49,081 nucleotides of DNA, taken from Magnetococcales bacterium. Lineage in GTDB: Bacteria > Pseudomonadota > Magnetococcia > Magnetococcales > UBA8363. The notes under the pieces were generated by a model that was not told where the DNA came from, did not search any database, and saw only the letters and a program-made list of their open reading frames with translations. The stretch spans positions 1 through 49,081 of the forward strand of contig JADGCV010000033.1 in NCBI GenBank assembly GCA_015228815.1, in the 5' to 3' direction. Below are positions 1-49,081 of this stretch, in pieces. Numbering within the stretch: position 1 is the first letter of the stretch; every line of letters starts with the position of its first letter. The position numbers were made by a program, and so were the translations under genes.

Positions 1-77
1 TGCCGATATCAAGACCGGACCGAAGGGACGCGCCATCGTGACCGGCGGGGAAGGAACGGCAACCCGTTGTATGGGAC
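1..77. repeat. 77-bp exact inverted copy of integrase segment at window edge
   Basis: Bases 1-77 are identical to the reverse complement of 4909-4985, inside the integrase gene. The identity stops exactly after base 77: the next base is a here, while the integrase counterpart is t. A match that begins at the first base of the window and has exactly a common assembler k-mer length suggests a contig-end overlap in an assembly graph. A real short inverted duplication cannot be excluded from sequence alone. Confidence 0.9.
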
Positions 78-1486
78 ACCCGGTTTTGCAAACGACGCTG
101 GTGATCCTCCATGCTGACGTAAAGAGCGTCTCCCCGCTCGGCCCACAACGAGCCGAGCGCATTTTGGCCGTAGGCGACAGACAGACCCAGGTGAAGCGCC
201 AGCCAGGACTTGCCGACCTTCGGCTTGCCCGCCAGGATGAAAACACCTTGCGGCAACAGGTCACGCACCGTCCAGGAAACCGGGTCGAAGTGCTGTGCCA
301 TCAGGTCCGACATGCTGAAGGTGGCTGGTGCTTTCTCCTGGTTGGCAGCCTGTTGGCTCGGCCCAGGATCGGCCTCCACTTTCCGCGCCTTGGAGATACA
401 CTCCTTGACCGCCTCCGACCCATGAAGCCGCGCTAAATCGTTGAAATCGTTGGCTCCATCTGGCCGATCCGGTCCGAAGTCCGGGACGGCCAACCGTGCG
501 CCGATGGCCCGTGCCGCTTCGGTGGCGAGCCTGTCGGGTTCCCCCGTGGTTTTATCCAGGTCGGCCAGGAGGACGATTCTTGCTTCCGGATCGTGCCTTC
601 TCATATTTTTTGCGACAGCCAGGAGGTTGCCATTCGAGAAGGTTGCCACCCCAATCGCTCCAGGAACGGCCTGCGCCGCGCTTAACACCGTGGCAACCCC
701 TTCCCCCACCGCGAAGACAAGCCCCGGCAAATCGCCCTCTGGAAGGACTTGTGTGGCCCAATACCCGCCCGCTTTCCGGCCCCCCGCCAGGGAAGACTTT
801 CGACCTTCACCGTCGATCATCTCGATGGAAGCCAAAACGCCATCCGCCTTGATCGGGACGACCAGGATCCGGTTACCTTGAAGCGGTCCGGACTTGCCCC
901 TCGGCGAGTAACCGATGATCCGCTTCAGTTCGGAAAGGGAAATTTCCTGCAAAGTTTGAGTGGAAGAGACGGATTTCCGAACCAGGTAAGGATTGTCGTC
1001 CGCCGCCGGGTCTGCTCCGTCCAAAATCAAACGAGCCATTTCGGCTGCCTGCCGGTGGCGGTCGGCATCTCCCTGGGGAAGGGCCGCTTTGCCCGGCCGC
1101 GCCCCGGTGATCGGGCGTAGTCTTTCGGCCTCGTTTCCGGCCCCACGCCACCCGACATTCCGCGCCATGCGGAAAAGGGTTTTGATCGTGATGCCGCCAT
1201 CTGGTTTGATCGAACGCCACACGTCGCGGGTATCCGCCGGGTTGTAGGACGCCCCATTGGAAGACCAGGAATCGAAAACTTGAAAGCCTTCGTCTCCAAG
1301 CCCGGCTTTCAGAGCCATGCCGATCCGCACCCACTCGTCCCGGTCAACATTTGGCGTCAAAGCGGATAAGGCGCTTTTGATTTCTTCCAGGGAAGATTTT
1401 TGATCGTGCTGTGTTTTTGCGGTAGTATGGGGCCTGAAATTGTTTTGATTGCCCGCTGCCCCCAGAGGGCTTTTTTGTGGGTTCAT
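1..1486 (-). CDS. Primase-helicase (PriCT-2 / Toprim / RecA-like ATPase), 3' end cut by window edge
   Basis: A continuous open frame runs from an ATG at 1486 to the window edge, about 495 codons with no stop. Residues about 35-115 look like a PriCT-2 domain (WVRIGMALKAG, then DVWRSIKPDGGITIKTLF). Residues about 255-355 form a Toprim domain, with the acidic motif in AVGEGVATVLSA and the D-x-D in LLADLD. After residue about 400 comes a RepA/AAA_25-type ATPase with Walker A in GKPKVGKSW and a Walker B-like ALYVSMED. Family knowledge: such proteins start replication of phages, satellites and integrative elements. Natural coding ends at base 78; the last 25 or so codons are read out of frame through the integrase copy at 1-77, so the true C-terminus lies elsewhere. 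The gene follows the AlpA-like gene by 11 bp in the same direction. Confidence 0.85.
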   Translation of the reverse strand, partial: MNPQKSPLGAAGNQNNFRPHTTAKTQHDQKSSLEEIKSALSALTPNVDRDEWVRIGMALKAGLGDEGFQVFDSWSSNGASYNPADTRDVWRSIKPDGGITIKTLFRMARNVGWRGAGNEAERLRPITGARPGKAALPQGDADRHRQAAEMARLILDGADPAADDNPYLVRKSVSSTQTLQEISLSELKRIIGYSPRGKSGPLQGNRILVVPIKADGVLASIEMIDGEGRKSSLAGGRKAGGYWATQVLPEGDLPGLVFAVGEGVATVLSAAQAVPGAIGVATFSNGNLLAVAKNMRRHDPEARIVLLADLDKTTGEPDRLATEAARAIGARLAVPDFGPDRPDGANDFNDLARLHGSEAVKECISKARKVEADPGPSQQAANQEKAPATFSMSDLMAQHFDPVSWTVRDLLPQGVFILAGKPKVGKSWLALHLGLSVAYGQNALGSLWAERGDALYVSMEDHQRRLQNRVSHTTGCRSFPAGHDGASLRSGLDIG

Positions 1487-1497
1487 GGCGGCCCCGC

Positions 1498-1803
1498 TCA
1501 ACCAGCCACCTGAAGCCGCTTCGGTGGTCTGCCACGCCGCTTGCCGGACGGGGTGGTTCCGCTCGTTGCTGGTTGTGACGGAATGTTTGCCGCCAGACGC
1601 GAACGCAAGCTGTCGGCCTCAGACGTGCTTCCAACCAACCGCGCCGTCGCCCATTCGTGCAAACTGGATGTCGGGTAGAGAACACGCGATCCCAGCTTGC
1701 AAAACTTCGGCCCCTGTCCAAGAAGGCGATATTTTTCCAGCGTGGACGCGCCAAGACCAAGGAATTCCGCCGCTTTTGCCGTGTTCAACAACATCTCTGT
1801 CAT
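1498..1803 (-). CDS. AlpA/excisionase-like helix-turn-helix protein
   Basis: A 101-residue protein. Residues 4-60 (MLLNTAKAAEFLGLGASTLEKYR, then RVLYPTSSLHEW) form a MerR/excisionase-type HTH_17 domain of the AlpA family. The C-terminus is basic (SGKRRGRPPKRLQ), with an AT-hook-like RGRPPK. Such proteins act as excisionases or activators of integrase genes in phage satellites and genomic islands. The start at 1803 has a good ribosome site (ggagaag) about 4 bases upstream. It lies 11 bp before the primase-helicase gene, so the two are probably co-transcribed as the replication/excision module of the element. The DNA-binding role is well supported; the exact partner is inferred. Confidence 0.8.
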   Translation of the reverse strand: MTEMLLNTAKAAEFLGLGASTLEKYRLLGQGPKFCKLGSRVLYPTSSLHEWATARLVGSTSEADSLRSRLAANIPSQPATSGTTPSGKRRGRPPKRLQVAG

Positions 1804-1861
1804 TTTTCTTCTCCTGTCGTAAGAACGATGGCTGCCGGGGGATCAGTCCGAAAGCCGAAAA

Positions 1862-1873
1862 CGTTACGTAACG
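1862..1873. promoter_or_regulatory. 12-bp palindrome upstream of the AlpA-like gene
   Basis: The palindrome CGTTACGTAACG lies 59 bp upstream of the AlpA-like start, in the AT-rich gap 1804-1926 that should hold its promoter. It could be an operator for the element's own regulator. This is inferred from symmetry and position only. Confidence 0.3.
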
Positions 1874-1926
1874 CTGGAGAACATGTAGCTTGAGAAAAAA
1901 AACAGTTTCAACTACCCGAAATGTCC

Positions 1927-2640
1927 TCAGACACGATTATTTCGGGGGAAGGATGGGTGTGTGTTTTTCAATTCGCGGTAAAGATTACGCAAGGCGTTTT
2001 CGATGGTTTTCGGGGTAGGCGTTTGTTTGCCGGGGAACTGTACCTCTGCCCATTCGGACAGGTAGCGAGCCTCTCCCTCCAGGGTAAGAATCATTTCTTT
2101 ACACTTGGCACGACGTTCCATCTCTTGTTTAACAGCGGCTATCAGGGAGCGGCGGCCCGGAAAGGAGGCGCCAGTTTCCGGGGGCGTCATCGGTGGAGGG
2201 GAGGTTATGAGTGAGAATACCAATCCAGCATAAAGAATATTTTTCTGGTAATCATATACTGCATTCTTTTCGTAATCGATGTTGGAGAAGGCCCATACGG
2301 AAGGAGGGATCATTTCACGTTCTTTACTTTGAGGGTTGGGAAACCCATACCCTACAATGTCACATCCACTCGTCAGAACGTTTCTCAATAACGAATATCC
2401 CTGATTTAGAATTTCATTCCTTAGATCATTCATTATCCCGATATTTGCCTGATGTCGTTTTTCCTCTTCCAGGGTATACCCTTCATAATGTAATGAATCG
2501 ATATGGAAGCAGTCTTCTATGTATATTCCTTCCTCAGCGCGATTCATTTTCTCACCCAATGTTGTTCCATCCACAAGTTTGGAAGCATTGAGTAGAGAAT
2601 TCAACAGATCGTTCACTGTTGGCCATTCGGGTTTGGTCAC
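1927..2640 (-). CDS. Hypothetical protein of the island (237 aa)
   Basis: I do not recognise this 237-residue protein. The likely start is GTG at 2640, with aagggg just upstream. The first 150 residues are rich in Asn, Asp, Glu and Tyr and come from AT-rich DNA unlike the neighbours. The C-terminal 90 residues are charged and helical, and end in a segment around KTIENALRNLYREL. My impression is that such tails occur in other island-encoded proteins, but I cannot check this. There is no signal peptide or membrane segment. It lies between the HigBA module and the AlpA-like gene on the same strand. The base composition suggests recent acquisition. No function is proposed. Confidence 0.55.
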   Translation of the reverse strand: MTKPEWPTVNDLLNSLLNASKLVDGTTLGEKMNRAEEGIYIEDCFHIDSLHYEGYTLEEEKRHQANIGIMNDLRNEILNQGYSLLRNVLTSGCDIVGYGFPNPQSKEREMIPPSVWAFSNIDYEKNAVYDYQKNILYAGLVFSLITSPPPMTPPETGASFPGRRSLIAAVKQEMERRAKCKEMILTLEGEARYLSEWAEVQFPGKQTPTPKTIENALRNLYRELKNTHPSFPRNNRV

Positions 2641-2662
2641 GGCATTACCCCTTCTGGAAGGT

Positions 2663-2726
2663 AACCCGGCCAGGGGGTGAAGGATTCCCCTTTTTCCGCC
2701 GTCGCGGTAGACTGGGTGTCTCGTTA
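2663..2726. repeat. Diverged third copy of the island repeat, after higBA
   Basis: This segment shares ccggccagggggtgaa and the later ttttccg and gggtgt tracts with the two 82-bp repeats at 3354-3435 and 5094-5175, with small indels and substitutions. As in the copy at 3354-3435, the stop codon of the minus-strand antitoxin gene (tta, 2724-2726) sits at the repeat edge. Confidence 0.6.
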
Positions 2727-3011
2727 AGCGGTCAGCGCGCAGACATCCCGCTCTATCTCATTGCCGATCTTCTGTAACACCACGGAAAGGTCATACTGTG
2801 TCTGCATATTTAGCCAGAACTCCGGCGTTGTACCGAAAAACCGGGCCAGACGGATGGCGGTATCGGCAGTGATTCCACGCTGTCCGTGAATGATGGCCCC
2901 GATGCGCGTTGTTGGAACCCGCAAACGCATGGCCAGCGCATTGGCATTCAGATTGTGGGGAACCATAAATTCTTCACGCAGTACCTCCCCAGGATGAGTT
3001 TTGATTCTCAT
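2724..3011 (-). CDS. higA: HigA-family antitoxin (XRE HTH)
   Basis: A 95-residue protein typical of HigA antitoxins. It starts MRIKTHPGEVLREEFM, continues with an XRE helix-turn-helix at about residues 20-70 (ALAMRLRVPTTRIGAIIHGQ, RGITADTAIRLARFF) and has the family signature TPEFWLNMQTQYDL. It would neutralise HigB and repress its own operon. The start overlaps the higB stop in an ATGA (3008-3011), so translation is coupled. The toxin-first order is standard for HigBA. Confidence 0.93.
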   Translation of the reverse strand: MRIKTHPGEVLREEFMVPHNLNANALAMRLRVPTTRIGAIIHGQRGITADTAIRLARFFGTTPEFWLNMQTQYDLSVVLQKIGNEIERDVCALTA

Positions 3012-3298
3012 GGCTTACCTCCGTGGTAGTCCACAATCTCGACATTGAAGGCGTGGCCATCACGCCATTCGAAACAGATGCGGAATTGATCGTTGATGCG
3101 GATGCTGAACTGCCCTCGTCTATCCCCCTTCAGAGCCTCCAGGCGATTGTTCGGCGGTTGCCGCAAATCCTCCAGGGAGTGCGCAGAGGCCAACATGTCC
3201 AGCTTGCGCAACGCTACCTTGCGGACGGCTTCAAACCGTGCTACGTGATCGCCGTCGTTGAACTGCTCAGTCGGTTTGCCCCGGAAGCTCTTTATCAT
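3008..3298 (-). CDS. higB: HigB-family toxin (RelE superfamily mRNA interferase)
   Basis: A 96-residue toxin: MIKSFRGKPTEQFN at the start, a central LEALKGDRRGQFSIRINDQFR and FEWRDGHAFNVEIVDYH at the end match the HigB/plasmid-killer fold. RelE-superfamily toxins cleave mRNA at the ribosome. I chose the ATG at 3298 because HigB proteins begin MIKSF; an in-frame TTG five codons upstream is less likely. The gene overlaps higA by 4 bp. Bases 3299-3353 should contain the promoter, although I see no clear operator palindrome there. Confidence 0.92.
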   Translation of the reverse strand: MIKSFRGKPTEQFNDGDHVARFEAVRKVALRKLDMLASAHSLEDLRQPPNNRLEALKGDRRGQFSIRINDQFRICFEWRDGHAFNVEIVDYHGGKP

Positions 3299-3353
3299 AC
3301 GCTTACCGTACAACGCTGCTCAATCAACAGCAAGCGCAAACTGAATTCACCCT

Positions 3354-3435
3354 CGGCTTGCTTTCCGGCCAGGGGGTGAAAGGTGTCCCCTTTTCCGTTG
3401 GCCGACGTAGGCCGGGCGTTCGGTGGGCTTACCTC
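3354..3435. repeat. 82-bp direct repeat, copy A
   Basis: Identical to 5094-5175 except for one base (3422 g, 5162 a). Its interior can form a stem-loop with outer arms CGGCCA and TGGCCG around an inner GGGG/CCCC and AAAGG/CCTTT pairing. The minus-strand mqsA-like stop codon (3429-3431) lies inside the repeat end. The two copies flank the mqsRA-integrase block as direct repeats 1740 bp apart. Confidence 0.9.
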
Positions 3436-3869
3436 AAGGCAAGCGCCGGTTCGTGATCCATGACACGGGGTTCATCCCGCAGCAAAGCCAGTTGTCCGGG
3501 ATTGGCTTCCAGCAGTCGCAGCAGATTGGAAACGGCACGACTTACCAGAACGTCTCCCTGTTCATATTTGTGGAAGGCGTTGGGACCGCCACCGATCATC
3601 TGACTTGCCTTGCGTTGCGACAGCCCCAATTTTTCCCGAATGGCCCGAATGCGTGCAGGTTCAAGCAAACCCTCAGCGCGAGCCTTCAGGAGATTCAAGG
3701 CGCGGTCGGAAACGTTCATGTCCTTGCCGGAATGGACACTCTCACCGCATGCGCAATACCACCCTGGCAGGTCCAGCGAGATGGACTGCTCCTTGTAGCT
3801 CAACGCCACCGGGCGTGACGCTCTGGTCATGCTCTGTCCGCATTCGTGACATTTCATCAAGTCGTTCAT
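3429..3869 (-). CDS. mqsA: MqsA-like antitoxin (YgiT zinc finger plus XRE HTH)
   Basis: A 146-residue protein. The N-terminal zinc-binding half has CxxC pairs at KCHECG and YCACGE. The C-terminal HTH half starts near residue 75 (IRAIREKLGLSQRKASQMI, GGGPNAFHKYEQGD). This is the architecture of MqsA, which binds MqsR through its zinc domain and operator DNA through its HTH. The start overlaps the toxin stop by 4 bp (3866-3869). The stop codon lies inside the 82-bp repeat. The HTH is followed by a tail rich in Leu and Arg. Identification is strong at family level. Confidence 0.9.
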   Translation of the reverse strand: MNDLMKCHECGQSMTRASRPVALSYKEQSISLDLPGWYCACGESVHSGKDMNVSDRALNLLKARAEGLLEPARIRAIREKLGLSQRKASQMIGGGPNAFHKYEQGDVLVSRAVSNLLRLLEANPGQLALLRDEPRVMDHEPALALR

Positions 3870-4177
3870 TTGTTTCGCTCCTTGAAGGAGAGCAACCGGA
3901 ATTCCGTTACCACGTCGGCAGTGAATTTCAGGTAGACCACCACAGCGCCACGGGGAACATGGTAGACATCCTGCCAGGTCCGATAATCCGTGTGGGATGT
4001 CATGGATTTCACAAAATGTCTGCGCTTCATGGTCTGGATGGTGGCCACGATTTCATCCCGTCCGCATCCCATGGCCGCCGCCGTCCGCAAGGCGGTTCCG
4101 GTCACGCTCAAACGCCCCGCCATGGCGAATACCCTTTTGAAGGCATCCAAATCATAGGTGGGGGTTCGTTTGTCCAT
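3866..4177 (-). CDS. mqsR: MqsR-like toxin (mRNA interferase)
   Basis: A 103-residue protein closely matching the MqsR pattern: MDKRTPTYDLDAFKRV at the start, then MKRRHFVKSMTSHTDYRTWQ, DVYHVP, and the end VVTEFRLLSFKER. MqsR is a ribosome-independent RNase that cuts mRNA at GC-containing triplets. The toxin precedes the antitoxin, as is usual for this family. A perfect short palindrome lies 13-28 bp upstream of the start. The pair occupies most of the space between the two 82-bp repeats, next to the integrase, so it may stabilise the island. Confidence 0.92.
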   Translation of the reverse strand: MDKRTPTYDLDAFKRVFAMAGRLSVTGTALRTAAAMGCGRDEIVATIQTMKRRHFVKSMTSHTDYRTWQDVYHVPRGAVVVYLKFTADVVTEFRLLSFKERNK

Positions 4178-4190
4178 GGGCTTTAAGATA

Positions 4191-4205
4191 CAACCATTAT
4201 GGTTG
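4191..4205. promoter_or_regulatory. Probable MqsA operator palindrome
   Basis: CAACCATTATGGTTG is an inverted repeat (CAACC/GGTTG) just upstream of the toxin start. Known MqsA operators have the form AACCT-N3-4-AGGTT, so an AACC/GGTT palindrome directly ahead of mqsRA fits autorepression. The site lies between the mqsR start (4177) and the integrase stop (4211). Confidence 0.7.
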
Positions 4206-4210
4206 CATAG

Positions 4211-5074
4211 CTATAGGGGTTGCGCTTTTTTGATCAGCACTACATCGGCCTTGGGAGTGCCATTCAATGCGGCGGCAATCTGCCCGGAAATCTTGTCGGC
4301 GGCAATCTTGAGGGGATCGGCGGACAAGTGGGCATATCGGGCGGTCACGGTTGGGGTCTTATGGCCCAGCAATGCGCCCACGATAGGCAACCCCATGCCA
4401 GAGATTACCCCCACCGACGCGAACCCGTGGCGGGTGTCGTGAATGCGCACGTCGGACAACCCGGCCCGTTCCCGGATTTTGCGCCAGATACGCGGAAGCC
4501 CCACCAGGGATTGACCATCGACGGCACCGGGAAAGCAATACGAGTTCCCCTGGATGCGTGGCAGACTGGACAAAAGTTCCAAGGCTGCTGCTCCCAGGTG
4601 GACCACCTTGAATCCGGTCTTGGAGTCGGGCAACCGCAGGCATCCACGCTCGAAATCCACATGGGACCATTCCAGGGTCAAAACCTCCCCCCTCCGCATG
4701 CCGGTCAACAGCAACAACCGAAGCGATGCAATGGCAACCGGGTTCACTCCTTCTTGCTCCATCTCCTGCATGACCTCCCCCAAGCGGGTCAACTCTTCCC
4801 CGGTCAGGAACCGTTCCCGCCGTTGCCCGGCATATTTCCTTACCCCATGCACGGGGTTGTCCTCCCGCAAGCCGCGTTCCACGGCAAAGCTGAAGATGGC
4901 CCCCAGGAGTCCCATACAACGGGTTGCCGTTCCTTCCCCGCCGGTCACGATGGCGCGTCCCTTCGGTCCGGTCTTGATATCGGCAGCCGTCTTGCCCGCA
5001 GCCACGTCGATCATAAACCGTTGCACGTCGGCACGGGTGATTTGATCCATCCGCTTGCGCCCCATCAATGGCAC
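4211..5074 (-). CDS. Tyrosine recombinase/integrase, N-terminally shortened
   Basis: A 287-residue phage-type integrase with the full catalytic set: Arg in TGMRRGEVLTLEW, Lys in DSKTGFK, His-x-x-Arg in HDTRHGF, His in LLGHKTPT and Tyr in TARYAHL. Residues 1-95 give most of the core-binding domain (QITRADVQRFMIDVA). Relatives usually carry about 100 more N-terminal residues including an arm-binding domain. Here integrase-like coding (RRIARHIVPLMG) begins at about 5094, where the 82-bp repeat starts. The same frame stays open through the repeat to a stop near 5190 without family resemblance. GTG at 5074 is the annotated start; the protein may be impaired. It points away from the urea-transporter operon and marks the island's right border. 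Confidence 0.88.
   Translation of the reverse strand: MPLMGRKRMDQITRADVQRFMIDVAAGKTAADIKTGPKGRAIVTGGEGTATRCMGLLGAIFSFAVERGLREDNPVHGVRKYAGQRRERFLTGEELTRLGEVMQEMEQEGVNPVAIASLRLLLLTGMRRGEVLTLEWSHVDFERGCLRLPDSKTGFKVVHLGAAALELLSSLPRIQGNSYCFPGAVDGQSLVGLPRIWRKIRERAGLSDVRIHDTRHGFASVGVISGMGLPIVGALLGHKTPTVTARYAHLSADPLKIAADKISGQIAAALNGTPKADVVLIKKAQPL
4909..4985. repeat. Integrase segment shared in inverted orientation with the window start
   Basis: Reverse complement of bases 1-77, 77 of 77 identical. It lies in the core-binding domain region encoding the TGGEGTATRCMG stretch of the integrase. Confidence 0.9.
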
Positions 5075-5093
5075 GATATGCCGGGCAATCCTC

Positions 5094-5175
5094 CGGCTTG
5101 CTTTCCGGCCAGGGGGTGAAAGGTGTCCCCTTTTCCGTTGGCCGACGTAGGCCGGGCGTTCAGTGGGCTTACCTC
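5094..5175. repeat. 82-bp direct repeat, copy B
   Basis: One mismatch to copy A at 3354-3435. It lies between the stop of the urea-transporter/M23 gene (5198) and the first integrase-like codons, at the island boundary. It may be an attachment-site remnant or a mobile repeat. It lacks the canonical integron attC core motifs. Confidence 0.9.
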
Positions 5176-5197
5176 GATGAGGGTAGGATCATTTCCG

Positions 5198-7351
5198 TCA
5201 ATCGCCAATCTTTTTTTCCCACCCCACGATACCGTGGTCCGATTGCATGCCATGGCGGACGAGCGTTCCCTGCATGGTTTCCCGGGGGGTGACGAGGGAA
5301 AGTCGGAGCCACCCCAGGCTTTCCGACAGGTCGGCTTGGCCGTGACACGACCACAGGCTTTTTCCCATCCAGGTGACCCGATGTTCCACCCGTTGTTCCC
5401 AACAAAGACCGAGGGGCTGCCAGAGGCGGTCGTACAGGCTTTCTTCCTTGAGAAATCCCGGAAACAACCAGTTCAGGGTCCGAAGCCACCACGGCAGGGG
5501 CAACCAGTGGACGGGAATGGAATCGTGCCAATGAATCGCTTCCTCGCATAGCGGCGTCAGGGCAGTCGTCAGCAGCAGGGCGTCAAGGCGGGGGTCGCCC
5601 TTGTCACGTTGGTAGAAGGCAATCAGCGTATCGGTTTGGACAAAGGCGACACGAGTCCGTTGGTTGACGACAAGCCAGGTTTCACCGGCAAGATCGATCG
5701 CGACGGTCATCTTGAGTGGGGCATGACGCCCCGAAAAGGCATAGGTGAAGGAACGACCGACGGCACGGTACAGGGAATGGGCGAGCAGTGGGCCGGGGCG
5801 TGGATGTCCAACGGTGGTTCCTTCCGTGGGGATGTGGTCGAGGCTGTAGCAGGGACTTGGCTCCATGGGGATCAGGGTATGGGTCAGGTGGAAGGGTCGG
5901 GTGGGGTTGCCCAGCCAGGGGCCTGTCTGCACATGCATGTGGAGATGAGGTTGCACCGACCGGCCCGAGTTGCCGCATCGGGCCAGGATCTGGCCCGGGG
6001 TGACGGTCGTCTGGGGGCTGATGGTCAGGCTTCCCTGACGCAGGTGCGAAAGCAGCAGGTGATCGGTTCCCGACAGGGCGATGAGGATGAAATTGCCCCA
6101 ATTGTTGTTGGTGTCCATGGTCCCGGGAGGGGTATCGGGAAGGTCATCGCGGCAGGCGACGACCAGACCGGTCACCGGGGAACAAATGGCTGCGTTGAAG
6201 CAGTGATAATCGGTGCATTGCCGGCCATCCCCCCTGTAGGCCAAACCATCGACGACCTGATGAAAATCGAGGGCATGGCGCCATTCTCCCTGATGGGTAT
6301 GGGCGCCGTCGAATCCCTGGTAGATCTGCCAGGCACCAAAAAAAGGGAGTCGCAGGCCAATGCTCCCCTCGGCGACACCTCGGGCCTCGGCAAGGGCGGT
6401 GGACGCTGCCACCGCCTCGGGAATCCGCGGTGTATCGAGCCAGTAACGGCTCCAAGGTTCGCCTGAAATGGGGCTCAGGGCGACCATGATGAACCAGGTG
6501 GTCGCGACGAAAGGGAGCGACAGGGGCGGCAGTCCCAGGAAATAAAATATATTGAAGGCGGCAAGTGACAGGAGGCCGGCAATGGCCGCACCCATGCCCG
6601 CCACAAGAAAGGGTCGATTTCCGGGGCGGGCGAACACTCCTCCGGTCATCAGGGCTGTCAGCATGGCGGCGGTACTGGCGAGGGACAGCGGCAACGAATA
6701 GGGCGTCACGCCAAAAAGCGCAAGCTCCGTTCGGACGACGACATAAGCCGAAAGAATGATGAGAAACAGACGCCGCGAGGAGAGAAAAATAGCCAATCCT
6801 ACCAGGATTCCACCGACGGGAGTCGGAGAAAAATAGATCTGTCCCGTGGCGATGAGCCAGGAAAGAACCGGGGTGGGCAACCATTGGTAAAGCCAGAGAT
6901 CGACAGGATTGGCCGCAGGGGCAACGGCCCAGGGAAGGGCCAGGGCGCGACCGAAGGCATAGACGGGAAGGCCGGCGAGAAACAGGGGTGCGGACAGAAT
7001 CGGAAGTCCCTTGGGGATGCTGACCAGCGCATGGATCAATCGGCTCGCCAGCGTGGCCAGCAGACCGGAAAGGGTCGCCAGGGCGAAACTTTCCGGAGTC
7101 GCCGCAAAAAAAGTGCCGACCATCAATCCGAGGAGGACACCGTTGACCACATCCAGATCGTAGACCTGATTCGGGAGCGCCAATCCCTTGCGGCAGGACA
7201 GGCTGACGATGCCGCCCCAGAGGCCCAGGATTCCCACCGCCGGGTTGACGAGGGTCGCCGCAACCAGAAGCCAGTGGGCCTCGGGGGATCGGAAATAGAG
7301 AAACGAGCCGTAGGCCTTGAGGAGTGTGTGAAAAAAAGGTCCCAAGATCAC
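5198..7351 (-). CDS. Urea-transporter-like membrane protein fused to an M23 peptidase domain
   Basis: About 717 residues, starting at a GTG (7351) that overlaps the upstream stop as GTGA. The first 340 or so residues are very hydrophobic with about ten membrane segments. They resemble the bacterial UT urea-channel family (LLVAATLVNPAVGILGLWGG, and an internally repeated layout). Residues about 400-560 are an M23-type domain: RHALDFH, then WGNFILI, HLRQGSLTI and the HxH motif in PHLHMHV. The remaining 150 residues are unassigned. M23 enzymes are peptidoglycan endopeptidases, so the domain probably faces the periplasm. It is the last gene of the operon with PqqD, ATP-grasp and PLP-decarboxylase genes, which suggests export or handling of their product. 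The transported substrate is not known. Confidence 0.75.
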   Translation of the reverse strand: MILGPFFHTLLKAYGSFLYFRSPEAHWLLVAATLVNPAVGILGLWGGIVSLSCRKGLALPNQVYDLDVVNGVLLGLMVGTFFAATPESFALATLSGLLATLASRLIHALVSIPKGLPILSAPLFLAGLPVYAFGRALALPWAVAPAANPVDLWLYQWLPTPVLSWLIATGQIYFSPTPVGGILVGLAIFLSSRRLFLIILSAYVVVRTELALFGVTPYSLPLSLASTAAMLTALMTGGVFARPGNRPFLVAGMGAAIAGLLSLAAFNIFYFLGLPPLSLPFVATTWFIMVALSPISGEPWSRYWLDTPRIPEAVAASTALAEARGVAEGSIGLRLPFFGAWQIYQGFDGAHTHQGEWRHALDFHQVVDGLAYRGDGRQCTDYHCFNAAICSPVTGLVVACRDDLPDTPPGTMDTNNNWGNFILIALSGTDHLLLSHLRQGSLTISPQTTVTPGQILARCGNSGRSVQPHLHMHVQTGPWLGNPTRPFHLTHTLIPMEPSPCYSLDHIPTEGTTVGHPRPGPLLAHSLYRAVGRSFTYAFSGRHAPLKMTVAIDLAGETWLVVNQRTRVAFVQTDTLIAFYQRDKGDPRLDALLLTTALTPLCEEAIHWHDSIPVHWLPLPWWLRTLNWLFPGFLKEESLYDRLWQPLGLCWEQRVEHRVTWMGKSLWSCHGQADLSESLGWLRLSLVTPRETMQGTLVRHGMQSDHGIVGWEKKIGD

Positions 7352-8757
7352 TCTTTCGCGGGTTGGGGCACGGACGACCAGGGACCGGTGTTTGCGTTGA
7401 GGTGGTGGGGCATGCGTTCGTGTACGCACAGGGAGGCGAGCGTTTCGCCCTGGCGGATCACCTCGTGCGTTCCATGGGGACCGACCAGAATGATCGGTGG
7501 ACGCAGTTCGATGAATTGCAGCCATTGGGTGTTGTTGTAGGCCCCGACCGGATTGAAGACCAGACGGTCCCCGACCGCCAGTGGCGGAAGACTGACCAAT
7601 TGTCGCATGACATCGATGTTCATGCACAGGGGGCCGAACAAGACCGTTTCCGCAAGAGGGCCATCCTTTGGCCGGACCAGTCGTACCGGATGATGATACC
7701 ACAGGCCGGTCAACATCAGGTTGATGCCTGCATCCAGGATGACCCCGCGGCGACCATCGACAAGTCGCTTGGTGCCAACGACCGTGGCGACCAGGGACTG
7801 GGCATCATCGACCACCGCCCGTCCGCTTTCGAAAATCAGGAGCGGCTCTGGCCCCGATCGTCCTGCCAATCCCTGGTGCAATGCCGTTCCGATCGCTTCG
7901 GCGTATTCCTCGATCGGGGGAACCGCCTGTTCGGGGGGGGCATAGATGCCCTGGAGGGCGTTGCGTGAGGGAAAACCGCCGCCAATATCGAGCGACTGAA
8001 TGCGCGTCACGCCATCGGTTTCAACTTCCTTCATGAAGTCGGTCATCAGACGAACCTGCTGTCCGTAGGCCCGGGGGTCGAGAATGAAGGTTCCCAGGTG
8101 GTTGTGCAATCCGTTCAGTGTCAGGTGCCGGCTGCATCGGATCCGCACCGCCGCTTCATGGGCCTGGCCATTTTCCAGATTGAATCCGAATCGGCTCCAG
8201 GGTTCGGTATGACCGGTATTGAAGTTGAGCCGCAGCGTGACCGGGACCTTCCGACCGGTCTCCTGGGCAATTGTTTCGATCAGGGTCAACTCATCCAGAT
8301 GATCGACATGGATATGGGCCTCCTCGGCGATGGCCCGTTCCAGGATCGGACGCGGTTTGCAGGGACCGTTGAAAAGAATCCTCTCGCCGGGAACACCAAG
8401 AAGACGGGCCTTTTCATATTCCGAACGGGAGACCACCTCGGCCCAGGATCCTTCCTGGTGCAGGATGCGGCAAATGGCGCTCGTGATGTTGGTCTTGTAG
8501 GACCATCCATGCACGACATGGGAATGATGGCGTTCCAACGCCTTTCGGATGGTGCGGATGTTGTGCCGCAAACGTTGTTCGGAGGTGATGAAAAGCGGCG
8601 AGCCGTAGAGATTGACAAGGTCGTCGATTGGAATGCCGTCGATTTCCGCCCGCGCGGTCTCGCTGCGGCGATGACCGAATTTATTGACCGTTCCATGATG
8701 AAGGGGTTGAATCATGGGCGGTTCCCAGACGGGTGGGGTCGCTTCGGGTTTGTTCAT
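7348..8757 (-). CDS. Type III PLP-dependent decarboxylase (DapDC/ornithine-decarboxylase-like)
   Basis: A 469-residue fold-type III enzyme. It has a PLP lysine in HGWSYKTNITSAI, a histidine motif NGLHNHLGTF, the phosphate loop SLDIGGGFPSRN, ESGRAVVDDA matching the usual EPGR region, a catalytic Cys in FGPLCMNIDVM and the conserved GAYN near the end. The family includes diaminopimelate, ornithine and carboxynorspermidine decarboxylases and some amino-acid racemases. The substrate is probably an amino acid or its conjugate but cannot be read from these motifs. The gene sits 14 bp after the ATP-grasp gene and overlaps the transporter-peptidase start by 4 bp, so the product pair is likely made together. 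Confidence 0.85.
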   Translation of the reverse strand: MNKPEATPPVWEPPMIQPLHHGTVNKFGHRRSETARAEIDGIPIDDLVNLYGSPLFITSEQRLRHNIRTIRKALERHHSHVVHGWSYKTNITSAICRILHQEGSWAEVVSRSEYEKARLLGVPGERILFNGPCKPRPILERAIAEEAHIHVDHLDELTLIETIAQETGRKVPVTLRLNFNTGHTEPWSRFGFNLENGQAHEAAVRIRCSRHLTLNGLHNHLGTFILDPRAYGQQVRLMTDFMKEVETDGVTRIQSLDIGGGFPSRNALQGIYAPPEQAVPPIEEYAEAIGTALHQGLAGRSGPEPLLIFESGRAVVDDAQSLVATVVGTKRLVDGRRGVILDAGINLMLTGLWYHHPVRLVRPKDGPLAETVLFGPLCMNIDVMRQLVSLPPLAVGDRLVFNPVGAYNNTQWLQFIELRPPIILVGPHGTHEVIRQGETLASLCVHERMPHHLNANTGPWSSVPQPAKE

Positions 8758-8771
8758 GTCATGATGCTCGA

Positions 8772-9863
8772 TCAGGCTCGGGGGTGGCGCTGGGGGTGGG
8801 TGCCGGTGGTGGACATGGCGGCAAGTCGTTCCAGATCGACGATGACCTCCTGGGCGTGGCGGATGAACAAGGTACCGGTTCGGGGCGTTGGCGCGAATGG
8901 CAATCTTTCACCGGCCATCAACGACAGCAGTAAAGCTGGAAGATTGCGTTGGACGCCATGGCTGAGATAGATCCATGATGGAAAACGGGGGTTGAGTTCC
9001 ACCAGATACAGCCGTCCATCTTCGCCGCGAAGGGCTTCCACCTCCAGGGGACCCCGCCATGTCAGATGGGTGCTCAAGGTCTGCGCCATGGCTCGAAGTT
9101 CATCGTCATCGATGGTGATTCCGGCCCAGGCCTTGCCTTTGTCGGTAATCGCCCGTTTGCGCATCATCACCGGCGCCAACAGGGTTCCGGAATCGTCGCA
9201 AACCGCCGTCAGATTGATTTCGTGTCCCGGAACAAACTGTTGTACCAGGATCGGATATCCCCACTGACCGGCGATCCGGTGCGTGACCATCCGCGCCTCG
9301 GCGGGATGATGAACCACCTGGGCGTCATAATACAGTCCCTTGATCATCAAAGGAAAAGACCAGCCAGAATCCTGGCAGGAATCGAAAAAGCCGGGATCAT
9401 TGATCGCACGTGTTTCCGGAGTCGCCATACCCGTGGCTGCGCACAGGGAAGGGAGTCGATCCTTGCCACGCGCCGCCAGACTCCGGTGGCTGGGAAGAAG
9501 GGTTGCAATCCCCCAGGAGTCCAGGGCCGGCAGGAGGCGCTGAAAATTGGTCAATTCCGAATCAAGGCACGGGATGATGGCATCGATGGGGCAGAGGCCC
9601 TGGATCTCTTCGAGCCGGTCGCGCAGGGATTCCTCACCCATCGAGGGATAGGGTAGAAGATGGGATTGGTCACACGAATCATCATACAGACCGGCATCGA
9701 GCGCATCATACCCCAGGCCGATCAAACGACCGCGAAACCCGGAATATTCTCTCAGGCAGCGGGCGACCGCCATTCCCGGACCCGGATTGTCGGGGCGGGC
9801 ATTCATGCCGGTGATGGCTATGGTCCAGTGACGCCAGTCGGTGGCGCGATCTCCCGATTTCAT
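8772..9863 (-). CDS. ATP-grasp ligase (carboxylate-amine ligase type)
   Basis: A 363-residue protein of the CarB-like ATP-grasp superfamily. It has an N-terminal Rossmann-like segment (WTIAITGMNARPDNPG), a lysine-bearing segment (SFPLMIKGLYYDAQVV), a QQFVPGHEINLTAV strand and a metal-binding end EVEALRGEDGRLYLVELNPRF. These enzymes join a carboxylate to an amine through an acyl phosphate. The start overlaps the PqqD stop in ATGA (9860-9863). Together with the PLP decarboxylase it suggests assembly of a small amide-linked amino-acid derivative; the actual substrates are unknown. Confidence 0.85.
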   Translation of the reverse strand: MKSGDRATDWRHWTIAITGMNARPDNPGPGMAVARCLREYSGFRGRLIGLGYDALDAGLYDDSCDQSHLLPYPSMGEESLRDRLEEIQGLCPIDAIIPCLDSELTNFQRLLPALDSWGIATLLPSHRSLAARGKDRLPSLCAATGMATPETRAINDPGFFDSCQDSGWSFPLMIKGLYYDAQVVHHPAEARMVTHRIAGQWGYPILVQQFVPGHEINLTAVCDDSGTLLAPVMMRKRAITDKGKAWAGITIDDDELRAMAQTLSTHLTWRGPLEVEALRGEDGRLYLVELNPRFPSWIYLSHGVQRNLPALLLSLMAGERLPFAPTPRTGTLFIRHAQEVIVDLERLAAMSTTGTHPQRHPRA

Positions 9864-10135
9864 GCCAGATTCCGTGCCAATTGCCGGATGAAGCCTTCCA
9901 CCGACCCCAGGGCAACTTCACGGGCGACGCCGTAACTTCGTGACAGTGCCATGGCGGTATCCTCGGCGGTAGCTCCTCCCTGGAGAAGTTCCAGCGCCAT
10001 CAGTCCGGTAGCGTTGACGGTAAAGCTTTGGCCACTCTTCGGATCGAAAACGTAGCCGTTGCGGCTGATGGCCAGATTTTCCAATCGGACTGGATCCATG
10101 GGCGGCGCAAGGGTGGATGGACCGGGATTGAACAT
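9860..10135 (-). CDS. PqqD-family protein (RiPP-recognition-like)
   Basis: A 91-residue protein with the PqqD pattern: LENLAISRNGYVFDPKSGQSF, then VNATGLMALELLQGGATAEDTAMAL and a C-terminal helix SVEGFIRQLARNL. PqqD proteins bind peptide substrates and present them to modifying enzymes. Similar stand-alone members occur in HPr-rel-A systems. No radical-SAM enzyme and no obvious precursor peptide is next to it here. It is first in a four-gene operon with ATP-grasp, PLP-decarboxylase and transporter-peptidase genes. The start ATG at 10135 has only a weak ribosome site (gagaa). Confidence 0.8.
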   Translation of the reverse strand: MFNPGPSTLAPPMDPVRLENLAISRNGYVFDPKSGQSFTVNATGLMALELLQGGATAEDTAMALSRSYGVAREVALGSVEGFIRQLARNLA

Positions 10136-10166
10136 GGGATTCTCGTTGAAGGTTGCCGATTTTCAA

Positions 10167-10185
10167 ATTCTACTTTGTCACATTC
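10167..10185 (-). repeat. 19-bp dispersed motif, copy 1
   Basis: On the minus strand this reads GAATGTGACAAAGTAGAAT. The same 19-bp consensus occurs at 19115-19133 and 35373-35391. Here it lies 32 bp upstream of the PqqD start, next to the AT-rich gap that ends at the Rpn nuclease gene. Confidence 0.75.
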
Positions 10186-10255
10186 AATATTTTAATCTGC
10201 TTCATATATTGATATAATTGCATATTTTTTTATAATGCGGATAATAGAATAAATT

Positions 10256-11215
10256 TTAGTGACAAACGTCGTGCGGCGAGTCGGCCTTGAAGATGTTGCC
10301 AACCCAGGCGGTCAATTCGTCCAGAGTGGCAGTGGCCACTTTCCGATGGATGGATTCCGGCACCGATCCGAAACGTGCCTGAAGTAATTGGAGTAGCGCC
10401 TCGGCCTTGCCTTCCTGTTTGCCTTCCTGTTTGCCTTCCTGTTTGCCTTCCTGTCGGCCTTTCTGCGCGCCCTCGATCAACCCTGCGCCATAGGTGGATT
10501 CCACCATGCTTGCCTGGAAGTGCAGATCCTCCTGATAGCGTTCGTAGGCCAGCCGTTCCGCCTCTGGCAGGTTCAGGAGGTCGAACAGCTCCTTGGCTTT
10601 GAGTAGACCCTGCGCTGAAAACTCATCCCGGATGTCACCCGTCTTGAGAAAGTAGACCCACTCGTCCAGACTGGTCCGTGCCACTTCGTTAAAGCGGTTG
10701 ACCTTGATCAGATAGAACTCCGGGAAAATTTCTTGCACGGTTTTACGGCGGAACAAACTTTTCTGCCCTTCATTGAGTTGCAGTTCGTCCTGGAGGTGCA
10801 TACCGTGGAACGAAGTCGTGCCATGATAAATATAATCCATACCTTGGCCAAGATCGAAATACAAGATACTGATTGATATGATTCTTGGAATTTTTGCATA
10901 GGCATCGCCAGCCTGCAAATGCTCCGTGACCGCCTTGGACGAAGCATAGACAAGACGCTGCAGGTAGTCGTGTTCCCGTTCGAATTGCAGCTCGATCAGG
11001 ATCAGTTCACCCTGGCTGGTCCTGACTTTCATATCGACGCGATTGTACTTATCGAGCGGGCCATCCTGATTGCTTTCACTTTCGAGGATTTCGAGGATTT
11101 GCACGTCGGTCATGAGCAACTCGCACAACAGCCCTTCCAGCACGTCAAAATTGGCCTTGCTGCGCAACAACCGTTTCAAGGCCCAGTCGAAGGTGATCAG
11201 ACGGCGTTGTTTCAT
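10256..11215 (-). CDS. Rpn-family recombination-promoting nuclease / putative transposase-like
   Basis: A 319-residue member of the Rpn/PD-(D/E)XK family. It starts RRLITFDWALKRLLRSKANF, followed by LEGLLCELL. The nuclease core appears as KYNRVDMKVRT, then ELILIELQFERE (D...E-x-Q/K), and SISILYFDLGQG follows. Family members promote RecA-independent recombination, nick DNA and spread horizontally, and some may act in phage defence. Residues about 254-273 are a run of GKQE repeats encoded by four identical 12-bp units, so length may vary between strains. It sits alone between the PqqD operon and the TPR gene. Confidence 0.88.
   Translation of the reverse strand: MKQRRLITFDWALKRLLRSKANFDVLEGLLCELLMTDVQILEILESESNQDGPLDKYNRVDMKVRTSQGELILIELQFEREHDYLQRLVYASSKAVTEHLQAGDAYAKIPRIISISILYFDLGQGMDYIYHGTTSFHGMHLQDELQLNEGQKSLFRRKTVQEIFPEFYLIKVNRFNEVARTSLDEWVYFLKTGDIRDEFSAQGLLKAKELFDLLNLPEAERLAYERYQEDLHFQASMVESTYGAGLIEGAQKGRQEGKQEGKQEGKQEGKAEALLQLLQARFGSVPESIHRKVATATLDELTAWVGNIFKADSPHDVCH
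10407..10454. repeat. Four tandem 12-bp units inside the Rpn gene
   Basis: The unit TTGCCTTCCTGT is repeated four times without change (10407-10454), with a diverged fifth following. On the coding strand each unit gives four residues of the GKQE type. The unit length keeps the frame, so slippage would change linker length without breaking the gene. Confidence 0.95.
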
Positions 11216-11271
11216 TTCCGGGACACCATGATTTCGGTAGGGTCATTGTGTGGCGCATGGTATTGCCAAGG

Positions 11272-11934
11272 TCATTTTCCGTTAAGGTATGCGTTTGCCT
11301 CGATATGGTTGGGAATCCGGTTGAGCACGTTCAGATAGGCCTCCCGTGCCTGTTTGGGCTGATTGAGCCACAGGTGTGCCCGGGCCATGTAGACCAGGGC
11401 GTTGGTGTCGGAGGGGTAATGGGTTGCCAGGGTGGTGGCGTGTGTCAGAAGGTCGTTCCAGAGTTTTTGTCCCTCGTCGGCGACAAGAAGACGTTGCAGA
11501 GCGGTCTGGTTGAGGTGAGACAAGGTGAGGACCGACTCGGCGAAGGCGCCTGCCTCACGATGGCGTTGCTGGGCCAGAAGGGGCAGGGTGATGCCCAACA
11601 GCGCATCGATGGAGCGGCTGTTGGCGCGGATCGCCAGACGGTAGAAATGGATGGCATCATTGTGTTTTCCCTGAAGATAATGCAACCATCCCAGGCGCAG
11701 GAGAACCAGCTCCCGATCACTGCCCCGGGTATCCTGGAGGGGCAGCAGTATTTCGGCGGCATCGGCAAATCGGGAAGCGGTTTCCAGGGTGTAGGACTTG
11801 GCGAAAATATTTGCGGTGGTTACCCCTTCACGGGAACCTCCGGATGGCGTCGTGGCGGCTCCATGGGCCTCCGGGAACTGCCATGAGAAAAGAAAACCGA
11901 CAAGAGCCGTGACGAGGATCAGGGATCGGATCAT
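11272..11934 (-). CDS. Secreted TPR-repeat protein
   Basis: A 220-residue protein. The first 25-30 residues (MIRSLILVTALVGFLFSW, then EAHGA) are a signal peptide, which decides the start at 11934. The rest is made of helical TPR-like pairs: ASRFADAAEILLPL, LVLLRLGWLHYLQGKHNDA, IHFYRLAIRANSRSIDALLG, and a C-terminal pair LVYMARAHLWLNQPKQAREAYLNVL. It should act in the periplasm as a scaffold. The gene begins 4 bp after the stop of the outer-membrane barrel gene, so the two are co-transcribed and may form one export or envelope unit. Confidence 0.8.
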   Translation of the reverse strand: MIRSLILVTALVGFLFSWQFPEAHGAATTPSGGSREGVTTANIFAKSYTLETASRFADAAEILLPLQDTRGSDRELVLLRLGWLHYLQGKHNDAIHFYRLAIRANSRSIDALLGITLPLLAQQRHREAGAFAESVLTLSHLNQTALQRLLVADEGQKLWNDLLTHATTLATHYPSDTNALVYMARAHLWLNQPKQAREAYLNVLNRIPNHIEANAYLNGK

Positions 11935-11938
11935 GGAA

Positions 11939-12853
11939 TCACCAGTTGAGGGAATAGGAAAGATAGAGGGAGTTGCTGCTGTATTTATCGGCGATCGATT
12001 TGTTTTCGTAGGCTTCGTGCCCCCCCATGAGAAGGAGGCGCGCCTGAGTGCCGATGCGCCATTCCAGTCCCAGCGATGCCCCTCCCTGATGGGCATCGGC
12101 CAGATTATAGACCGAAGCCCCATCAAGATCGACACCGAAGATTTTCTCTCCCACCATGCCGCCAACTTTCAGGTTGTCGAGTCGCAGAAGGTTGTCCGGG
12201 CCAAACCAGTGATTCCATTTGATGTCCAGGGCCTGGGCATCTTCGAGACCCTGGGCGCGGGTGGGGTTGGAGACATCGATCAAGGTGGGTCTCAGCGAGA
12301 TCCAGTCCAATTTTTCGTTGAAGGCCATGCCAATTGCGGGTGATACCTGCCAAACTTCAAGGTCTCCGTAATAATCGCTGAAGGCAACGGCGGCTTCTAC
12401 ATGCCAGGTCTGATCGAACGGTGTGAAGGAAATGACGGGGGCTGCGACCTTGACATCATCGGTGTCATGGGTTGCGTCGTCATTGTCGATCAGATGTCCA
12501 TCGAGGCGGACGCCCAGGCGACCATGCCACAAGTCGGGCGTCAGGTTGATGCGGGCGCTGGCGAAGAACGCATCCTGCTCGATGTCCTGGGTCGGGGAGA
12601 CGAATGTGACCGAGGTATGATTGTATCCCAGGGTCATGCCGTAGCGTTCGAACCAGTCGGTGGAGAAAAACAATCCTTCACTGAGGAAGCGTTCCCGCAT
12701 ACTCGAACCCGAGTAATCACCCGCCACTCCCTGGACCGTGAATCCGGGATACCAGTTTTTTTCGCCGGAGTTTCCTTCCCTCGCCATCAATGACCATGAG
12801 GAAAGAAAACAGAAGAGGGTCAGGGTGACCGGGAAGCATGAAGGATGGCGCAC
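11939..12853 (-). CDS. Outer-membrane beta-barrel protein (unassigned)
   Basis: A 304-residue protein with a short signal peptide (PVTLTLFCFLSSWSLMA) and then alternating amphipathic strands rich in Tyr, Trp, Gly and Asp. It ends in NSLYLSYSLNW; a terminal aromatic residue is the usual barrel-insertion signal. Length and strand pattern suggest about 12-14 strands. I cannot assign a substrate. It is first in a two-gene unit with the periplasmic TPR protein, an arrangement reminiscent of TPR-plus-porin export pairs for polysaccharides, but without a synthase gene nearby. Confidence 0.7.
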   Translation of the reverse strand: MRHPSCFPVTLTLFCFLSSWSLMAREGNSGEKNWYPGFTVQGVAGDYSGSSMRERFLSEGLFFSTDWFERYGMTLGYNHTSVTFVSPTQDIEQDAFFASARINLTPDLWHGRLGVRLDGHLIDNDDATHDTDDVKVAAPVISFTPFDQTWHVEAAVAFSDYYGDLEVWQVSPAIGMAFNEKLDWISLRPTLIDVSNPTRAQGLEDAQALDIKWNHWFGPDNLLRLDNLKVGGMVGEKIFGVDLDGASVYNLADAHQGGASLGLEWRIGTQARLLLMGGHEAYENKSIADKYSSNSLYLSYSLNW

Positions 12854-13003
12854 GGGAAAAACTCCGATCCGTAAAAAGTGAACACCGATGGCGGTTCCAT
12901 CCGCCCCGTGTCCGTATGAGCGGTTTTTGTGTCGGGTGATGGTGGATCCGCTTAAGTCCTCGGATACGTCACTATAATTTCAAATGATGGCTATATCAAG
13001 CAA

Positions 13004-13636
13004 TCATGTCGTCTGGGCAAGGGTTGCCATAGGGGCGTCGGGTCCTGGGGCGGGAGGGGCTGGGGATATGGTTTGGGGATGGAGGAGGGGGTGAATGATG
13101 GTCCACGCATGATCGAGGACCCGTCGATAGCCTGCTTCATTGGGGTGGATATTGTCCCATTGATTGAACCTGGGATTTTCAAAGATCCCTTCGAGGAAAA
13201 AGGGGATCCGGTGGATTGGATGCCTTTCGGCCAGAGCGGGGACGATCGCGGCGAATTCTTGTCGTTTTTTCCGGGGAAAATCGCTGGGAAGTTCGAGCCC
13301 TCCCAGAACGACCGGGATGAGACGCGGCTGTAATTTCTGGATGATGCGTTCCATAGTGTCGTGGATGACCTCCATCGAAACGCCCATGAAGGCATCGTTC
13401 AGACCGATGGTGACGATGGCCATGGCGATGGGGGTGCGCAGCAGAGGGTCCAGGCGCCGCAACACGCCCTGGGTGGTGTCTCCCGATATTCCGGCGTTGA
13501 TGACCCGATGGGGAAATTCGAACTCGATCAAACGCCGTTGCAACAACGCAGGATACGAATGTTCCCGGGAAACGCCAAACCCTTCGGTAAGACTGTCGCC
13601 GAGGCAGAGGATGAACAGGGGCGTGGTTGGATTCAT
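13004..13636 (-). CDS. SGNH/GDSL hydrolase (TesA-like esterase)
   Basis: A 210-residue SGNH hydrolase. Block I is CLGDSLTEGFG with the catalytic Ser, block II is the Gly in NAGISGDTTQG, block III is the Asn in TIGLNDAFMG and block V is DNIHPNEAG with the Asp-His pair. The family includes TesA-type arylesterases and lysophospholipases. It has no clear signal peptide. I start at ATG 13636 because the catalytic block follows within 15 residues, as in the family. The preceding in-frame region lacks similarity. It is downstream of the CheD gene by 44 bp, possibly one transcript. Confidence 0.88.
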   Translation of the reverse strand: MNPTTPLFILCLGDSLTEGFGVSREHSYPALLQRRLIEFEFPHRVINAGISGDTTQGVLRRLDPLLRTPIAMAIVTIGLNDAFMGVSMEVIHDTMERIIQKLQPRLIPVVLGGLELPSDFPRKKRQEFAAIVPALAERHPIHRIPFFLEGIFENPRFNQWDNIHPNEAGYRRVLDHAWTIIHPLLHPQTISPAPPAPGPDAPMATLAQTT

Positions 13637-13680
13637 GGCATGGCCGGGGGGCGTTTTGGACTGGGATGAAAAAAAATGGC

Positions 13681-14154
13681 CTATTGTGGGGCCGCCTTTT
13701 TCATCAAAATACTGCCATCGACGGTATTGAAAATCACTTTTCGGCTTTGCGTGCCGCCAATATCGGAAGCGGCGATCGGAATCCGCGCCTGGGCCAGATA
13801 GTCCCGGGCGACCTCGATGTTGCGTTCGCCGACATTGAGTAAACCGCTGGAACTCTGGATGACGGCGGCCCCGCCGAACACCTTGGCAATCAGATTGCGT
13901 TGCTGGCAACCGATCTCCAACAGGTTTTCGATCAATTTCTCGATGGCGATGTTGCCGAACTTGGGCGAGGGGAGCCCGTCGCCGTTCCAGAGTGGCAGTT
14001 TATAGTGGTTCATTCCGCCTTTCTTCAGGGTTCGGTCCCACAGGCAGACGGCAATGCACGACCCGAGAACGGTGGTGATGATGTAGTCGCCATTTTTCGC
14101 GAACAGGGCCCCGGGCAATAAAAACGGCTTGTTGTCTTTGTCCCCGCTTTGCAT
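13681..14154 (-). CDS. cheD: CheD chemoreceptor glutamine deamidase
   Basis: A 157-residue protein with the CheD signature. The catalytic Cys is in TTVLGSCIAVCLWD and the His in GGMNHYKLP. Later come NIAIEKLIENLLEIGCQQRNL and AKVFGGAAV, then NVGERNIEVARDYLAQARI. CheD deamidates receptor glutamines and, in some species, interacts with CheC. It begins 2 bp after the stop of the kinase-like gene, so the two form an operon separate from the main chemosensory cluster 8 kb downstream, whose receptor is a possible target. Confidence 0.92.
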   Translation of the reverse strand: MQSGDKDNKPFLLPGALFAKNGDYIITTVLGSCIAVCLWDRTLKKGGMNHYKLPLWNGDGLPSPKFGNIAIEKLIENLLEIGCQQRNLIAKVFGGAAVIQSSSGLLNVGERNIEVARDYLAQARIPIAASDIGGTQSRKVIFNTVDGSILMKKAAPQ

Positions 14155-14156
14155 GA

Positions 14157-15059
14157 CTAGAAAGCCTTGACCTCTTCGTCGTCAAAAAAGAATTCATTGC
14201 CATCGACGGAAAAGGCATCCGCTTCCGTGTTGGTTTCCACTTCAGGGATTGAAATGGAAAAGATGGTACCTTTGCCTTTGGCGACCGAATCCACCGTGAT
14301 GTTGCCCTCCATCATTTCCACCAGGGCCTGGACGATGCTCAAGCCCAGACCATGCCCCTTGTGACTTTTGCGCGCCCCTGATTCCAGTTGGACGAACCGG
14401 TCGAAAATGGTGTGTATTTTTTCGGGATCGATACCGGGTCCGGTGTCGCCAACGGTGACGTTCAGGCGACCGTTGACGATGTGGGCGTTGATGTCGATGG
14501 CGCCGTTCTCATGGTTGAATTCAACGGCGTTGGACACAAGATTGCTGAGAATCAGGCTGAGTTTCTCGGTATCGGTCTTGAAAAGAAGCGGTTGGTTTTC
14601 ATCCTCCTGATCGGGAACCGTGACCGAAAGATTCTTGTCGGCGATCAGGTGCTTGAAGGAATCGATGCTGTCGCGGACGAGGGTGCCGACATCGGTCAGG
14701 GAAATCTGCAATTGGGTTTCGCCCGATTCCATTTCGGCGGCGGCGAAAATGTTGCGTAATTGAAAGTCGAGGCTGAAGGCCTCGGAATGGATCGATGTGG
14801 CGATGGACTGAATCAGTTCCTCGGGAATGGCCCCTGATTTGAGTTGTTCGGAAAGCCCCAGGATCGAGGTTAGAGGGTTGTTGATCTCATTCTTCATATG
14901 AGATATAAAGTTGCTTTTGATCTGTTCCGAGGCTTGAAGTTTTTTATTGACCTCTTCCAGTTTGCTGGTCACCATCTTGACGTCATAAAGGGCCTGCTTG
15001 GTGGCATCGAATCGTTTTTTCAGTTCCTGGATGAGTTCTTCGTCCGACAATCTGGCCAT
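14157..15059 (-). CDS. Histidine-kinase-like protein with Asn at the phospho-acceptor position
   Basis: A 300-residue soluble protein. An N-terminal coiled coil (residues about 5-55, ELIQELKKRF, KLEEVNKKLQ) leads into a HisKA-like segment FISHMKNEINNPLTSILG. Aligned with the normal FLANMSHEIRTPL motif, the acceptor His is replaced by Asn. The ATPase domain looks complete: N box LVSNAVEF, G1 GDTGPGIDPE, F box IFDRFVQLE, G2 GHGLGLSIVQ. I start at ATG 15059, as the coiled coil begins there. It may be a regulatory pseudokinase or signal through another residue. It is co-transcribed with cheD. Confidence 0.85.
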   Translation of the reverse strand: MARLSDEELIQELKKRFDATKQALYDVKMVTSKLEEVNKKLQASEQIKSNFISHMKNEINNPLTSILGLSEQLKSGAIPEELIQSIATSIHSEAFSLDFQLRNIFAAAEMESGETQLQISLTDVGTLVRDSIDSFKHLIADKNLSVTVPDQEDENQPLLFKTDTEKLSLILSNLVSNAVEFNHENGAIDINAHIVNGRLNVTVGDTGPGIDPEKIHTIFDRFVQLESGARKSHKGHGLGLSIVQALVEMMEGNITVDSVAKGKGTIFSISIPEVETNTEADAFSVDGNEFFFDDEEVKAF

Positions 15060-15221
15060 TGTGTTCGCTCCCGAAGTTGGCCTGCCCTGGTATGTTGGGA
15101 CGCATGCTACATGATGCGGTTTCGACAATCCATGGATGATTTTTTCGTTGAAAAAAAATGAAATCGATGATCATAATCATCGACGAGGATAAAAATTTAT
15201 GAACGGAGGCTGGTGACGATC

Positions 15222-15779
15222 ATGGTTGTCAAGATCATATCGGGAGGTCAGACCGGGGTGGACCGTGCGGCGTTGGATTTCGCCATGGCAAGGGGGCTCA
15301 CGGCGGGTGGATGGTGTCCGAAGGGGCGACGGGCGGAGGATGGGGTCATTCCCCGACACTATCCCTTGATGGAAACTCATCGGGAAGATTATCCGTATCG
15401 TACCATTCTCAACGTCAAGGATTCGGACGGGACGCTGATTCTGTTCACCGGGACGTTGCGTGGTGGCAGCGCTCTGACCGATCGGTTCGCCCGGGAAAAC
15501 AAGGTTCCCTGCCTGTCGATCGATCTTTCCGGGGAACACGATCCTTCCCTGGTCGCGGACTGGGTCTGTACAAACCGCATCCAGGTGCTTAACATCGCCG
15601 GACCTCGGGAAAGCGAGAACCGGGGGATTCATGGGGCAGCATTTCGGTTTCTCGATTGTTGGTGGCGGCGTCAAACCGATAAACTTGCCGTCACCGCCAT
15701 CGGGTTTCCCCGACCGGTGGGCAATGAGGGTGCGATTGCCCGGACCAAAGACCACATTTCCTTGTTTTTTTCCCGTTGA
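15222..15779 (+). CDS. SLOG-fold protein, putative molybdenum-carrier-like
   Basis: About 185 residues beginning MVVKIISGGQTGVDRAAL, followed by GGWCPKGRRAEDG, TLILFTGTLRGGSALTD and a C-terminal part ending AIGFPRPVGNEGAIARTKDH. The GGQTGVDRAAL and GTLRGGSALT loops match the putative molybdenum carrier family in the SLOG/Rossmann superfamily, whose real function is poorly known. A GGAGG lies 12 bases before ATG 15222; a GTG at 15213 is also possible but only 3 bases from it. The gene starts a plus-strand set with rquA. Confidence 0.82.
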   Translation: MVVKIISGGQTGVDRAALDFAMARGLTAGGWCPKGRRAEDGVIPRHYPLMETHREDYPYRTILNVKDSDGTLILFTGTLRGGSALTDRFARENKVPCLSIDLSGEHDPSLVADWVCTNRIQVLNIAGPRESENRGIHGAAFRFLDCWWRRQTDKLAVTAIGFPRPVGNEGAIARTKDHISLFFSR

Positions 15780-15841
15780 TCCATTAGTGTGCCCCTCATT
15801 GTCGGTTCATCACCCATTTCGACAGACAACGGGAGTGGTTC

Positions 15842-16645
15842 ATGGAAAAAGCCTCGGCAGCGGAAGTTACGGGCTCCTGCGCCGCCTTGGAGGAGAACGC
15901 CACCGCGTTTTTTCCCGATTCGGCCCGTTCATCCGCCGCCACCAGGGACTTCTCTTCTTTTTCCTCCAGGGTCGATCCCGACATCCCGGCGTATCTCCAG
16001 GAAACCTACTGGTGGGCCTATCTGCATCCGGTCGGCGTCCGTGTCTTCGAACGACAGTGGATCGTCAACTTCATTCTGTGGGGTAACTTTGCCCGCCTTC
16101 GCGACGAGGTTTTGCGTGAACTGGGTGGAACCATTTCCGGGCGCATCCTTCAGGTCGCCTGCGTTTATGGCGATTTCACCCCTTCGGTGGCGGCCAGACT
16201 CGCCTCCGGCAGCCGTTTCGATGTCGTCGATGTCGCCCCGGTGCAACTGGAGAATGTCGCCAAAAAGCTCCACTCCTTCACCAATGTCACGCTTCATCGT
16301 CAGGATTCGACCCGACTTGAATTCGAAGAGGGACTGTTCGACCATGTGGTGGTGTTCTTTCTTCTTCATGAACAGCCTATGGAAGCACGCAGAGAAACGG
16401 TTCGGGAGGCGCTGCGGGTTGCCAAACCGGGGGGGAAGGTGATCTTTACCGACTACCATCGACCCGGACCGCTCAATCCGTTTCGCTACATCATGACTCC
16501 GGTCCTCCTGACCCTGGAACCTTTTGCCATGGATCTGTGGCAGCACGAAATCATCGACTGGATTCCCGAGGGGATGACTGTCCGATCGGTGCGCAAGGAA
16601 TTGTTCTTCGGAGGACTCTACCAGAAAGTGGTCATCACCCGCTAG
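15842..16645 (+). CDS. rquA: Rhodoquinone biosynthesis methyltransferase-like RquA
   Basis: A 267-residue protein with the features of RquA. These are the signature YWWAYLHPVGVRVFERQW near residue 57, NFILWGNFARLRDE, the SAM-site-like LQVACVYGDFTP, and later VVFFLLHEQP, VIFTDYHRPGPLNPFRY and ELFFGGLYQKVV. RquA converts ubiquinone to rhodoquinone, a low-potential quinone used for fumarate reduction under low oxygen. The first 50 residues are low-complexity Ser/Ala-rich. It sits 14 bp before the histone-deacetylase-like gene on the same strand. The assignment is strong from motif recall. Confidence 0.92.
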   Translation: MEKASAAEVTGSCAALEENATAFFPDSARSSAATRDFSSFSSRVDPDIPAYLQETYWWAYLHPVGVRVFERQWIVNFILWGNFARLRDEVLRELGGTISGRILQVACVYGDFTPSVAARLASGSRFDVVDVAPVQLENVAKKLHSFTNVTLHRQDSTRLEFEEGLFDHVVVFFLLHEQPMEARRETVREALRVAKPGGKVIFTDYHRPGPLNPFRYIMTPVLLTLEPFAMDLWQHEIIDWIPEGMTVRSVRKELFFGGLYQKVVITR

Positions 16646-16659
16646 TATTGGAGGGAACC

Positions 16660-17628
16660 ATGGCAAGAACCGCCAGCGTCTATGTGGGCAAGGAAATCGG
16701 CGACTATGGCTTTGGTGGAGGCCATCCTTTCGGGCCCCACCGCATGGAGGCGTTCTGGTCCGAGGCGAAGACTCAGGGTTTGGATCGCAGGGCCCTGGTG
16801 CAGCGTCCGGTTCTGGCGGGTCGGGAGCTGCTGGAAAAGTTTCATACCAGGGAATATGTCGATCTGGTCGAGGAACGGTCCAAGACCGGCGAGGGATACC
16901 TTGATTACGGCGACACTCCGGCCTTTCCGGGCATCTTCGAGGCCGCCTCCCATGTGGTTGGGTGTACCGTCGATGCCACCCGGCGAATCATGAGGGGGGA
17001 GTTTTCGAGCGCCTTCATCCCGATTGCCGGACTGCACCACGCCCGTCGCGATCGGGCGGGCGGGTTTTGCGTTTTCAACGATGTCGGGGTTGCCATCCAC
17101 TGTCTTCGTGACGAATTCGGAATCCGGAAAATTGCTTATGTCGATATCGACGCCCATCATGGCGATGGAGTGTTCTACGGTTTCGAATCCGATCCCGATC
17201 TCCTGATCGTCGATCTCCATCAGGATGGGCGTTCCCTTTATCCGGGGACCGGGCATGCCCATGAGACGGGAAAAGGGGCAGCGGCGGGGACCAAGATGAA
17301 CATTCCACTCCCTCCGGGTACGGGCGACACCCTGTTCTTCCAGTCCTGGCCCAAGGTGGCTCAGTTTCTGACCGATGGAAAACCGGAGTTTATTTTCTTT
17401 CAATGTGGTGCCGACTCCATTGCCGGCGACCCGATTACCAACATGCGCCTTTCTCCCACGGCCCATTATCATGTCGCCTTGCGGTTGGCGCAGATTGCCG
17501 AGGCCCTTGGTCATGGCCGGATTGTGGGGGTGGGTGGAGGAGGTTACAATTCGGTCAATATCGGTCATGGATGGTGTGGGGTTCTTCGGGCGTTCATCGA
17601 GCACGCCGAATCGGGAAAAACAGCTTGA
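16660..17628 (+). CDS. Histone-deacetylase-family (AcuC-like) amidohydrolase
   Basis: A 322-residue zinc amidohydrolase. It has the active-site pair in AGLHHARRDRAGGF, the zinc ligands Asp and His in VDIDAHHGDGVFYGF, a third ligand Asp in QCGADSIAGDP and the transition-state Tyr in GVGGGGYNSV, so it should be catalytically competent. Bacterial members deacetylate acetyl-CoA synthetase, acetylpolyamines or other small amides. The start at 16660 follows a good ggaggg site; the frame extends upstream within rquA without similarity. It may be co-transcribed with rquA (14 bp gap). Confidence 0.93.
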   Translation: MARTASVYVGKEIGDYGFGGGHPFGPHRMEAFWSEAKTQGLDRRALVQRPVLAGRELLEKFHTREYVDLVEERSKTGEGYLDYGDTPAFPGIFEAASHVVGCTVDATRRIMRGEFSSAFIPIAGLHHARRDRAGGFCVFNDVGVAIHCLRDEFGIRKIAYVDIDAHHGDGVFYGFESDPDLLIVDLHQDGRSLYPGTGHAHETGKGAAAGTKMNIPLPPGTGDTLFFQSWPKVAQFLTDGKPEFIFFQCGADSIAGDPITNMRLSPTAHYHVALRLAQIAEALGHGRIVGVGGGGYNSVNIGHGWCGVLRAFIEHAESGKTA

Positions 17629-17682
17629 GTCCACGAGTCACAATCCAATGAACCGGGTGCGACGACGGTCGGGTGCAAGGGT

Positions 17683-18111
17683 ATGACATCGCAATCTTCA
17701 ACACGATCGGAGCGGTTGATCTGGGATGAAAACCTTCTCATCGGCATTCAGATGCCTGATCGGGATCACGAACAGATTGTTTTCTTGATCAATCGGGTCC
17801 TGGATGCCATGGCCGAATCCAGGCCCCAGAGTGAACTGTCCCATATCCTCGATTCATTGATCGCCTTTGCCCAGGAACATTTCCGCAGGGAAGAGGAACT
17901 CATGGAACGGTATGGTTATCCGGAACTTCAGCCTCATCGGGAGGTGCATCGCTTCCTGGAGAAGAAAATCATGGCCTACAAGACCGATTTCCTGACCGGT
18001 GGCGCCGAATTCGGTTTGGCGGCGGAGTTGATGAAGGATTGGATCGTGCTGCACATTCAGGGGGTCGATCGGAAATACAGTCGCTTTCTGTTGGCCAGGG
18101 GGGTCGTATGA
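17683..18111 (+). CDS. Bacteriohemerythrin
   Basis: A 142-residue single-domain hemerythrin. The iron-ligand pattern is visible: WDENLLIGIQMPDRDHEQ, HFRREEELM, LQPHREVH and HIQGVDRKY near the end, giving five His and two carboxylates for a di-iron O2 site. Such proteins bind or carry O2 or sense O2/NO. It lies 54 bp after the deacetylase-like gene. A second hemerythrin domain is fused to the chemoreceptor at 27619-30072, so oxygen handling is a theme here. Confidence 0.93.
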   Translation: MTSQSSTRSERLIWDENLLIGIQMPDRDHEQIVFLINRVLDAMAESRPQSELSHILDSLIAFAQEHFRREEELMERYGYPELQPHREVHRFLEKKIMAYKTDFLTGGAEFGLAAELMKDWIVLHIQGVDRKYSRFLLARGVV

Positions 18112-18224
18112 TGTGTTTTGCCGCCGATGATGCGGTCGGTTCTCCGGGATGTCGAGGTCGGAATGGGAGGGATGGCCATCCTTCGCGGAGACAGGTCCAT
18201 TCCGGTTTGGGATCTTGAGCGACG

Positions 18225-19115
18225 ATGACCGACATGATTCCCGGAGAGCAACCGATTTTTCTGCCCGTCCTGTCGGCGCAAAGGCCGGCCCCTGGAATGG
18301 TGGTTCTTGTCGGCGCGGGTCCGGGTGATCCGGAACTCCTGACTCTGGCTGCCTTTCGTGTTTTGCAACAAGCGGATGTCGTGGTCTATGACGCCCTTGT
18401 TTCTCCCGAAATCCTGGCGTTGATTCCACCAGAAACCGAACAGATGTACGTCGGCAAGCGGGGGGGGGTCCCCTCGATGAGTCAGGAGGAAATCAGCCGT
18501 CTCCTGGTACGCCTGGCGCGTGAAAATCGGCGTGTCGTTCGCCTCAAGGGGGGCGATCCGTTCGTTTTCGGACGGGGCGGTGAGGAAGCCTGTCATCTGG
18601 TGGCGCAGGGGATTGCGTTTCGCGTGGTTCCCGGCCTGACTTCCGGGGTGGCCGGGCCTGCCTATGCGGGAATTCCCATTACCCATCGTGATGTCAATGC
18701 CCATGTGGCCTTCATCACCGGTCATGAATCCAGGGAGCATCATCCCGCAATCGACGAGGATGGACATGTCAGCAGGATCGACTGGGAAGGGGTGGCGCGC
18801 ACTTTTCCCGTCATGGTCTTGTACATGGCCATCAAAAACCTTCCCCTGGTGACCCAGCGGCTGGTGGCGGCGGGTCGTTCCGAGGATACGCCCATTGCCT
18901 TGATTCGCTGGGCTACCACCGTGCGGCAACAAACCCTGGTTTCAACCTTGGGGCGGGTGGTTGCGGACATCGCCAGACTCAATATCCGTCCGCCGGCCAT
19001 CATTGTCATCGGCAAGGTGGTCGATTACCGTTCCCTGCTTGCCTGGTTTCCCGACGAATCCCTCGATGTCGAGGAAAATAGATCTTACGATTATTGGAAG
19101 AAAAAAGAAGGCTGA
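18225..19115 (+). CDS. cobA: Uroporphyrinogen-III C-methyltransferase (SUMT)
   Basis: A 296-residue tetrapyrrole methylase. It has VVLVGAGPGDPELLTLAAF, then VVYDALVSPEIL, the SAM-site-like RLKGGDPFVFGRGGEE, VVPGLTSGVAGPAYAGIPITHR and a final ALIRWATT segment. It methylates uroporphyrinogen III at C2 and C7 to precorrin-2, the branch point to cobalamin and siroheme. The N-terminal 20 residues are an extension with no similarity, so a later start is possible. Other cobalamin genes lie at 32-35 kb rather than next to it. The 113-bp gap upstream shows no clear riboswitch. Confidence 0.95.
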   Translation: MTDMIPGEQPIFLPVLSAQRPAPGMVVLVGAGPGDPELLTLAAFRVLQQADVVVYDALVSPEILALIPPETEQMYVGKRGGVPSMSQEEISRLLVRLARENRRVVRLKGGDPFVFGRGGEEACHLVAQGIAFRVVPGLTSGVAGPAYAGIPITHRDVNAHVAFITGHESREHHPAIDEDGHVSRIDWEGVARTFPVMVLYMAIKNLPLVTQRLVAAGRSEDTPIALIRWATTVRQQTLVSTLGRVVADIARLNIRPPAIIVIGKVVDYRSLLAWFPDESLDVEENRSYDYWKKKEG

Positions 19116-19133
19116 TTCTGCTTTGTCACATTC
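19115..19133 (-). repeat. 19-bp dispersed motif, copy 2
   Basis: On the minus strand this reads GAATGTGACAAAGCAGAAT, identical to copy 1 at 18 of 19 positions. It begins at the last base of cobA and precedes a 270-bp gap (19134-19404) with no recognised gene other than the DUF1640 promoter region. Confidence 0.75.
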
Positions 19134-19404
19134 ATTGAGAGAACTGAATTTCCGTCATATGTCAAGCCTCGAAAACCTTGAACATTGAGTTGCAGCAAAT
19201 TTAACGCCACACGGAAATAGGGGCGCAAAAAAGCCGCCATGGCGATTGAGGGCGGTTGTCCGTCATGCGGATTGTGGAGATTACGAATCTCTGGTCCCGA
19301 CCGCCATGCCTGATGGCTGGTGAATGTCAAACGAAAATTTTCGCGAATCTGGATTTGGTTGTGGTATGCTGATTTCGACATCAATGCTGTCTGGAGATTC
19401 GGTC

Positions 19405-19671
19405 ATGACCGCCATCACTTTTGACACGCTCAAATATGCCAACCGCCTCAAGGCTGCCGGTTTTGAATCCAGACAGGCTGAAGCCCTGGCGGATGCCCAG
19501 GCAGAAGTCAACGAAAAAGCCATGGGCGAATTGGTGACGAAGGAATATCTTGATGCCAGGTTGGAAAAAGATCTTTCTCCCATTCGCACCGATTTGGCGG
19601 TCATCAAGTGGATGTTGGCATTGATCATCATCGTGACGGTTCTTCCGGCCTTGAGATCGCTGCTCGGATAA
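19405..19671 (+). CDS. DUF1640-like coiled-coil protein with C-terminal membrane anchor
   Basis: An 88-residue protein: MTAITFDTLKYANRLKAAGF, then QAEALADAQAEV, a coiled-coil stretch LDARLEKDLSPIRTDL and one C-terminal membrane helix (VIKWMLALIIIVTVLPAL). This is the layout of the CCDC90/DUF1640 family, common in accessory DNA and of unproven function. The start at 19405 has a ggag site about 9 bases upstream. It stands alone between cobA and a BRO-type remnant, and probably belongs to a small inserted segment. Confidence 0.82.
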   Translation: MTAITFDTLKYANRLKAAGFESRQAEALADAQAEVNEKAMGELVTKEYLDARLEKDLSPIRTDLAVIKWMLALIIIVTVLPALRSLLG

Positions 19672-19681
19672 AAATAGACGT

Positions 19682-19984
19682 TCATGCGCGGTCTCCTTTT
19701 TTGCAAGAGGCCTCTGCGGAACTCATGAACATGAACAGCGATTGAACTTTTTTGGGGAAGTTGGCAGGGATGGCGGGGACTGGTTGTTTGACAGTCTCCG
19801 CCTTTCGCGTTGATGGATACGGGATTTGGTACTTGTCGGTCTTGCGGATCGACGGCAGGACTTCGGACATGACCCATTTTCGAAAGCAGTGAGGGACCGT
19901 GCCCTGGGTGGTCTTGACCTGCTCCTTTTGCGGAAATTGCCGGAGCGTGAACACTTCTTGGCGTTGCGGGGTCAGGTCCTGCAA
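19682..19984 (-). pseudogene. Remnant of a BRO-family phage antirepressor
   Basis: An open stretch of about 100 codons contains HCFRKWVMSEVLPSIRKTDKYQ, which resembles the end of the BRO-N domain (typically FRRWVT-EVLPSIRKTG-Y). The preceding 30 residues do not look like BRO-N, there is no ATG start and the body of the domain is missing. I read it as a decayed fragment left by a mobile element. It may alternatively be a short functional ORF from a TTG at 19984. Confidence 0.45.
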
Positions 19985-19987
19985 TAA

Positions 19988-21736
19988 TCAAGCTTTCATA
20001 CGGTTTGCATCATGAGCGCGAGCAACATAGCCTGGGATCGACCCCAGAGGGACTTCGTCGATCTGTCCAGGACTCAAATAGGCCTTGGCGTATTCCAGAT
20101 AGATTTTCCGATCCATGAATACCTGGAAAAGATCGGGGTCGATATGGCCACTTTTTTTCATGAAACCGAGAATCTTCAGGGATTCGGAAAGGGTCTTGGC
20201 TGGTTTGTAGGGACGATCCGCGGCAGTCAGTGCCTCGAAAATATCGGCGATGGCCATGATGCGCGCCCCGATGGACATCTGCTCCCGCTTCAAACCTTCG
20301 GGATAGCCGGTGCCGTTCATGGTTTCGTGGTGCGAACCGGCCATCTCCGGAACATGGCGCAAATGCTTGGGAAAGGGGAGTGCGGACAACATTTTTTTGG
20401 TGACGACGACATGATGGTTGATGACCCGCCGTTGCTCCTGGGTGAGTGTCCCCCGCGGTATGGAAAGATTATACAACTCGTCTGCATCAAATAATGGTTG
20501 TCGCACCCCGGAGCCATCGGTCCACCAGTACTTTTTGCCGATCTCACGCAGCCGCTCCAGGCGTTGCTCGGTCATGAAATCCTCACCCTTGTTGACTTTC
20601 CTGATGAACTCGATATCCTCCTCCAGTTGCCGCAACCGTTGGTCCAGATCCGGTGTTTCCTGTTCCGATTCGGATGAACCGCTTCCCTCCGTTGCGGACG
20701 TTTTTTTCTTTAATTGTTCGATTTCCCATTCCTTCCGCACCAGTTCCATGCGCAACTCCACCATGCGGATCCGATCGACGATGGTTTCCAGTTTTGTCGT
20801 TTTGTCCACGACATGTTCCGGAGTCACCACCTTGCCGCAATCGTGCATCCAGGCCGCCATGCGGATTTCGTTCATTTCCTCGGTGGTGGGATCGAAATGT
20901 TTCAAATCGCCAAGATCACTCTCCTTGGCGGCCCGTGCCAACATTTCGGCGATCACCGGAACTTTCTCGCAATGGCGAGCGGTGTACGGGGATTTGTCGT
21001 CAATGGCGCTGGCGATGGTCTGGATGAAGGATTCAAAAAGTTTTTCCAGATCGCTGATCAACGTGCGGTTGGTCATGGCCATGGCCGCCTGGGAGGCCAG
21101 TGATTCGGCAATTCTTTGATCGGTCGTCCCGAAAGGGACAATCTGCCTGGTTTTACCATCGGTGGCATTGATCAATTGCAGGACGCCGATGACCTCGTTG
21201 TCATGGTTTTTGAGTGGCACGGTCAGAAATGAAATCGATCGATATCCGTTATTTCGATCGAACGCACGGGTCCCGGAAAAATCATAACCCTCCGCTTCAT
21301 AGGCGTTGGGAATGTTGATCGTCGTCCCTTGAAGCACCGCGGATGGCGCCACCATTTCCAAGTTGGGCACGCCGTCGGAGTAGAGTGGAATTTCGGGAAA
21401 CCCGATTTCGATTCCCGTGGTGCCTCCCTTGGCGATGTTGAGCGAATCGGTGCGGATGATCTCGAATTTCAGGGTATTGCGTTCGGTCACAGTGTAGAGG
21501 GTTCCCGCGTCGGCACGGGTCAGTTCTTTGGCCCCGACGAGCACCTCTTCCAGAAGCTTTGGAAAATTTTTTTCCGCCGAAAGGGCAATCCCCAGTTGGT
21601 TGAGCTTCTCCACCCGGGCAAGATAGTCTTCGACGTTCTCGGAATTTTGTTTCATCAGGGGTTCATCCATACCCGAACCTTCACCCATGACCGGGATTCC
21701 CATGCGCAAACTTTCTTTCATCATCGAGGTTGCCAT
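19988..21736 (-). CDS. GAF plus HD-GYP cyclic-di-GMP phosphodiesterase
   Basis: A 582-residue soluble protein. Residues about 35-235 form a GAF domain (LARVEKLNQLGIALSAEKNF, ADAGTLYTV, SFLTVPLKNHDNEVIGVLQLIN). The HD-GYP domain follows, with YTARHCEKV, HDCGKVVTPEHVVDK near residue 298, HHETMNGTGYPEGL near 469 and MAIADIFEALTAADRPYK. HD-GYP enzymes hydrolyse c-di-GMP. The two halves are about 170 residues apart; the excess, about 110 residues, includes a charged coiled coil and a Ser/Glu-rich linker (residues about 325-410), an unusual insertion. It is the last gene of the chemosensory operon, 15 bp after cheY, and is the likely output enzyme. Confidence 0.93.
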   Translation of the reverse strand: MATSMMKESLRMGIPVMGEGSGMDEPLMKQNSENVEDYLARVEKLNQLGIALSAEKNFPKLLEEVLVGAKELTRADAGTLYTVTERNTLKFEIIRTDSLNIAKGGTTGIEIGFPEIPLYSDGVPNLEMVAPSAVLQGTTINIPNAYEAEGYDFSGTRAFDRNNGYRSISFLTVPLKNHDNEVIGVLQLINATDGKTRQIVPFGTTDQRIAESLASQAAMAMTNRTLISDLEKLFESFIQTIASAIDDKSPYTARHCEKVPVIAEMLARAAKESDLGDLKHFDPTTEEMNEIRMAAWMHDCGKVVTPEHVVDKTTKLETIVDRIRMVELRMELVRKEWEIEQLKKKTSATEGSGSSESEQETPDLDQRLRQLEEDIEFIRKVNKGEDFMTEQRLERLREIGKKYWWTDGSGVRQPLFDADELYNLSIPRGTLTQEQRRVINHHVVVTKKMLSALPFPKHLRHVPEMAGSHHETMNGTGYPEGLKREQMSIGARIMAIADIFEALTAADRPYKPAKTLSESLKILGFMKKSGHIDPDLFQVFMDRKIYLEYAKAYLSPGQIDEVPLGSIPGYVARAHDANRMKA

Positions 21737-21751
21737 GAAACCACACCGCCC

Positions 21752-22132
21752 TCAGGGGACGCACCGCCGCAAATGGGGTTCGATTTCCGCGGCGAGGGTT
21801 TCAAGGTCTTCATTTTTGCGCACAAAATCCTCGGCGCCCGCGCGAAAGACAAAATCCATGGCCGCTTCCGGGTCCACGGAGGACAACATGAGAATATAGG
21901 AATCGGGAAATTCCTTCTTGATGATCTTGGAGGCATCGATTCCGTCCATCTCCGGCATTTCAATATCGGTCAGAAGCATGTCGGGTTTGTGTTTTCGATA
22001 CAGTTCCACCCCTTCCTTGCCGTTGGCGCCCTGGGCCACCACATGGGCATCCAGATTTTCCAGAACCATCTGCACCATGTCACGAATGGTTTCACTGTCA
22101 TCGACGATCAGGACCCTTGGTTTTGCGGACAT
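21752..22132 (-). CDS. CheY-like single-domain response regulator
   Basis: A 126-residue receiver domain with all key residues: the acidic pair in VLIVDDSET, phospho-acceptor Asp in MLLTDIEMPEMDG, Ser in ILMLSSVDPE and the Lys in EDFVRKNEDL. It has an excellent ribosome site (aaggagatgaagc). Positioned between cheA and the HD-GYP gene, it is probably phosphorylated by the CheA here and may control the HD-GYP enzyme or a motor. Which of these cannot be read from sequence. Confidence 0.93.
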   Translation of the reverse strand: MSAKPRVLIVDDSETIRDMVQMVLENLDAHVVAQGANGKEGVELYRKHKPDMLLTDIEMPEMDGIDASKIIKKEFPDSYILMLSSVDPEAAMDFVFRAGAEDFVRKNEDLETLAAEIEPHLRRCVP

Positions 22133-22242
22133 GCTTCATCTCCTTGTAGTATTGTAGATCAATCAAACAGAAAAGAGTCTCGATCCTGATCCTGATTTCG
22201 CAGCGATACTACCTTGTTCTGACACATATCGCAATTGAAGGA

Positions 22243-24690
22243 TCATTCACCAAACTCCAAAAGGCTTTGTACCGTATCCAGGAGACTGAATTCATCGAAG
22301 GCCCCTTTGACGATATAGGCATTGGCACCAACGCGGATACCGCGCTGTTTGTCCTCCTCGCGATCCCTGGAAGTGACGATGACGATGGGGGTATACCGGT
22401 GCATGTCCATGGAGCGCAGTTTTTCGGTCAGGGAAAAGCCGTCCATGCGGGGCATTTCCACATCGGTGACGATCAGGTCGAAGGGAAACTGGCTGGCCAT
22501 GTCCAACCCCTCCTGACCATCCTTGGCCAGACTGACGTGGTAATCCTTGGACTCCAGGATGTCCTTTTCCAGTTCACGGGTGTTCATGGAATCATCCACC
22601 ACCAGGATTCGCCGGCGCGTTTCGTCGCCCAACCGCGATGCCAGCGAACGTCCAACGGGCAAGCGGCTCTGATGGAGACGCTTGGCCATCTGGACGATGG
22701 TGGCGGAATCGAGCACCATCACGATCTGATTGTTGCCCGAGATCATCGCCCCGGTTACCAGGGGATTGTCCTGCATGATCTGGGGCATCGGTTTGAGAAC
22801 CATGACGTCTTCGTCCAGAATTCTGTCCACCACGAGGCCGAGTGTCTCGATTCCGTTGGAGACGATGAGGATATCCAGTCGGACCATGTCTTCCCAGGGC
22901 CGCGCCGGCAGTTCCAGAAGCTCTGCCAGGCGGATGACCGGGACCACCTGGTGGCGCAGACGGATCGCCCGTCGTCCCACTACCTGAATCACGTCTCCGG
23001 CCTCGAAACGGGCCACTTCCAGGATCGAGCCGGAAGACATCGCATAAGGCCGCTGCGCCACCTCGAACTGCAACACCCTGAGGGTCGCCATCGAAAGGGG
23101 CAGGCGCAACGTGAATCGTGTCCCCCGTCCTTCTTCCGATTCCACCTCGATGGCGCCCCCCAGAACATCGACAATGTTCTTGTGGACCACATCCATGCCC
23201 ACGCCACGTCCCGAAAAGTCGGTGATGATCTGGCTGGTGGAGAGTCCAGGATGGAAAATCAGTTTGAGAATTTCCGAACGCGGTCTGGACTCCAATTCCT
23301 CCGCCTTCATCAAACCTTTCTGCAACGCTTTTTCCTTGAGCCGCGCCACGGCGATTCCGGGTCCGTCGTCGGACAACTCGATGACCACGCTGTTGCCTTG
23401 TGGCCATGCCCGCAGGGTCACCGTTCCCGTGTCCGGTTTGCCGGCCAGAATACGGTTTTCCGGCGTTTCCATGCCATGATCGAGGCTGTTTCGCAACATG
23501 TGAACCAGGGGATCGCCAATGGTCTCGATGATGTAGCGATCCAGCTCGGTATCTCCCCCCTGAATATTGAGTCGCACTTTCTTCTTCAATGCCCGGGCGG
23601 CATCGCGGACCAGCCGTGGGAAGGTTTCGAACAGGGAAGAGAGCGGCAACATCCTTAATTTCAGGGAACGATCCTGCAACTCCATGGTCAACAGGTCCAA
23701 TCGATCCGCATCCTCGACCAGCAAGGCGCGCACCCGGTCCAGCATTTCGGCAAGTTCCCGGGCTTTCTGCTGAATTTGTTCGTGGCGAACGCTTCCCGCC
23801 CTGTCCGATACCATGGCGGTGAATGTCCCATCGAGGTCGGTGTGGATGTGCTGCGCCAGGGATACCGCCTGGGCCAGTCCCGACAATCGCGCCTTGATCC
23901 GGCTGCGAAAAGTGATCATCCCGCCACCGATCTTGATCAACTCGTCCAATTGCGACGCATCCAGACGGATCGTCTCCGTCGATTCTCCTCCTTTTCCTTT
24001 CGTGCGCGGCGGCGGCGGTCCCTTGGGCCCTTCGGATGGTGCCGGTTTGGGCCCGTCCTCGGACGACCGGGCTGGTTCCTTGTTGTGCGTGTCGGATTGA
24101 TCGAATGCGTCCGGAATTCTTTGAGCGTCGGGTGCATCGATTTTTTCGACTTCCGGGGATTGTGCTACCGATGGAGCTGCGGGAGAACCGGGTCGTTCTT
24201 CATTTTTGACCGTCTCTTCAGGCGGGAGAACCTCCGGGGGGCGATCGCGATCCGGCTTTTCCGTGGTGGGCTGTGCCGATGGTTGATGGGATGGACGAGC
24301 GTTGATCTGTTCGAAGACCTCCGCCAGTCTCCGGGTCAACGATTCATCGATGGAGGCCAGCGGTGATCCAGTCGCCGCGGCCTCGACCTGGTCGGCGATC
24401 CAGTCGATTCCCCGATAGAGCAATTCCGCCACTTCCGTATCCACCGTCATGCGGCCTTCACGCAGCAGGCCGAAAATGTTTTCCATGCCGTGGGCCATTT
24501 CGGATATGGTGGTCAGCTTCAGCATCCGGGAGGTCCCCTTGATGGTGTGGGCCGAACGAAATACCGAATTGATCCGTTCCGCATCGTTGTCACCCTGTTC
24601 CAGGGCGGCGATGCCTTTGTTGATGTTCTCGATATGCTCCCGTGCTTCGGCGACAAAGCGTTTGATGAATTTGGACATGTCCAGGGCCAT
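22243..24690 (-). CDS. cheA: CheA-REC hybrid chemosensory histidine kinase
   Basis: An 815-residue protein. It has an HPt domain (residues about 8-110, acceptor His in RSAHTIKGTSRML), a Pro/Glu-rich linker to about 235, a dimerisation domain (DASQLDELIKIGGG) and an ATPase domain (DPLVHMLRNSLDHGMETPENR, SDDGPGIAVARL, GRGVGMDVVHKN). A CheW-like domain (residues about 535-670) and a C-terminal receiver (RILVVDDSMNTRELEKDIL, LIVTDVEMPRMDGF, IVIVTSRDRE) complete it. No CheY-binding P2 domain is seen. CheA-REC hybrids belong to alternative chemosensory systems; the receiver may act as phosphate sink or second output. Start at 24690 follows ggaggag. Confidence 0.95.
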   Translation of the reverse strand: MALDMSKFIKRFVAEAREHIENINKGIAALEQGDNDAERINSVFRSAHTIKGTSRMLKLTTISEMAHGMENIFGLLREGRMTVDTEVAELLYRGIDWIADQVEAAATGSPLASIDESLTRRLAEVFEQINARPSHQPSAQPTTEKPDRDRPPEVLPPEETVKNEERPGSPAAPSVAQSPEVEKIDAPDAQRIPDAFDQSDTHNKEPARSSEDGPKPAPSEGPKGPPPPRTKGKGGESTETIRLDASQLDELIKIGGGMITFRSRIKARLSGLAQAVSLAQHIHTDLDGTFTAMVSDRAGSVRHEQIQQKARELAEMLDRVRALLVEDADRLDLLTMELQDRSLKLRMLPLSSLFETFPRLVRDAARALKKKVRLNIQGGDTELDRYIIETIGDPLVHMLRNSLDHGMETPENRILAGKPDTGTVTLRAWPQGNSVVIELSDDGPGIAVARLKEKALQKGLMKAEELESRPRSEILKLIFHPGLSTSQIITDFSGRGVGMDVVHKNIVDVLGGAIEVESEEGRGTRFTLRLPLSMATLRVLQFEVAQRPYAMSSGSILEVARFEAGDVIQVVGRRAIRLRHQVVPVIRLAELLELPARPWEDMVRLDILIVSNGIETLGLVVDRILDEDVMVLKPMPQIMQDNPLVTGAMISGNNQIVMVLDSATIVQMAKRLHQSRLPVGRSLASRLGDETRRRILVVDDSMNTRELEKDILESKDYHVSLAKDGQEGLDMASQFPFDLIVTDVEMPRMDGFSLTEKLRSMDMHRYTPIVIVTSRDREEDKQRGIRVGANAYIVKGAFDEFSLLDTVQSLLEFGE

Positions 24691-24712
24691 GGCCGCGTTT
24701 CTCCTCCCCGTG

Positions 24713-26098
24713 TCAGGTACGTTCAGGTCCAGGGGTAGCGGGCGATTGCACCCGAATCCGGCATAAATGAATGAGTTCTTCTTCCGACAAACTCAAGGGA
24801 TGGAAAGGCAGTCCGGTTTCGCCGATGCCGAACTTTGCAAGGCGGGACAGGGCGGTTTGATACGATCGTTTGGCCATCGGCAACAGTCCCAGGGCAGTGA
24901 ATGCCTCGCCCATGAAAAAATGCGGTGTCCATATTTTTGCATCGGCATAGGCCGCCTTGCGAAAATGGGTGATCATTCCGTCGTAGTCACCATCGTGCCG
25001 GTCCGCAAGTCCCATGATCAAATGGCTTTCCACCGCCAGGGCATCGATCTTCTGCATGTCGCGACAGTATTGTCGGGCTTCGGCAAAACGGTTTTGCCGT
25101 AACAATTGGCCAGCTTTCAGTCCAATTGTTTTCATGGGATCCCCCGGTGTGGTGGATGCCGGTGTTCCGTCGTTCATGGACGGGGCGACCGTTTCGCGAT
25201 TGACGGGAATGGGAGCGGGCGGCGTCGCCGGAGTCGGGCTGGCGCGGCGCTCTTCCTTCTGGAAAAACAAAATCGAATTCCATTCCTGGCGCGCCAGGCC
25301 ATGGCCGCCACCTTCGAGAAATTGGTTGTGGCTGAAGATTTCCGTGGCGCTTACCACCAGGGCCCCTCCAGGTCGCAGGAGTCCCGCCAGACGATGAAAG
25401 ATCCGTTTCTGGGTGGGTTTGTCGAAATAGATGGAAACATTGCGATAATAAATCGCGTCCAGGTTGTTCAACGCTTCGGGAACAAGGTTTCCGGCAAGAT
25501 TCACCTGGTGAAAGTCGACCCGATTGCGAATGGAATCGATCACTTGATGACGACCGTCACCGAGGGGGGTGAAAAACCGCTTGCGGATTTCAGGATCCAG
25601 ACCGCGAAAGGCATACTCGTTGTAGATTCCCTCGCGGGCCCGGGCCAGGATGACAGGATCGATGTCGCAACCCATGACCTCCACATTGGCAAAGGCGTCC
25701 ATTCCCAGGCCCCGCACCAATTCCATGGCGATGGAGTAGGGTTCATCGCCGCTGGAACAACCGGCACTGAGAATCCTGAACCGTCCCTGGCCACGCCGCC
25801 GCGGATACAGCAATCGCGACAAGAGTTCCAGCTGCCCTGCCTCACGAAAGAAATAGGATTCGTTGACCGTGAGCAGCGCGGTAAGCTGGTCCAGTTCTCC
25901 GGCCTTGTTTTCCAGGATGTTTTTGTAATGATCCCATGATTTGCACCGGGTGGCGACCAGGCGTTCCTTGAGCCCGGTGACCAACAGGGTTTCCCTGTTG
26001 CCGACAAAGATCAGGCCGCATTTTTCCTTCAGGTAACGTTTGAAGTGCTCCAGGCGTTCCGGCCCCAGGTTTTCGAGTTTCCGATTCAGAGGGGCCAT
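24713..26098 (-). CDS. cheR: CheR methyltransferase with C-terminal TPR extension
   Basis: A 461-residue protein. The CheR part (residues 1-280) shows LTALLTVNESYFFREAGQLELL, FRILSAGCSSGDEPYSIAMEL as the SAM site, VMGCDIDPVILARAREGIYNEYAFRGL, and LDAIYYRNVSIYFDKPTQKRI. It methylates receptor glutamates. A Pro-rich linker then joins a TPR-like region (residues about 330-430) with repeated helical pairs. I take ATG 26098, which overlaps the cheB end by 13 bp; the open frame upstream is inside cheB. The TPR extension is typical of CheR of alternative chemosensory systems and probably controls complex assembly. Confidence 0.93.
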   Translation of the reverse strand: MAPLNRKLENLGPERLEHFKRYLKEKCGLIFVGNRETLLVTGLKERLVATRCKSWDHYKNILENKAGELDQLTALLTVNESYFFREAGQLELLSRLLYPRRRGQGRFRILSAGCSSGDEPYSIAMELVRGLGMDAFANVEVMGCDIDPVILARAREGIYNEYAFRGLDPEIRKRFFTPLGDGRHQVIDSIRNRVDFHQVNLAGNLVPEALNNLDAIYYRNVSIYFDKPTQKRIFHRLAGLLRPGGALVVSATEIFSHNQFLEGGGHGLARQEWNSILFFQKEERRASPTPATPPAPIPVNRETVAPSMNDGTPASTTPGDPMKTIGLKAGQLLRQNRFAEARQYCRDMQKIDALAVESHLIMGLADRHDGDYDGMITHFRKAAYADAKIWTPHFFMGEAFTALGLLPMAKRSYQTALSRLAKFGIGETGLPFHPLSLSEEELIHLCRIRVQSPATPGPERT

Positions 26099-27570
26099 TT
26101 TCCGTACACCTGTTTGATGACAAGCATGCCCAATTGCTCCGGGGTTCCCACAGCGTCGATCAATTTTTTCTCGATGGCGGTTCCCGGCATGCTGAAGACC
26201 ATCGAACTTTCCCGGTCCTGTGCCAGGGTGTATCCACCCGCGTTCTTGATGGCGGCAATTCCCGCGACGCCATCCTGTCCCATACCGGTCAGGATGACTC
26301 CGATGGCCTGGGAACCGTATACCCGGGCCGCGGAACTCAGAAGCCGGTCGCAAGAGGGGGTATAAACATCGTCGGTTCTTCTTGGTGACAAGACAATCAC
26401 TCCCTTGTCTCTGATCTCCATGTTTCCGGTTGCCGGAGCGAGATGGATGGTTCCCGGGGTGACCCGGGTTCCATGTTCCACGACCGCCACATCAAGTCGG
26501 GTGGCGCGACGGAGCCATGTTTCCAGACCGTCGATGTAGTCGGGATGGATATGTTGGGCGATCAGTACCGGATGACGGAAATCGCCGGGCAGCGCCGCGA
26601 GGAAGGTGACCAACGCCTTGGGACCGCCCGTGGAACTGGCAATGGCCAGGACTCCGGGAGGTTGGTTGCCGGCTTCTTTCGCGGTCGTCTCCGACTTTTG
26701 CGGCGTGGGAGGGGGCCAACCTGGAGCGGCGTGGCGGTCGTTCCATGTTCGGGAAGCTGTTACCAATCGTTCGATGAAACTGTCGCCATGGACCCGTGAA
26801 GCTTCGATCACTTCCCAGGCGCCGCGTTTCTTGGCCTGAATGCAGGTATCGTCGTTGATGGAGGAACACAAGGCCATCAACGGCAATTTGAATCGTTCCA
26901 CCAGCAGGGTGATGGTCTCCAGGCCAGCCATCGCCTGTTGGTCGAGGTTGACCAACAGGACATCCGGGCGAACCCGAAGGGCCGTTTCCACCGCATCGGT
27001 CCCATACCCTGATTGCCAGACATGGACGATCCGGGGGGACCGGGTCAGGAATTGTGCCAGGGAGACGCTGCCGCCCACCAGATGTACCTGAATGGCGACC
27101 GATTTTCCTTGAACGACCACTTTTGGTTCCTCGGAGCGTCCCGGAATCGCCGCTTCGACCTTGACTGCGGATGGCAACGCCGTCGATTGGGCTTCTTGGA
27201 AGGCATCGTGAATCATCCGTGCCAGATTTTTGCACGCAGCGACGGAGAACAACTCTTCCCTTTCGAACACTGCCAGGGCCCCCGCATCCATGGCGCGTCG
27301 CGATGCCTCCGGATCACCGGCCACAGCCATGGCAATGAAGGGAAGGGATCTTTGATGCAGTTGGTCGATGACCTGGAATCCGGCGGGATTGAGGTCGTCC
27401 ACCTCGACAATGACCAGATCCGGTGATCCTTCCAAGGCCTGCCGCAAGACATTCGGCCTGAAATCGACCCAGTCCGCCCCGACAAAGTCCGGCGATTCCG
27501 TGAGAACGTTGCCAAGTTTCTCACCGAAGAAACGGTCGTCGCAGACGATTACCACCCAGATGGAAGCCAT
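26086..27570 (-). CDS. cheB: CheB-family methylesterase with two degenerate receiver domains
   Basis: A 494-residue protein. The methylesterase domain (residues about 305-490) keeps its triad: Ser in LAIASSTGGPKAL, His in LIAQHIHPDYI and Asp in VILTGMGQDGVAG. Two receiver-like domains precede it. In the first the acceptor Asp aligns with Glu (DLVIVEVDDLNPAG). In the second it aligns with Asn (DVLLVNLDQQAMAG), and the second also lacks the acidic pair (VHLVGGSVSL). Normal CheB has one intact receiver that releases inhibition when phosphorylated. So this enzyme is probably controlled otherwise, or is constitutively active or inactive. It is flanked by mcp and cheR in the operon. Confidence 0.9.
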   Translation of the reverse strand: MASIWVVIVCDDRFFGEKLGNVLTESPDFVGADWVDFRPNVLRQALEGSPDLVIVEVDDLNPAGFQVIDQLHQRSLPFIAMAVAGDPEASRRAMDAGALAVFEREELFSVAACKNLARMIHDAFQEAQSTALPSAVKVEAAIPGRSEEPKVVVQGKSVAIQVHLVGGSVSLAQFLTRSPRIVHVWQSGYGTDAVETALRVRPDVLLVNLDQQAMAGLETITLLVERFKLPLMALCSSINDDTCIQAKKRGAWEVIEASRVHGDSFIERLVTASRTWNDRHAAPGWPPPTPQKSETTAKEAGNQPPGVLAIASSTGGPKALVTFLAALPGDFRHPVLIAQHIHPDYIDGLETWLRRATRLDVAVVEHGTRVTPGTIHLAPATGNMEIRDKGVIVLSPRRTDDVYTPSCDRLLSSAARVYGSQAIGVILTGMGQDGVAGIAAIKNAGGYTLAQDRESSMVFSMPGTAIEKKLIDAVGTPEQLGMLVIKQVYGKWPL

Positions 27571-27618
27571 GTCGCCAATCTCGACCCGAATTTTGTCCCT
27601 GGATGTGGTCCAAACCCC

Positions 27619-30072
27619 TTATTCATCCAATTTCTCATTGATGAACCGGCCATATTGTTTATCCACCTTCATGATGTGGCTGATCAGCCAGTTGCGCAGA
27701 AAACCCAACAAGGCGTTGGCCACGGACAGATCTCCCTTGTCCACCTGTTCGATGAAGGCGACAACCCGCTCGATCACCTTCTTGTGTTTGTCCTTGTGGC
27801 TGGCGGCATCGGGATAACCGGCGGAGGTGAACAATTCTTCCTCCTGATTGAAGTGAAACAAGGTATATTCCCTGATTTCCGGGAGGACCAGTTTTACCCC
27901 TTCTTCCGCACGACCGCTTTGGATCTTGCCGGCCAGAAGGTTGATGAGTTCAACGAGCCGCTTGTGTTGTTTGTCCATTTCCCGGATTCCGACGCTAAGG
28001 TTGTCGTTCCAGGGAAAGAAATCGTTGCTGGAGCTGATGGTGCCCTCCAGGCGGGTACTGCCGTCGAGTTGGAAGAAGGCGATGGAATTTTGCAATTCCG
28101 AGGCGCTGTCGGAAAGGGCCGAAGCGGAAGTTCTCATGGTGGTGGCGGCGCTGACGTTGCTGCGGATGACCTGATCGAGCTGTTGGACGGCGATGTTGAT
28201 TTGTTCGAGCCCCTGGCTTTGTTCACGGGAGGCGATGGAAATCATCCGCACCAGTTCGGCGGTGTGCTGGATGTCGGGAACGAGTTTCTGGAGACTGCGT
28301 CCCGCCTTGACCGCGACCTCGACGCTGGAGGTCGAAAGAGCGGTGATCTTGGCGGCGGCGGATTGACTGCGTTCGGCCAATTTGCGCACCTCCGAGGCCA
28401 CGACGGCGAACCCCCTGCCATATTCTCCGGCGCGGGTCGCTTCAAGGGAGGCGTTGAGGGAGAGAAGGCTGGTCTGGTGGGCGATTTCGTCGATGATGGA
28501 GATTTCCTCGGCGATTTGCTTCATGACATCGACGGTTTCGGAGACGGCCTGGCCGCTGACCACTGCTTCATTGGCCGAGGCCCTGGCGATTTCTTCGGTA
28601 CTTTGGGCGTTTTCGGTGGTTTTTTGAATGTTGACGGTCATCTGCTCCATGGAGGCGGCGGTTTGGGTGATGGAGGCGGCCTGTTGGATGGCGCCATCGG
28701 AAACCGTCTGGGAATTGCGGTTGATGCGGTCGCTTTCCTCGACGATGCGACGGCTGATCTGAATGACCGAACCGACCGATTCACGGAGGTTTTCCACCAT
28801 GTTGCCCATGGCGGCGAAGATGCCCGTGGCGGCGCCATCGCTCCTGAAACTGGAGAGATCGCCACCGGCAAGGCGATCGACATAACGTACCACCGCTTCC
28901 GGCTCGCCGCCGAGTTGCGTGACCAGGTATTTTTGCAGATCGTGGAGCGATTTGTAGACCCCCTCGGAGTGTTCATCGACCGCCATGCGGACGGAAAAAT
29001 TGCCCATGGACATCTGTTCCGCCACCATCATCACTTCCGGCGGTTCCGCTCCCAACTGGCGGCGGACGTTGGCGAGCACCATCAGTCCCAGGATCAGCGT
29101 GACTCCGACGATCAAGACCGTGAAAACCAGGTAGGCGATGGAGGCGAACGAGGCCTCATTACGCAGAAGGTTGGCCGTGCTTGCCAGATCCTGAACGACC
29201 TGGAGTTCAATTTCCTTGAGCAGGTTGATTCGATGCGTCATGGTGTCGAACCAGTATACCGGATCGACCCCGAATCCTCCCGATTCCATCTTCTCGATGG
29301 CATTGTTGCGCATCCGTTTGATTTCTTCCATCGCTTCGCCGGAAAGCTTGTTGCGAAACAGGGTGGCCTGATCTTCCCTGGCGAATGAGAGAAAAATTTC
29401 GTCATAGATTCCTTGTTCCGCCATCAGGGTCATGAACCTGGTGCGCATGGCCTTGGGAAAAGTGTCGCCGGCAAAGACGCTGCCGAGAAGGGCCCGTTCC
29501 AGACCGGCGCGTTCCTTGCTGTTGAGCAGATTCAGGTAGGCAGTGGTCTGGGCCATCATCTGGGGGTGGGTGGCGGTGACGACGATTTTTTTCAGGAGGT
29601 CCATCAACGACTGGTTCAAACCGGTGTAGAAGTCGATGGCGGCATCGATATCCATCTTGCCGCTGTCCACCTGCCAGCGAATGTCGTTGAGGCGATCGAT
29701 CTTTTCGAGTCCTTTCTTTGTCAGATCCTCGAAATCGGCGTTGGTGACCATGGGGTTCTGGGTGCGCAGGAAGTCTCTGAACTTGAGCGTTTCGGTGTTG
29801 GTCAATTCCCGTTGTTTGATCAGGTCATCCTTGAATTTGGCCCCTTTGCTTCCCTGGAAGCCGGCGGTCATGCCCCGTTCCTTCTGGATTTCGTGCATCA
29901 GGGGACCGACCTGCCGCGCGGTTTTGGCCATGGCGCCGTAGGTGTCGATTTCCACCAGCATCATCCGTTTGGTCCAGACGGTATCGGCTCCATAGAAGAT
30001 CAACGCGACCAGTGGTCCCAGAAAAAGGAGGAGAAATTTGTTTTTCAGGTTCAACCTGTTGATAAAGTTCAT
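27619..30072 (-). CDS. NIT-domain chemoreceptor fused to a C-terminal hemerythrin
   Basis: An 817-residue methyl-accepting protein. A first membrane helix lies at residues about 12-30, then a periplasmic NIT-type sensor with [18 protein letters not shown] (family role: nitrate/nitrite sensing), a second helix near 315-340 and a HAMP-like linker. The signaling domain has the tip [44 protein letters not shown]. Residues about 685-812 are a hemerythrin with [27 protein letters not shown] and [13 protein letters not shown]. It may therefore sense an outside N-oxide and cytoplasmic O2 or NO at once. It is third in the operon after two cheW genes. Confidence 0.93.
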
Positions 30073-30159
30073 GGCACCCTCATGCCTGTGTTCATGGATG
30101 GTATTTTCCCGTGATCGATGACCACATGAAAACCACGGGATGCGCGGCGGACCGCATGG

Positions 30160-30708
30160 TCATCGGATTGCCCGTGCCAATCCGGACACGGGGCGGGCCG
30201 TGCTGCCGAGGTCGATATTGGGTGGATCGATGGCTCGTCGTTTTTTTATCTGATTGGGCAGTGGCATGTCTCTTTGCGTGGTTTCGATGCGGACAAGTTC
30301 GGTGAGATCGATGACGAAAACCATCTTTCCGCCGATTTCGACGATGCAGGAGATACACTTCAGGGAAGGGTACCATCGCATCAGGGATGGTAACGGTTTC
30401 TTCTCGAAGGGATCAAGGCGGTGGAAATCGGAGATGTTGTCAATGAGAATGCCGATGTTTCCTCTGCCCGAACGTGGCAGTACCACCGTTGGCACCCGAT
30501 AGGCGCCGATCAGGGTTCCGAACGAAAGTTTCTCGTGCAGATAGTGCAGGGTCACCTGTTCGGGAACATCGCCAACTGCCGTCAATCTTTGAATTTGATG
30601 ACTCTCGATGCCAAAGGAGAATCCCTGAACGGAAAACACAAGAATTTCGTACCTTTTTGCATGTGACAGGTTGCCTTCCAGGGAAAGATCATCGTCGTTC
30701 ATCGGCAT
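30160..30708 (-). CDS. CheW-like coupling protein (divergent)
   Basis: A 182-residue CheW-domain protein. YEILVFSVQGFSFGIESHQIQRL matches strand 1 of CheW, and later come VPTVVLPRSGRGNIGILIDNI and CISCIVEIGGKMVFVIDLTELV. Divergence is high, so it may be specialised. Its ATG overlaps the stop of the upstream cheW (TAATG, 30706-30710), so translation is coupled. With the upstream cheW it gives this cluster two couplers. The gap 30073-30159 before the receptor gene shows no other feature. Confidence 0.8.
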   Translation of the reverse strand: MPMNDDDLSLEGNLSHAKRYEILVFSVQGFSFGIESHQIQRLTAVGDVPEQVTLHYLHEKLSFGTLIGAYRVPTVVLPRSGRGNIGILIDNISDFHRLDPFEKKPLPSLMRWYPSLKCISCIVEIGGKMVFVIDLTELVRIETTQRDMPLPNQIKKRRAIDPPNIDLGSTARPVSGLARAIR

Positions 30709-31244
30709 TACCCATGACGGTCCGGATCGGAACGACCGCCCACCCGGGAGAAGATCCGTCCCATGTCGAGGAGGATTGCGTAACCGTTGCGGTAGGGGAT
30801 CTGTCCGGTAGCCAGGGCGCTGACCTGTTCATTGAGTGTGAACATGACTTCCTTGAGTGCTTCCGGCGACATGTTGAGAATGTCCTCCACCGAATCGACG
30901 AGAAATCCGGAGACGATACCTTCATGGTTGGCGACAACGATGCGTTGCCGCGAGCGGGCCGATTGCAGTTTTTCCAGTCGCAGAAGGTGATGCAGGTCGA
31001 TCACCGATTCGATGCCGCCGCGTACATCGATCACGCCCAGAAAGCAATCGGGGGCGCCAGGGACGCTGGTGATGGGCTGGGCTGGGAGGAGTTCGCGCAC
31101 CTCGGCGCTGTGGCAGGCGAAAAAGTGTCCGCCGATGGAAAAGACCATCAGTGCCAGGACATCCTCGCCTTCCGAGAACAATCTTTCGCCGTCTTCATGG
31201 CTGTCCATGGTCCGCGCGGAAGATTCCTTTCGGTCCGCACCCAT
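30708..31244 (-). CDS. cheW: CheW coupling protein
   Basis: A 178-residue CheW-domain protein: LALMVFSIGGHFFACHSAEVRELL, GAPDCFLGVIDVRGGIESVIDLHHLL, then RIVVANHEGIVSGFLVDSVEDIL and NGYAILLDMGRIF. These are typical CheW strands that bridge receptor tips and CheA. The start has aaggag 9 bases upstream and is the first gene of the chemosensory operon, which runs leftwards to the HD-GYP gene. The N-terminal 25 residues are an acidic extension. Confidence 0.9.
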   Translation of the reverse strand: MGADRKESSARTMDSHEDGERLFSEGEDVLALMVFSIGGHFFACHSAEVRELLPAQPITSVPGAPDCFLGVIDVRGGIESVIDLHHLLRLEKLQSARSRQRIVVANHEGIVSGFLVDSVEDILNMSPEALKEVMFTLNEQVSALATGQIPYRNGYAILLDMGRIFSRVGGRSDPDRHG

Positions 31245-31625
31245 CGCCAGGCACTCCTTATCTTCAGGTTGAAAGTCCGTTGCGGCCAGTGGACCAGAAA
31301 CGCGGGCGTCTCATTCCCAATCCACACCCCTGCCAACGGTTTCACAAGGAACCATGTACATATCGGGACAGGGGCCGTTGGTCAAGATGCAAAAATGTCA
31401 TCCAATGAATGGCGACGAGGATGTTTTTTCCCCACGTCTCGATCCGATGTACCTTGAGCGGGGGAGGGGTCTGAATGGTTACCTCGTGGCAAACAAGCCG
31501 CTCTTCCCGGATTCGAGGAAGGATTTTCAGGAAACGATCATGGGGGAGGGCAATGTCGCTCATGCAAAGGCATCAACCACGGGTTGCCCCAGGGAGAATC
31601 CTTGGAGAAAGTCCGAGTCGGTATT
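31245..31625. other. Gap without a supported gene, upstream of the chemosensory operon
   Basis: This 381-bp stretch should contain the promoter of the operon starting at 31244. Short frames exist on both strands but none has family resemblance or a convincing ribosome site. I see no terminator or clear sigma-70 pair. Confidence 0.4.
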
Positions 31626-31898
31626 TCAGGATTGGGTTTTGGGATCCCCGGTCGGATTACCCGAAGAATTGGCCGCGGCGCTGTTTTCGTATTCGGCGCG
31701 GGCCTCGGGCGAAATATTGACGACGACCGCGGCATCGTTTTCTCCCTTGCGGACGGCCCGTTCATCGCTGGTCTCGGTTCGTTCCATCTCCGTGACCTGG
31801 GTCTGCCTGGCGGCTCCGGTCACGTCGGGACTTTTGCGATAGGCCGTCAACATGGCCTGCATGGTGTCACCGGCGACAGCATCGATACTTGTAGCCAT
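31626..31898 (-). CDS. Small hypothetical protein (90 aa)
   Basis: A 90-residue hydrophilic protein from ATG 31898: MATSIDAVAGDTMQAMLTAY, a Thr/Glu/Arg-rich middle and VVVNISPEARAEYENSAAAN near the end. The N-terminal stretch and the ISPEA segment vaguely recall small flagellar or motility-associated proteins that begin with a short amphipathic helix, but I cannot assign it. It lies between the cheW operon and cobD on the same strand, with its own gap on each side. Confidence 0.5.
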   Translation of the reverse strand: MATSIDAVAGDTMQAMLTAYRKSPDVTGAARQTQVTEMERTETSDERAVRKGENDAAVVVNISPEARAEYENSAAANSSGNPTGDPKTQS

Positions 31899-32062
31899 GA
31901 TCGTTTCCTTATGAGCAAGAAGAATTGACGATTTCCAGTGGATGCGCCACGCAAGGCGCTCCGTCCAACGCCCGTTCACGCCCCATTCACCTTGGGGCAT
32001 GTGGGTGATGTCCACTTCCATAAGGTCAAATATACAACATTCGACTCGATAAAAAACAGATT

Positions 32063-33082
32063 TTACGCCGGTGATTCATTTTTTTTCGTCACCATCCCGA
32101 TTGAACCGATCCGTTTCAGGCCCGTGGCAAGACGGAGCCAATCCATTTCGGTTCCGGGCAGTCCGAAGCGAAGCCCGCGCGGGGCATCGAAGCGTCGGAC
32201 CAGAATTTTTTGATGGGCCAGGGCTTCCCATACCCATGCACTTTCCTCGTGGGGGACCCATTGAAACAAGGCGGTCCGTGCCGCCACATCCAGTCCATGG
32301 TCCTTCAGAAGAGTCGTCAGGCGTTGGGCATTGTGTTGCAGGGATTCCCGGACCCGGCATTGCCAGGAACGGTCGGTCAGTGCCATTCTGGCCAACCATC
32401 GTGAGGGGCCTGCGACATTCCAGGGCCCCAACTGTTCCCGCACCGACGCCAATACCGGTCGTGGACCAAGAAGAAAACCGACCCTGGCCCCCGCAAGACC
32501 AAAGAATTTGCCGATCCCGCGCAATACCAGAAGCCCTTCCCGTCCGGTATCCGCCGCCAGACTCTCGTTCGTCTCGGCATCCATGAAGGCTTCATCGACG
32601 ATCAACCAACCGCCATGATTGTTGAGCCGTTGCCACCAGGAAAGGAGAGTCGTTCGTGACAGCCTGCGGGCCGTCGGATTGTTGGGATTGACCACGACCA
32701 GGACTGCCAGTCGCTCCAACAACGATTCGGTCATCCGGTCGATTTCCATGAGATCGAACCCCCCCCTGCGCCAGGCATGGGCATGCTCGGCATACGTGGG
32801 TGACAAAACAGCCACCGCGCCGTCACGCGCCCGGAGTGTCGGAAGGGCCTGAATGATGGCCTGGGACCCCGCCGCGGGCAACAGGTCCGTGCAACCGAAA
32901 TACGCCCTGGCCGCTTCTTCCAGACCATCCTCCGCCTCGGGCAGCCGGTTCCATGCCGCCACGGGAATTTCCGCGGCGGGATAGCCGTTGGGGTTGATAC
33001 CGGTCGAAAGATCAAGCCATGAGGAAGGATTCCCGCCGAATCGCGCCGCCGCCTCACGGATTCCACCGCCATGCTCCAACAC
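32063..33082 (-). CDS. cobD: L-threonine-O-3-phosphate decarboxylase
   Basis: A 339-residue fold-type I PLP enzyme of the aminotransferase family. It begins EHGGGIREAAARFG and then LDLSTGINPNGYP, the classic CobD/CobC opening. LVVVNPNNPTARRLS, LIVDEAFMDA and the PLP-lysine segment VLRGIGKFFGLAGARVGFLLG follow. It makes aminopropanol phosphate for the cobalamin nucleotide loop. In the Pseudomonas denitrificans naming it is cobC. The GTG start at 33082 has aaaggaaagg upstream. It is divergent from cobB. The first 47 codons of the longer open frame have no similarity. Confidence 0.92.
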   Translation of the reverse strand: MLEHGGGIREAAARFGGNPSSWLDLSTGINPNGYPAAEIPVAAWNRLPEAEDGLEEAARAYFGCTDLLPAAGSQAIIQALPTLRARDGAVAVLSPTYAEHAHAWRRGGFDLMEIDRMTESLLERLAVLVVVNPNNPTARRLSRTTLLSWWQRLNNHGGWLIVDEAFMDAETNESLAADTGREGLLVLRGIGKFFGLAGARVGFLLGPRPVLASVREQLGPWNVAGPSRWLARMALTDRSWQCRVRESLQHNAQRLTTLLKDHGLDVAARTALFQWVPHEESAWVWEALAHQKILVRRFDAPRGLRFGLPGTEMDWLRLATGLKRIGSIGMVTKKNESPA

Positions 33083-33267
33083 ATGCCTTTCCTTTGCGGG
33101 TAAATGCGATCCCTCGTTCCCCGGCGATCGACAGCGGCGTGACGATCTTGCAACGCGGATGTATGACCGATCGCCGGATCGAAAGGAATCATGGCATCGG
33201 TTGCAACCGGAGGCAGGGATCAATAAAGTGTTTGTCGATGCCCTTCTATGGAGAACCTAGCCTGTCC

Positions 33268-34614
33268 ATGACCATTGCACCAGGATTTATCATTGCCGCC
33301 CCGCAGTCCCGTTCAGGGAAGACCACCGTGACCCTTGCGCTCATGGCCCTGCTGAAACAAAAGGGAATTCCCGTGGCTCCATTCAAGGCGGGACCCGATT
33401 ACCTGGATGGCGCCTGGCACCAGATCATTCTTGATCGTCCTTCCTATAATCTGGACACGTTCATGGTGGGATCCGCGGAATGCTGTCGTCTGTTCCGGGA
33501 AAAACGGGGCCAGGCCCTGGGGATCGTCGAGGGGGTGATGGGTTTGTTCGATGGCCGAACTGGCGTCGGTGGTCCCGGATCGACCGCGGATCTGGCGCGA
33601 CAGCTGGGACTGCCGGTGTTGTTGGTGGTCAACGTCCGCGGCATGGCGGGATCGTTGGTCCCCCTGGTCCAGGGCTTCGTGGCGGCGGCGGAAGGATTCG
33701 AAATCGCCGGGATCCTCGCCAATCATGCGGGGAGCCGGAATCATGCGGATCGTCTTGCGGGTTGGCTGGCTGAGTATCGGCTTCCCCCCTTGATCGGTTG
33801 GATGGGGCGGGAGGAAGATCTGGCACTTCAGGAACGGCATCTGGGACTGACCCTTCCCGGGGAAGCGCCTATTCCTCCGTCATGGGATCGTCTGGCCCGG
33901 TCTCTGCATCTGGACTGGGATCTTTTTTCTGGATGTTTTCAGGTTCTTCCGGAGGTCGCTTCAACGGTGGCGTCCGTGGCGGCCTCCTCGGCACACACGC
34001 CTCTCGAAGGAAAAAAAATCGCCATCGCCCAGGATGCGGCGTTCACGTTCATCTATGCGGCCAACCTGGAATGTCTCGAACGGATGGGGGCTTCGCTCCA
34101 TTTTTTTTCGCCGCTGGCGGGAGATTCCCTTCCCCGGGACAGTGATGCGGTCTGGCTGCCGGGTGGCTATCCCGAGGTGCATGCCCGGCAACTTGCGGCA
34201 AGTCCGACCCTTGGCATGCTGCGGGATTTTGGCCGGAGTGGCGGCTTCATTCTGGCCGAATGCGGCGGCATGATGGCTTTGGCGGCGTATCTGGTCGATC
34301 ATCGGGGAGATTCCTGGCCCATGGCGGGTTTTTTTCCCATGCGCACCGTCATGACGTCACGCCTGGCCGGTCTGGGGTATCGCCAGGAACGGTCCGGGGT
34401 GCGGGGACATGAATTTCACCATTCGATCCGCGAACCCTGTCCCCTTCCCCCCGCATTTGTCGTCGATCGCGGCGATGGTGGGCTGTTTTTGCACAATGTT
34501 CGAGCATCCTACGTCCATTGGTATTTTCCATCCGCCCCCGACGTGGTTGCTTCTTGGTTGGGATCATCGGCTTGGCCGGGCGCAAGCGACAGGGAGATTG
34601 TTGAACATGGGTAA
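33268..34614 (+). CDS. cobB: Cobyrinate/hydrogenobyrinate a,c-diamide synthase
   Basis: A 448-residue CobB/CbiA protein. It has a P-loop-like start FIIAAPQSRSGKTTVTLALM, then VAPFKAGPDYLDGAWH and GVMGLFDGRTGVGG. A C-terminal type I glutaminase domain has VWLPGGYPEVHARQL, the nucleophile Cys in FILAECGGMMALA and the His in RASYVHWYF. It amidates the a and c side chains using glutamine and ATP. ATG 33268 is chosen because the P-loop follows at once. It overlaps cobM by 8 bp. The 185-bp gap between cobD and cobB shows no clear B12-riboswitch box. Confidence 0.95.
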   Translation: MTIAPGFIIAAPQSRSGKTTVTLALMALLKQKGIPVAPFKAGPDYLDGAWHQIILDRPSYNLDTFMVGSAECCRLFREKRGQALGIVEGVMGLFDGRTGVGGPGSTADLARQLGLPVLLVVNVRGMAGSLVPLVQGFVAAAEGFEIAGILANHAGSRNHADRLAGWLAEYRLPPLIGWMGREEDLALQERHLGLTLPGEAPIPPSWDRLARSLHLDWDLFSGCFQVLPEVASTVASVAASSAHTPLEGKKIAIAQDAAFTFIYAANLECLERMGASLHFFSPLAGDSLPRDSDAVWLPGGYPEVHARQLAASPTLGMLRDFGRSGGFILAECGGMMALAAYLVDHRGDSWPMAGFFPMRTVMTSRLAGLGYRQERSGVRGHEFHHSIREPCPLPPAFVVDRGDGGLFLHNVRASYVHWYFPSAPDVVASWLGSSAWPGASDREIVEHG

Positions 34615-35380
34615 ACTTTGGATTGTCGGTGCGGGACCCGGCGCGGTCGATCTGATCACCGTGCGCGGACGGGAAATCATCATGAGGGCCGATGCCATCC
34701 TCCATGCCGGTTCCCTGGTGAGTCCCAGACATCTGGAGTTTGCTCCGGCCCACTGTGAAATGGCCGATTCGAGCGGCATGACCCTTGAGGAGATGGTGCG
34801 TTGGCTTGGAGAACGGCTGCAACGTCTGCCGAATGTCGTCCGGTTGCAAACGGGTGATCCCTCACTGTATGGCGCATTGACGGAATTGACGACGCCTCTG
34901 CGCAAGGTGGGGGTGGACATGGAAGTGGTTCCCGGAGTTTCTTCCGCCATGGCCTCGGCGGCGGCGGCCATCGAAAGCCTTACGCTTCCCGAGGTGACCC
35001 AGACGGTGATCCTGACCCGGACGGAAGGGCGCACTCCCATGCCGGAAAAGGAAAAACTGCACCTTTTGGCATCCCATGGAGCCACTCTGTGCATTTTTCT
35101 TTCGGCCACCCTCCTCGACACGGTGACCCGTGAACTGTATCGCGCCGGATGGTCCGGACAACAGCCGGTCCTCGTGGTCCACAAGGCCTCCTGGCCCGGA
35201 GAGGAACGGATCATCCGAACAACGCTCGAAGACATCTCCCGTTCTTGCCGGGAGGCGGGAATCGGCGGTCAGGCGATGATCATCACCGGACCGGCGTTGA
35301 ATGCGGCCCAAAACGAGGACAATCCTGTCTCGCGTCTTTACGCCAGCGATTTTTCCCATGGATTCCGGAAACAAATGTGA
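34607..35380 (+). CDS. cobM: Precorrin-4 C11-methyltransferase
   Basis: A 257-residue tetrapyrrole methylase: MGKLWIVGAGPGAVDLITVRG, ADAILHAGSLVSPRHLEF, RLQTGDPSLYGALTEL, VVPGVSSAMASAAAAIESLTLPEVTQTVILTR and a final MIITGPALNA. The order and spacing match CobM/CbiF (precorrin-4 or cobalt-precorrin-4 C11-methylation). ATG 34607 overlaps the cobB end (ATGGGTAA), so the two are translationally coupled. Its stop codon lies inside the 19-bp dispersed motif at 35373-35391. Confidence 0.93.
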   Translation: MGKLWIVGAGPGAVDLITVRGREIIMRADAILHAGSLVSPRHLEFAPAHCEMADSSGMTLEEMVRWLGERLQRLPNVVRLQTGDPSLYGALTELTTPLRKVGVDMEVVPGVSSAMASAAAAIESLTLPEVTQTVILTRTEGRTPMPEKEKLHLLASHGATLCIFLSATLLDTVTRELYRAGWSGQQPVLVVHKASWPGEERIIRTTLEDISRSCREAGIGGQAMIITGPALNAAQNEDNPVSRLYASDFSHGFRKQM

Positions 35381-35391
35381 CAAAGTGGAAT
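35373..35391 (+). repeat. 19-bp dispersed motif, copy 3, across the cobM stop
   Basis: On the plus strand this reads AAATGTGACAAAGTGGAAT; the TGA is the cobM stop. It matches copies 1 and 2 except at three or fewer positions. Confidence 0.65.
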
Positions 35392-35458
35392 GAGGACGTG
35401 TGAATGTATTTCCCGAATGTACGGGAATCGGGCCAACCTGGTTTATTGGAGGAGAAAA

Positions 35459-35695
35459 ATGATTCCGGAAGTCTTTGTCGAGGGTATCGGAGAGATGAGC
35501 TTCAATCTGGGAATGGTGCGGATGAATCTTGTCGGTCTGTCGCAGACAGACAAGGATGACAAGGGAAACCCCGTTCCGGAGAACCGGCAGCAGGTCATCA
35601 TGTCACTGCGGGGATTTCTGGTATCGTTGGCCGCCATGCAGAACATGGCCGATAAACTGACCGAGGCGGGGGTGTTGAAGAAAAAAGAACCATGA
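35459..35695 (+). CDS. Small hypothetical protein (78 aa)
   Basis: A 78-residue protein with a strong ribosome site (ggaggag) before ATG 35459. It begins MIPEVFVEGIGEMSFNLGMVR and contains a repeated turn-rich stretch SQTDKDDKGNPVPENRQQVIMSLRGFLVSLAAMQNMADKL, the last half amphipathic helical. I do not recognise the family. A perfect 11-bp hairpin lies 12 bp after the stop and could end the transcript. Confidence 0.7.
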   Translation: MIPEVFVEGIGEMSFNLGMVRMNLVGLSQTDKDDKGNPVPENRQQVIMSLRGFLVSLAAMQNMADKLTEAGVLKKKEP

Positions 35696-35706
35696 AGAGG
35701 ATGACG

Positions 35707-35733
35707 CCTCCAGGGGGGAGAACCCCCTGGAGG
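35707..35733. terminator. Perfect 11-bp G/C hairpin after the 78-aa gene
   Basis: Arms CCTCCAGGGGG (35707-35717) and CCCCCTGGAGG (35723-35733) around the loop GAGAA. There is no U-tract, so termination would be weak or Rho-assisted. It shares the CCAGGGG/CCCCTGG theme with repeats at 38751-38818, so it may be a repeat family instead. Confidence 0.5.
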
Positions 35734-35828
35734 TTCAGGGGGTAAAGTACCTGGGGCCAAGGACTATAAAGCGATCGAGCGGTCAGGGCCATGAAGTCAC
35801 GAGAACCGGACTGGAAAACATCGTGATC

Positions 35829-36182
35829 TCAGGATTGATTTTCGATACGGAAGGCTTCACGATTCTGTCCTTTTGCCTCATATTCACGCAGCCATTTCGG
35901 GGTAGGTCCCTTGCCGCTCCATGTTTGATCGGGAATTTCGGGGTTGCGGTATTTGGGAGGCAGTTTCATCCCTTTGTCACTGCGGGTCATGCGTCCGGTT
36001 TGGTTTTCGATGAAATCCTCGATGGATTCGAAGCCGGCAACCTTGGCCAGTTCATTCATCTGGGAACGAATTTGTCTGGATTTCTCGCGCCGTTTACGTT
36101 TGATGACCCCTTCGAGTTCGGAACTCAAGGAGACCAGCTCTTCGAGCGGCATTTCTTCAAAATTGGAACTGTGTATGGTATT
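35829..36182 (-). CDS. H-NS-family nucleoid protein
   Basis: About 117 residues from GTG 36182 (gggaaaag just upstream). The N-terminal half is a basic coiled coil for oligomerisation (LEELVSLSSELEGVIKRKRREKSRQI). The C-terminal half carries the H-NS/HvrA DNA-binding core KYRNPEIPDQTWSGKGPTPKWL. Such proteins silence AT-rich foreign DNA, several patches of which lie in this window. A TTG at 36275 would add 31 residues without family resemblance. The 286-bp gap to icd (36195-36480) shows no other gene. Confidence 0.88.
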   Translation of the reverse strand, partial: NTIHSSNFEEMPLEELVSLSSELEGVIKRKRREKSRQIRSQMNELAKVAGFESIEDFIENQTGRMTRSDKGMKLPPKYRNPEIPDQTWSGKGPTPKWLREYEAKGQNREAFRIENQS

Positions 36183-36480
36183 CACTGTACTTTTCCCGAT
36201 TGATGGAGACGGACGAGACTGTTCACGATTGCGATCGATCAAGGATTGAAACCGATCAGCAATGTGATCATCCAACCATTTTGACCATTCATAAAATACC
36301 CTCTTTGGAAAGGACCGTCAATGCGTTGAACAAAGACTATGGAATTTTTTCAGTCGCGATGCAGGAAATGGATGTGTATGGATTGAATGGGAGGGTGTAG
36401 CATGGAAGATGACGGGGGGACCTCACGGGTTTTTCCAATAACCGAGGCTACAACAAGTACTGTCACGTTTGGAGGCGAAC

Positions 36481-38727
36481 ATGTCGGAACAATCCAGAAC
36501 CGTTTTCCCGGACATCATTTATACCAAGGTCGATGAAGCCCCGGAACTTGCGCGTGCGTCGTTGCTCCCGATCGTTGCCGCTTATTTGAAAAAAGGCGGG
36601 ATCGTGGTGGGAACGAAGGATATATCGCTGGCGGGGCGCATCATTGCCGCGTTTTCTGAAAGGATGGGGCCTGAATCGAGACAGGAGGACGATCTTGCAT
36701 TGTTGGGGGAATGGGTGACCACGAAGGAAGCCAATGTGATCAAGCTGCCCAATATCAGTGCTTCCCTGCCGCAATTGAAAGGGGCCATCCGTGAACTCCA
36801 GGGGCAGGGTTATTCCGTTCCGGACTATCCGGAACAGGTGAACACTCCGGAAGAACGTGAAATCCGGGCGCGATATGACGCCATCAAGGGGAGTGCGGTC
36901 AATCCGGTCCTCAGGGAAGGCAATTCCGACCGTCGGGTTCCCCGTGCGGTCAAGGAGTATGCCCGGAGGAATCCCCATTCGATGGGGGTATGGCATCGTG
37001 ATTCCAGGACTCGTGTCGCGACCATGGCGGGCAATGATTTCTTCGCCAATGAACGTTCCGTGATCATCGCTCCCGAGGACGCGGGCGCGGGAAGAATCCT
37101 GTATACCGGAATGGATGGTCGGAATACCGTATTGAAAGCGGGGATTGCATTGCACGATGGGGCGGTCGTCGATGCCACCTTTTTGGGTCGGAACGCCCTG
37201 GTATCGTTTCTCCAGGAGCAGATCACCGCCGCCCGGGAGGAAGGACTCCTTTTTTCGATCCATCTCAAGGCGACCATGATGAAGGTGTCCGATCCGGTGA
37301 TCTTCGGGCATGCCGTGGCGCTCTATCTGCGCGAGGTGTTTGAACGGCATGAGGCAACGTTGGCCGGACTGGGGGTCGATCCGAAGAATGGCATTGGCGA
37401 TCTTCTGGCCCGGATCAAAACCCTTCCCGCGGATGTCGGGGGAGCAATCGAGGCGGACGTTCGCCGTTGTCTGGAACGGTCTCCGCCGTTGTACATGGTC
37501 GATTCGGACCGGGGGATCACCAATCTTCATGTCCCGAGCGACGTCATCATCGATGCCTCCATGCCGGCGCTGATCCGGGCGGGGGGGAAGGGTTGGGGAC
37601 CGGATGGCCAAGCAAGGGATACGTTGTGTGTCATTCCCGACAGCAGTTACGCCGGGGTTTACCGTGCCGCCATCGAGTTTTGCAAGAGGCATGGCGCCTT
37701 TGACCCGGCGACCATGGGAAGCGTGGCCAATGTCGGGCTTATGGCGCAGCAGGCGGAAGAATATGGCTCCCATGGCACCACCTTCGTCGCGCCGGGACCG
37801 GGGACCATCGAAGTCGTGGCATCTTCGGGCAGGGTTTTGCTGCGTCATGAGGTCGGGGAGGGAGATTTGTGGCGTCTTTGTCGGACCAGGGATGAGGCGA
37901 TTCGCGATTGGGTCCGATTAGCCGTCGAACGGGCGCGACTTGGCGCCATGCCCGCCATTTTCTGGTTGGATGAACATCGGGCCCATGATGCCTGCCTGAT
38001 CGCCAAGGTGCGGGCGTATCTCCAGGATCACGATATCAGCGGTCTGGACCTGTCCATTCTTCCTCCCGAGGAGGCAACGCGGATTTCACTTGACCGGTGC
38101 CGTAAGGGTAAGGATACGATTTCGGTGACCGGCAACGTGTTGCGGGATTACAACACCGATCTGTTTCCCATCCTCGAGGTGGGGACCAGCGCCAAGATGC
38201 TTTCCATCGTCCCCTTGATGAATGGTGGTGGTCTGTTCGAAACCGGGGCGGGAGGATCGGCTCCCAAACATGTGCGGCAGTTTGTCGATGAGGGGCATTT
38301 GCGTTGGGATTCCCTGGGTGAATTTGCCGCCTTGGCCGCATCTCTGGAGCATCTGAGCCTGATCTCCCGGTCTCCGAAGGCGGCGCTCATGGCCAGGACC
38401 CTTGATCAGGCGACCGGGCGGGTATTGCTCGACAATCGTTCGCCCAGTCCGCGAACGGGTGAACTGGACAATCGCGGCAGTCATTTCTTCCTGGCCTTGT
38501 ACTGGGCCGAGGCGTTGGCGAAACAGGATGAGGATCCCGAACTCAAAACAGTCTTTGCGCCATTTTTCGACCAACTGAATCGTCATCGGGATCAAATTCT
38601 GGCGGAACTGAATGCCGTTCAGGGACGACCTGTCGATCTGGGGGGCTATTTTCATCCCGATCCGGATAAACTGGCGGCCAGCATGCGTCCCAGTCCCACG
38701 TTCAACGCCCTGGTGGCGTCGTTGTAG
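36481..38727 (+). CDS. icd: Isocitrate dehydrogenase (NADP), monomeric type
   Basis: A 748-residue monomeric isocitrate dehydrogenase. Segments seen are [37 protein letters not shown], the family motif [17 protein letters not shown] near residue 84, [20 protein letters not shown] and [17 protein letters not shown]. Length is near the normal 740. It oxidises isocitrate to 2-oxoglutarate in the TCA cycle. ATG 36481 follows ggaggcga. It stands alone between the H-NS gene and a three-hairpin repeat. Confidence 0.97.
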
Positions 38728-38750
38728 GCCGATGAAACATTTTTGTGGGT

Positions 38751-38818
38751 CCAGGGGGATCATCCCCCTGGTGGGGTCCAGGGGCAAAGCCCCTGGTGGG
38801 GTCCGGGGCGAAGCCCCG
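38751..38818. repeat. Three tandem G/C-rich hairpins after icd
   Basis: Three consecutive inverted repeats: CCAGGGGGAT/ATCCCCCTGG (38751-38771), CCAGGGGC/GCCCCTGG (38778-38796) and CGGGGC/GCCCCG (38804-38818), joined by a repeated GTGGGGTCC spacer. No U-tract follows. They resemble the hairpins at 35707-35733 and 46342-46389 and look like a dispersed intergenic repeat. Confidence 0.85.
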
Positions 38819-38829
38819 AGGATCCGGCG

Positions 38830-39036
38830 TCAACCAACCGGCTCTCCGACCCAAATGGTATCGCGTCCAAAGGGATCGGTCCGCTCGAATTGCCGAATGG
38901 TCGCGTGGGGGAATCCCTGGATGCATTTGACCTTTCCGGTCGGACGAAATGCCTGATATTCGAACCATTCCCGGGAAAAGGAGATGGCGGACAGTTCCCC
39001 GGAGGATTGCTTTGCATAAAGAGTGACAACTTCCAT
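38830..39036 (-). CDS. Small hypothetical protein (68 aa)
   Basis: A 68-residue protein from ATG 39036: MEVVTLYAKQSSGELSAISF, then a Phe/Tyr/Trp-containing middle and an end FERTDPFGRDTIWVGEP. A short gagag lies upstream. It follows another small gene by 45 bp on the same strand and may be co-transcribed with it. I do not recognise the family. Its strand-like pattern with evenly spread aromatics looks more like a real protein than a chance frame. Confidence 0.45.
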   Translation of the reverse strand: MEVVTLYAKQSSGELSAISFSREWFEYQAFRPTGKVKCIQGFPHATIRQFERTDPFGRDTIWVGEPVG

Positions 39037-39081
39037 GGTTTTTCTCTCGCGATAGATCGGGTGGCCGAGTTCCCTGAACCA

Positions 39082-39327
39082 TCAGGGAATGAATCGATAC
39101 GTCATCAACTTGATCGTTTCAGGACCTGTGTCCTGTCGAGGCGTCCTTGAAAACGTTTGCTCCATGCGCCGTTCGACCTGTCCCAAGAGCAGTTCGAAGC
39201 GGTTGTCGCGTTGGCCGGCGATGTTTCTTTGCTCGCCGGAGGTCCGGGCGATGGAACCAATGGCCTGAGGTTTCCAGGGGGTGGACGGGGGAAGGGGAAC
39301 GTTTTTCGGGAAGACTGGAATTTGCAT
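39082..39327 (-). CDS. Small hypothetical protein (81 aa)
   Basis: An 81-residue protein with a strong ribosome site (ggagggtgcc) before ATG 39327. The Pro-rich start (MQIPVFPKNVPLPPSTPWKP) is followed by a charged middle (LLGQVERRMEQTF). No family is recognised and there is no signal peptide or membrane segment. It is upstream of the 68-residue gene on the same strand. Confidence 0.5.
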   Translation of the reverse strand: MQIPVFPKNVPLPPSTPWKPQAIGSIARTSGEQRNIAGQRDNRFELLLGQVERRMEQTFSRTPRQDTGPETIKLMTYRFIP

Positions 39328-39843
39328 GGCACCCTCCGTCAGGCTCTTGAAGTCCGAATCGGAAGCGGCAATGCATTTTCTGGCCCATAGTTATTTCTGA
39401 TGATATTTCAAACAGTTAATCAATCATGGAGCCGTCGGGCATCTCTGGAGAATGCCAAGAGTCCGACACGGTCTCGAAGGAAAGGGGAATCGGGCGCCTG
39501 GAAAGGGGGGGGGCCGGGCCACCGAAAACAAAATGCCACGGGAATCCCATGGCATTGAATGAGCGACGAAACGAATAGGGTGAATCGGCGGACGCTAGCG
39601 CCGACGGAAGCGCCTCGGGGGTTGGATACGGACGGGCACCAGGACCGCCTGGAAACGGGGGGTCGGTTGGAGCCATTGCAGAACCGCTTGAACCCAGGAG
39701 GCAAGAAATGGGATGCGCATGGCGGGCATGTCTTTCTGGTTGAGGATGAAGTCTGACACCATGGATCAATCTAGCAGAATCGGGGCAAAAGGTTAACCGT
39801 TTTTTTCACCCCGCCGGGGGTCAGGGATCGATTTTTCATGAAA
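39328..39843. other. Gap without a supported gene
   Basis: About 516 bp with only short frames on both strands, none with recognisable motifs or a good ribosome site. The ggggggg tract near 39506-39512 and Pro/Ser-rich frames suggest noncoding DNA. It should include the promoter of the 81-residue gene. Confidence 0.4.
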
Positions 39844-39886
39844 AAGGGACCGGAAAGGGGGCCGACGTGGCGTATTCCGGTCCCTT
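39844..39886 (-). terminator. Rho-independent-type terminator after the flavoprotein gene
   Basis: Arms AAGGGACCGGAA (39844-39855) and TTCCGGTCCCTT (39875-39886) pair perfectly over 12 bp. Read on the minus strand the second arm is followed by Ts. It lies 18 bp beyond the stop of the minus-strand sulfide:quinone-reductase-like gene. Confidence 0.75.
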
Positions 39887-39903
39887 GAGATACGAAATGG
39901 GAC

Positions 39904-41034
39904 TTATCGGTACTGTCGCAGGCTCCACCATTCCAGTCCCTGTTTGACCAGGTGCATGGCGTACAGGGGCGGGAGGATCAGGCCGAAACGAGGGAACCTG
40001 GAGACGAAAATACCGGTGTTTTCGGTATCGACGATGCAGATCAGTTCGGTGCGGAAGGTGTGGACCGCTTTTTTGCCATGGAGTTGGGCAAAAAGGTTTT
40101 CGGCGGCGGCCGTGGCCTGCAACCGGGCCATGTGCGCCTGTTTGGCCCGCCAGTCGGGACCGGGAAAACTGCCGGCATCACCGGCGACATAGACATTTTG
40201 TGTTCCCTTGACGCATCCCGTGGACTCGGCCTCCAGGAAGCCTCCCGGAGACAGGGGGAATCCGGTCTTGGCCAACCAGGGTTGCCCGGTCATGCCGGGA
40301 ATGAACAGGGTCATGTCGCTTGCGACCCGCCCCCCTTCCGTTTCGATGCCATCGGGCTTGAACTCCTTGATCTTGTGCCCCAGATGAGTGGCGATGCCCT
40401 TTTTTTTCATGGTGGCGAGCAGTCCCGTGACGGCCCTGGCCCCGAGACGTTTTCCCGGCTCGGCCATCGGACTGAAGAAGGTCAGCGCGAATTTTTTTCT
40501 GCGTCCGATGCGGCGCAGATGGTTTTCGATGCAAAACATGAACTCGAACATCGGTCCGCCGCGGACGGCGGACGGTTCGTTGGGATTTCCGGCAAAACCG
40601 AAGGCAAGGGTGCCGCCCCGCATCCGTTCGAGGAGCTCCCGTACACGCAGGGCATCGGTAAGATGGCAGGGCAGGAGGGCATTGCGTTCGATCCCGGGGG
40701 CTTTTTTCAGGTATTCCGCTCCCGAGGCGATCAGCAGGGCGTCATTGGCGATGGGACCGGCGGATGTGTCGAGAATGCGTCCGCCATTCCGGGCCCCGGT
40801 GGCCCGGGCGGCGATGAACCGGACGCCCATCCGTGCGAAATACGATTCCAGTGGGACATGGAGGCTACGGGAAGACCTTCCTCCCGTGGGGATCCAGATC
40901 AGGCTGGGTTGATAGAAAAATTCCGCCCTGGGCGCGACGACGGTCAGATCCAGCGTGCGTCCCGTGTCCAGTGTACGCAATCTGTCGATGGCCGCGAGCG
41001 CGGCAAAATTTGTTCCAACGATGGTGACGTTCAC
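39904..41034 (-). CDS. FAD-dependent oxidoreductase, sulfide:quinone-reductase-like
   Basis: A 376-residue flavoprotein. The FAD-binding start is VTIVGTNFAALAAIDRLR, in which the usual second Gly of GxGxxG is changed. Other segments are DLTVVAPRAEFFYQPSLIW, DALLIASGAEYLKKAPG, and VYVAGDAGSFPGPDWRAKQAHMA near the end; Cys occurs in EFMFCIENH. The order matches sulfide:quinone oxidoreductases and related type II dehydrogenases. The cysteines of a classic SQR are not all clear, so sulfide as substrate is tentative. GTG 41034 follows aggggaac at suitable distance. It is divergent from hrcA. Confidence 0.85.
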   Translation of the reverse strand: MNVTIVGTNFAALAAIDRLRTLDTGRTLDLTVVAPRAEFFYQPSLIWIPTGGRSSRSLHVPLESYFARMGVRFIAARATGARNGGRILDTSAGPIANDALLIASGAEYLKKAPGIERNALLPCHLTDALRVRELLERMRGGTLAFGFAGNPNEPSAVRGGPMFEFMFCIENHLRRIGRRKKFALTFFSPMAEPGKRLGARAVTGLLATMKKKGIATHLGHKIKEFKPDGIETEGGRVASDMTLFIPGMTGQPWLAKTGFPLSPGGFLEAESTGCVKGTQNVYVAGDAGSFPGPDWRAKQAHMARLQATAAAENLFAQLHGKKAVHTFRTELICIVDTENTGIFVSRFPRFGLILPPLYAMHLVKQGLEWWSLRQYR

Positions 41035-41114
41035 GTGTTCGAAGTTCCCCTGTGTGCATTTGGACTTTTTGAATCCATGGAGTTTCCGTTGGCGGGAGGA
41101 TATTAAGGCATGCG

Positions 41115-41143
41115 TTGACACACTTTCCAGGGATTGTTATCTT
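41115..41143 (+). promoter_or_regulatory. Sigma-70-type promoter for hrcA
   Basis: TTGACA (41115-41120), a 17-bp spacer and TATCTT (41138-41143), 92 bp upstream of the hrcA ATG. No CIRCE inverted repeat (TTAGCACTC-N9-GAGTGCTAA) is seen nearby. Confidence 0.5.
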
Positions 41144-41235
41144 TCAAAGTCTGGTTCATGCAACGGGGTGGGCATGCGATGGATGCCGGACGCGCCACCG
41201 TGCCTGTTTCATTCACGGGATCTTGACGTCAAACA

Positions 41236-42336
41236 ATGTTGACACAACGGCATCGGGACATTCTGCAACGTGTGGTTCACGCCACCATTTACCAGGGGGA
41301 GGCGGTTGGTTCGAAAACCCTGAGTGGGATGGATGGCCTTGATTGTTCCTCCGCCACCATTCGCGCCGACATGGCCCAACTGGAGAAAATGGGCTATCTG
41401 ATCCGGGATCACGCCTCGGCGGGTCGGAGGCCGACGCAAAAGGGGCTCCGTTTTTTCGTCGATTCCCTGCTCAAGGTGGCGCCACTGTCCGACAGCGACA
41501 AGGATCGCATCATCGCTGCCTGCACCCCTGAGATTCATGGATTCGATCTGGAGCAGACCCTGTCTCGGGTCTGCCGGGTGCTTGCGGCGATGACGCCCAA
41601 CGCCTGCATCGTCCGTCTGCCTCGATTGGCCGATGTCGCCATCCATCGGGTCCAGTTCATCGAATTATGCGCCGATCGACCGGGGGAATTTCCGATTCTG
41701 GCCCTTCTGGTGTCTGAATCGGGCCATCTGAAAAGCCGGGTCATCCGTCTCCAGTCTCCCCTGCGGCAGAAGGAACTGGATGCCTTCGGCGAAACCCTGA
41801 GCCGTGAAATGCGGGGCAGGACCTTGACCGAGATCAAAGACGCCTTGCTTCGTGAACTGAAGCGGGGCGAGCGGATGTATCATGATCTGTGCCGCACTCT
41901 TTTGGCAAACCCCGTCCTGACCGCCGCAAGCGATGCCCTGATCGTCAACGGACGGATGAATCTCTTGGAGATGGGGAATCATGGCAACCTTTCGGGCAGG
42001 GAACTGGGAAGGATGCGTGATCTTCTGGCGGTCCTTGAGGAAAACCGCAGGCTGATTCATCTTCTGGACGAATGTGACCGACAGGATGGGGTTCGATTGT
42101 TCATCGGTTCCGAAAATGGGATCGTGCGGGATCATTCGTGTTCCGTGGTGGCGGCGCCGTTTTCCGGTTCCCGTGATCTGATGCCGGGGACGGTCGGGGT
42201 GCTGGGGCCGGTACGGTTGGATTATGCCCATGTCATTCCCCTGGTCGATTTTACCGCCAGGACGCTGGGGGCGTTGTTGTCGGAACGTCTTCTTTCGGGG
42301 AACCGGGAGGGGAACCTGGGTTGGACTCCGACGTAA
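41236..42336 (+). CDS. hrcA: Heat-inducible repressor HrcA
   Basis: A 366-residue HrcA. It has an N-terminal winged helix (QRHRDILQRVVHATIYQGEAVGSKTLS, SSATIRADMAQLEKMGYLIRDHASAGRRPTQKGLRFFVD) and a C-terminal domain with LFIGSENG, SCSVVAAPF and GTVGVLGPVRLDYAHVIPLVDFTARTL. HrcA binds CIRCE operators to repress chaperone genes. It is the first gene of a cluster with grpE (81 bp downstream), dnaK and dnaJ, the usual order. CIRCE sites are not visible here, so its targets (often groESL) may be outside the window. Confidence 0.96.
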   Translation: MLTQRHRDILQRVVHATIYQGEAVGSKTLSGMDGLDCSSATIRADMAQLEKMGYLIRDHASAGRRPTQKGLRFFVDSLLKVAPLSDSDKDRIIAACTPEIHGFDLEQTLSRVCRVLAAMTPNACIVRLPRLADVAIHRVQFIELCADRPGEFPILALLVSESGHLKSRVIRLQSPLRQKELDAFGETLSREMRGRTLTEIKDALLRELKRGERMYHDLCRTLLANPVLTAASDALIVNGRMNLLEMGNHGNLSGRELGRMRDLLAVLEENRRLIHLLDECDRQDGVRLFIGSENGIVRDHSCSVVAAPFSGSRDLMPGTVGVLGPVRLDYAHVIPLVDFTARTLGALLSERLLSGNREGNLGWTPT

Positions 42337-42417
42337 TGATGTCCGGATCGATGTGTTCACTTGTTGAAATGGATACCTGTTTTTTTCATCAACTCCAATG
42401 CGACGCTCTGAAGGAAA

Positions 42418-43074
42418 ATGACTGACCCAAATCAAACCAATGGCATCAAGGAGAATCACCCTTTCCAGGCCGAGGTTCCCGTGGACGGGGAAGGTTTTTC
42501 GGCCCGGACGGATCATGAAGGCGATTCGTTGCCGGGGGAGGAAGAGTCGGAAGCGGGGGCTGTTCCAGGCGAGTCCCCATCATTGCCGGGGGAAGTGGAC
42601 CGGCTCGTGGGACGGGTGGAAGAACTGGAAACCGCGCTTGCCGCCAGCCGCGACGAGACGCTGCGCTCCCTGGCGGACATGCAAAATCTTCGCCGCCGGA
42701 CCGCGCGGGAGGTGCAGCAGGCGCGGGATTTCGCCGTGGAGGGCTTCGCCCGGGATCTTCTGCCGGTGGCGGACAACATGGAGCGGGCATTGTCCGCCAT
42801 GCCCGAGCGCGAGGACCCGGCCCTGAAGGCGATGGCCGAGGGGATTCGTCTGGTCCAGGCGGAACTCGACCGGGTTTTCAAGCATCATGGGGTGACCCGG
42901 ATCGAAGCCGTCGGCAAGCCTTTCGATCCCAATCTGCATCAGGCAGTGCAGCAGGTGGCGGTATCCGCCGCCGATTCCACCCCACCCGGCGCGGTTGTTT
43001 CCGAGCTGCAATCGGGTTATCTCCTCAATGGGCGCCTGCTGCGCGCTTCCATGGTGGTGGTCGCCAAGGACTAA
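42418..43074 (+). CDS. grpE: Nucleotide-exchange factor GrpE
   Basis: A 218-residue GrpE. It has an acidic Glu/Gly-rich N-terminus (residues 1-58), a long coiled coil (VDRLVGRVEELETALAASRDETLRSLADMQNLRRRTAREV) and a beta domain near the end (VGKPFDPNLHQAVQQV, VVSELQSGYLLNGRLLRASMVVV). It releases ADP from DnaK. ATG 42418 follows gaaggaaa. It lies between hrcA and dnaK on the same strand, 195 bp before dnaK. Confidence 0.95.
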   Translation: MTDPNQTNGIKENHPFQAEVPVDGEGFSARTDHEGDSLPGEEESEAGAVPGESPSLPGEVDRLVGRVEELETALAASRDETLRSLADMQNLRRRTAREVQQARDFAVEGFARDLLPVADNMERALSAMPEREDPALKAMAEGIRLVQAELDRVFKHHGVTRIEAVGKPFDPNLHQAVQQVAVSAADSTPPGAVVSELQSGYLLNGRLLRASMVVVAKD

Positions 43075-43145
43075 GGAATGAATCGGAGTCGATCCGACAC
43101 CCTTGGGAATGCCGGGTCTTTAGAGTGATTAAAGTTTGCACGGGT

Positions 43146-43174
43146 CTTGACAAATGAACCCGGCGTTCCCATAT
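43146..43174 (+). promoter_or_regulatory. Sigma-32-like heat-shock promoter before dnaK
   Basis: CTTGACA (43146-43152), a 15-bp spacer and CCCATAT (43168-43174), 95 bp upstream of the dnaK start. The sigma-32 consensus is CTTGAAA-N13-15-CCCCATNT. The match supports separate heat-shock control of dnaK-dnaJ. Confidence 0.65.
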
Positions 43175-43269
43175 CAACGACGTAGTGCGCGGATCGTATC
43201 CGAAACAGTCACGGCGGGCCGGTCGCAAACCGGTCGCCATCATGGAACCAAGTGGAAAGGAAGCATGCG

Positions 43270-45183
43270 ATGGGCAAGGTCATTGGCATCGATCTGGGGA
43301 CGACGAACTCCTGCGTGGCCATCATGGAAGGTGGCGATCCCAAGGTGATTGAAAACAGCGAGGGGGTCCGCACGACGCCGTCGATGGTGGCCCTGACCGC
43401 GTCGGGGGAACGGCTGGTGGGGCAGGCGGCCAAACGTCAGGCGGTCACCAATCCGAAGAACACCCTGTTCGCCATCAAAAGGCTGATTGGTCGGCGTTAC
43501 GATGATCCGATGACCCAGAAGGACAAGGGATTCGTTCCCTACGAAATCGTCAAGGCGGACAATGGCGATGCCTGGGTCAACTTTGGCGGCAAGAAGGTCA
43601 GCCCATCCGAAGTGTCGGCGATGATTCTGCAGAAGATGAAGCAGACGGCGGAGGATTATCTGGGAGAGACGGTTTCCGAGGCGGTCATCACGGTGCCGGC
43701 CTATTTCAACGATGCCCAGCGCCAGGCCACCAAGGATGCGGGTCGGATCGCGGGACTGGAGGTGTTGCGCATCATCAACGAACCGACCGCCGCCGCTTTG
43801 GCCTATGGTCTGGACAAGAAGGGGGGGCAGACCATCGTCGTCTATGACCTGGGTGGCGGAACCTTCGACGTTTCGATCCTGGAGATCGGTGACGGGGTTT
43901 TCGAAGTCAAATCGACCAACGGCGATACGTTTCTGGGGGGGGAAGATTTCGACAAGACGATCATCGACTGGCTGGCGGAAGAGTTCAAGCGTGAACACGG
44001 GATCGATTTGCGCAAAGATACGATGGCGCTGCAACGGTTGAAGGAAGCGGCGGAAAAGGCCAAGATCGAGCTTTCCAACAGCATGCAGACCGACATCAAT
44101 CTTCCTTTCGTCACTGCCGATGCCTCGGGACCGAAGCATCTGAACATTGCCCTGTCGCGGGCCAAACTTGAAGCGCTGGTCGATCATCTGATCCAGAGAA
44201 CCCTTGAACCCTGTCGGATCGCCCTGAAGGATGCGAAGATCACCGCCCGGGATGTCAACGAGGTCATCCTGGTCGGGGGGATGACCCGCATGCCCAAGGT
44301 GCAGCAGGTCGTAACCGAATTTTTCGGTCGCGACCCCCACAAGGGGGTCAACCCCGACGAGGTGGTGGCCATCGGAGCGGGCATTCAGGGTGGGGTGCTC
44401 AAGGGGGATGTCAAGGATGTCTTGTTGCTGGACGTGACGCCGCTTTCCCTGGGGATCGAGACCCTGGGCGGTGTCTTTACCAAACTGATCGACAAGAATA
44501 CGACCGTCCCGACGAAGAAATCGCAGGTTTTTTCGACCGCCGTGGACAATCAGCCGGCGGTGACCATTCGCGTGGCCCAGGGAGAGCGGGAACTTTTCAA
44601 TCACAACAAACTTCTGGGTCAGTTCGACCTTGTGGGAATCGCCCCGGCGCCGCGTGGGGTGCCGCAGGTCGAGGTCACTTTCGACATCGACGCCAATGGT
44701 TTGGTCCATGTCAGCGCCAGGGACAAGGGGACGGGCAAGGAGCAGTCGATCAAGATTCAGGCCTCGGGCGGTCTGTCGGATGCCGAGATCGACAAGATGG
44801 TGCGCGATGCCGAGGCACACGCGGAGGAGGATGCGCGCAATCGCAAGCTGATCGATCTGCGCAATCAGGCCGACTCGGTGATCTACAGCACCGAAAAAAC
44901 CTTGAAGGAGCATGGTGAAAAGGTCGATGCCGCGATCAAGGGACAGATCGAGAAGGCCATTGCCGATCTTAAATCGGTTTCGGGTGGCGATGACGCGGCG
45001 GCCATCGAGGCCAAGACCCAGGCATTGATGGAAATCTCGATGAAGTTGGGCGAGGCGGTTTACAAGGATGCGCAGGCCTCGGGACCGGGGGGGGCGCAGG
45101 CCGGACCCAAGGGCGCTCCGGGTGGGGCGGACAATGTGGTGGATGCCGAATTCGAGGAAGTCAAGGACGGCAAGAAAGATTGA
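43270..45183 (+). CDS. dnaK: Chaperone DnaK (Hsp70)
   Basis: A 637-residue Dna[22 protein letters not shown] at the start, then [67 protein letters not shown] and [20 protein letters not shown], then the substrate domain and the Gly/Ala-rich C-terminus ending in an acidic tail ([16 protein letters not shown]). ATG 43270 is the family start; an in-frame extension of six codons is less likely. dnaJ follows after 7 bp. Confidence 0.98.
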
Positions 45184-45190
45184 GACCTAG

Positions 45191-46333
45191 ATGCCGAAAG
45201 ATTATTACGAAACCCTGGGGGTGGGGCGTGACGCCAGCGAGGATGAAATCAAGAAAGCCTATCGCAAGCTGGCGATGCAACTCCACCCCGATCGCAATCC
45301 GGGAAACAAGGATGCCGAGGCCCAGTTCAAGGAGGTCAACGCCGCCTATGAGGTCCTGAAGGATGCCAAGAAGCGTTCCATCTACGATCAGTTCGGCCAT
45401 GCCGGTCTGAGTCAGGGGGGGGGCGGGGGTGGTTTTTCCGGTGACGGCTCTGGTTTTTCCGGCGGCTTTGGTGATATTTTCGAGGAATTCTTCGGTGATA
45501 TTTTCGGCGGTGGCCGCGGTGGCCGCGAGCGGGGCGGCGGACCGCAGCGGGGTGAGGACCTGCGTTATGACATGACGGTCACCCTGGAGACCGTCATGAA
45601 CGGAGCGGAAGAGAAGATCCGGATTCCCACCATTGTCGAATGTGACAGTTGCAAGGGGACGGGGGCCAAACCGGGGTCGTCTCCCGAGACCTGCCCCACT
45701 TGTCAGGGGATGGGACAGGTTCGTACCCAGCAGGGATTTTTCTCCATAGCCCGAACCTGTGCCGCCTGTGGTGGCCGTGGCAAGATCATTCGCAACCCTT
45801 GCGGCGCCTGCCGCGGTCAGGGGCGCAAGCGGGCGGAAAAGACATTGACGGTCAAGATTCCTCCCGGAGTCGATACCGGGACGCGGATTCGCCTTTCCGG
45901 GGAGGGGGGGGCGGGACTGGTCAATGGTCCGGCGGGGGACCTGTATATTTTGATCGATGTGGCGCGGCATCCGATGTTCGAGCGGTATGGTGTCGATCTT
46001 TTGTGTCAGGTGCCGATCACCTTTACCCAGGCCGCTTTGGGGGGAAAACTGGAAATTCCCAGCCTTGGCGGCAAGGCGCGTCTGGTGATTCCCGCCGGTA
46101 CGCAGACGGGGAGCCGGCTGGCATTGCGCGGCAAGGGGTTGCCCCATTTGAACCGTCCGGGGGTTTATGGCGACCTGGTGGTCGAGGTCCGGGTGGAAAC
46201 GCCGGTGCGGCTCAACAAGCGGCAAAAAGAGTTGTTTGAGGAATTGGCCAGTTGCAGTGACGACGATTCCCATCCCGATTCCAAGTCCTTTTTCGATAAG
46301 GTAAAGGATTTTCTCGATAAAATGGCCAGTTGA
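45191..46333 (+). CDS. dnaJ: Co-chaperone DnaJ (Hsp40)
   Basis: A 380-residue DnaJ. It has a J domain ([24 protein letters not shown] at LHPDRNPGN), a Gly/Phe-rich region with GGGG and [13 protein letters not shown], four CxxCxGxG zinc repeats ([32 protein letters not shown]) and a C-terminal substrate region. It stimulates DnaK ATPase. Linked to dnaK by 7 bp. A pair of G/C-rich hairpins follows the stop. Confidence 0.97.
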
Positions 46334-46341
46334 ACCCAATC

Positions 46342-46389
46342 TTGGGGCGTTGCCCCAAACCCCACCGGGAAGGGGTTCCCCCTTCCCGG
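46342..46389. repeat. Two G/C-rich hairpins between dnaJ and dapB
   Basis: TTGGGGC/GCCCCAA with loop GTT (46342-46358) and CCGGGAAGGGG/CCCCTTCCCGG with loop TTC (46365-46389, perfect 11-bp stem). They could terminate the dnaK-dnaJ transcript, but there is no T-run. They look like the hairpins at 38751-38818. Confidence 0.8.
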
Positions 46390-46423
46390 ACCCATCCATG
46401 AAATTAAAACAACGGAATAGAAT

Positions 46424-47248
46424 ATGACCGAGAGTCTCATCGCGATTGCCGGAGCCGGGGGCCGGATGGGGCGGATGCTGGTGCAGTCGGTTCTGGAGCA
46501 ATCAGGGTGCCGTTTGGTGGCGGCCAGCGAGACGGCCAGTGCGACGAACGGTTCCGATGTCCTTGGGCGTGACGCGGGAAGTGTCGCCGGGGTGGGGATG
46601 GCGGGGGTGCTTATCGAACCTCGGGCGGAGCATCTTTTTGCTCCGGGCCGTGTGGTCATTGATTTTACCACACCCCAGGCGACCTTGTGCCATGTGGAAC
46701 TGGCCCGGGCGACACGTTCAAGCCTGGTGATCGGGACGACCGGTTTGAAGGAGGATGGGGTGGCGCTGATCGCCGCGGCAGCCCAGGAGATTCCTATTAT
46801 TTTTTCTCCCAATTTCAGTATCGGTGTCAATTTGATGATCCAGGTTGCGGCCCAGGTGGCCCGGACCCTGGGTGAATCGTTTGACATCGAGATCATCGAA
46901 GCGCACCACCGGCACAAGATCGATGCTCCCTCGGGGACGGCCCTGGGGCTGGGTCGGGCCATAGCCAAGGCGCGCGGTTTGGTGTTCGACAAGGCGGCGG
47001 TTTATGCCCGGGAGGGGCATACGGGTGTACGTGGCGCCGATACCATCGGGTTTGCCACGGTTCGCGGTGGCGACATCGTCGGTGATCATACCGTTCTTTT
47101 TGCCGGAGAGGGGGAACGGTTCGAGCTGACGCACAAGGCTTCTTCGCGGATGACGTTTGCCCGAGGGGCGGTCAAGGCCGCTTTATGGCTGGCGGGAAAA
47201 CCTCCGGGACTCTATTCAATGGGCGATGTCCTGGGGTTCCACTCCTGA
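46424..47248 (+). CDS. dapB: 4-hydroxy-tetrahydrodipicolinate reductase
   Basis: A 274-residue DapB. It has the nucleotide-binding start IAIAGAGGRMGRMLVQSV, VVIDFTTPQAT, GTTGLKEDG and IIFSPNFSIGVNLM, the catalytic EIIEAHHRHKIDAPSGTALGLG and an end ELTHKASSRMTFARGAVKAALWL. It reduces HTPA to tetrahydrodipicolinate in lysine/diaminopimelate synthesis. It is after dnaJ by 90 bp containing repeats, an arrangement seen in several proteobacteria, probably with its own promoter. Confidence 0.97.
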   Translation: MTESLIAIAGAGGRMGRMLVQSVLEQSGCRLVAASETASATNGSDVLGRDAGSVAGVGMAGVLIEPRAEHLFAPGRVVIDFTTPQATLCHVELARATRSSLVIGTTGLKEDGVALIAAAAQEIPIIFSPNFSIGVNLMIQVAAQVARTLGESFDIEIIEAHHRHKIDAPSGTALGLGRAIAKARGLVFDKAAVYAREGHTGVRGADTIGFATVRGGDIVGDHTVLFAGEGERFELTHKASSRMTFARGAVKAALWLAGKPPGLYSMGDVLGFHS

Positions 47249-47278
47249 ACCTTGGCGGCATTGGTGGGATGTAAACAT

Positions 47279-47306
47279 GCAACCTGCCATATATATGGCA
47301 GGTTGC
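47279..47306. promoter_or_regulatory. 28-bp perfect palindrome
   Basis: The left arm GCAACCTGCCATAT is followed immediately by its exact complement ATATGGCAGGTTGC, with no loop bases. It lies 30 bp after dapB and 21 bp before the start of the next gene. It may be an operator for a dimeric regulator or the stem of a terminator without a T-run. Length and perfection make chance unlikely. Confidence 0.7.
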
Positions 47307-47327
47307 GGGAACAAAGGAACTTTGAAC

Positions 47328-47678
47328 ATGGAATCGGTTGCAATTGCCTCGATCAAGCCGGGAAAGACGGTGACCCTGGAATTCGGCAACAAGGAGGTGA
47401 TCCTGACCCGCCTTCCCGAACCGCGCAAGTTCAAGATGGAAGACTGGTTTGAGGATGAAGCCGAGATTTTCATTCTCGAAGACACCATCGAAGAGGATGA
47501 ACCGTTGCACTATACGCTCGAACCGGTAGACGATCCCGAGGCGGTCCTGTCGCGCAATGCGGGGCTTTTCGGTATCAAAAGCGCCGTGCATGATTTCCTC
47601 GGACGGGTTGTCGGCGGCATCGAGATGGAAGAAGATGACGATGAAGAAGCCGATGACGCCGATGATGCTGACAAGTGA
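47328..47678 (+). CDS. Hypothetical acidic protein (116 aa)
   Basis: A 116-residue protein from ATG 47328 (aaaggaac upstream): MESVAIASIKPGKTVTLEFGNKEVILTRLPEPRKFKMEDWF, an acidic middle, LSRNAGLFGIKSAVHDFLGRV and a very acidic tail (EEDDDEEADDADDADK). I do not recognise the family. The acidic tail suggests a soluble interaction protein or DNA mimic. A 28-bp palindrome lies just upstream and may control it. Confidence 0.65.
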   Translation: MESVAIASIKPGKTVTLEFGNKEVILTRLPEPRKFKMEDWFEDEAEIFILEDTIEEDEPLHYTLEPVDDPEAVLSRNAGLFGIKSAVHDFLGRVVGGIEMEEDDDEEADDADDADK

Positions 47679-47909
47679 ACCTTGACATGATCTACTGCTG
47701 ACCGGTCATTTTTTTCGCAGGGGGGGACGGGATGCGCCAACAGGGTTTGGCGTTCCTGTCCTTGATTGTGCGCCGGTCCACCCTTGACGACGACCAATCC
47801 TCCGGTTGATCCTGTTTCCGCTCCGTCATCCCACAAAAGTGTTTGATGCGATGCTGTCGCCGTGCGGCGCGGTGCGCCTGTTTCATTTTGAGAGCGATCC
47901 TGAATCTGC

Positions 47910-48587
47910 TCAGGAATGGTATTCCTTGTATTTGCACACCAGGGATCCAAAGACCTGTAATTCACCCTTGACTTCGATCAATGGGTAACGCGAGTTCAAA
48001 GGTTTTAAATATCGTTGTTCTCCATGCAAAATAAACTGTTTGAAGGTAGGCCGATTCATTCCTTCGCGGGCGACCAGGAACCGATTGTGGGAGGCATCCC
48101 GTTTGGGGTCGATGATGATGATTTCCCCTTCGAGGAATTCCGATTCCATGGAATCATCGGCGACTTTCAGGGCAAACGCGCGATCGCTGGCATTTGGGGC
48201 GACCGGGATCCAGGATGTGACGTTTGGAAAGAAGTGTTCCATGGAGGGACCTTCGAATTTGATCAGTTCATCCCAGGTGGTCAAAGGGATGCGACCGATC
48301 AGAGGATAAGAATGATGGGGTACGCCGCCCTCGCCGATGCCGTGAGAGTCGGCCAGACAGGAGGCGATGCCGGGCAGGGCCATTTCACCGCGACCGGTAT
48401 CGAGCCAGATGGGATCGACGCCGCAGGTCAGGGCGATGGCAATGGTTTTTCGGGAGGAGCGGGAACCACCTCCTTCGAGTTTGTGGATGGCGGTTTGACT
48501 GATGCCGACCCGTTCGGCCAGTTCCTTTTGCGTGATGCCCGCATGTTTTCTCGCCAGTTTGATACGCTCATTCAAGGTAGTGGACAT
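47910..48587 (-). CDS. CI/LexA-like repressor (XRE HTH plus S24 peptidase fold)
   Basis: A 225-residue repressor. Residues 4-60 form an XRE HTH (LNERIKLARKHAGITQKELAERVGISQTAIHKLEGG). The C-terminal half is an S24 autopeptidase-like domain with the nucleophile Ser in LKVADDSMESEFLEGEIIII and the Lys in PTFKQFI. Family members repress prophage or island genes and are cleaved in SOS-like responses. It points left, with the divergent region 48588-48700 to its right as probable operator-promoter area. It signals another accessory element at the right end of the window. Confidence 0.88.
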   Translation of the reverse strand: MSTTLNERIKLARKHAGITQKELAERVGISQTAIHKLEGGGSRSSRKTIAIALTCGVDPIWLDTGRGEMALPGIASCLADSHGIGEGGVPHHSYPLIGRIPLTTWDELIKFEGPSMEHFFPNVTSWIPVAPNASDRAFALKVADDSMESEFLEGEIIIIDPKRDASHNRFLVAREGMNRPTFKQFILHGEQRYLKPLNSRYPLIEVKGELQVFGSLVCKYKEYHS

Positions 48588-48641
48588 GGCAAAGTGACTC
48601 TTTTGCTTGAGTTTTCCGGTTTGTCTTGAGGACGTCGATTT

Positions 48642-48857
48642 ATGAAAACGGATATATTTATTATTTCTGACACACAGTCATCAACGTCCGGAACCCACAG
48701 GGTATATACCAATAAGCCTATAACGGGCGAAAGTCAAGATGAAAAATCGACGTTTTTATGGCGAAAGTTCTTCAGCGTTTCCCGATGGAAAAGTCCAGGA
48801 ACCTTCGATTTCCTTGATGATGACAATGATGAAGATTCGACGAGGCGATCAACCTGA
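48642..48857 (+). CDS. Possible small ORF divergent to the repressor (71 aa)
   Basis: A 71-residue frame from ATG 48642 (tgaggacg upstream): MKTDIFIISDTQSSTSG, then a Lys/Arg/Trp-rich middle and an acidic end LDDDNDEDSTRR. It has no family resemblance and starts 54 bp from the divergent repressor gene, the usual place for a repressed early gene. A 10-bp palindrome GGTATATACC (48701-48710) lies inside it. Support is weak. Confidence 0.3.
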   Translation: MKTDIFIISDTQSSTSGTHRVYTNKPITGESQDEKSTFLWRKFFSVSRWKSPGTFDFLDDDNDEDSTRRST

Positions 48858-48931
48858 GTCTGATCGGTTGGGGGGAGGCAGGACTGAAAGGAGAGGGGAA
48901 AAATTGAATTTGTATTACTTTGATCTCGAAA

Positions 48932-49081
48932 GTGAAGCCCATCGAGATCGTGCCGGAGGGCTTCCATGTGAGTATGGAAGGATTTTGTTTGATATGTGAA
49001 GATTTTCGATGTGATGCATGTCTGTCCGGACCGTGCGGATTGGATGCAGGGCTTGAACGTTTTCCACCGAAGCATGATTGG
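48932..49081 (+). CDS. Possible Cys-rich protein, 3' end outside the window
   Basis: An open frame of 50 codons runs from a GTG at 48932 to the window edge. It reads MKPIEIVPEGFHVSMEGFC at the start and then LICEDFRCDACLSGPCGLD, with five Cys in 20 residues that suggest a small zinc or Fe-S site. Ribosome-site support is poor, so the start is uncertain; a competing frame (TTG 48904) reads LNLYYFDLESEAHRDRAGG but stops at 49000. I prefer the Cys-rich frame because of the Cys pattern. Confidence 0.35.
   Translation, partial: MKPIEIVPEGFHVSMEGFCLICEDFRCDACLSGPCGLDAGLERFPPKHDW

Follow-up and report, generated by a model that had tools for sequence, protein, structure and literature searches.

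A conserved cassette of PqqD-like, ATP-grasp, decarboxylase and urea-transporter/M23 genes, a candidate pathway for amide-conjugated amino acids

What could a small PqqD-like protein, an ATP-grasp ligase, a PLP decarboxylase (DEC) and a urea-transporter channel joined to an M23 peptidase (UT/M23) do together? Their genes follow one another in a 49,081-nucleotide contig of a Magnetococcales bacterium (JADGCV010000033.1; this whole stretch is called the window), and an earlier note on this DNA had read them as an operon for a small amide. The four families lie where that note had placed them (Table 1), each above its Pfam cut-off (PqqD, 40.5 bits; ATPgrasp_Ter, 33.5; Orn_Arg_deC_N, 112.6, and Orn_DAP_Arg_deC, 47.6, for DEC; UT, 83.6, and Peptidase_M23, 31.2, for UT/M23), and are coupled as it had described: the PqqD and ATP-grasp genes share an ATGA overlap (9860-9863), 14 bp separate ATP-grasp from DEC, and DEC is coupled to UT/M23 by GTGA. 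The true start of UT/M23 is the GTG at 7351, a longer open reading frame reaching 7702 being a mechanical artefact.

Table 1. Features of the cassette and of the genes linked to it in the window
Feature	Coordinates	Strand	Basis or remark
OMP, 14-strand outer-membrane barrel, unnamed family	11939..12853	minus	linkage, model, Foldseek
Secreted TPR protein, about 220 aa, ATG at 11934	11272..11934	minus	linkage, TPR Pfam families
Rpn-family recombination-promoting nuclease (PDDEXK_2)	10256..11215	minus	between TPR and PqqD
PqqD-like protein, 91 aa	9860..10135	minus	Pfam PF05402, alignment A4; stand-alone here
ATP-grasp ligase, 363 aa, carbamoyl-phosphate-synthase-like (PRK12767-like)	8772..9863	minus	Pfam ATPgrasp_Ter
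DEC, alanine-racemase-fold PLP decarboxylase, 469 aa	7348..8757	minus	Pfam, 7kh2 match
UT/M23 fusion, 717 aa	5198..7351	minus	Pfam, AlphaFold2 model, Foldseek
UT channel domain, residues 1-305 of UT/M23	6437..7351	minus	human UT-A/UT-B profile alignment
M23 domain, residues 335-480 of UT/M23	5912..6349	minus	Pfam, Foldseek, invariant columns
C-terminal domain of UT/M23, mostly beta, residues 487-717	5201..5893	minus	model, alignment; without Pfam match

The arrangement is clearly not confined to a single genome, the outcome that would have refuted the earlier note. In tblastn searches the same gene order was retained in most of 80 named loci (those fetched with DEC) from about six phyla, the carriers including Magnetococcia, Accumulibacter, Zetaproteobacteria and non-photosynthetic Cyanobacteriota, and neighbouring genes usually overlap by 4 bp or are separated by a few bases. 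One culturable strain among the carriers is Allochromatium palmeri DSM 15591 (L023). The co-occurrence that the earlier note had proposed to test was also borne out: among 398 genomes drawn from the phylum, ATP-grasp is present in 36 of the 38 that encode DEC, and DEC is found together with UT/M23 in 33, always adjacent on one contig with gaps of 13-721 bp. Because the relatedness of the genomes inflates the Fisher p values for co-occurrence, the spread over phyla and the adjacency are used as evidence; the linkage is not due to chance. Some Magnetococcales (L005, L007, G057, G161) contain PqqD-ATP-grasp-DEC without UT/M23, and the channel is therefore not always required. No close relative of DEC was found in the plasmid collection.

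As a four-gene operon the cassette is thus real and conserved, but incomplete, since that description leaves out the OMP, TPR and kinase/regulator genes linked to it. The OMP and TPR genes belong to the operon, which is larger than four genes: OMP is linked to the cassette in 29 loci and TPR in 34, although they are not beside it in about half of the named loci. In most other lineages the OMP gene lies downstream of UT/M23, and in two relatives (L003, L059) TPR and PqqD are directly adjacent, whereas in the window the Rpn gene intervenes. A histidine kinase/response regulator flanks the cassette in many other lineages, in place of the OMP/TPR/Rpn arrangement. The window's OMP is the sole copy in its genome; its model (pLDDT 89.1) is matched in Foldseek by the small-solute barrels CymA, OmpG and FadL, and its only match to a TonB receptor family is below threshold.

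The motifs of fold-III decarboxylases are complete in DEC, yet unlike those of DAP or ornithine decarboxylases. The set invariant in alignment A2 comprises the catalytic lysine (K88), the stacking histidine (H220), the glycine loop (G259-261), the glutamate and arginine of an EPGR-type motif (E310, R313) and the catalytic cysteine (C378). Family-level annotations (a lysA-like score of 214 bits and the UT match), as well as the Orn/Lys/Arg decarboxylase of a sister cassette described below, would fit a polyamine- or lysine-type primary metabolism in which DEC makes a diamine or lysine and UT moves urea. This is very unlikely, as DEC misses the NCBIfam lysA cut-off (297.9), the genome has its own LysA (517 bits), the acidic substrate-binding residues are replaced in DEC, and UT reaches 46.5 bits against the urea_trans_yut cut-off of 274.6 and has lost its slot residues, with S/A/T at position 16 and S/A/W/G at 171 instead of the Gln/Glu pair of the urea slot. 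DEC carries TGLWYHHP and CMNID, whereas LysA of the same genome carries RPALYNAYH and CESGD, and it is without the DAPDC motifs RPxxY...H and C-E-S-G-D; an assignment as LysA was ruled out by the score and these missing substrate motifs. Judged from its sequence, DEC is no lysine enzyme. Membership in FslC was excluded as well, with 208.5 bits against an NCBIfam cut-off of 500.

Among solved structures, the best match of DEC is the N-citrylornithine decarboxylase FigC (7kh2, E 7.7e-52), and BtrK (2j66) is also present. Its pocket is formed by T350, W353 and Y354 and by C378-M379-N380-I381-D382; with residue roles taken from the FigC structure paper (PMC7857480), DEC keeps the FigC methionine beside the catalytic cysteine and the specificity-helix pairs T350/T327 and Y354/Y331, whereas the second Thr of the Thr/Thr/Tyr helix is changed to Trp and His357 to Ile. 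This FigC-like pocket suggests an amide-conjugated amino acid as the putative substrate. In rhizoferrin synthesis of Francisella, FigA/FigC (FslA/FslC) ligate an acid to the side-chain amine of an amino acid and then use a decarboxylase of the alanine-racemase fold on the resulting conjugate, and the common pocket residues (C-M...D, T, Y) raise the idea of a carboxylate siderophore pathway, in which ATP-grasp would replace the NIS synthetase and DEC would be an N-citrylornithine-type decarboxylase. Despite the nearness to FigC this is very unlikely: the ligase is an ATP-grasp enzyme and no IucA/IucC-type (NIS) synthetase was found in the window genome, the OMP, with its 14 strands, resembles small barrels of the unplugged type such as CymA/OmpG/FadL and not TonB receptors, no TonB-system, MFS exporter, iron or other siderophore gene was found among the recurrent neighbours, and the cassette adds PqqD, UT/M23, OMP and TPR.

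The ATP-grasp ligase retains, invariant in alignment A3, two lysines for ATP (K134, K175) and the metal-binding E276, E289 and N291. Its profile matches are 2pn1 and the CPSase large chain; the PRK12767 models of NCBIfam match below cut-off and no NCBIfam cut-off was reached, so the enzyme is too divergent for substrate prediction. In butirosin synthesis, BtrJ/BtrK combine an ATP-grasp ligase with an alanine-racemase-fold decarboxylase on a conjugated amino acid, and an acyl-carrier protein is needed. The cassette contains the same pairing of enzymes, but its PqqD is no ACP and lacks a conserved residue for attachment, and antibiotic cluster genes are absent. A sister cassette (L089, L090) has the same UT/M23 and TPR with a fold-I Orn/Lys/Arg decarboxylase, unrelated to DEC, and a PRK06524 ATP-grasp of a different subfamily, and in three further genomes the PRK06524 ATP-grasp adjoins the decarboxylase. 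That both enzymes are swapped while their association is kept indicates that what is preserved is the chemistry of a decarboxylase combined with an ATP-grasp enzyme. As fold-I decarboxylases typically use free amino acids, the sister cassette may run the steps in reverse order.

PqqD is a known recognition-element fold, it is translationally coupled to ATP-grasp in most loci, and in graspetides peptides are the substrates of ATP-grasp enzymes (PMC8939145), all of which is in keeping with a ribosomal peptide pathway where PqqD would be the RiPP recognition element for a precursor modified by ATP-grasp and decarboxylated by DEC. The clustering of 950 small flanking ORFs from the 80 loci (cassette flanks only) gave no conserved short ORF beside the cassette except PqqD, the clusters being chance families and diverged PqqD copies in Accumulibacter; the earlier note had rightly seen no precursor beside the operon. 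The ATP-grasp is carbamoyl-phosphate-synthase-like, and in ten named loci PqqD is fused to an N-terminal TetR-type domain, so that the presentation of a ribosomal peptide by PqqD, as the note had supposed, is improbable. Like the HPr-rel-A and PQQ systems, the cassette encodes a small PqqD-domain protein; unlike them, it has no HprK-related kinase, radical SAM enzyme or precursor peptide among its recurrent neighbours. A place in the HPr-rel-A system was discarded for this lack of a recurrent kinase and for a score below cut-off (TIGR04353 PqqD_rel_X, 29.2 bits versus 35), and a carrier protein of LysW or ACP type was rejected because neither a C-terminal residue nor an attachment serine is conserved in alignment A4.

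The UT/M23 model (mean pLDDT 93.8) is matched in Foldseek by urea transporters (3k3g, human UTs) and by LytM/M23. With dvUT and human UT-A/UT-B the UT domain shares the fold, a full-length alignment that extends, in the human profiles, to include the conserved C-terminal xxPE, and the LPxxSxPF (LPxxxxPF) motifs; it differs in the lost Gln/Glu and in being joined to M23 and a C-terminal domain. The C-terminus of UT-B is cytoplasmic. From the human UT alignment and the positive-inside rule, which fits all 59 UT/M23 sequences (9.4 versus 1.3 K/R), both termini of the UT domain are predicted to be cytoplasmic, and no strong transmembrane segment was found after the UT part in these 59, making it probable that M23 and the C-terminal domain are cytoplasmic too. 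H353, D362, H436, H469 and H471 of M23 are invariant in the 59 sequences and correspond in fold and residue set (H/D/H/HxH) to the LytM/M23 metallopeptidases (DipM, ShyA, LytM), from which the domain differs by its tethering to a channel, its predicted location and a spacing of 9 residues from the first zinc-ligand His to the Asp, where HxxxD, with 4, is usual. The C-terminal domain, with P600, W608, D610 and W651 invariant, had no match above the cut-offs used.

This topology bears on the wall- or cross-peptide-linked compound of the earlier note, which needs a periplasmic M23 cutting peptidoglycan peptides in a pathway that produces or recycles an amide derived from, or attached to, the wall. 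The invariant M23 residues, the LytM/M23 enzymes as closest solved relatives and the export of the linked OMP and TPR proteins agree with it, and, M23 enzymes being normally extracytoplasmic, the predicted topology could be wrong. However, the UT domain ends as in mammalian urea channels, its charges follow the positive-inside rule in all 59 sequences, and no strong transmembrane segment lies between UT and M23; a cytoplasmic M23 weakens the cell-wall reading, which we consider distinctly unlikely. UT/M23 is likewise unlikely to be a peptidoglycan hydrolase, the topology prediction placing the catalytic domain in the cytoplasm.

An amide-forming and decarboxylating pathway, as first proposed, thus remains the best reading. 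On comparative evidence (linkage, conservation, families, pocket residues, predicted topology, fusions and alternative partners), we tentatively favour, at somewhat less than even confidence, a conserved, horizontally mobile and NRPS-free pathway in which a small amide conjugate of an amino acid is made, decarboxylated and moved or released across the envelope. ATP-grasp would phosphorylate a carboxylate and couple it to an amine of an amino acid, probably a basic one. DEC would remove the alpha-carboxyl group from the conjugate, in the manner of FigC on N-citrylornithine and of BtrK on carrier-bound glutamate. M23, at the cytoplasmic mouth of the UT-fold channel, may hydrolyse an amide of the conjugate, the channel would let the small product cross the inner membrane, and TPR and the 14-strand OMP would complete the route. 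PqqD could be a binding module for substrate, enzyme or product and, in the fused proteins, also belong to a TetR-type regulator. In lineages that lack OMP/TPR, the cassette may be under the control of the histidine kinase/response regulator beside it.

A more specific version, rather doubtful, is a biosynthesis-coupled exporter, in which the cytoplasm-facing M23 on the UT pore would trim the decarboxylated conjugate at the channel while PqqD or TetR-PqqD reads the conjugate and controls its supply; if true, M23 would cut a cytosolic small molecule rather than peptidoglycan. An intact cassette across about six phyla, for which no described product was found, suggests that a metabolite whose role is widespread has been overlooked. 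Two surprises are testable: the predicted cytoplasmic location of an M23 peptidase, and the use of PqqD apart from peptide modification, joined to a transcriptional regulator. The DEC pocket, together with the sister cassette, restricts the chemistry sufficiently for first assays. In agreement with the earlier note, which knew no pathway with this gene set, a literature search (weak on subscription journals) found no paper describing it. An anti-phage defence system was ruled out, PADLOC models matching none of the four window proteins. The UT-only and M23-only matches inspected in other genomes (L094-L100) were all without the cassette, and L096 appears by eye to be an ordinary urea transporter of a urease operon.

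The coordinates, minus strand and couplings given in the earlier note for the four genes of the cassette are all correct, and the family it proposed for each is upheld by Pfam. They encode a PqqD protein, an ATP-grasp ligase, a fold-III PLP decarboxylase (DEC) and a urea-transporter-fold channel fused to an M23 metallopeptidase (UT/M23), whose start is GTG 7351, the 717-residue form being backed by homologues. Neighbouring genes of the cassette mostly overlap by 4 bp or lie at most a few tens of bases apart.

Features of the operon, its surroundings and related loci (window positions unless a locus is named)
Feature	Position	Strand	Basis or setting
UT/M23	5198-7351	minus	Pfam
DEC	7348-8757	minus	Pfam
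ATP-grasp	8772-9863	minus	Pfam
PqqD	9860-10135	minus	Pfam
Rpn-type PDDEXK gene	10256-11215	minus	between TPR and PqqD
TPR protein	11272-11934	minus	neighbour clustering
OMP, outer-membrane barrel	11939-12853	minus	neighbour clustering
HigBA-like pair	2724-3313		by eye
MqsRA-like pair	3429-4177		by eye
Tyrosine recombinase	4211-5074		
Short ORF near window start	38-436		
TetR-type/PqqD fusions	L063 (6087-6902), L035, L041, L043, L045, L050, L061, L071, L073, L078		loci from other genomes
Second PqqD domain, window's genome	G000:C22:52183-52377		different contig
Operon with DEC homologue	L091:7128-13689		locus from another genome

With one genome per species, the DEC scan yielded 80 loci, which span Magnetococcales, Alpha-, Beta-, Gamma- and Zetaproteobacteria, Anaeromyxobacter, Desulfobulbaceae, a Nitrospirae bin, Obscuribacterales/Melainabacteria and Eremiobacterota. 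Order and strand of the four genes are kept in most of them (tblastn with the window proteins as queries); Accumulibacter PqqD copies, overlooked by tblastn, were recovered as a small-ORF family. DEC is present in 38 of 398 genomes drawn from the phylum, ATP-grasp in 36 (all with DEC) and long UT/M23 in 36 (33 with DEC, every one on the same contig); the p values of this co-occurrence are inflated by kinship, and the cross-phylum spread is independent of them. In the DEC tree, rows of Myxococcota, Nitrospirota and Thermodesulfobacteriota fall among those of Pseudomonadota, suggesting, with the usual caution on bins, transfer between lineages.

The operon extends past the four reported genes. 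Neighbour clustering links to it a secreted TPR protein (34 loci) and an outer-membrane barrel (29 loci), placed upstream of PqqD in the window and in two other loci (L003, L059) and after UT/M23 in other lineages. The barrel has no Pfam family above cut-off and none in NCBIfam; its predicted model (pLDDT 89.1; 14 strands by our own count) matches CymA, OmpG and FadL. The Rpn-type gene, which carries a 12-bp tandem repeat (~10395-10474), is missing from that place in L003 and L059. Histidine kinase/response regulator ORFs account for 39/163 nearest neighbours versus 13/204 distant ones, often directly 3' of UT/M23 in lineages lacking barrel and TPR genes.

The closest solved protein to DEC is FigC, an N-citrylornithine decarboxylase in which Met substitutes for the acidic residue adjoining the catalytic Cys, and Thr, Thr and Tyr of the specificity helix line the pocket for the citryl conjugate (PMC7857480). 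DEC shares this Met (Met379), the first Thr (Thr350) and the Tyr (Tyr354), all invariant, but has Trp353 for the second Thr. LysA of the same genome retains RPALYNAYH and CESGD, both absent from DEC. The FigC-like pocket and missing motifs rule out LysA or ornithine decarboxylase and, judged from sequence, make a conjugated substrate likely; FslC itself is excluded by score (208 bits versus 500 required). The ATP-grasp protein is a divergent carbamoyl-phosphate-synthase-like ligase with intact catalytic residues.

In two Magnetococcales genomes without DEC (L089, L090), UT/M23 and TPR adjoin a fold-I Orn/Lys/Arg decarboxylase and a PRK06524-family ATP-grasp. Unrelated enzymes thus fill both roles beside the same channel, which hints more strongly than any other finding at a core chemistry of ligation plus decarboxylation. 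The PRK06524-family ATP-grasp again adjoins this decarboxylase in the further genomes examined (L101-L103), in a three-gene cluster whose third protein (~325 aa) is C45-type-hydrolase-like by eye.

Small-ORF clustering found no precursor peptide family adjoining the cassette, and in ten of the named loci a TetR-type N-terminal region precedes PqqD within one longer protein, whose C-terminal domain PqqD forms (Pfam TetR_N over its cut-off in L063, under it in L035), an unusual setting for this domain. The binding partner of PqqD may therefore be a small conjugate, an enzyme or the product instead of a leader peptide. The second PqqD domain of the window's genome lies within a 730-aa open frame.

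The confident UT/M23 model (pLDDT 93.8) matches urea transporters and M23/LytM domains in Foldseek, and no family was found for residues 487-717. Over its whole length the UT profile can be aligned with human UT-A and UT-B, and the match takes in the C-terminal PE after the last membrane helix; human UT termini are cytoplasmic. With loop sides assigned by hand from alignment and model helices, K/R average 9.4 per sequence in predicted-inside loops versus 1.3 outside (59/59 agree), a bias holding in 59/59 with both termini excluded. No strong hydrophobic segment follows the UT part (window maximum 1.3), and only 6/59 sequences exceed 1.6. Given this bias and lack of a further segment, the M23 and C-terminal domains should, on sequence and model, be cytoplasmic. 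Each putative zinc/catalytic residue (H353, D362, H436, H469, H471) is invariant. At the urea slot, Gln and Glu are substituted, so urea is probably not what the channel conducts.

All parts of the cassette are known folds; a text search, with subscription journals mostly outside its coverage, found no paper describing this gene set, and the combination and predicted topology are new to our knowledge. We file the cassette as a variant of peptide-synthetase-free amide pathways.

A DEC homologue (51% identical) also occurs in L091, where its operon partners are a TIR-domain protein, a WD40 protein and what by eye is a MoxR-type ATPase, while ATP-grasp and UT/M23 are absent. This operon has the appearance of a conflict-type system into which a DEC-type decarboxylase was recruited. 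Beside the 3' end of the window's operon, the two toxin-antitoxin-like pairs adjoin the tyrosine recombinase, which has the peptide TGGEGTATRCMG in common with the short ORF near the window start, suggesting that the latter is a second, broken recombinase copy.
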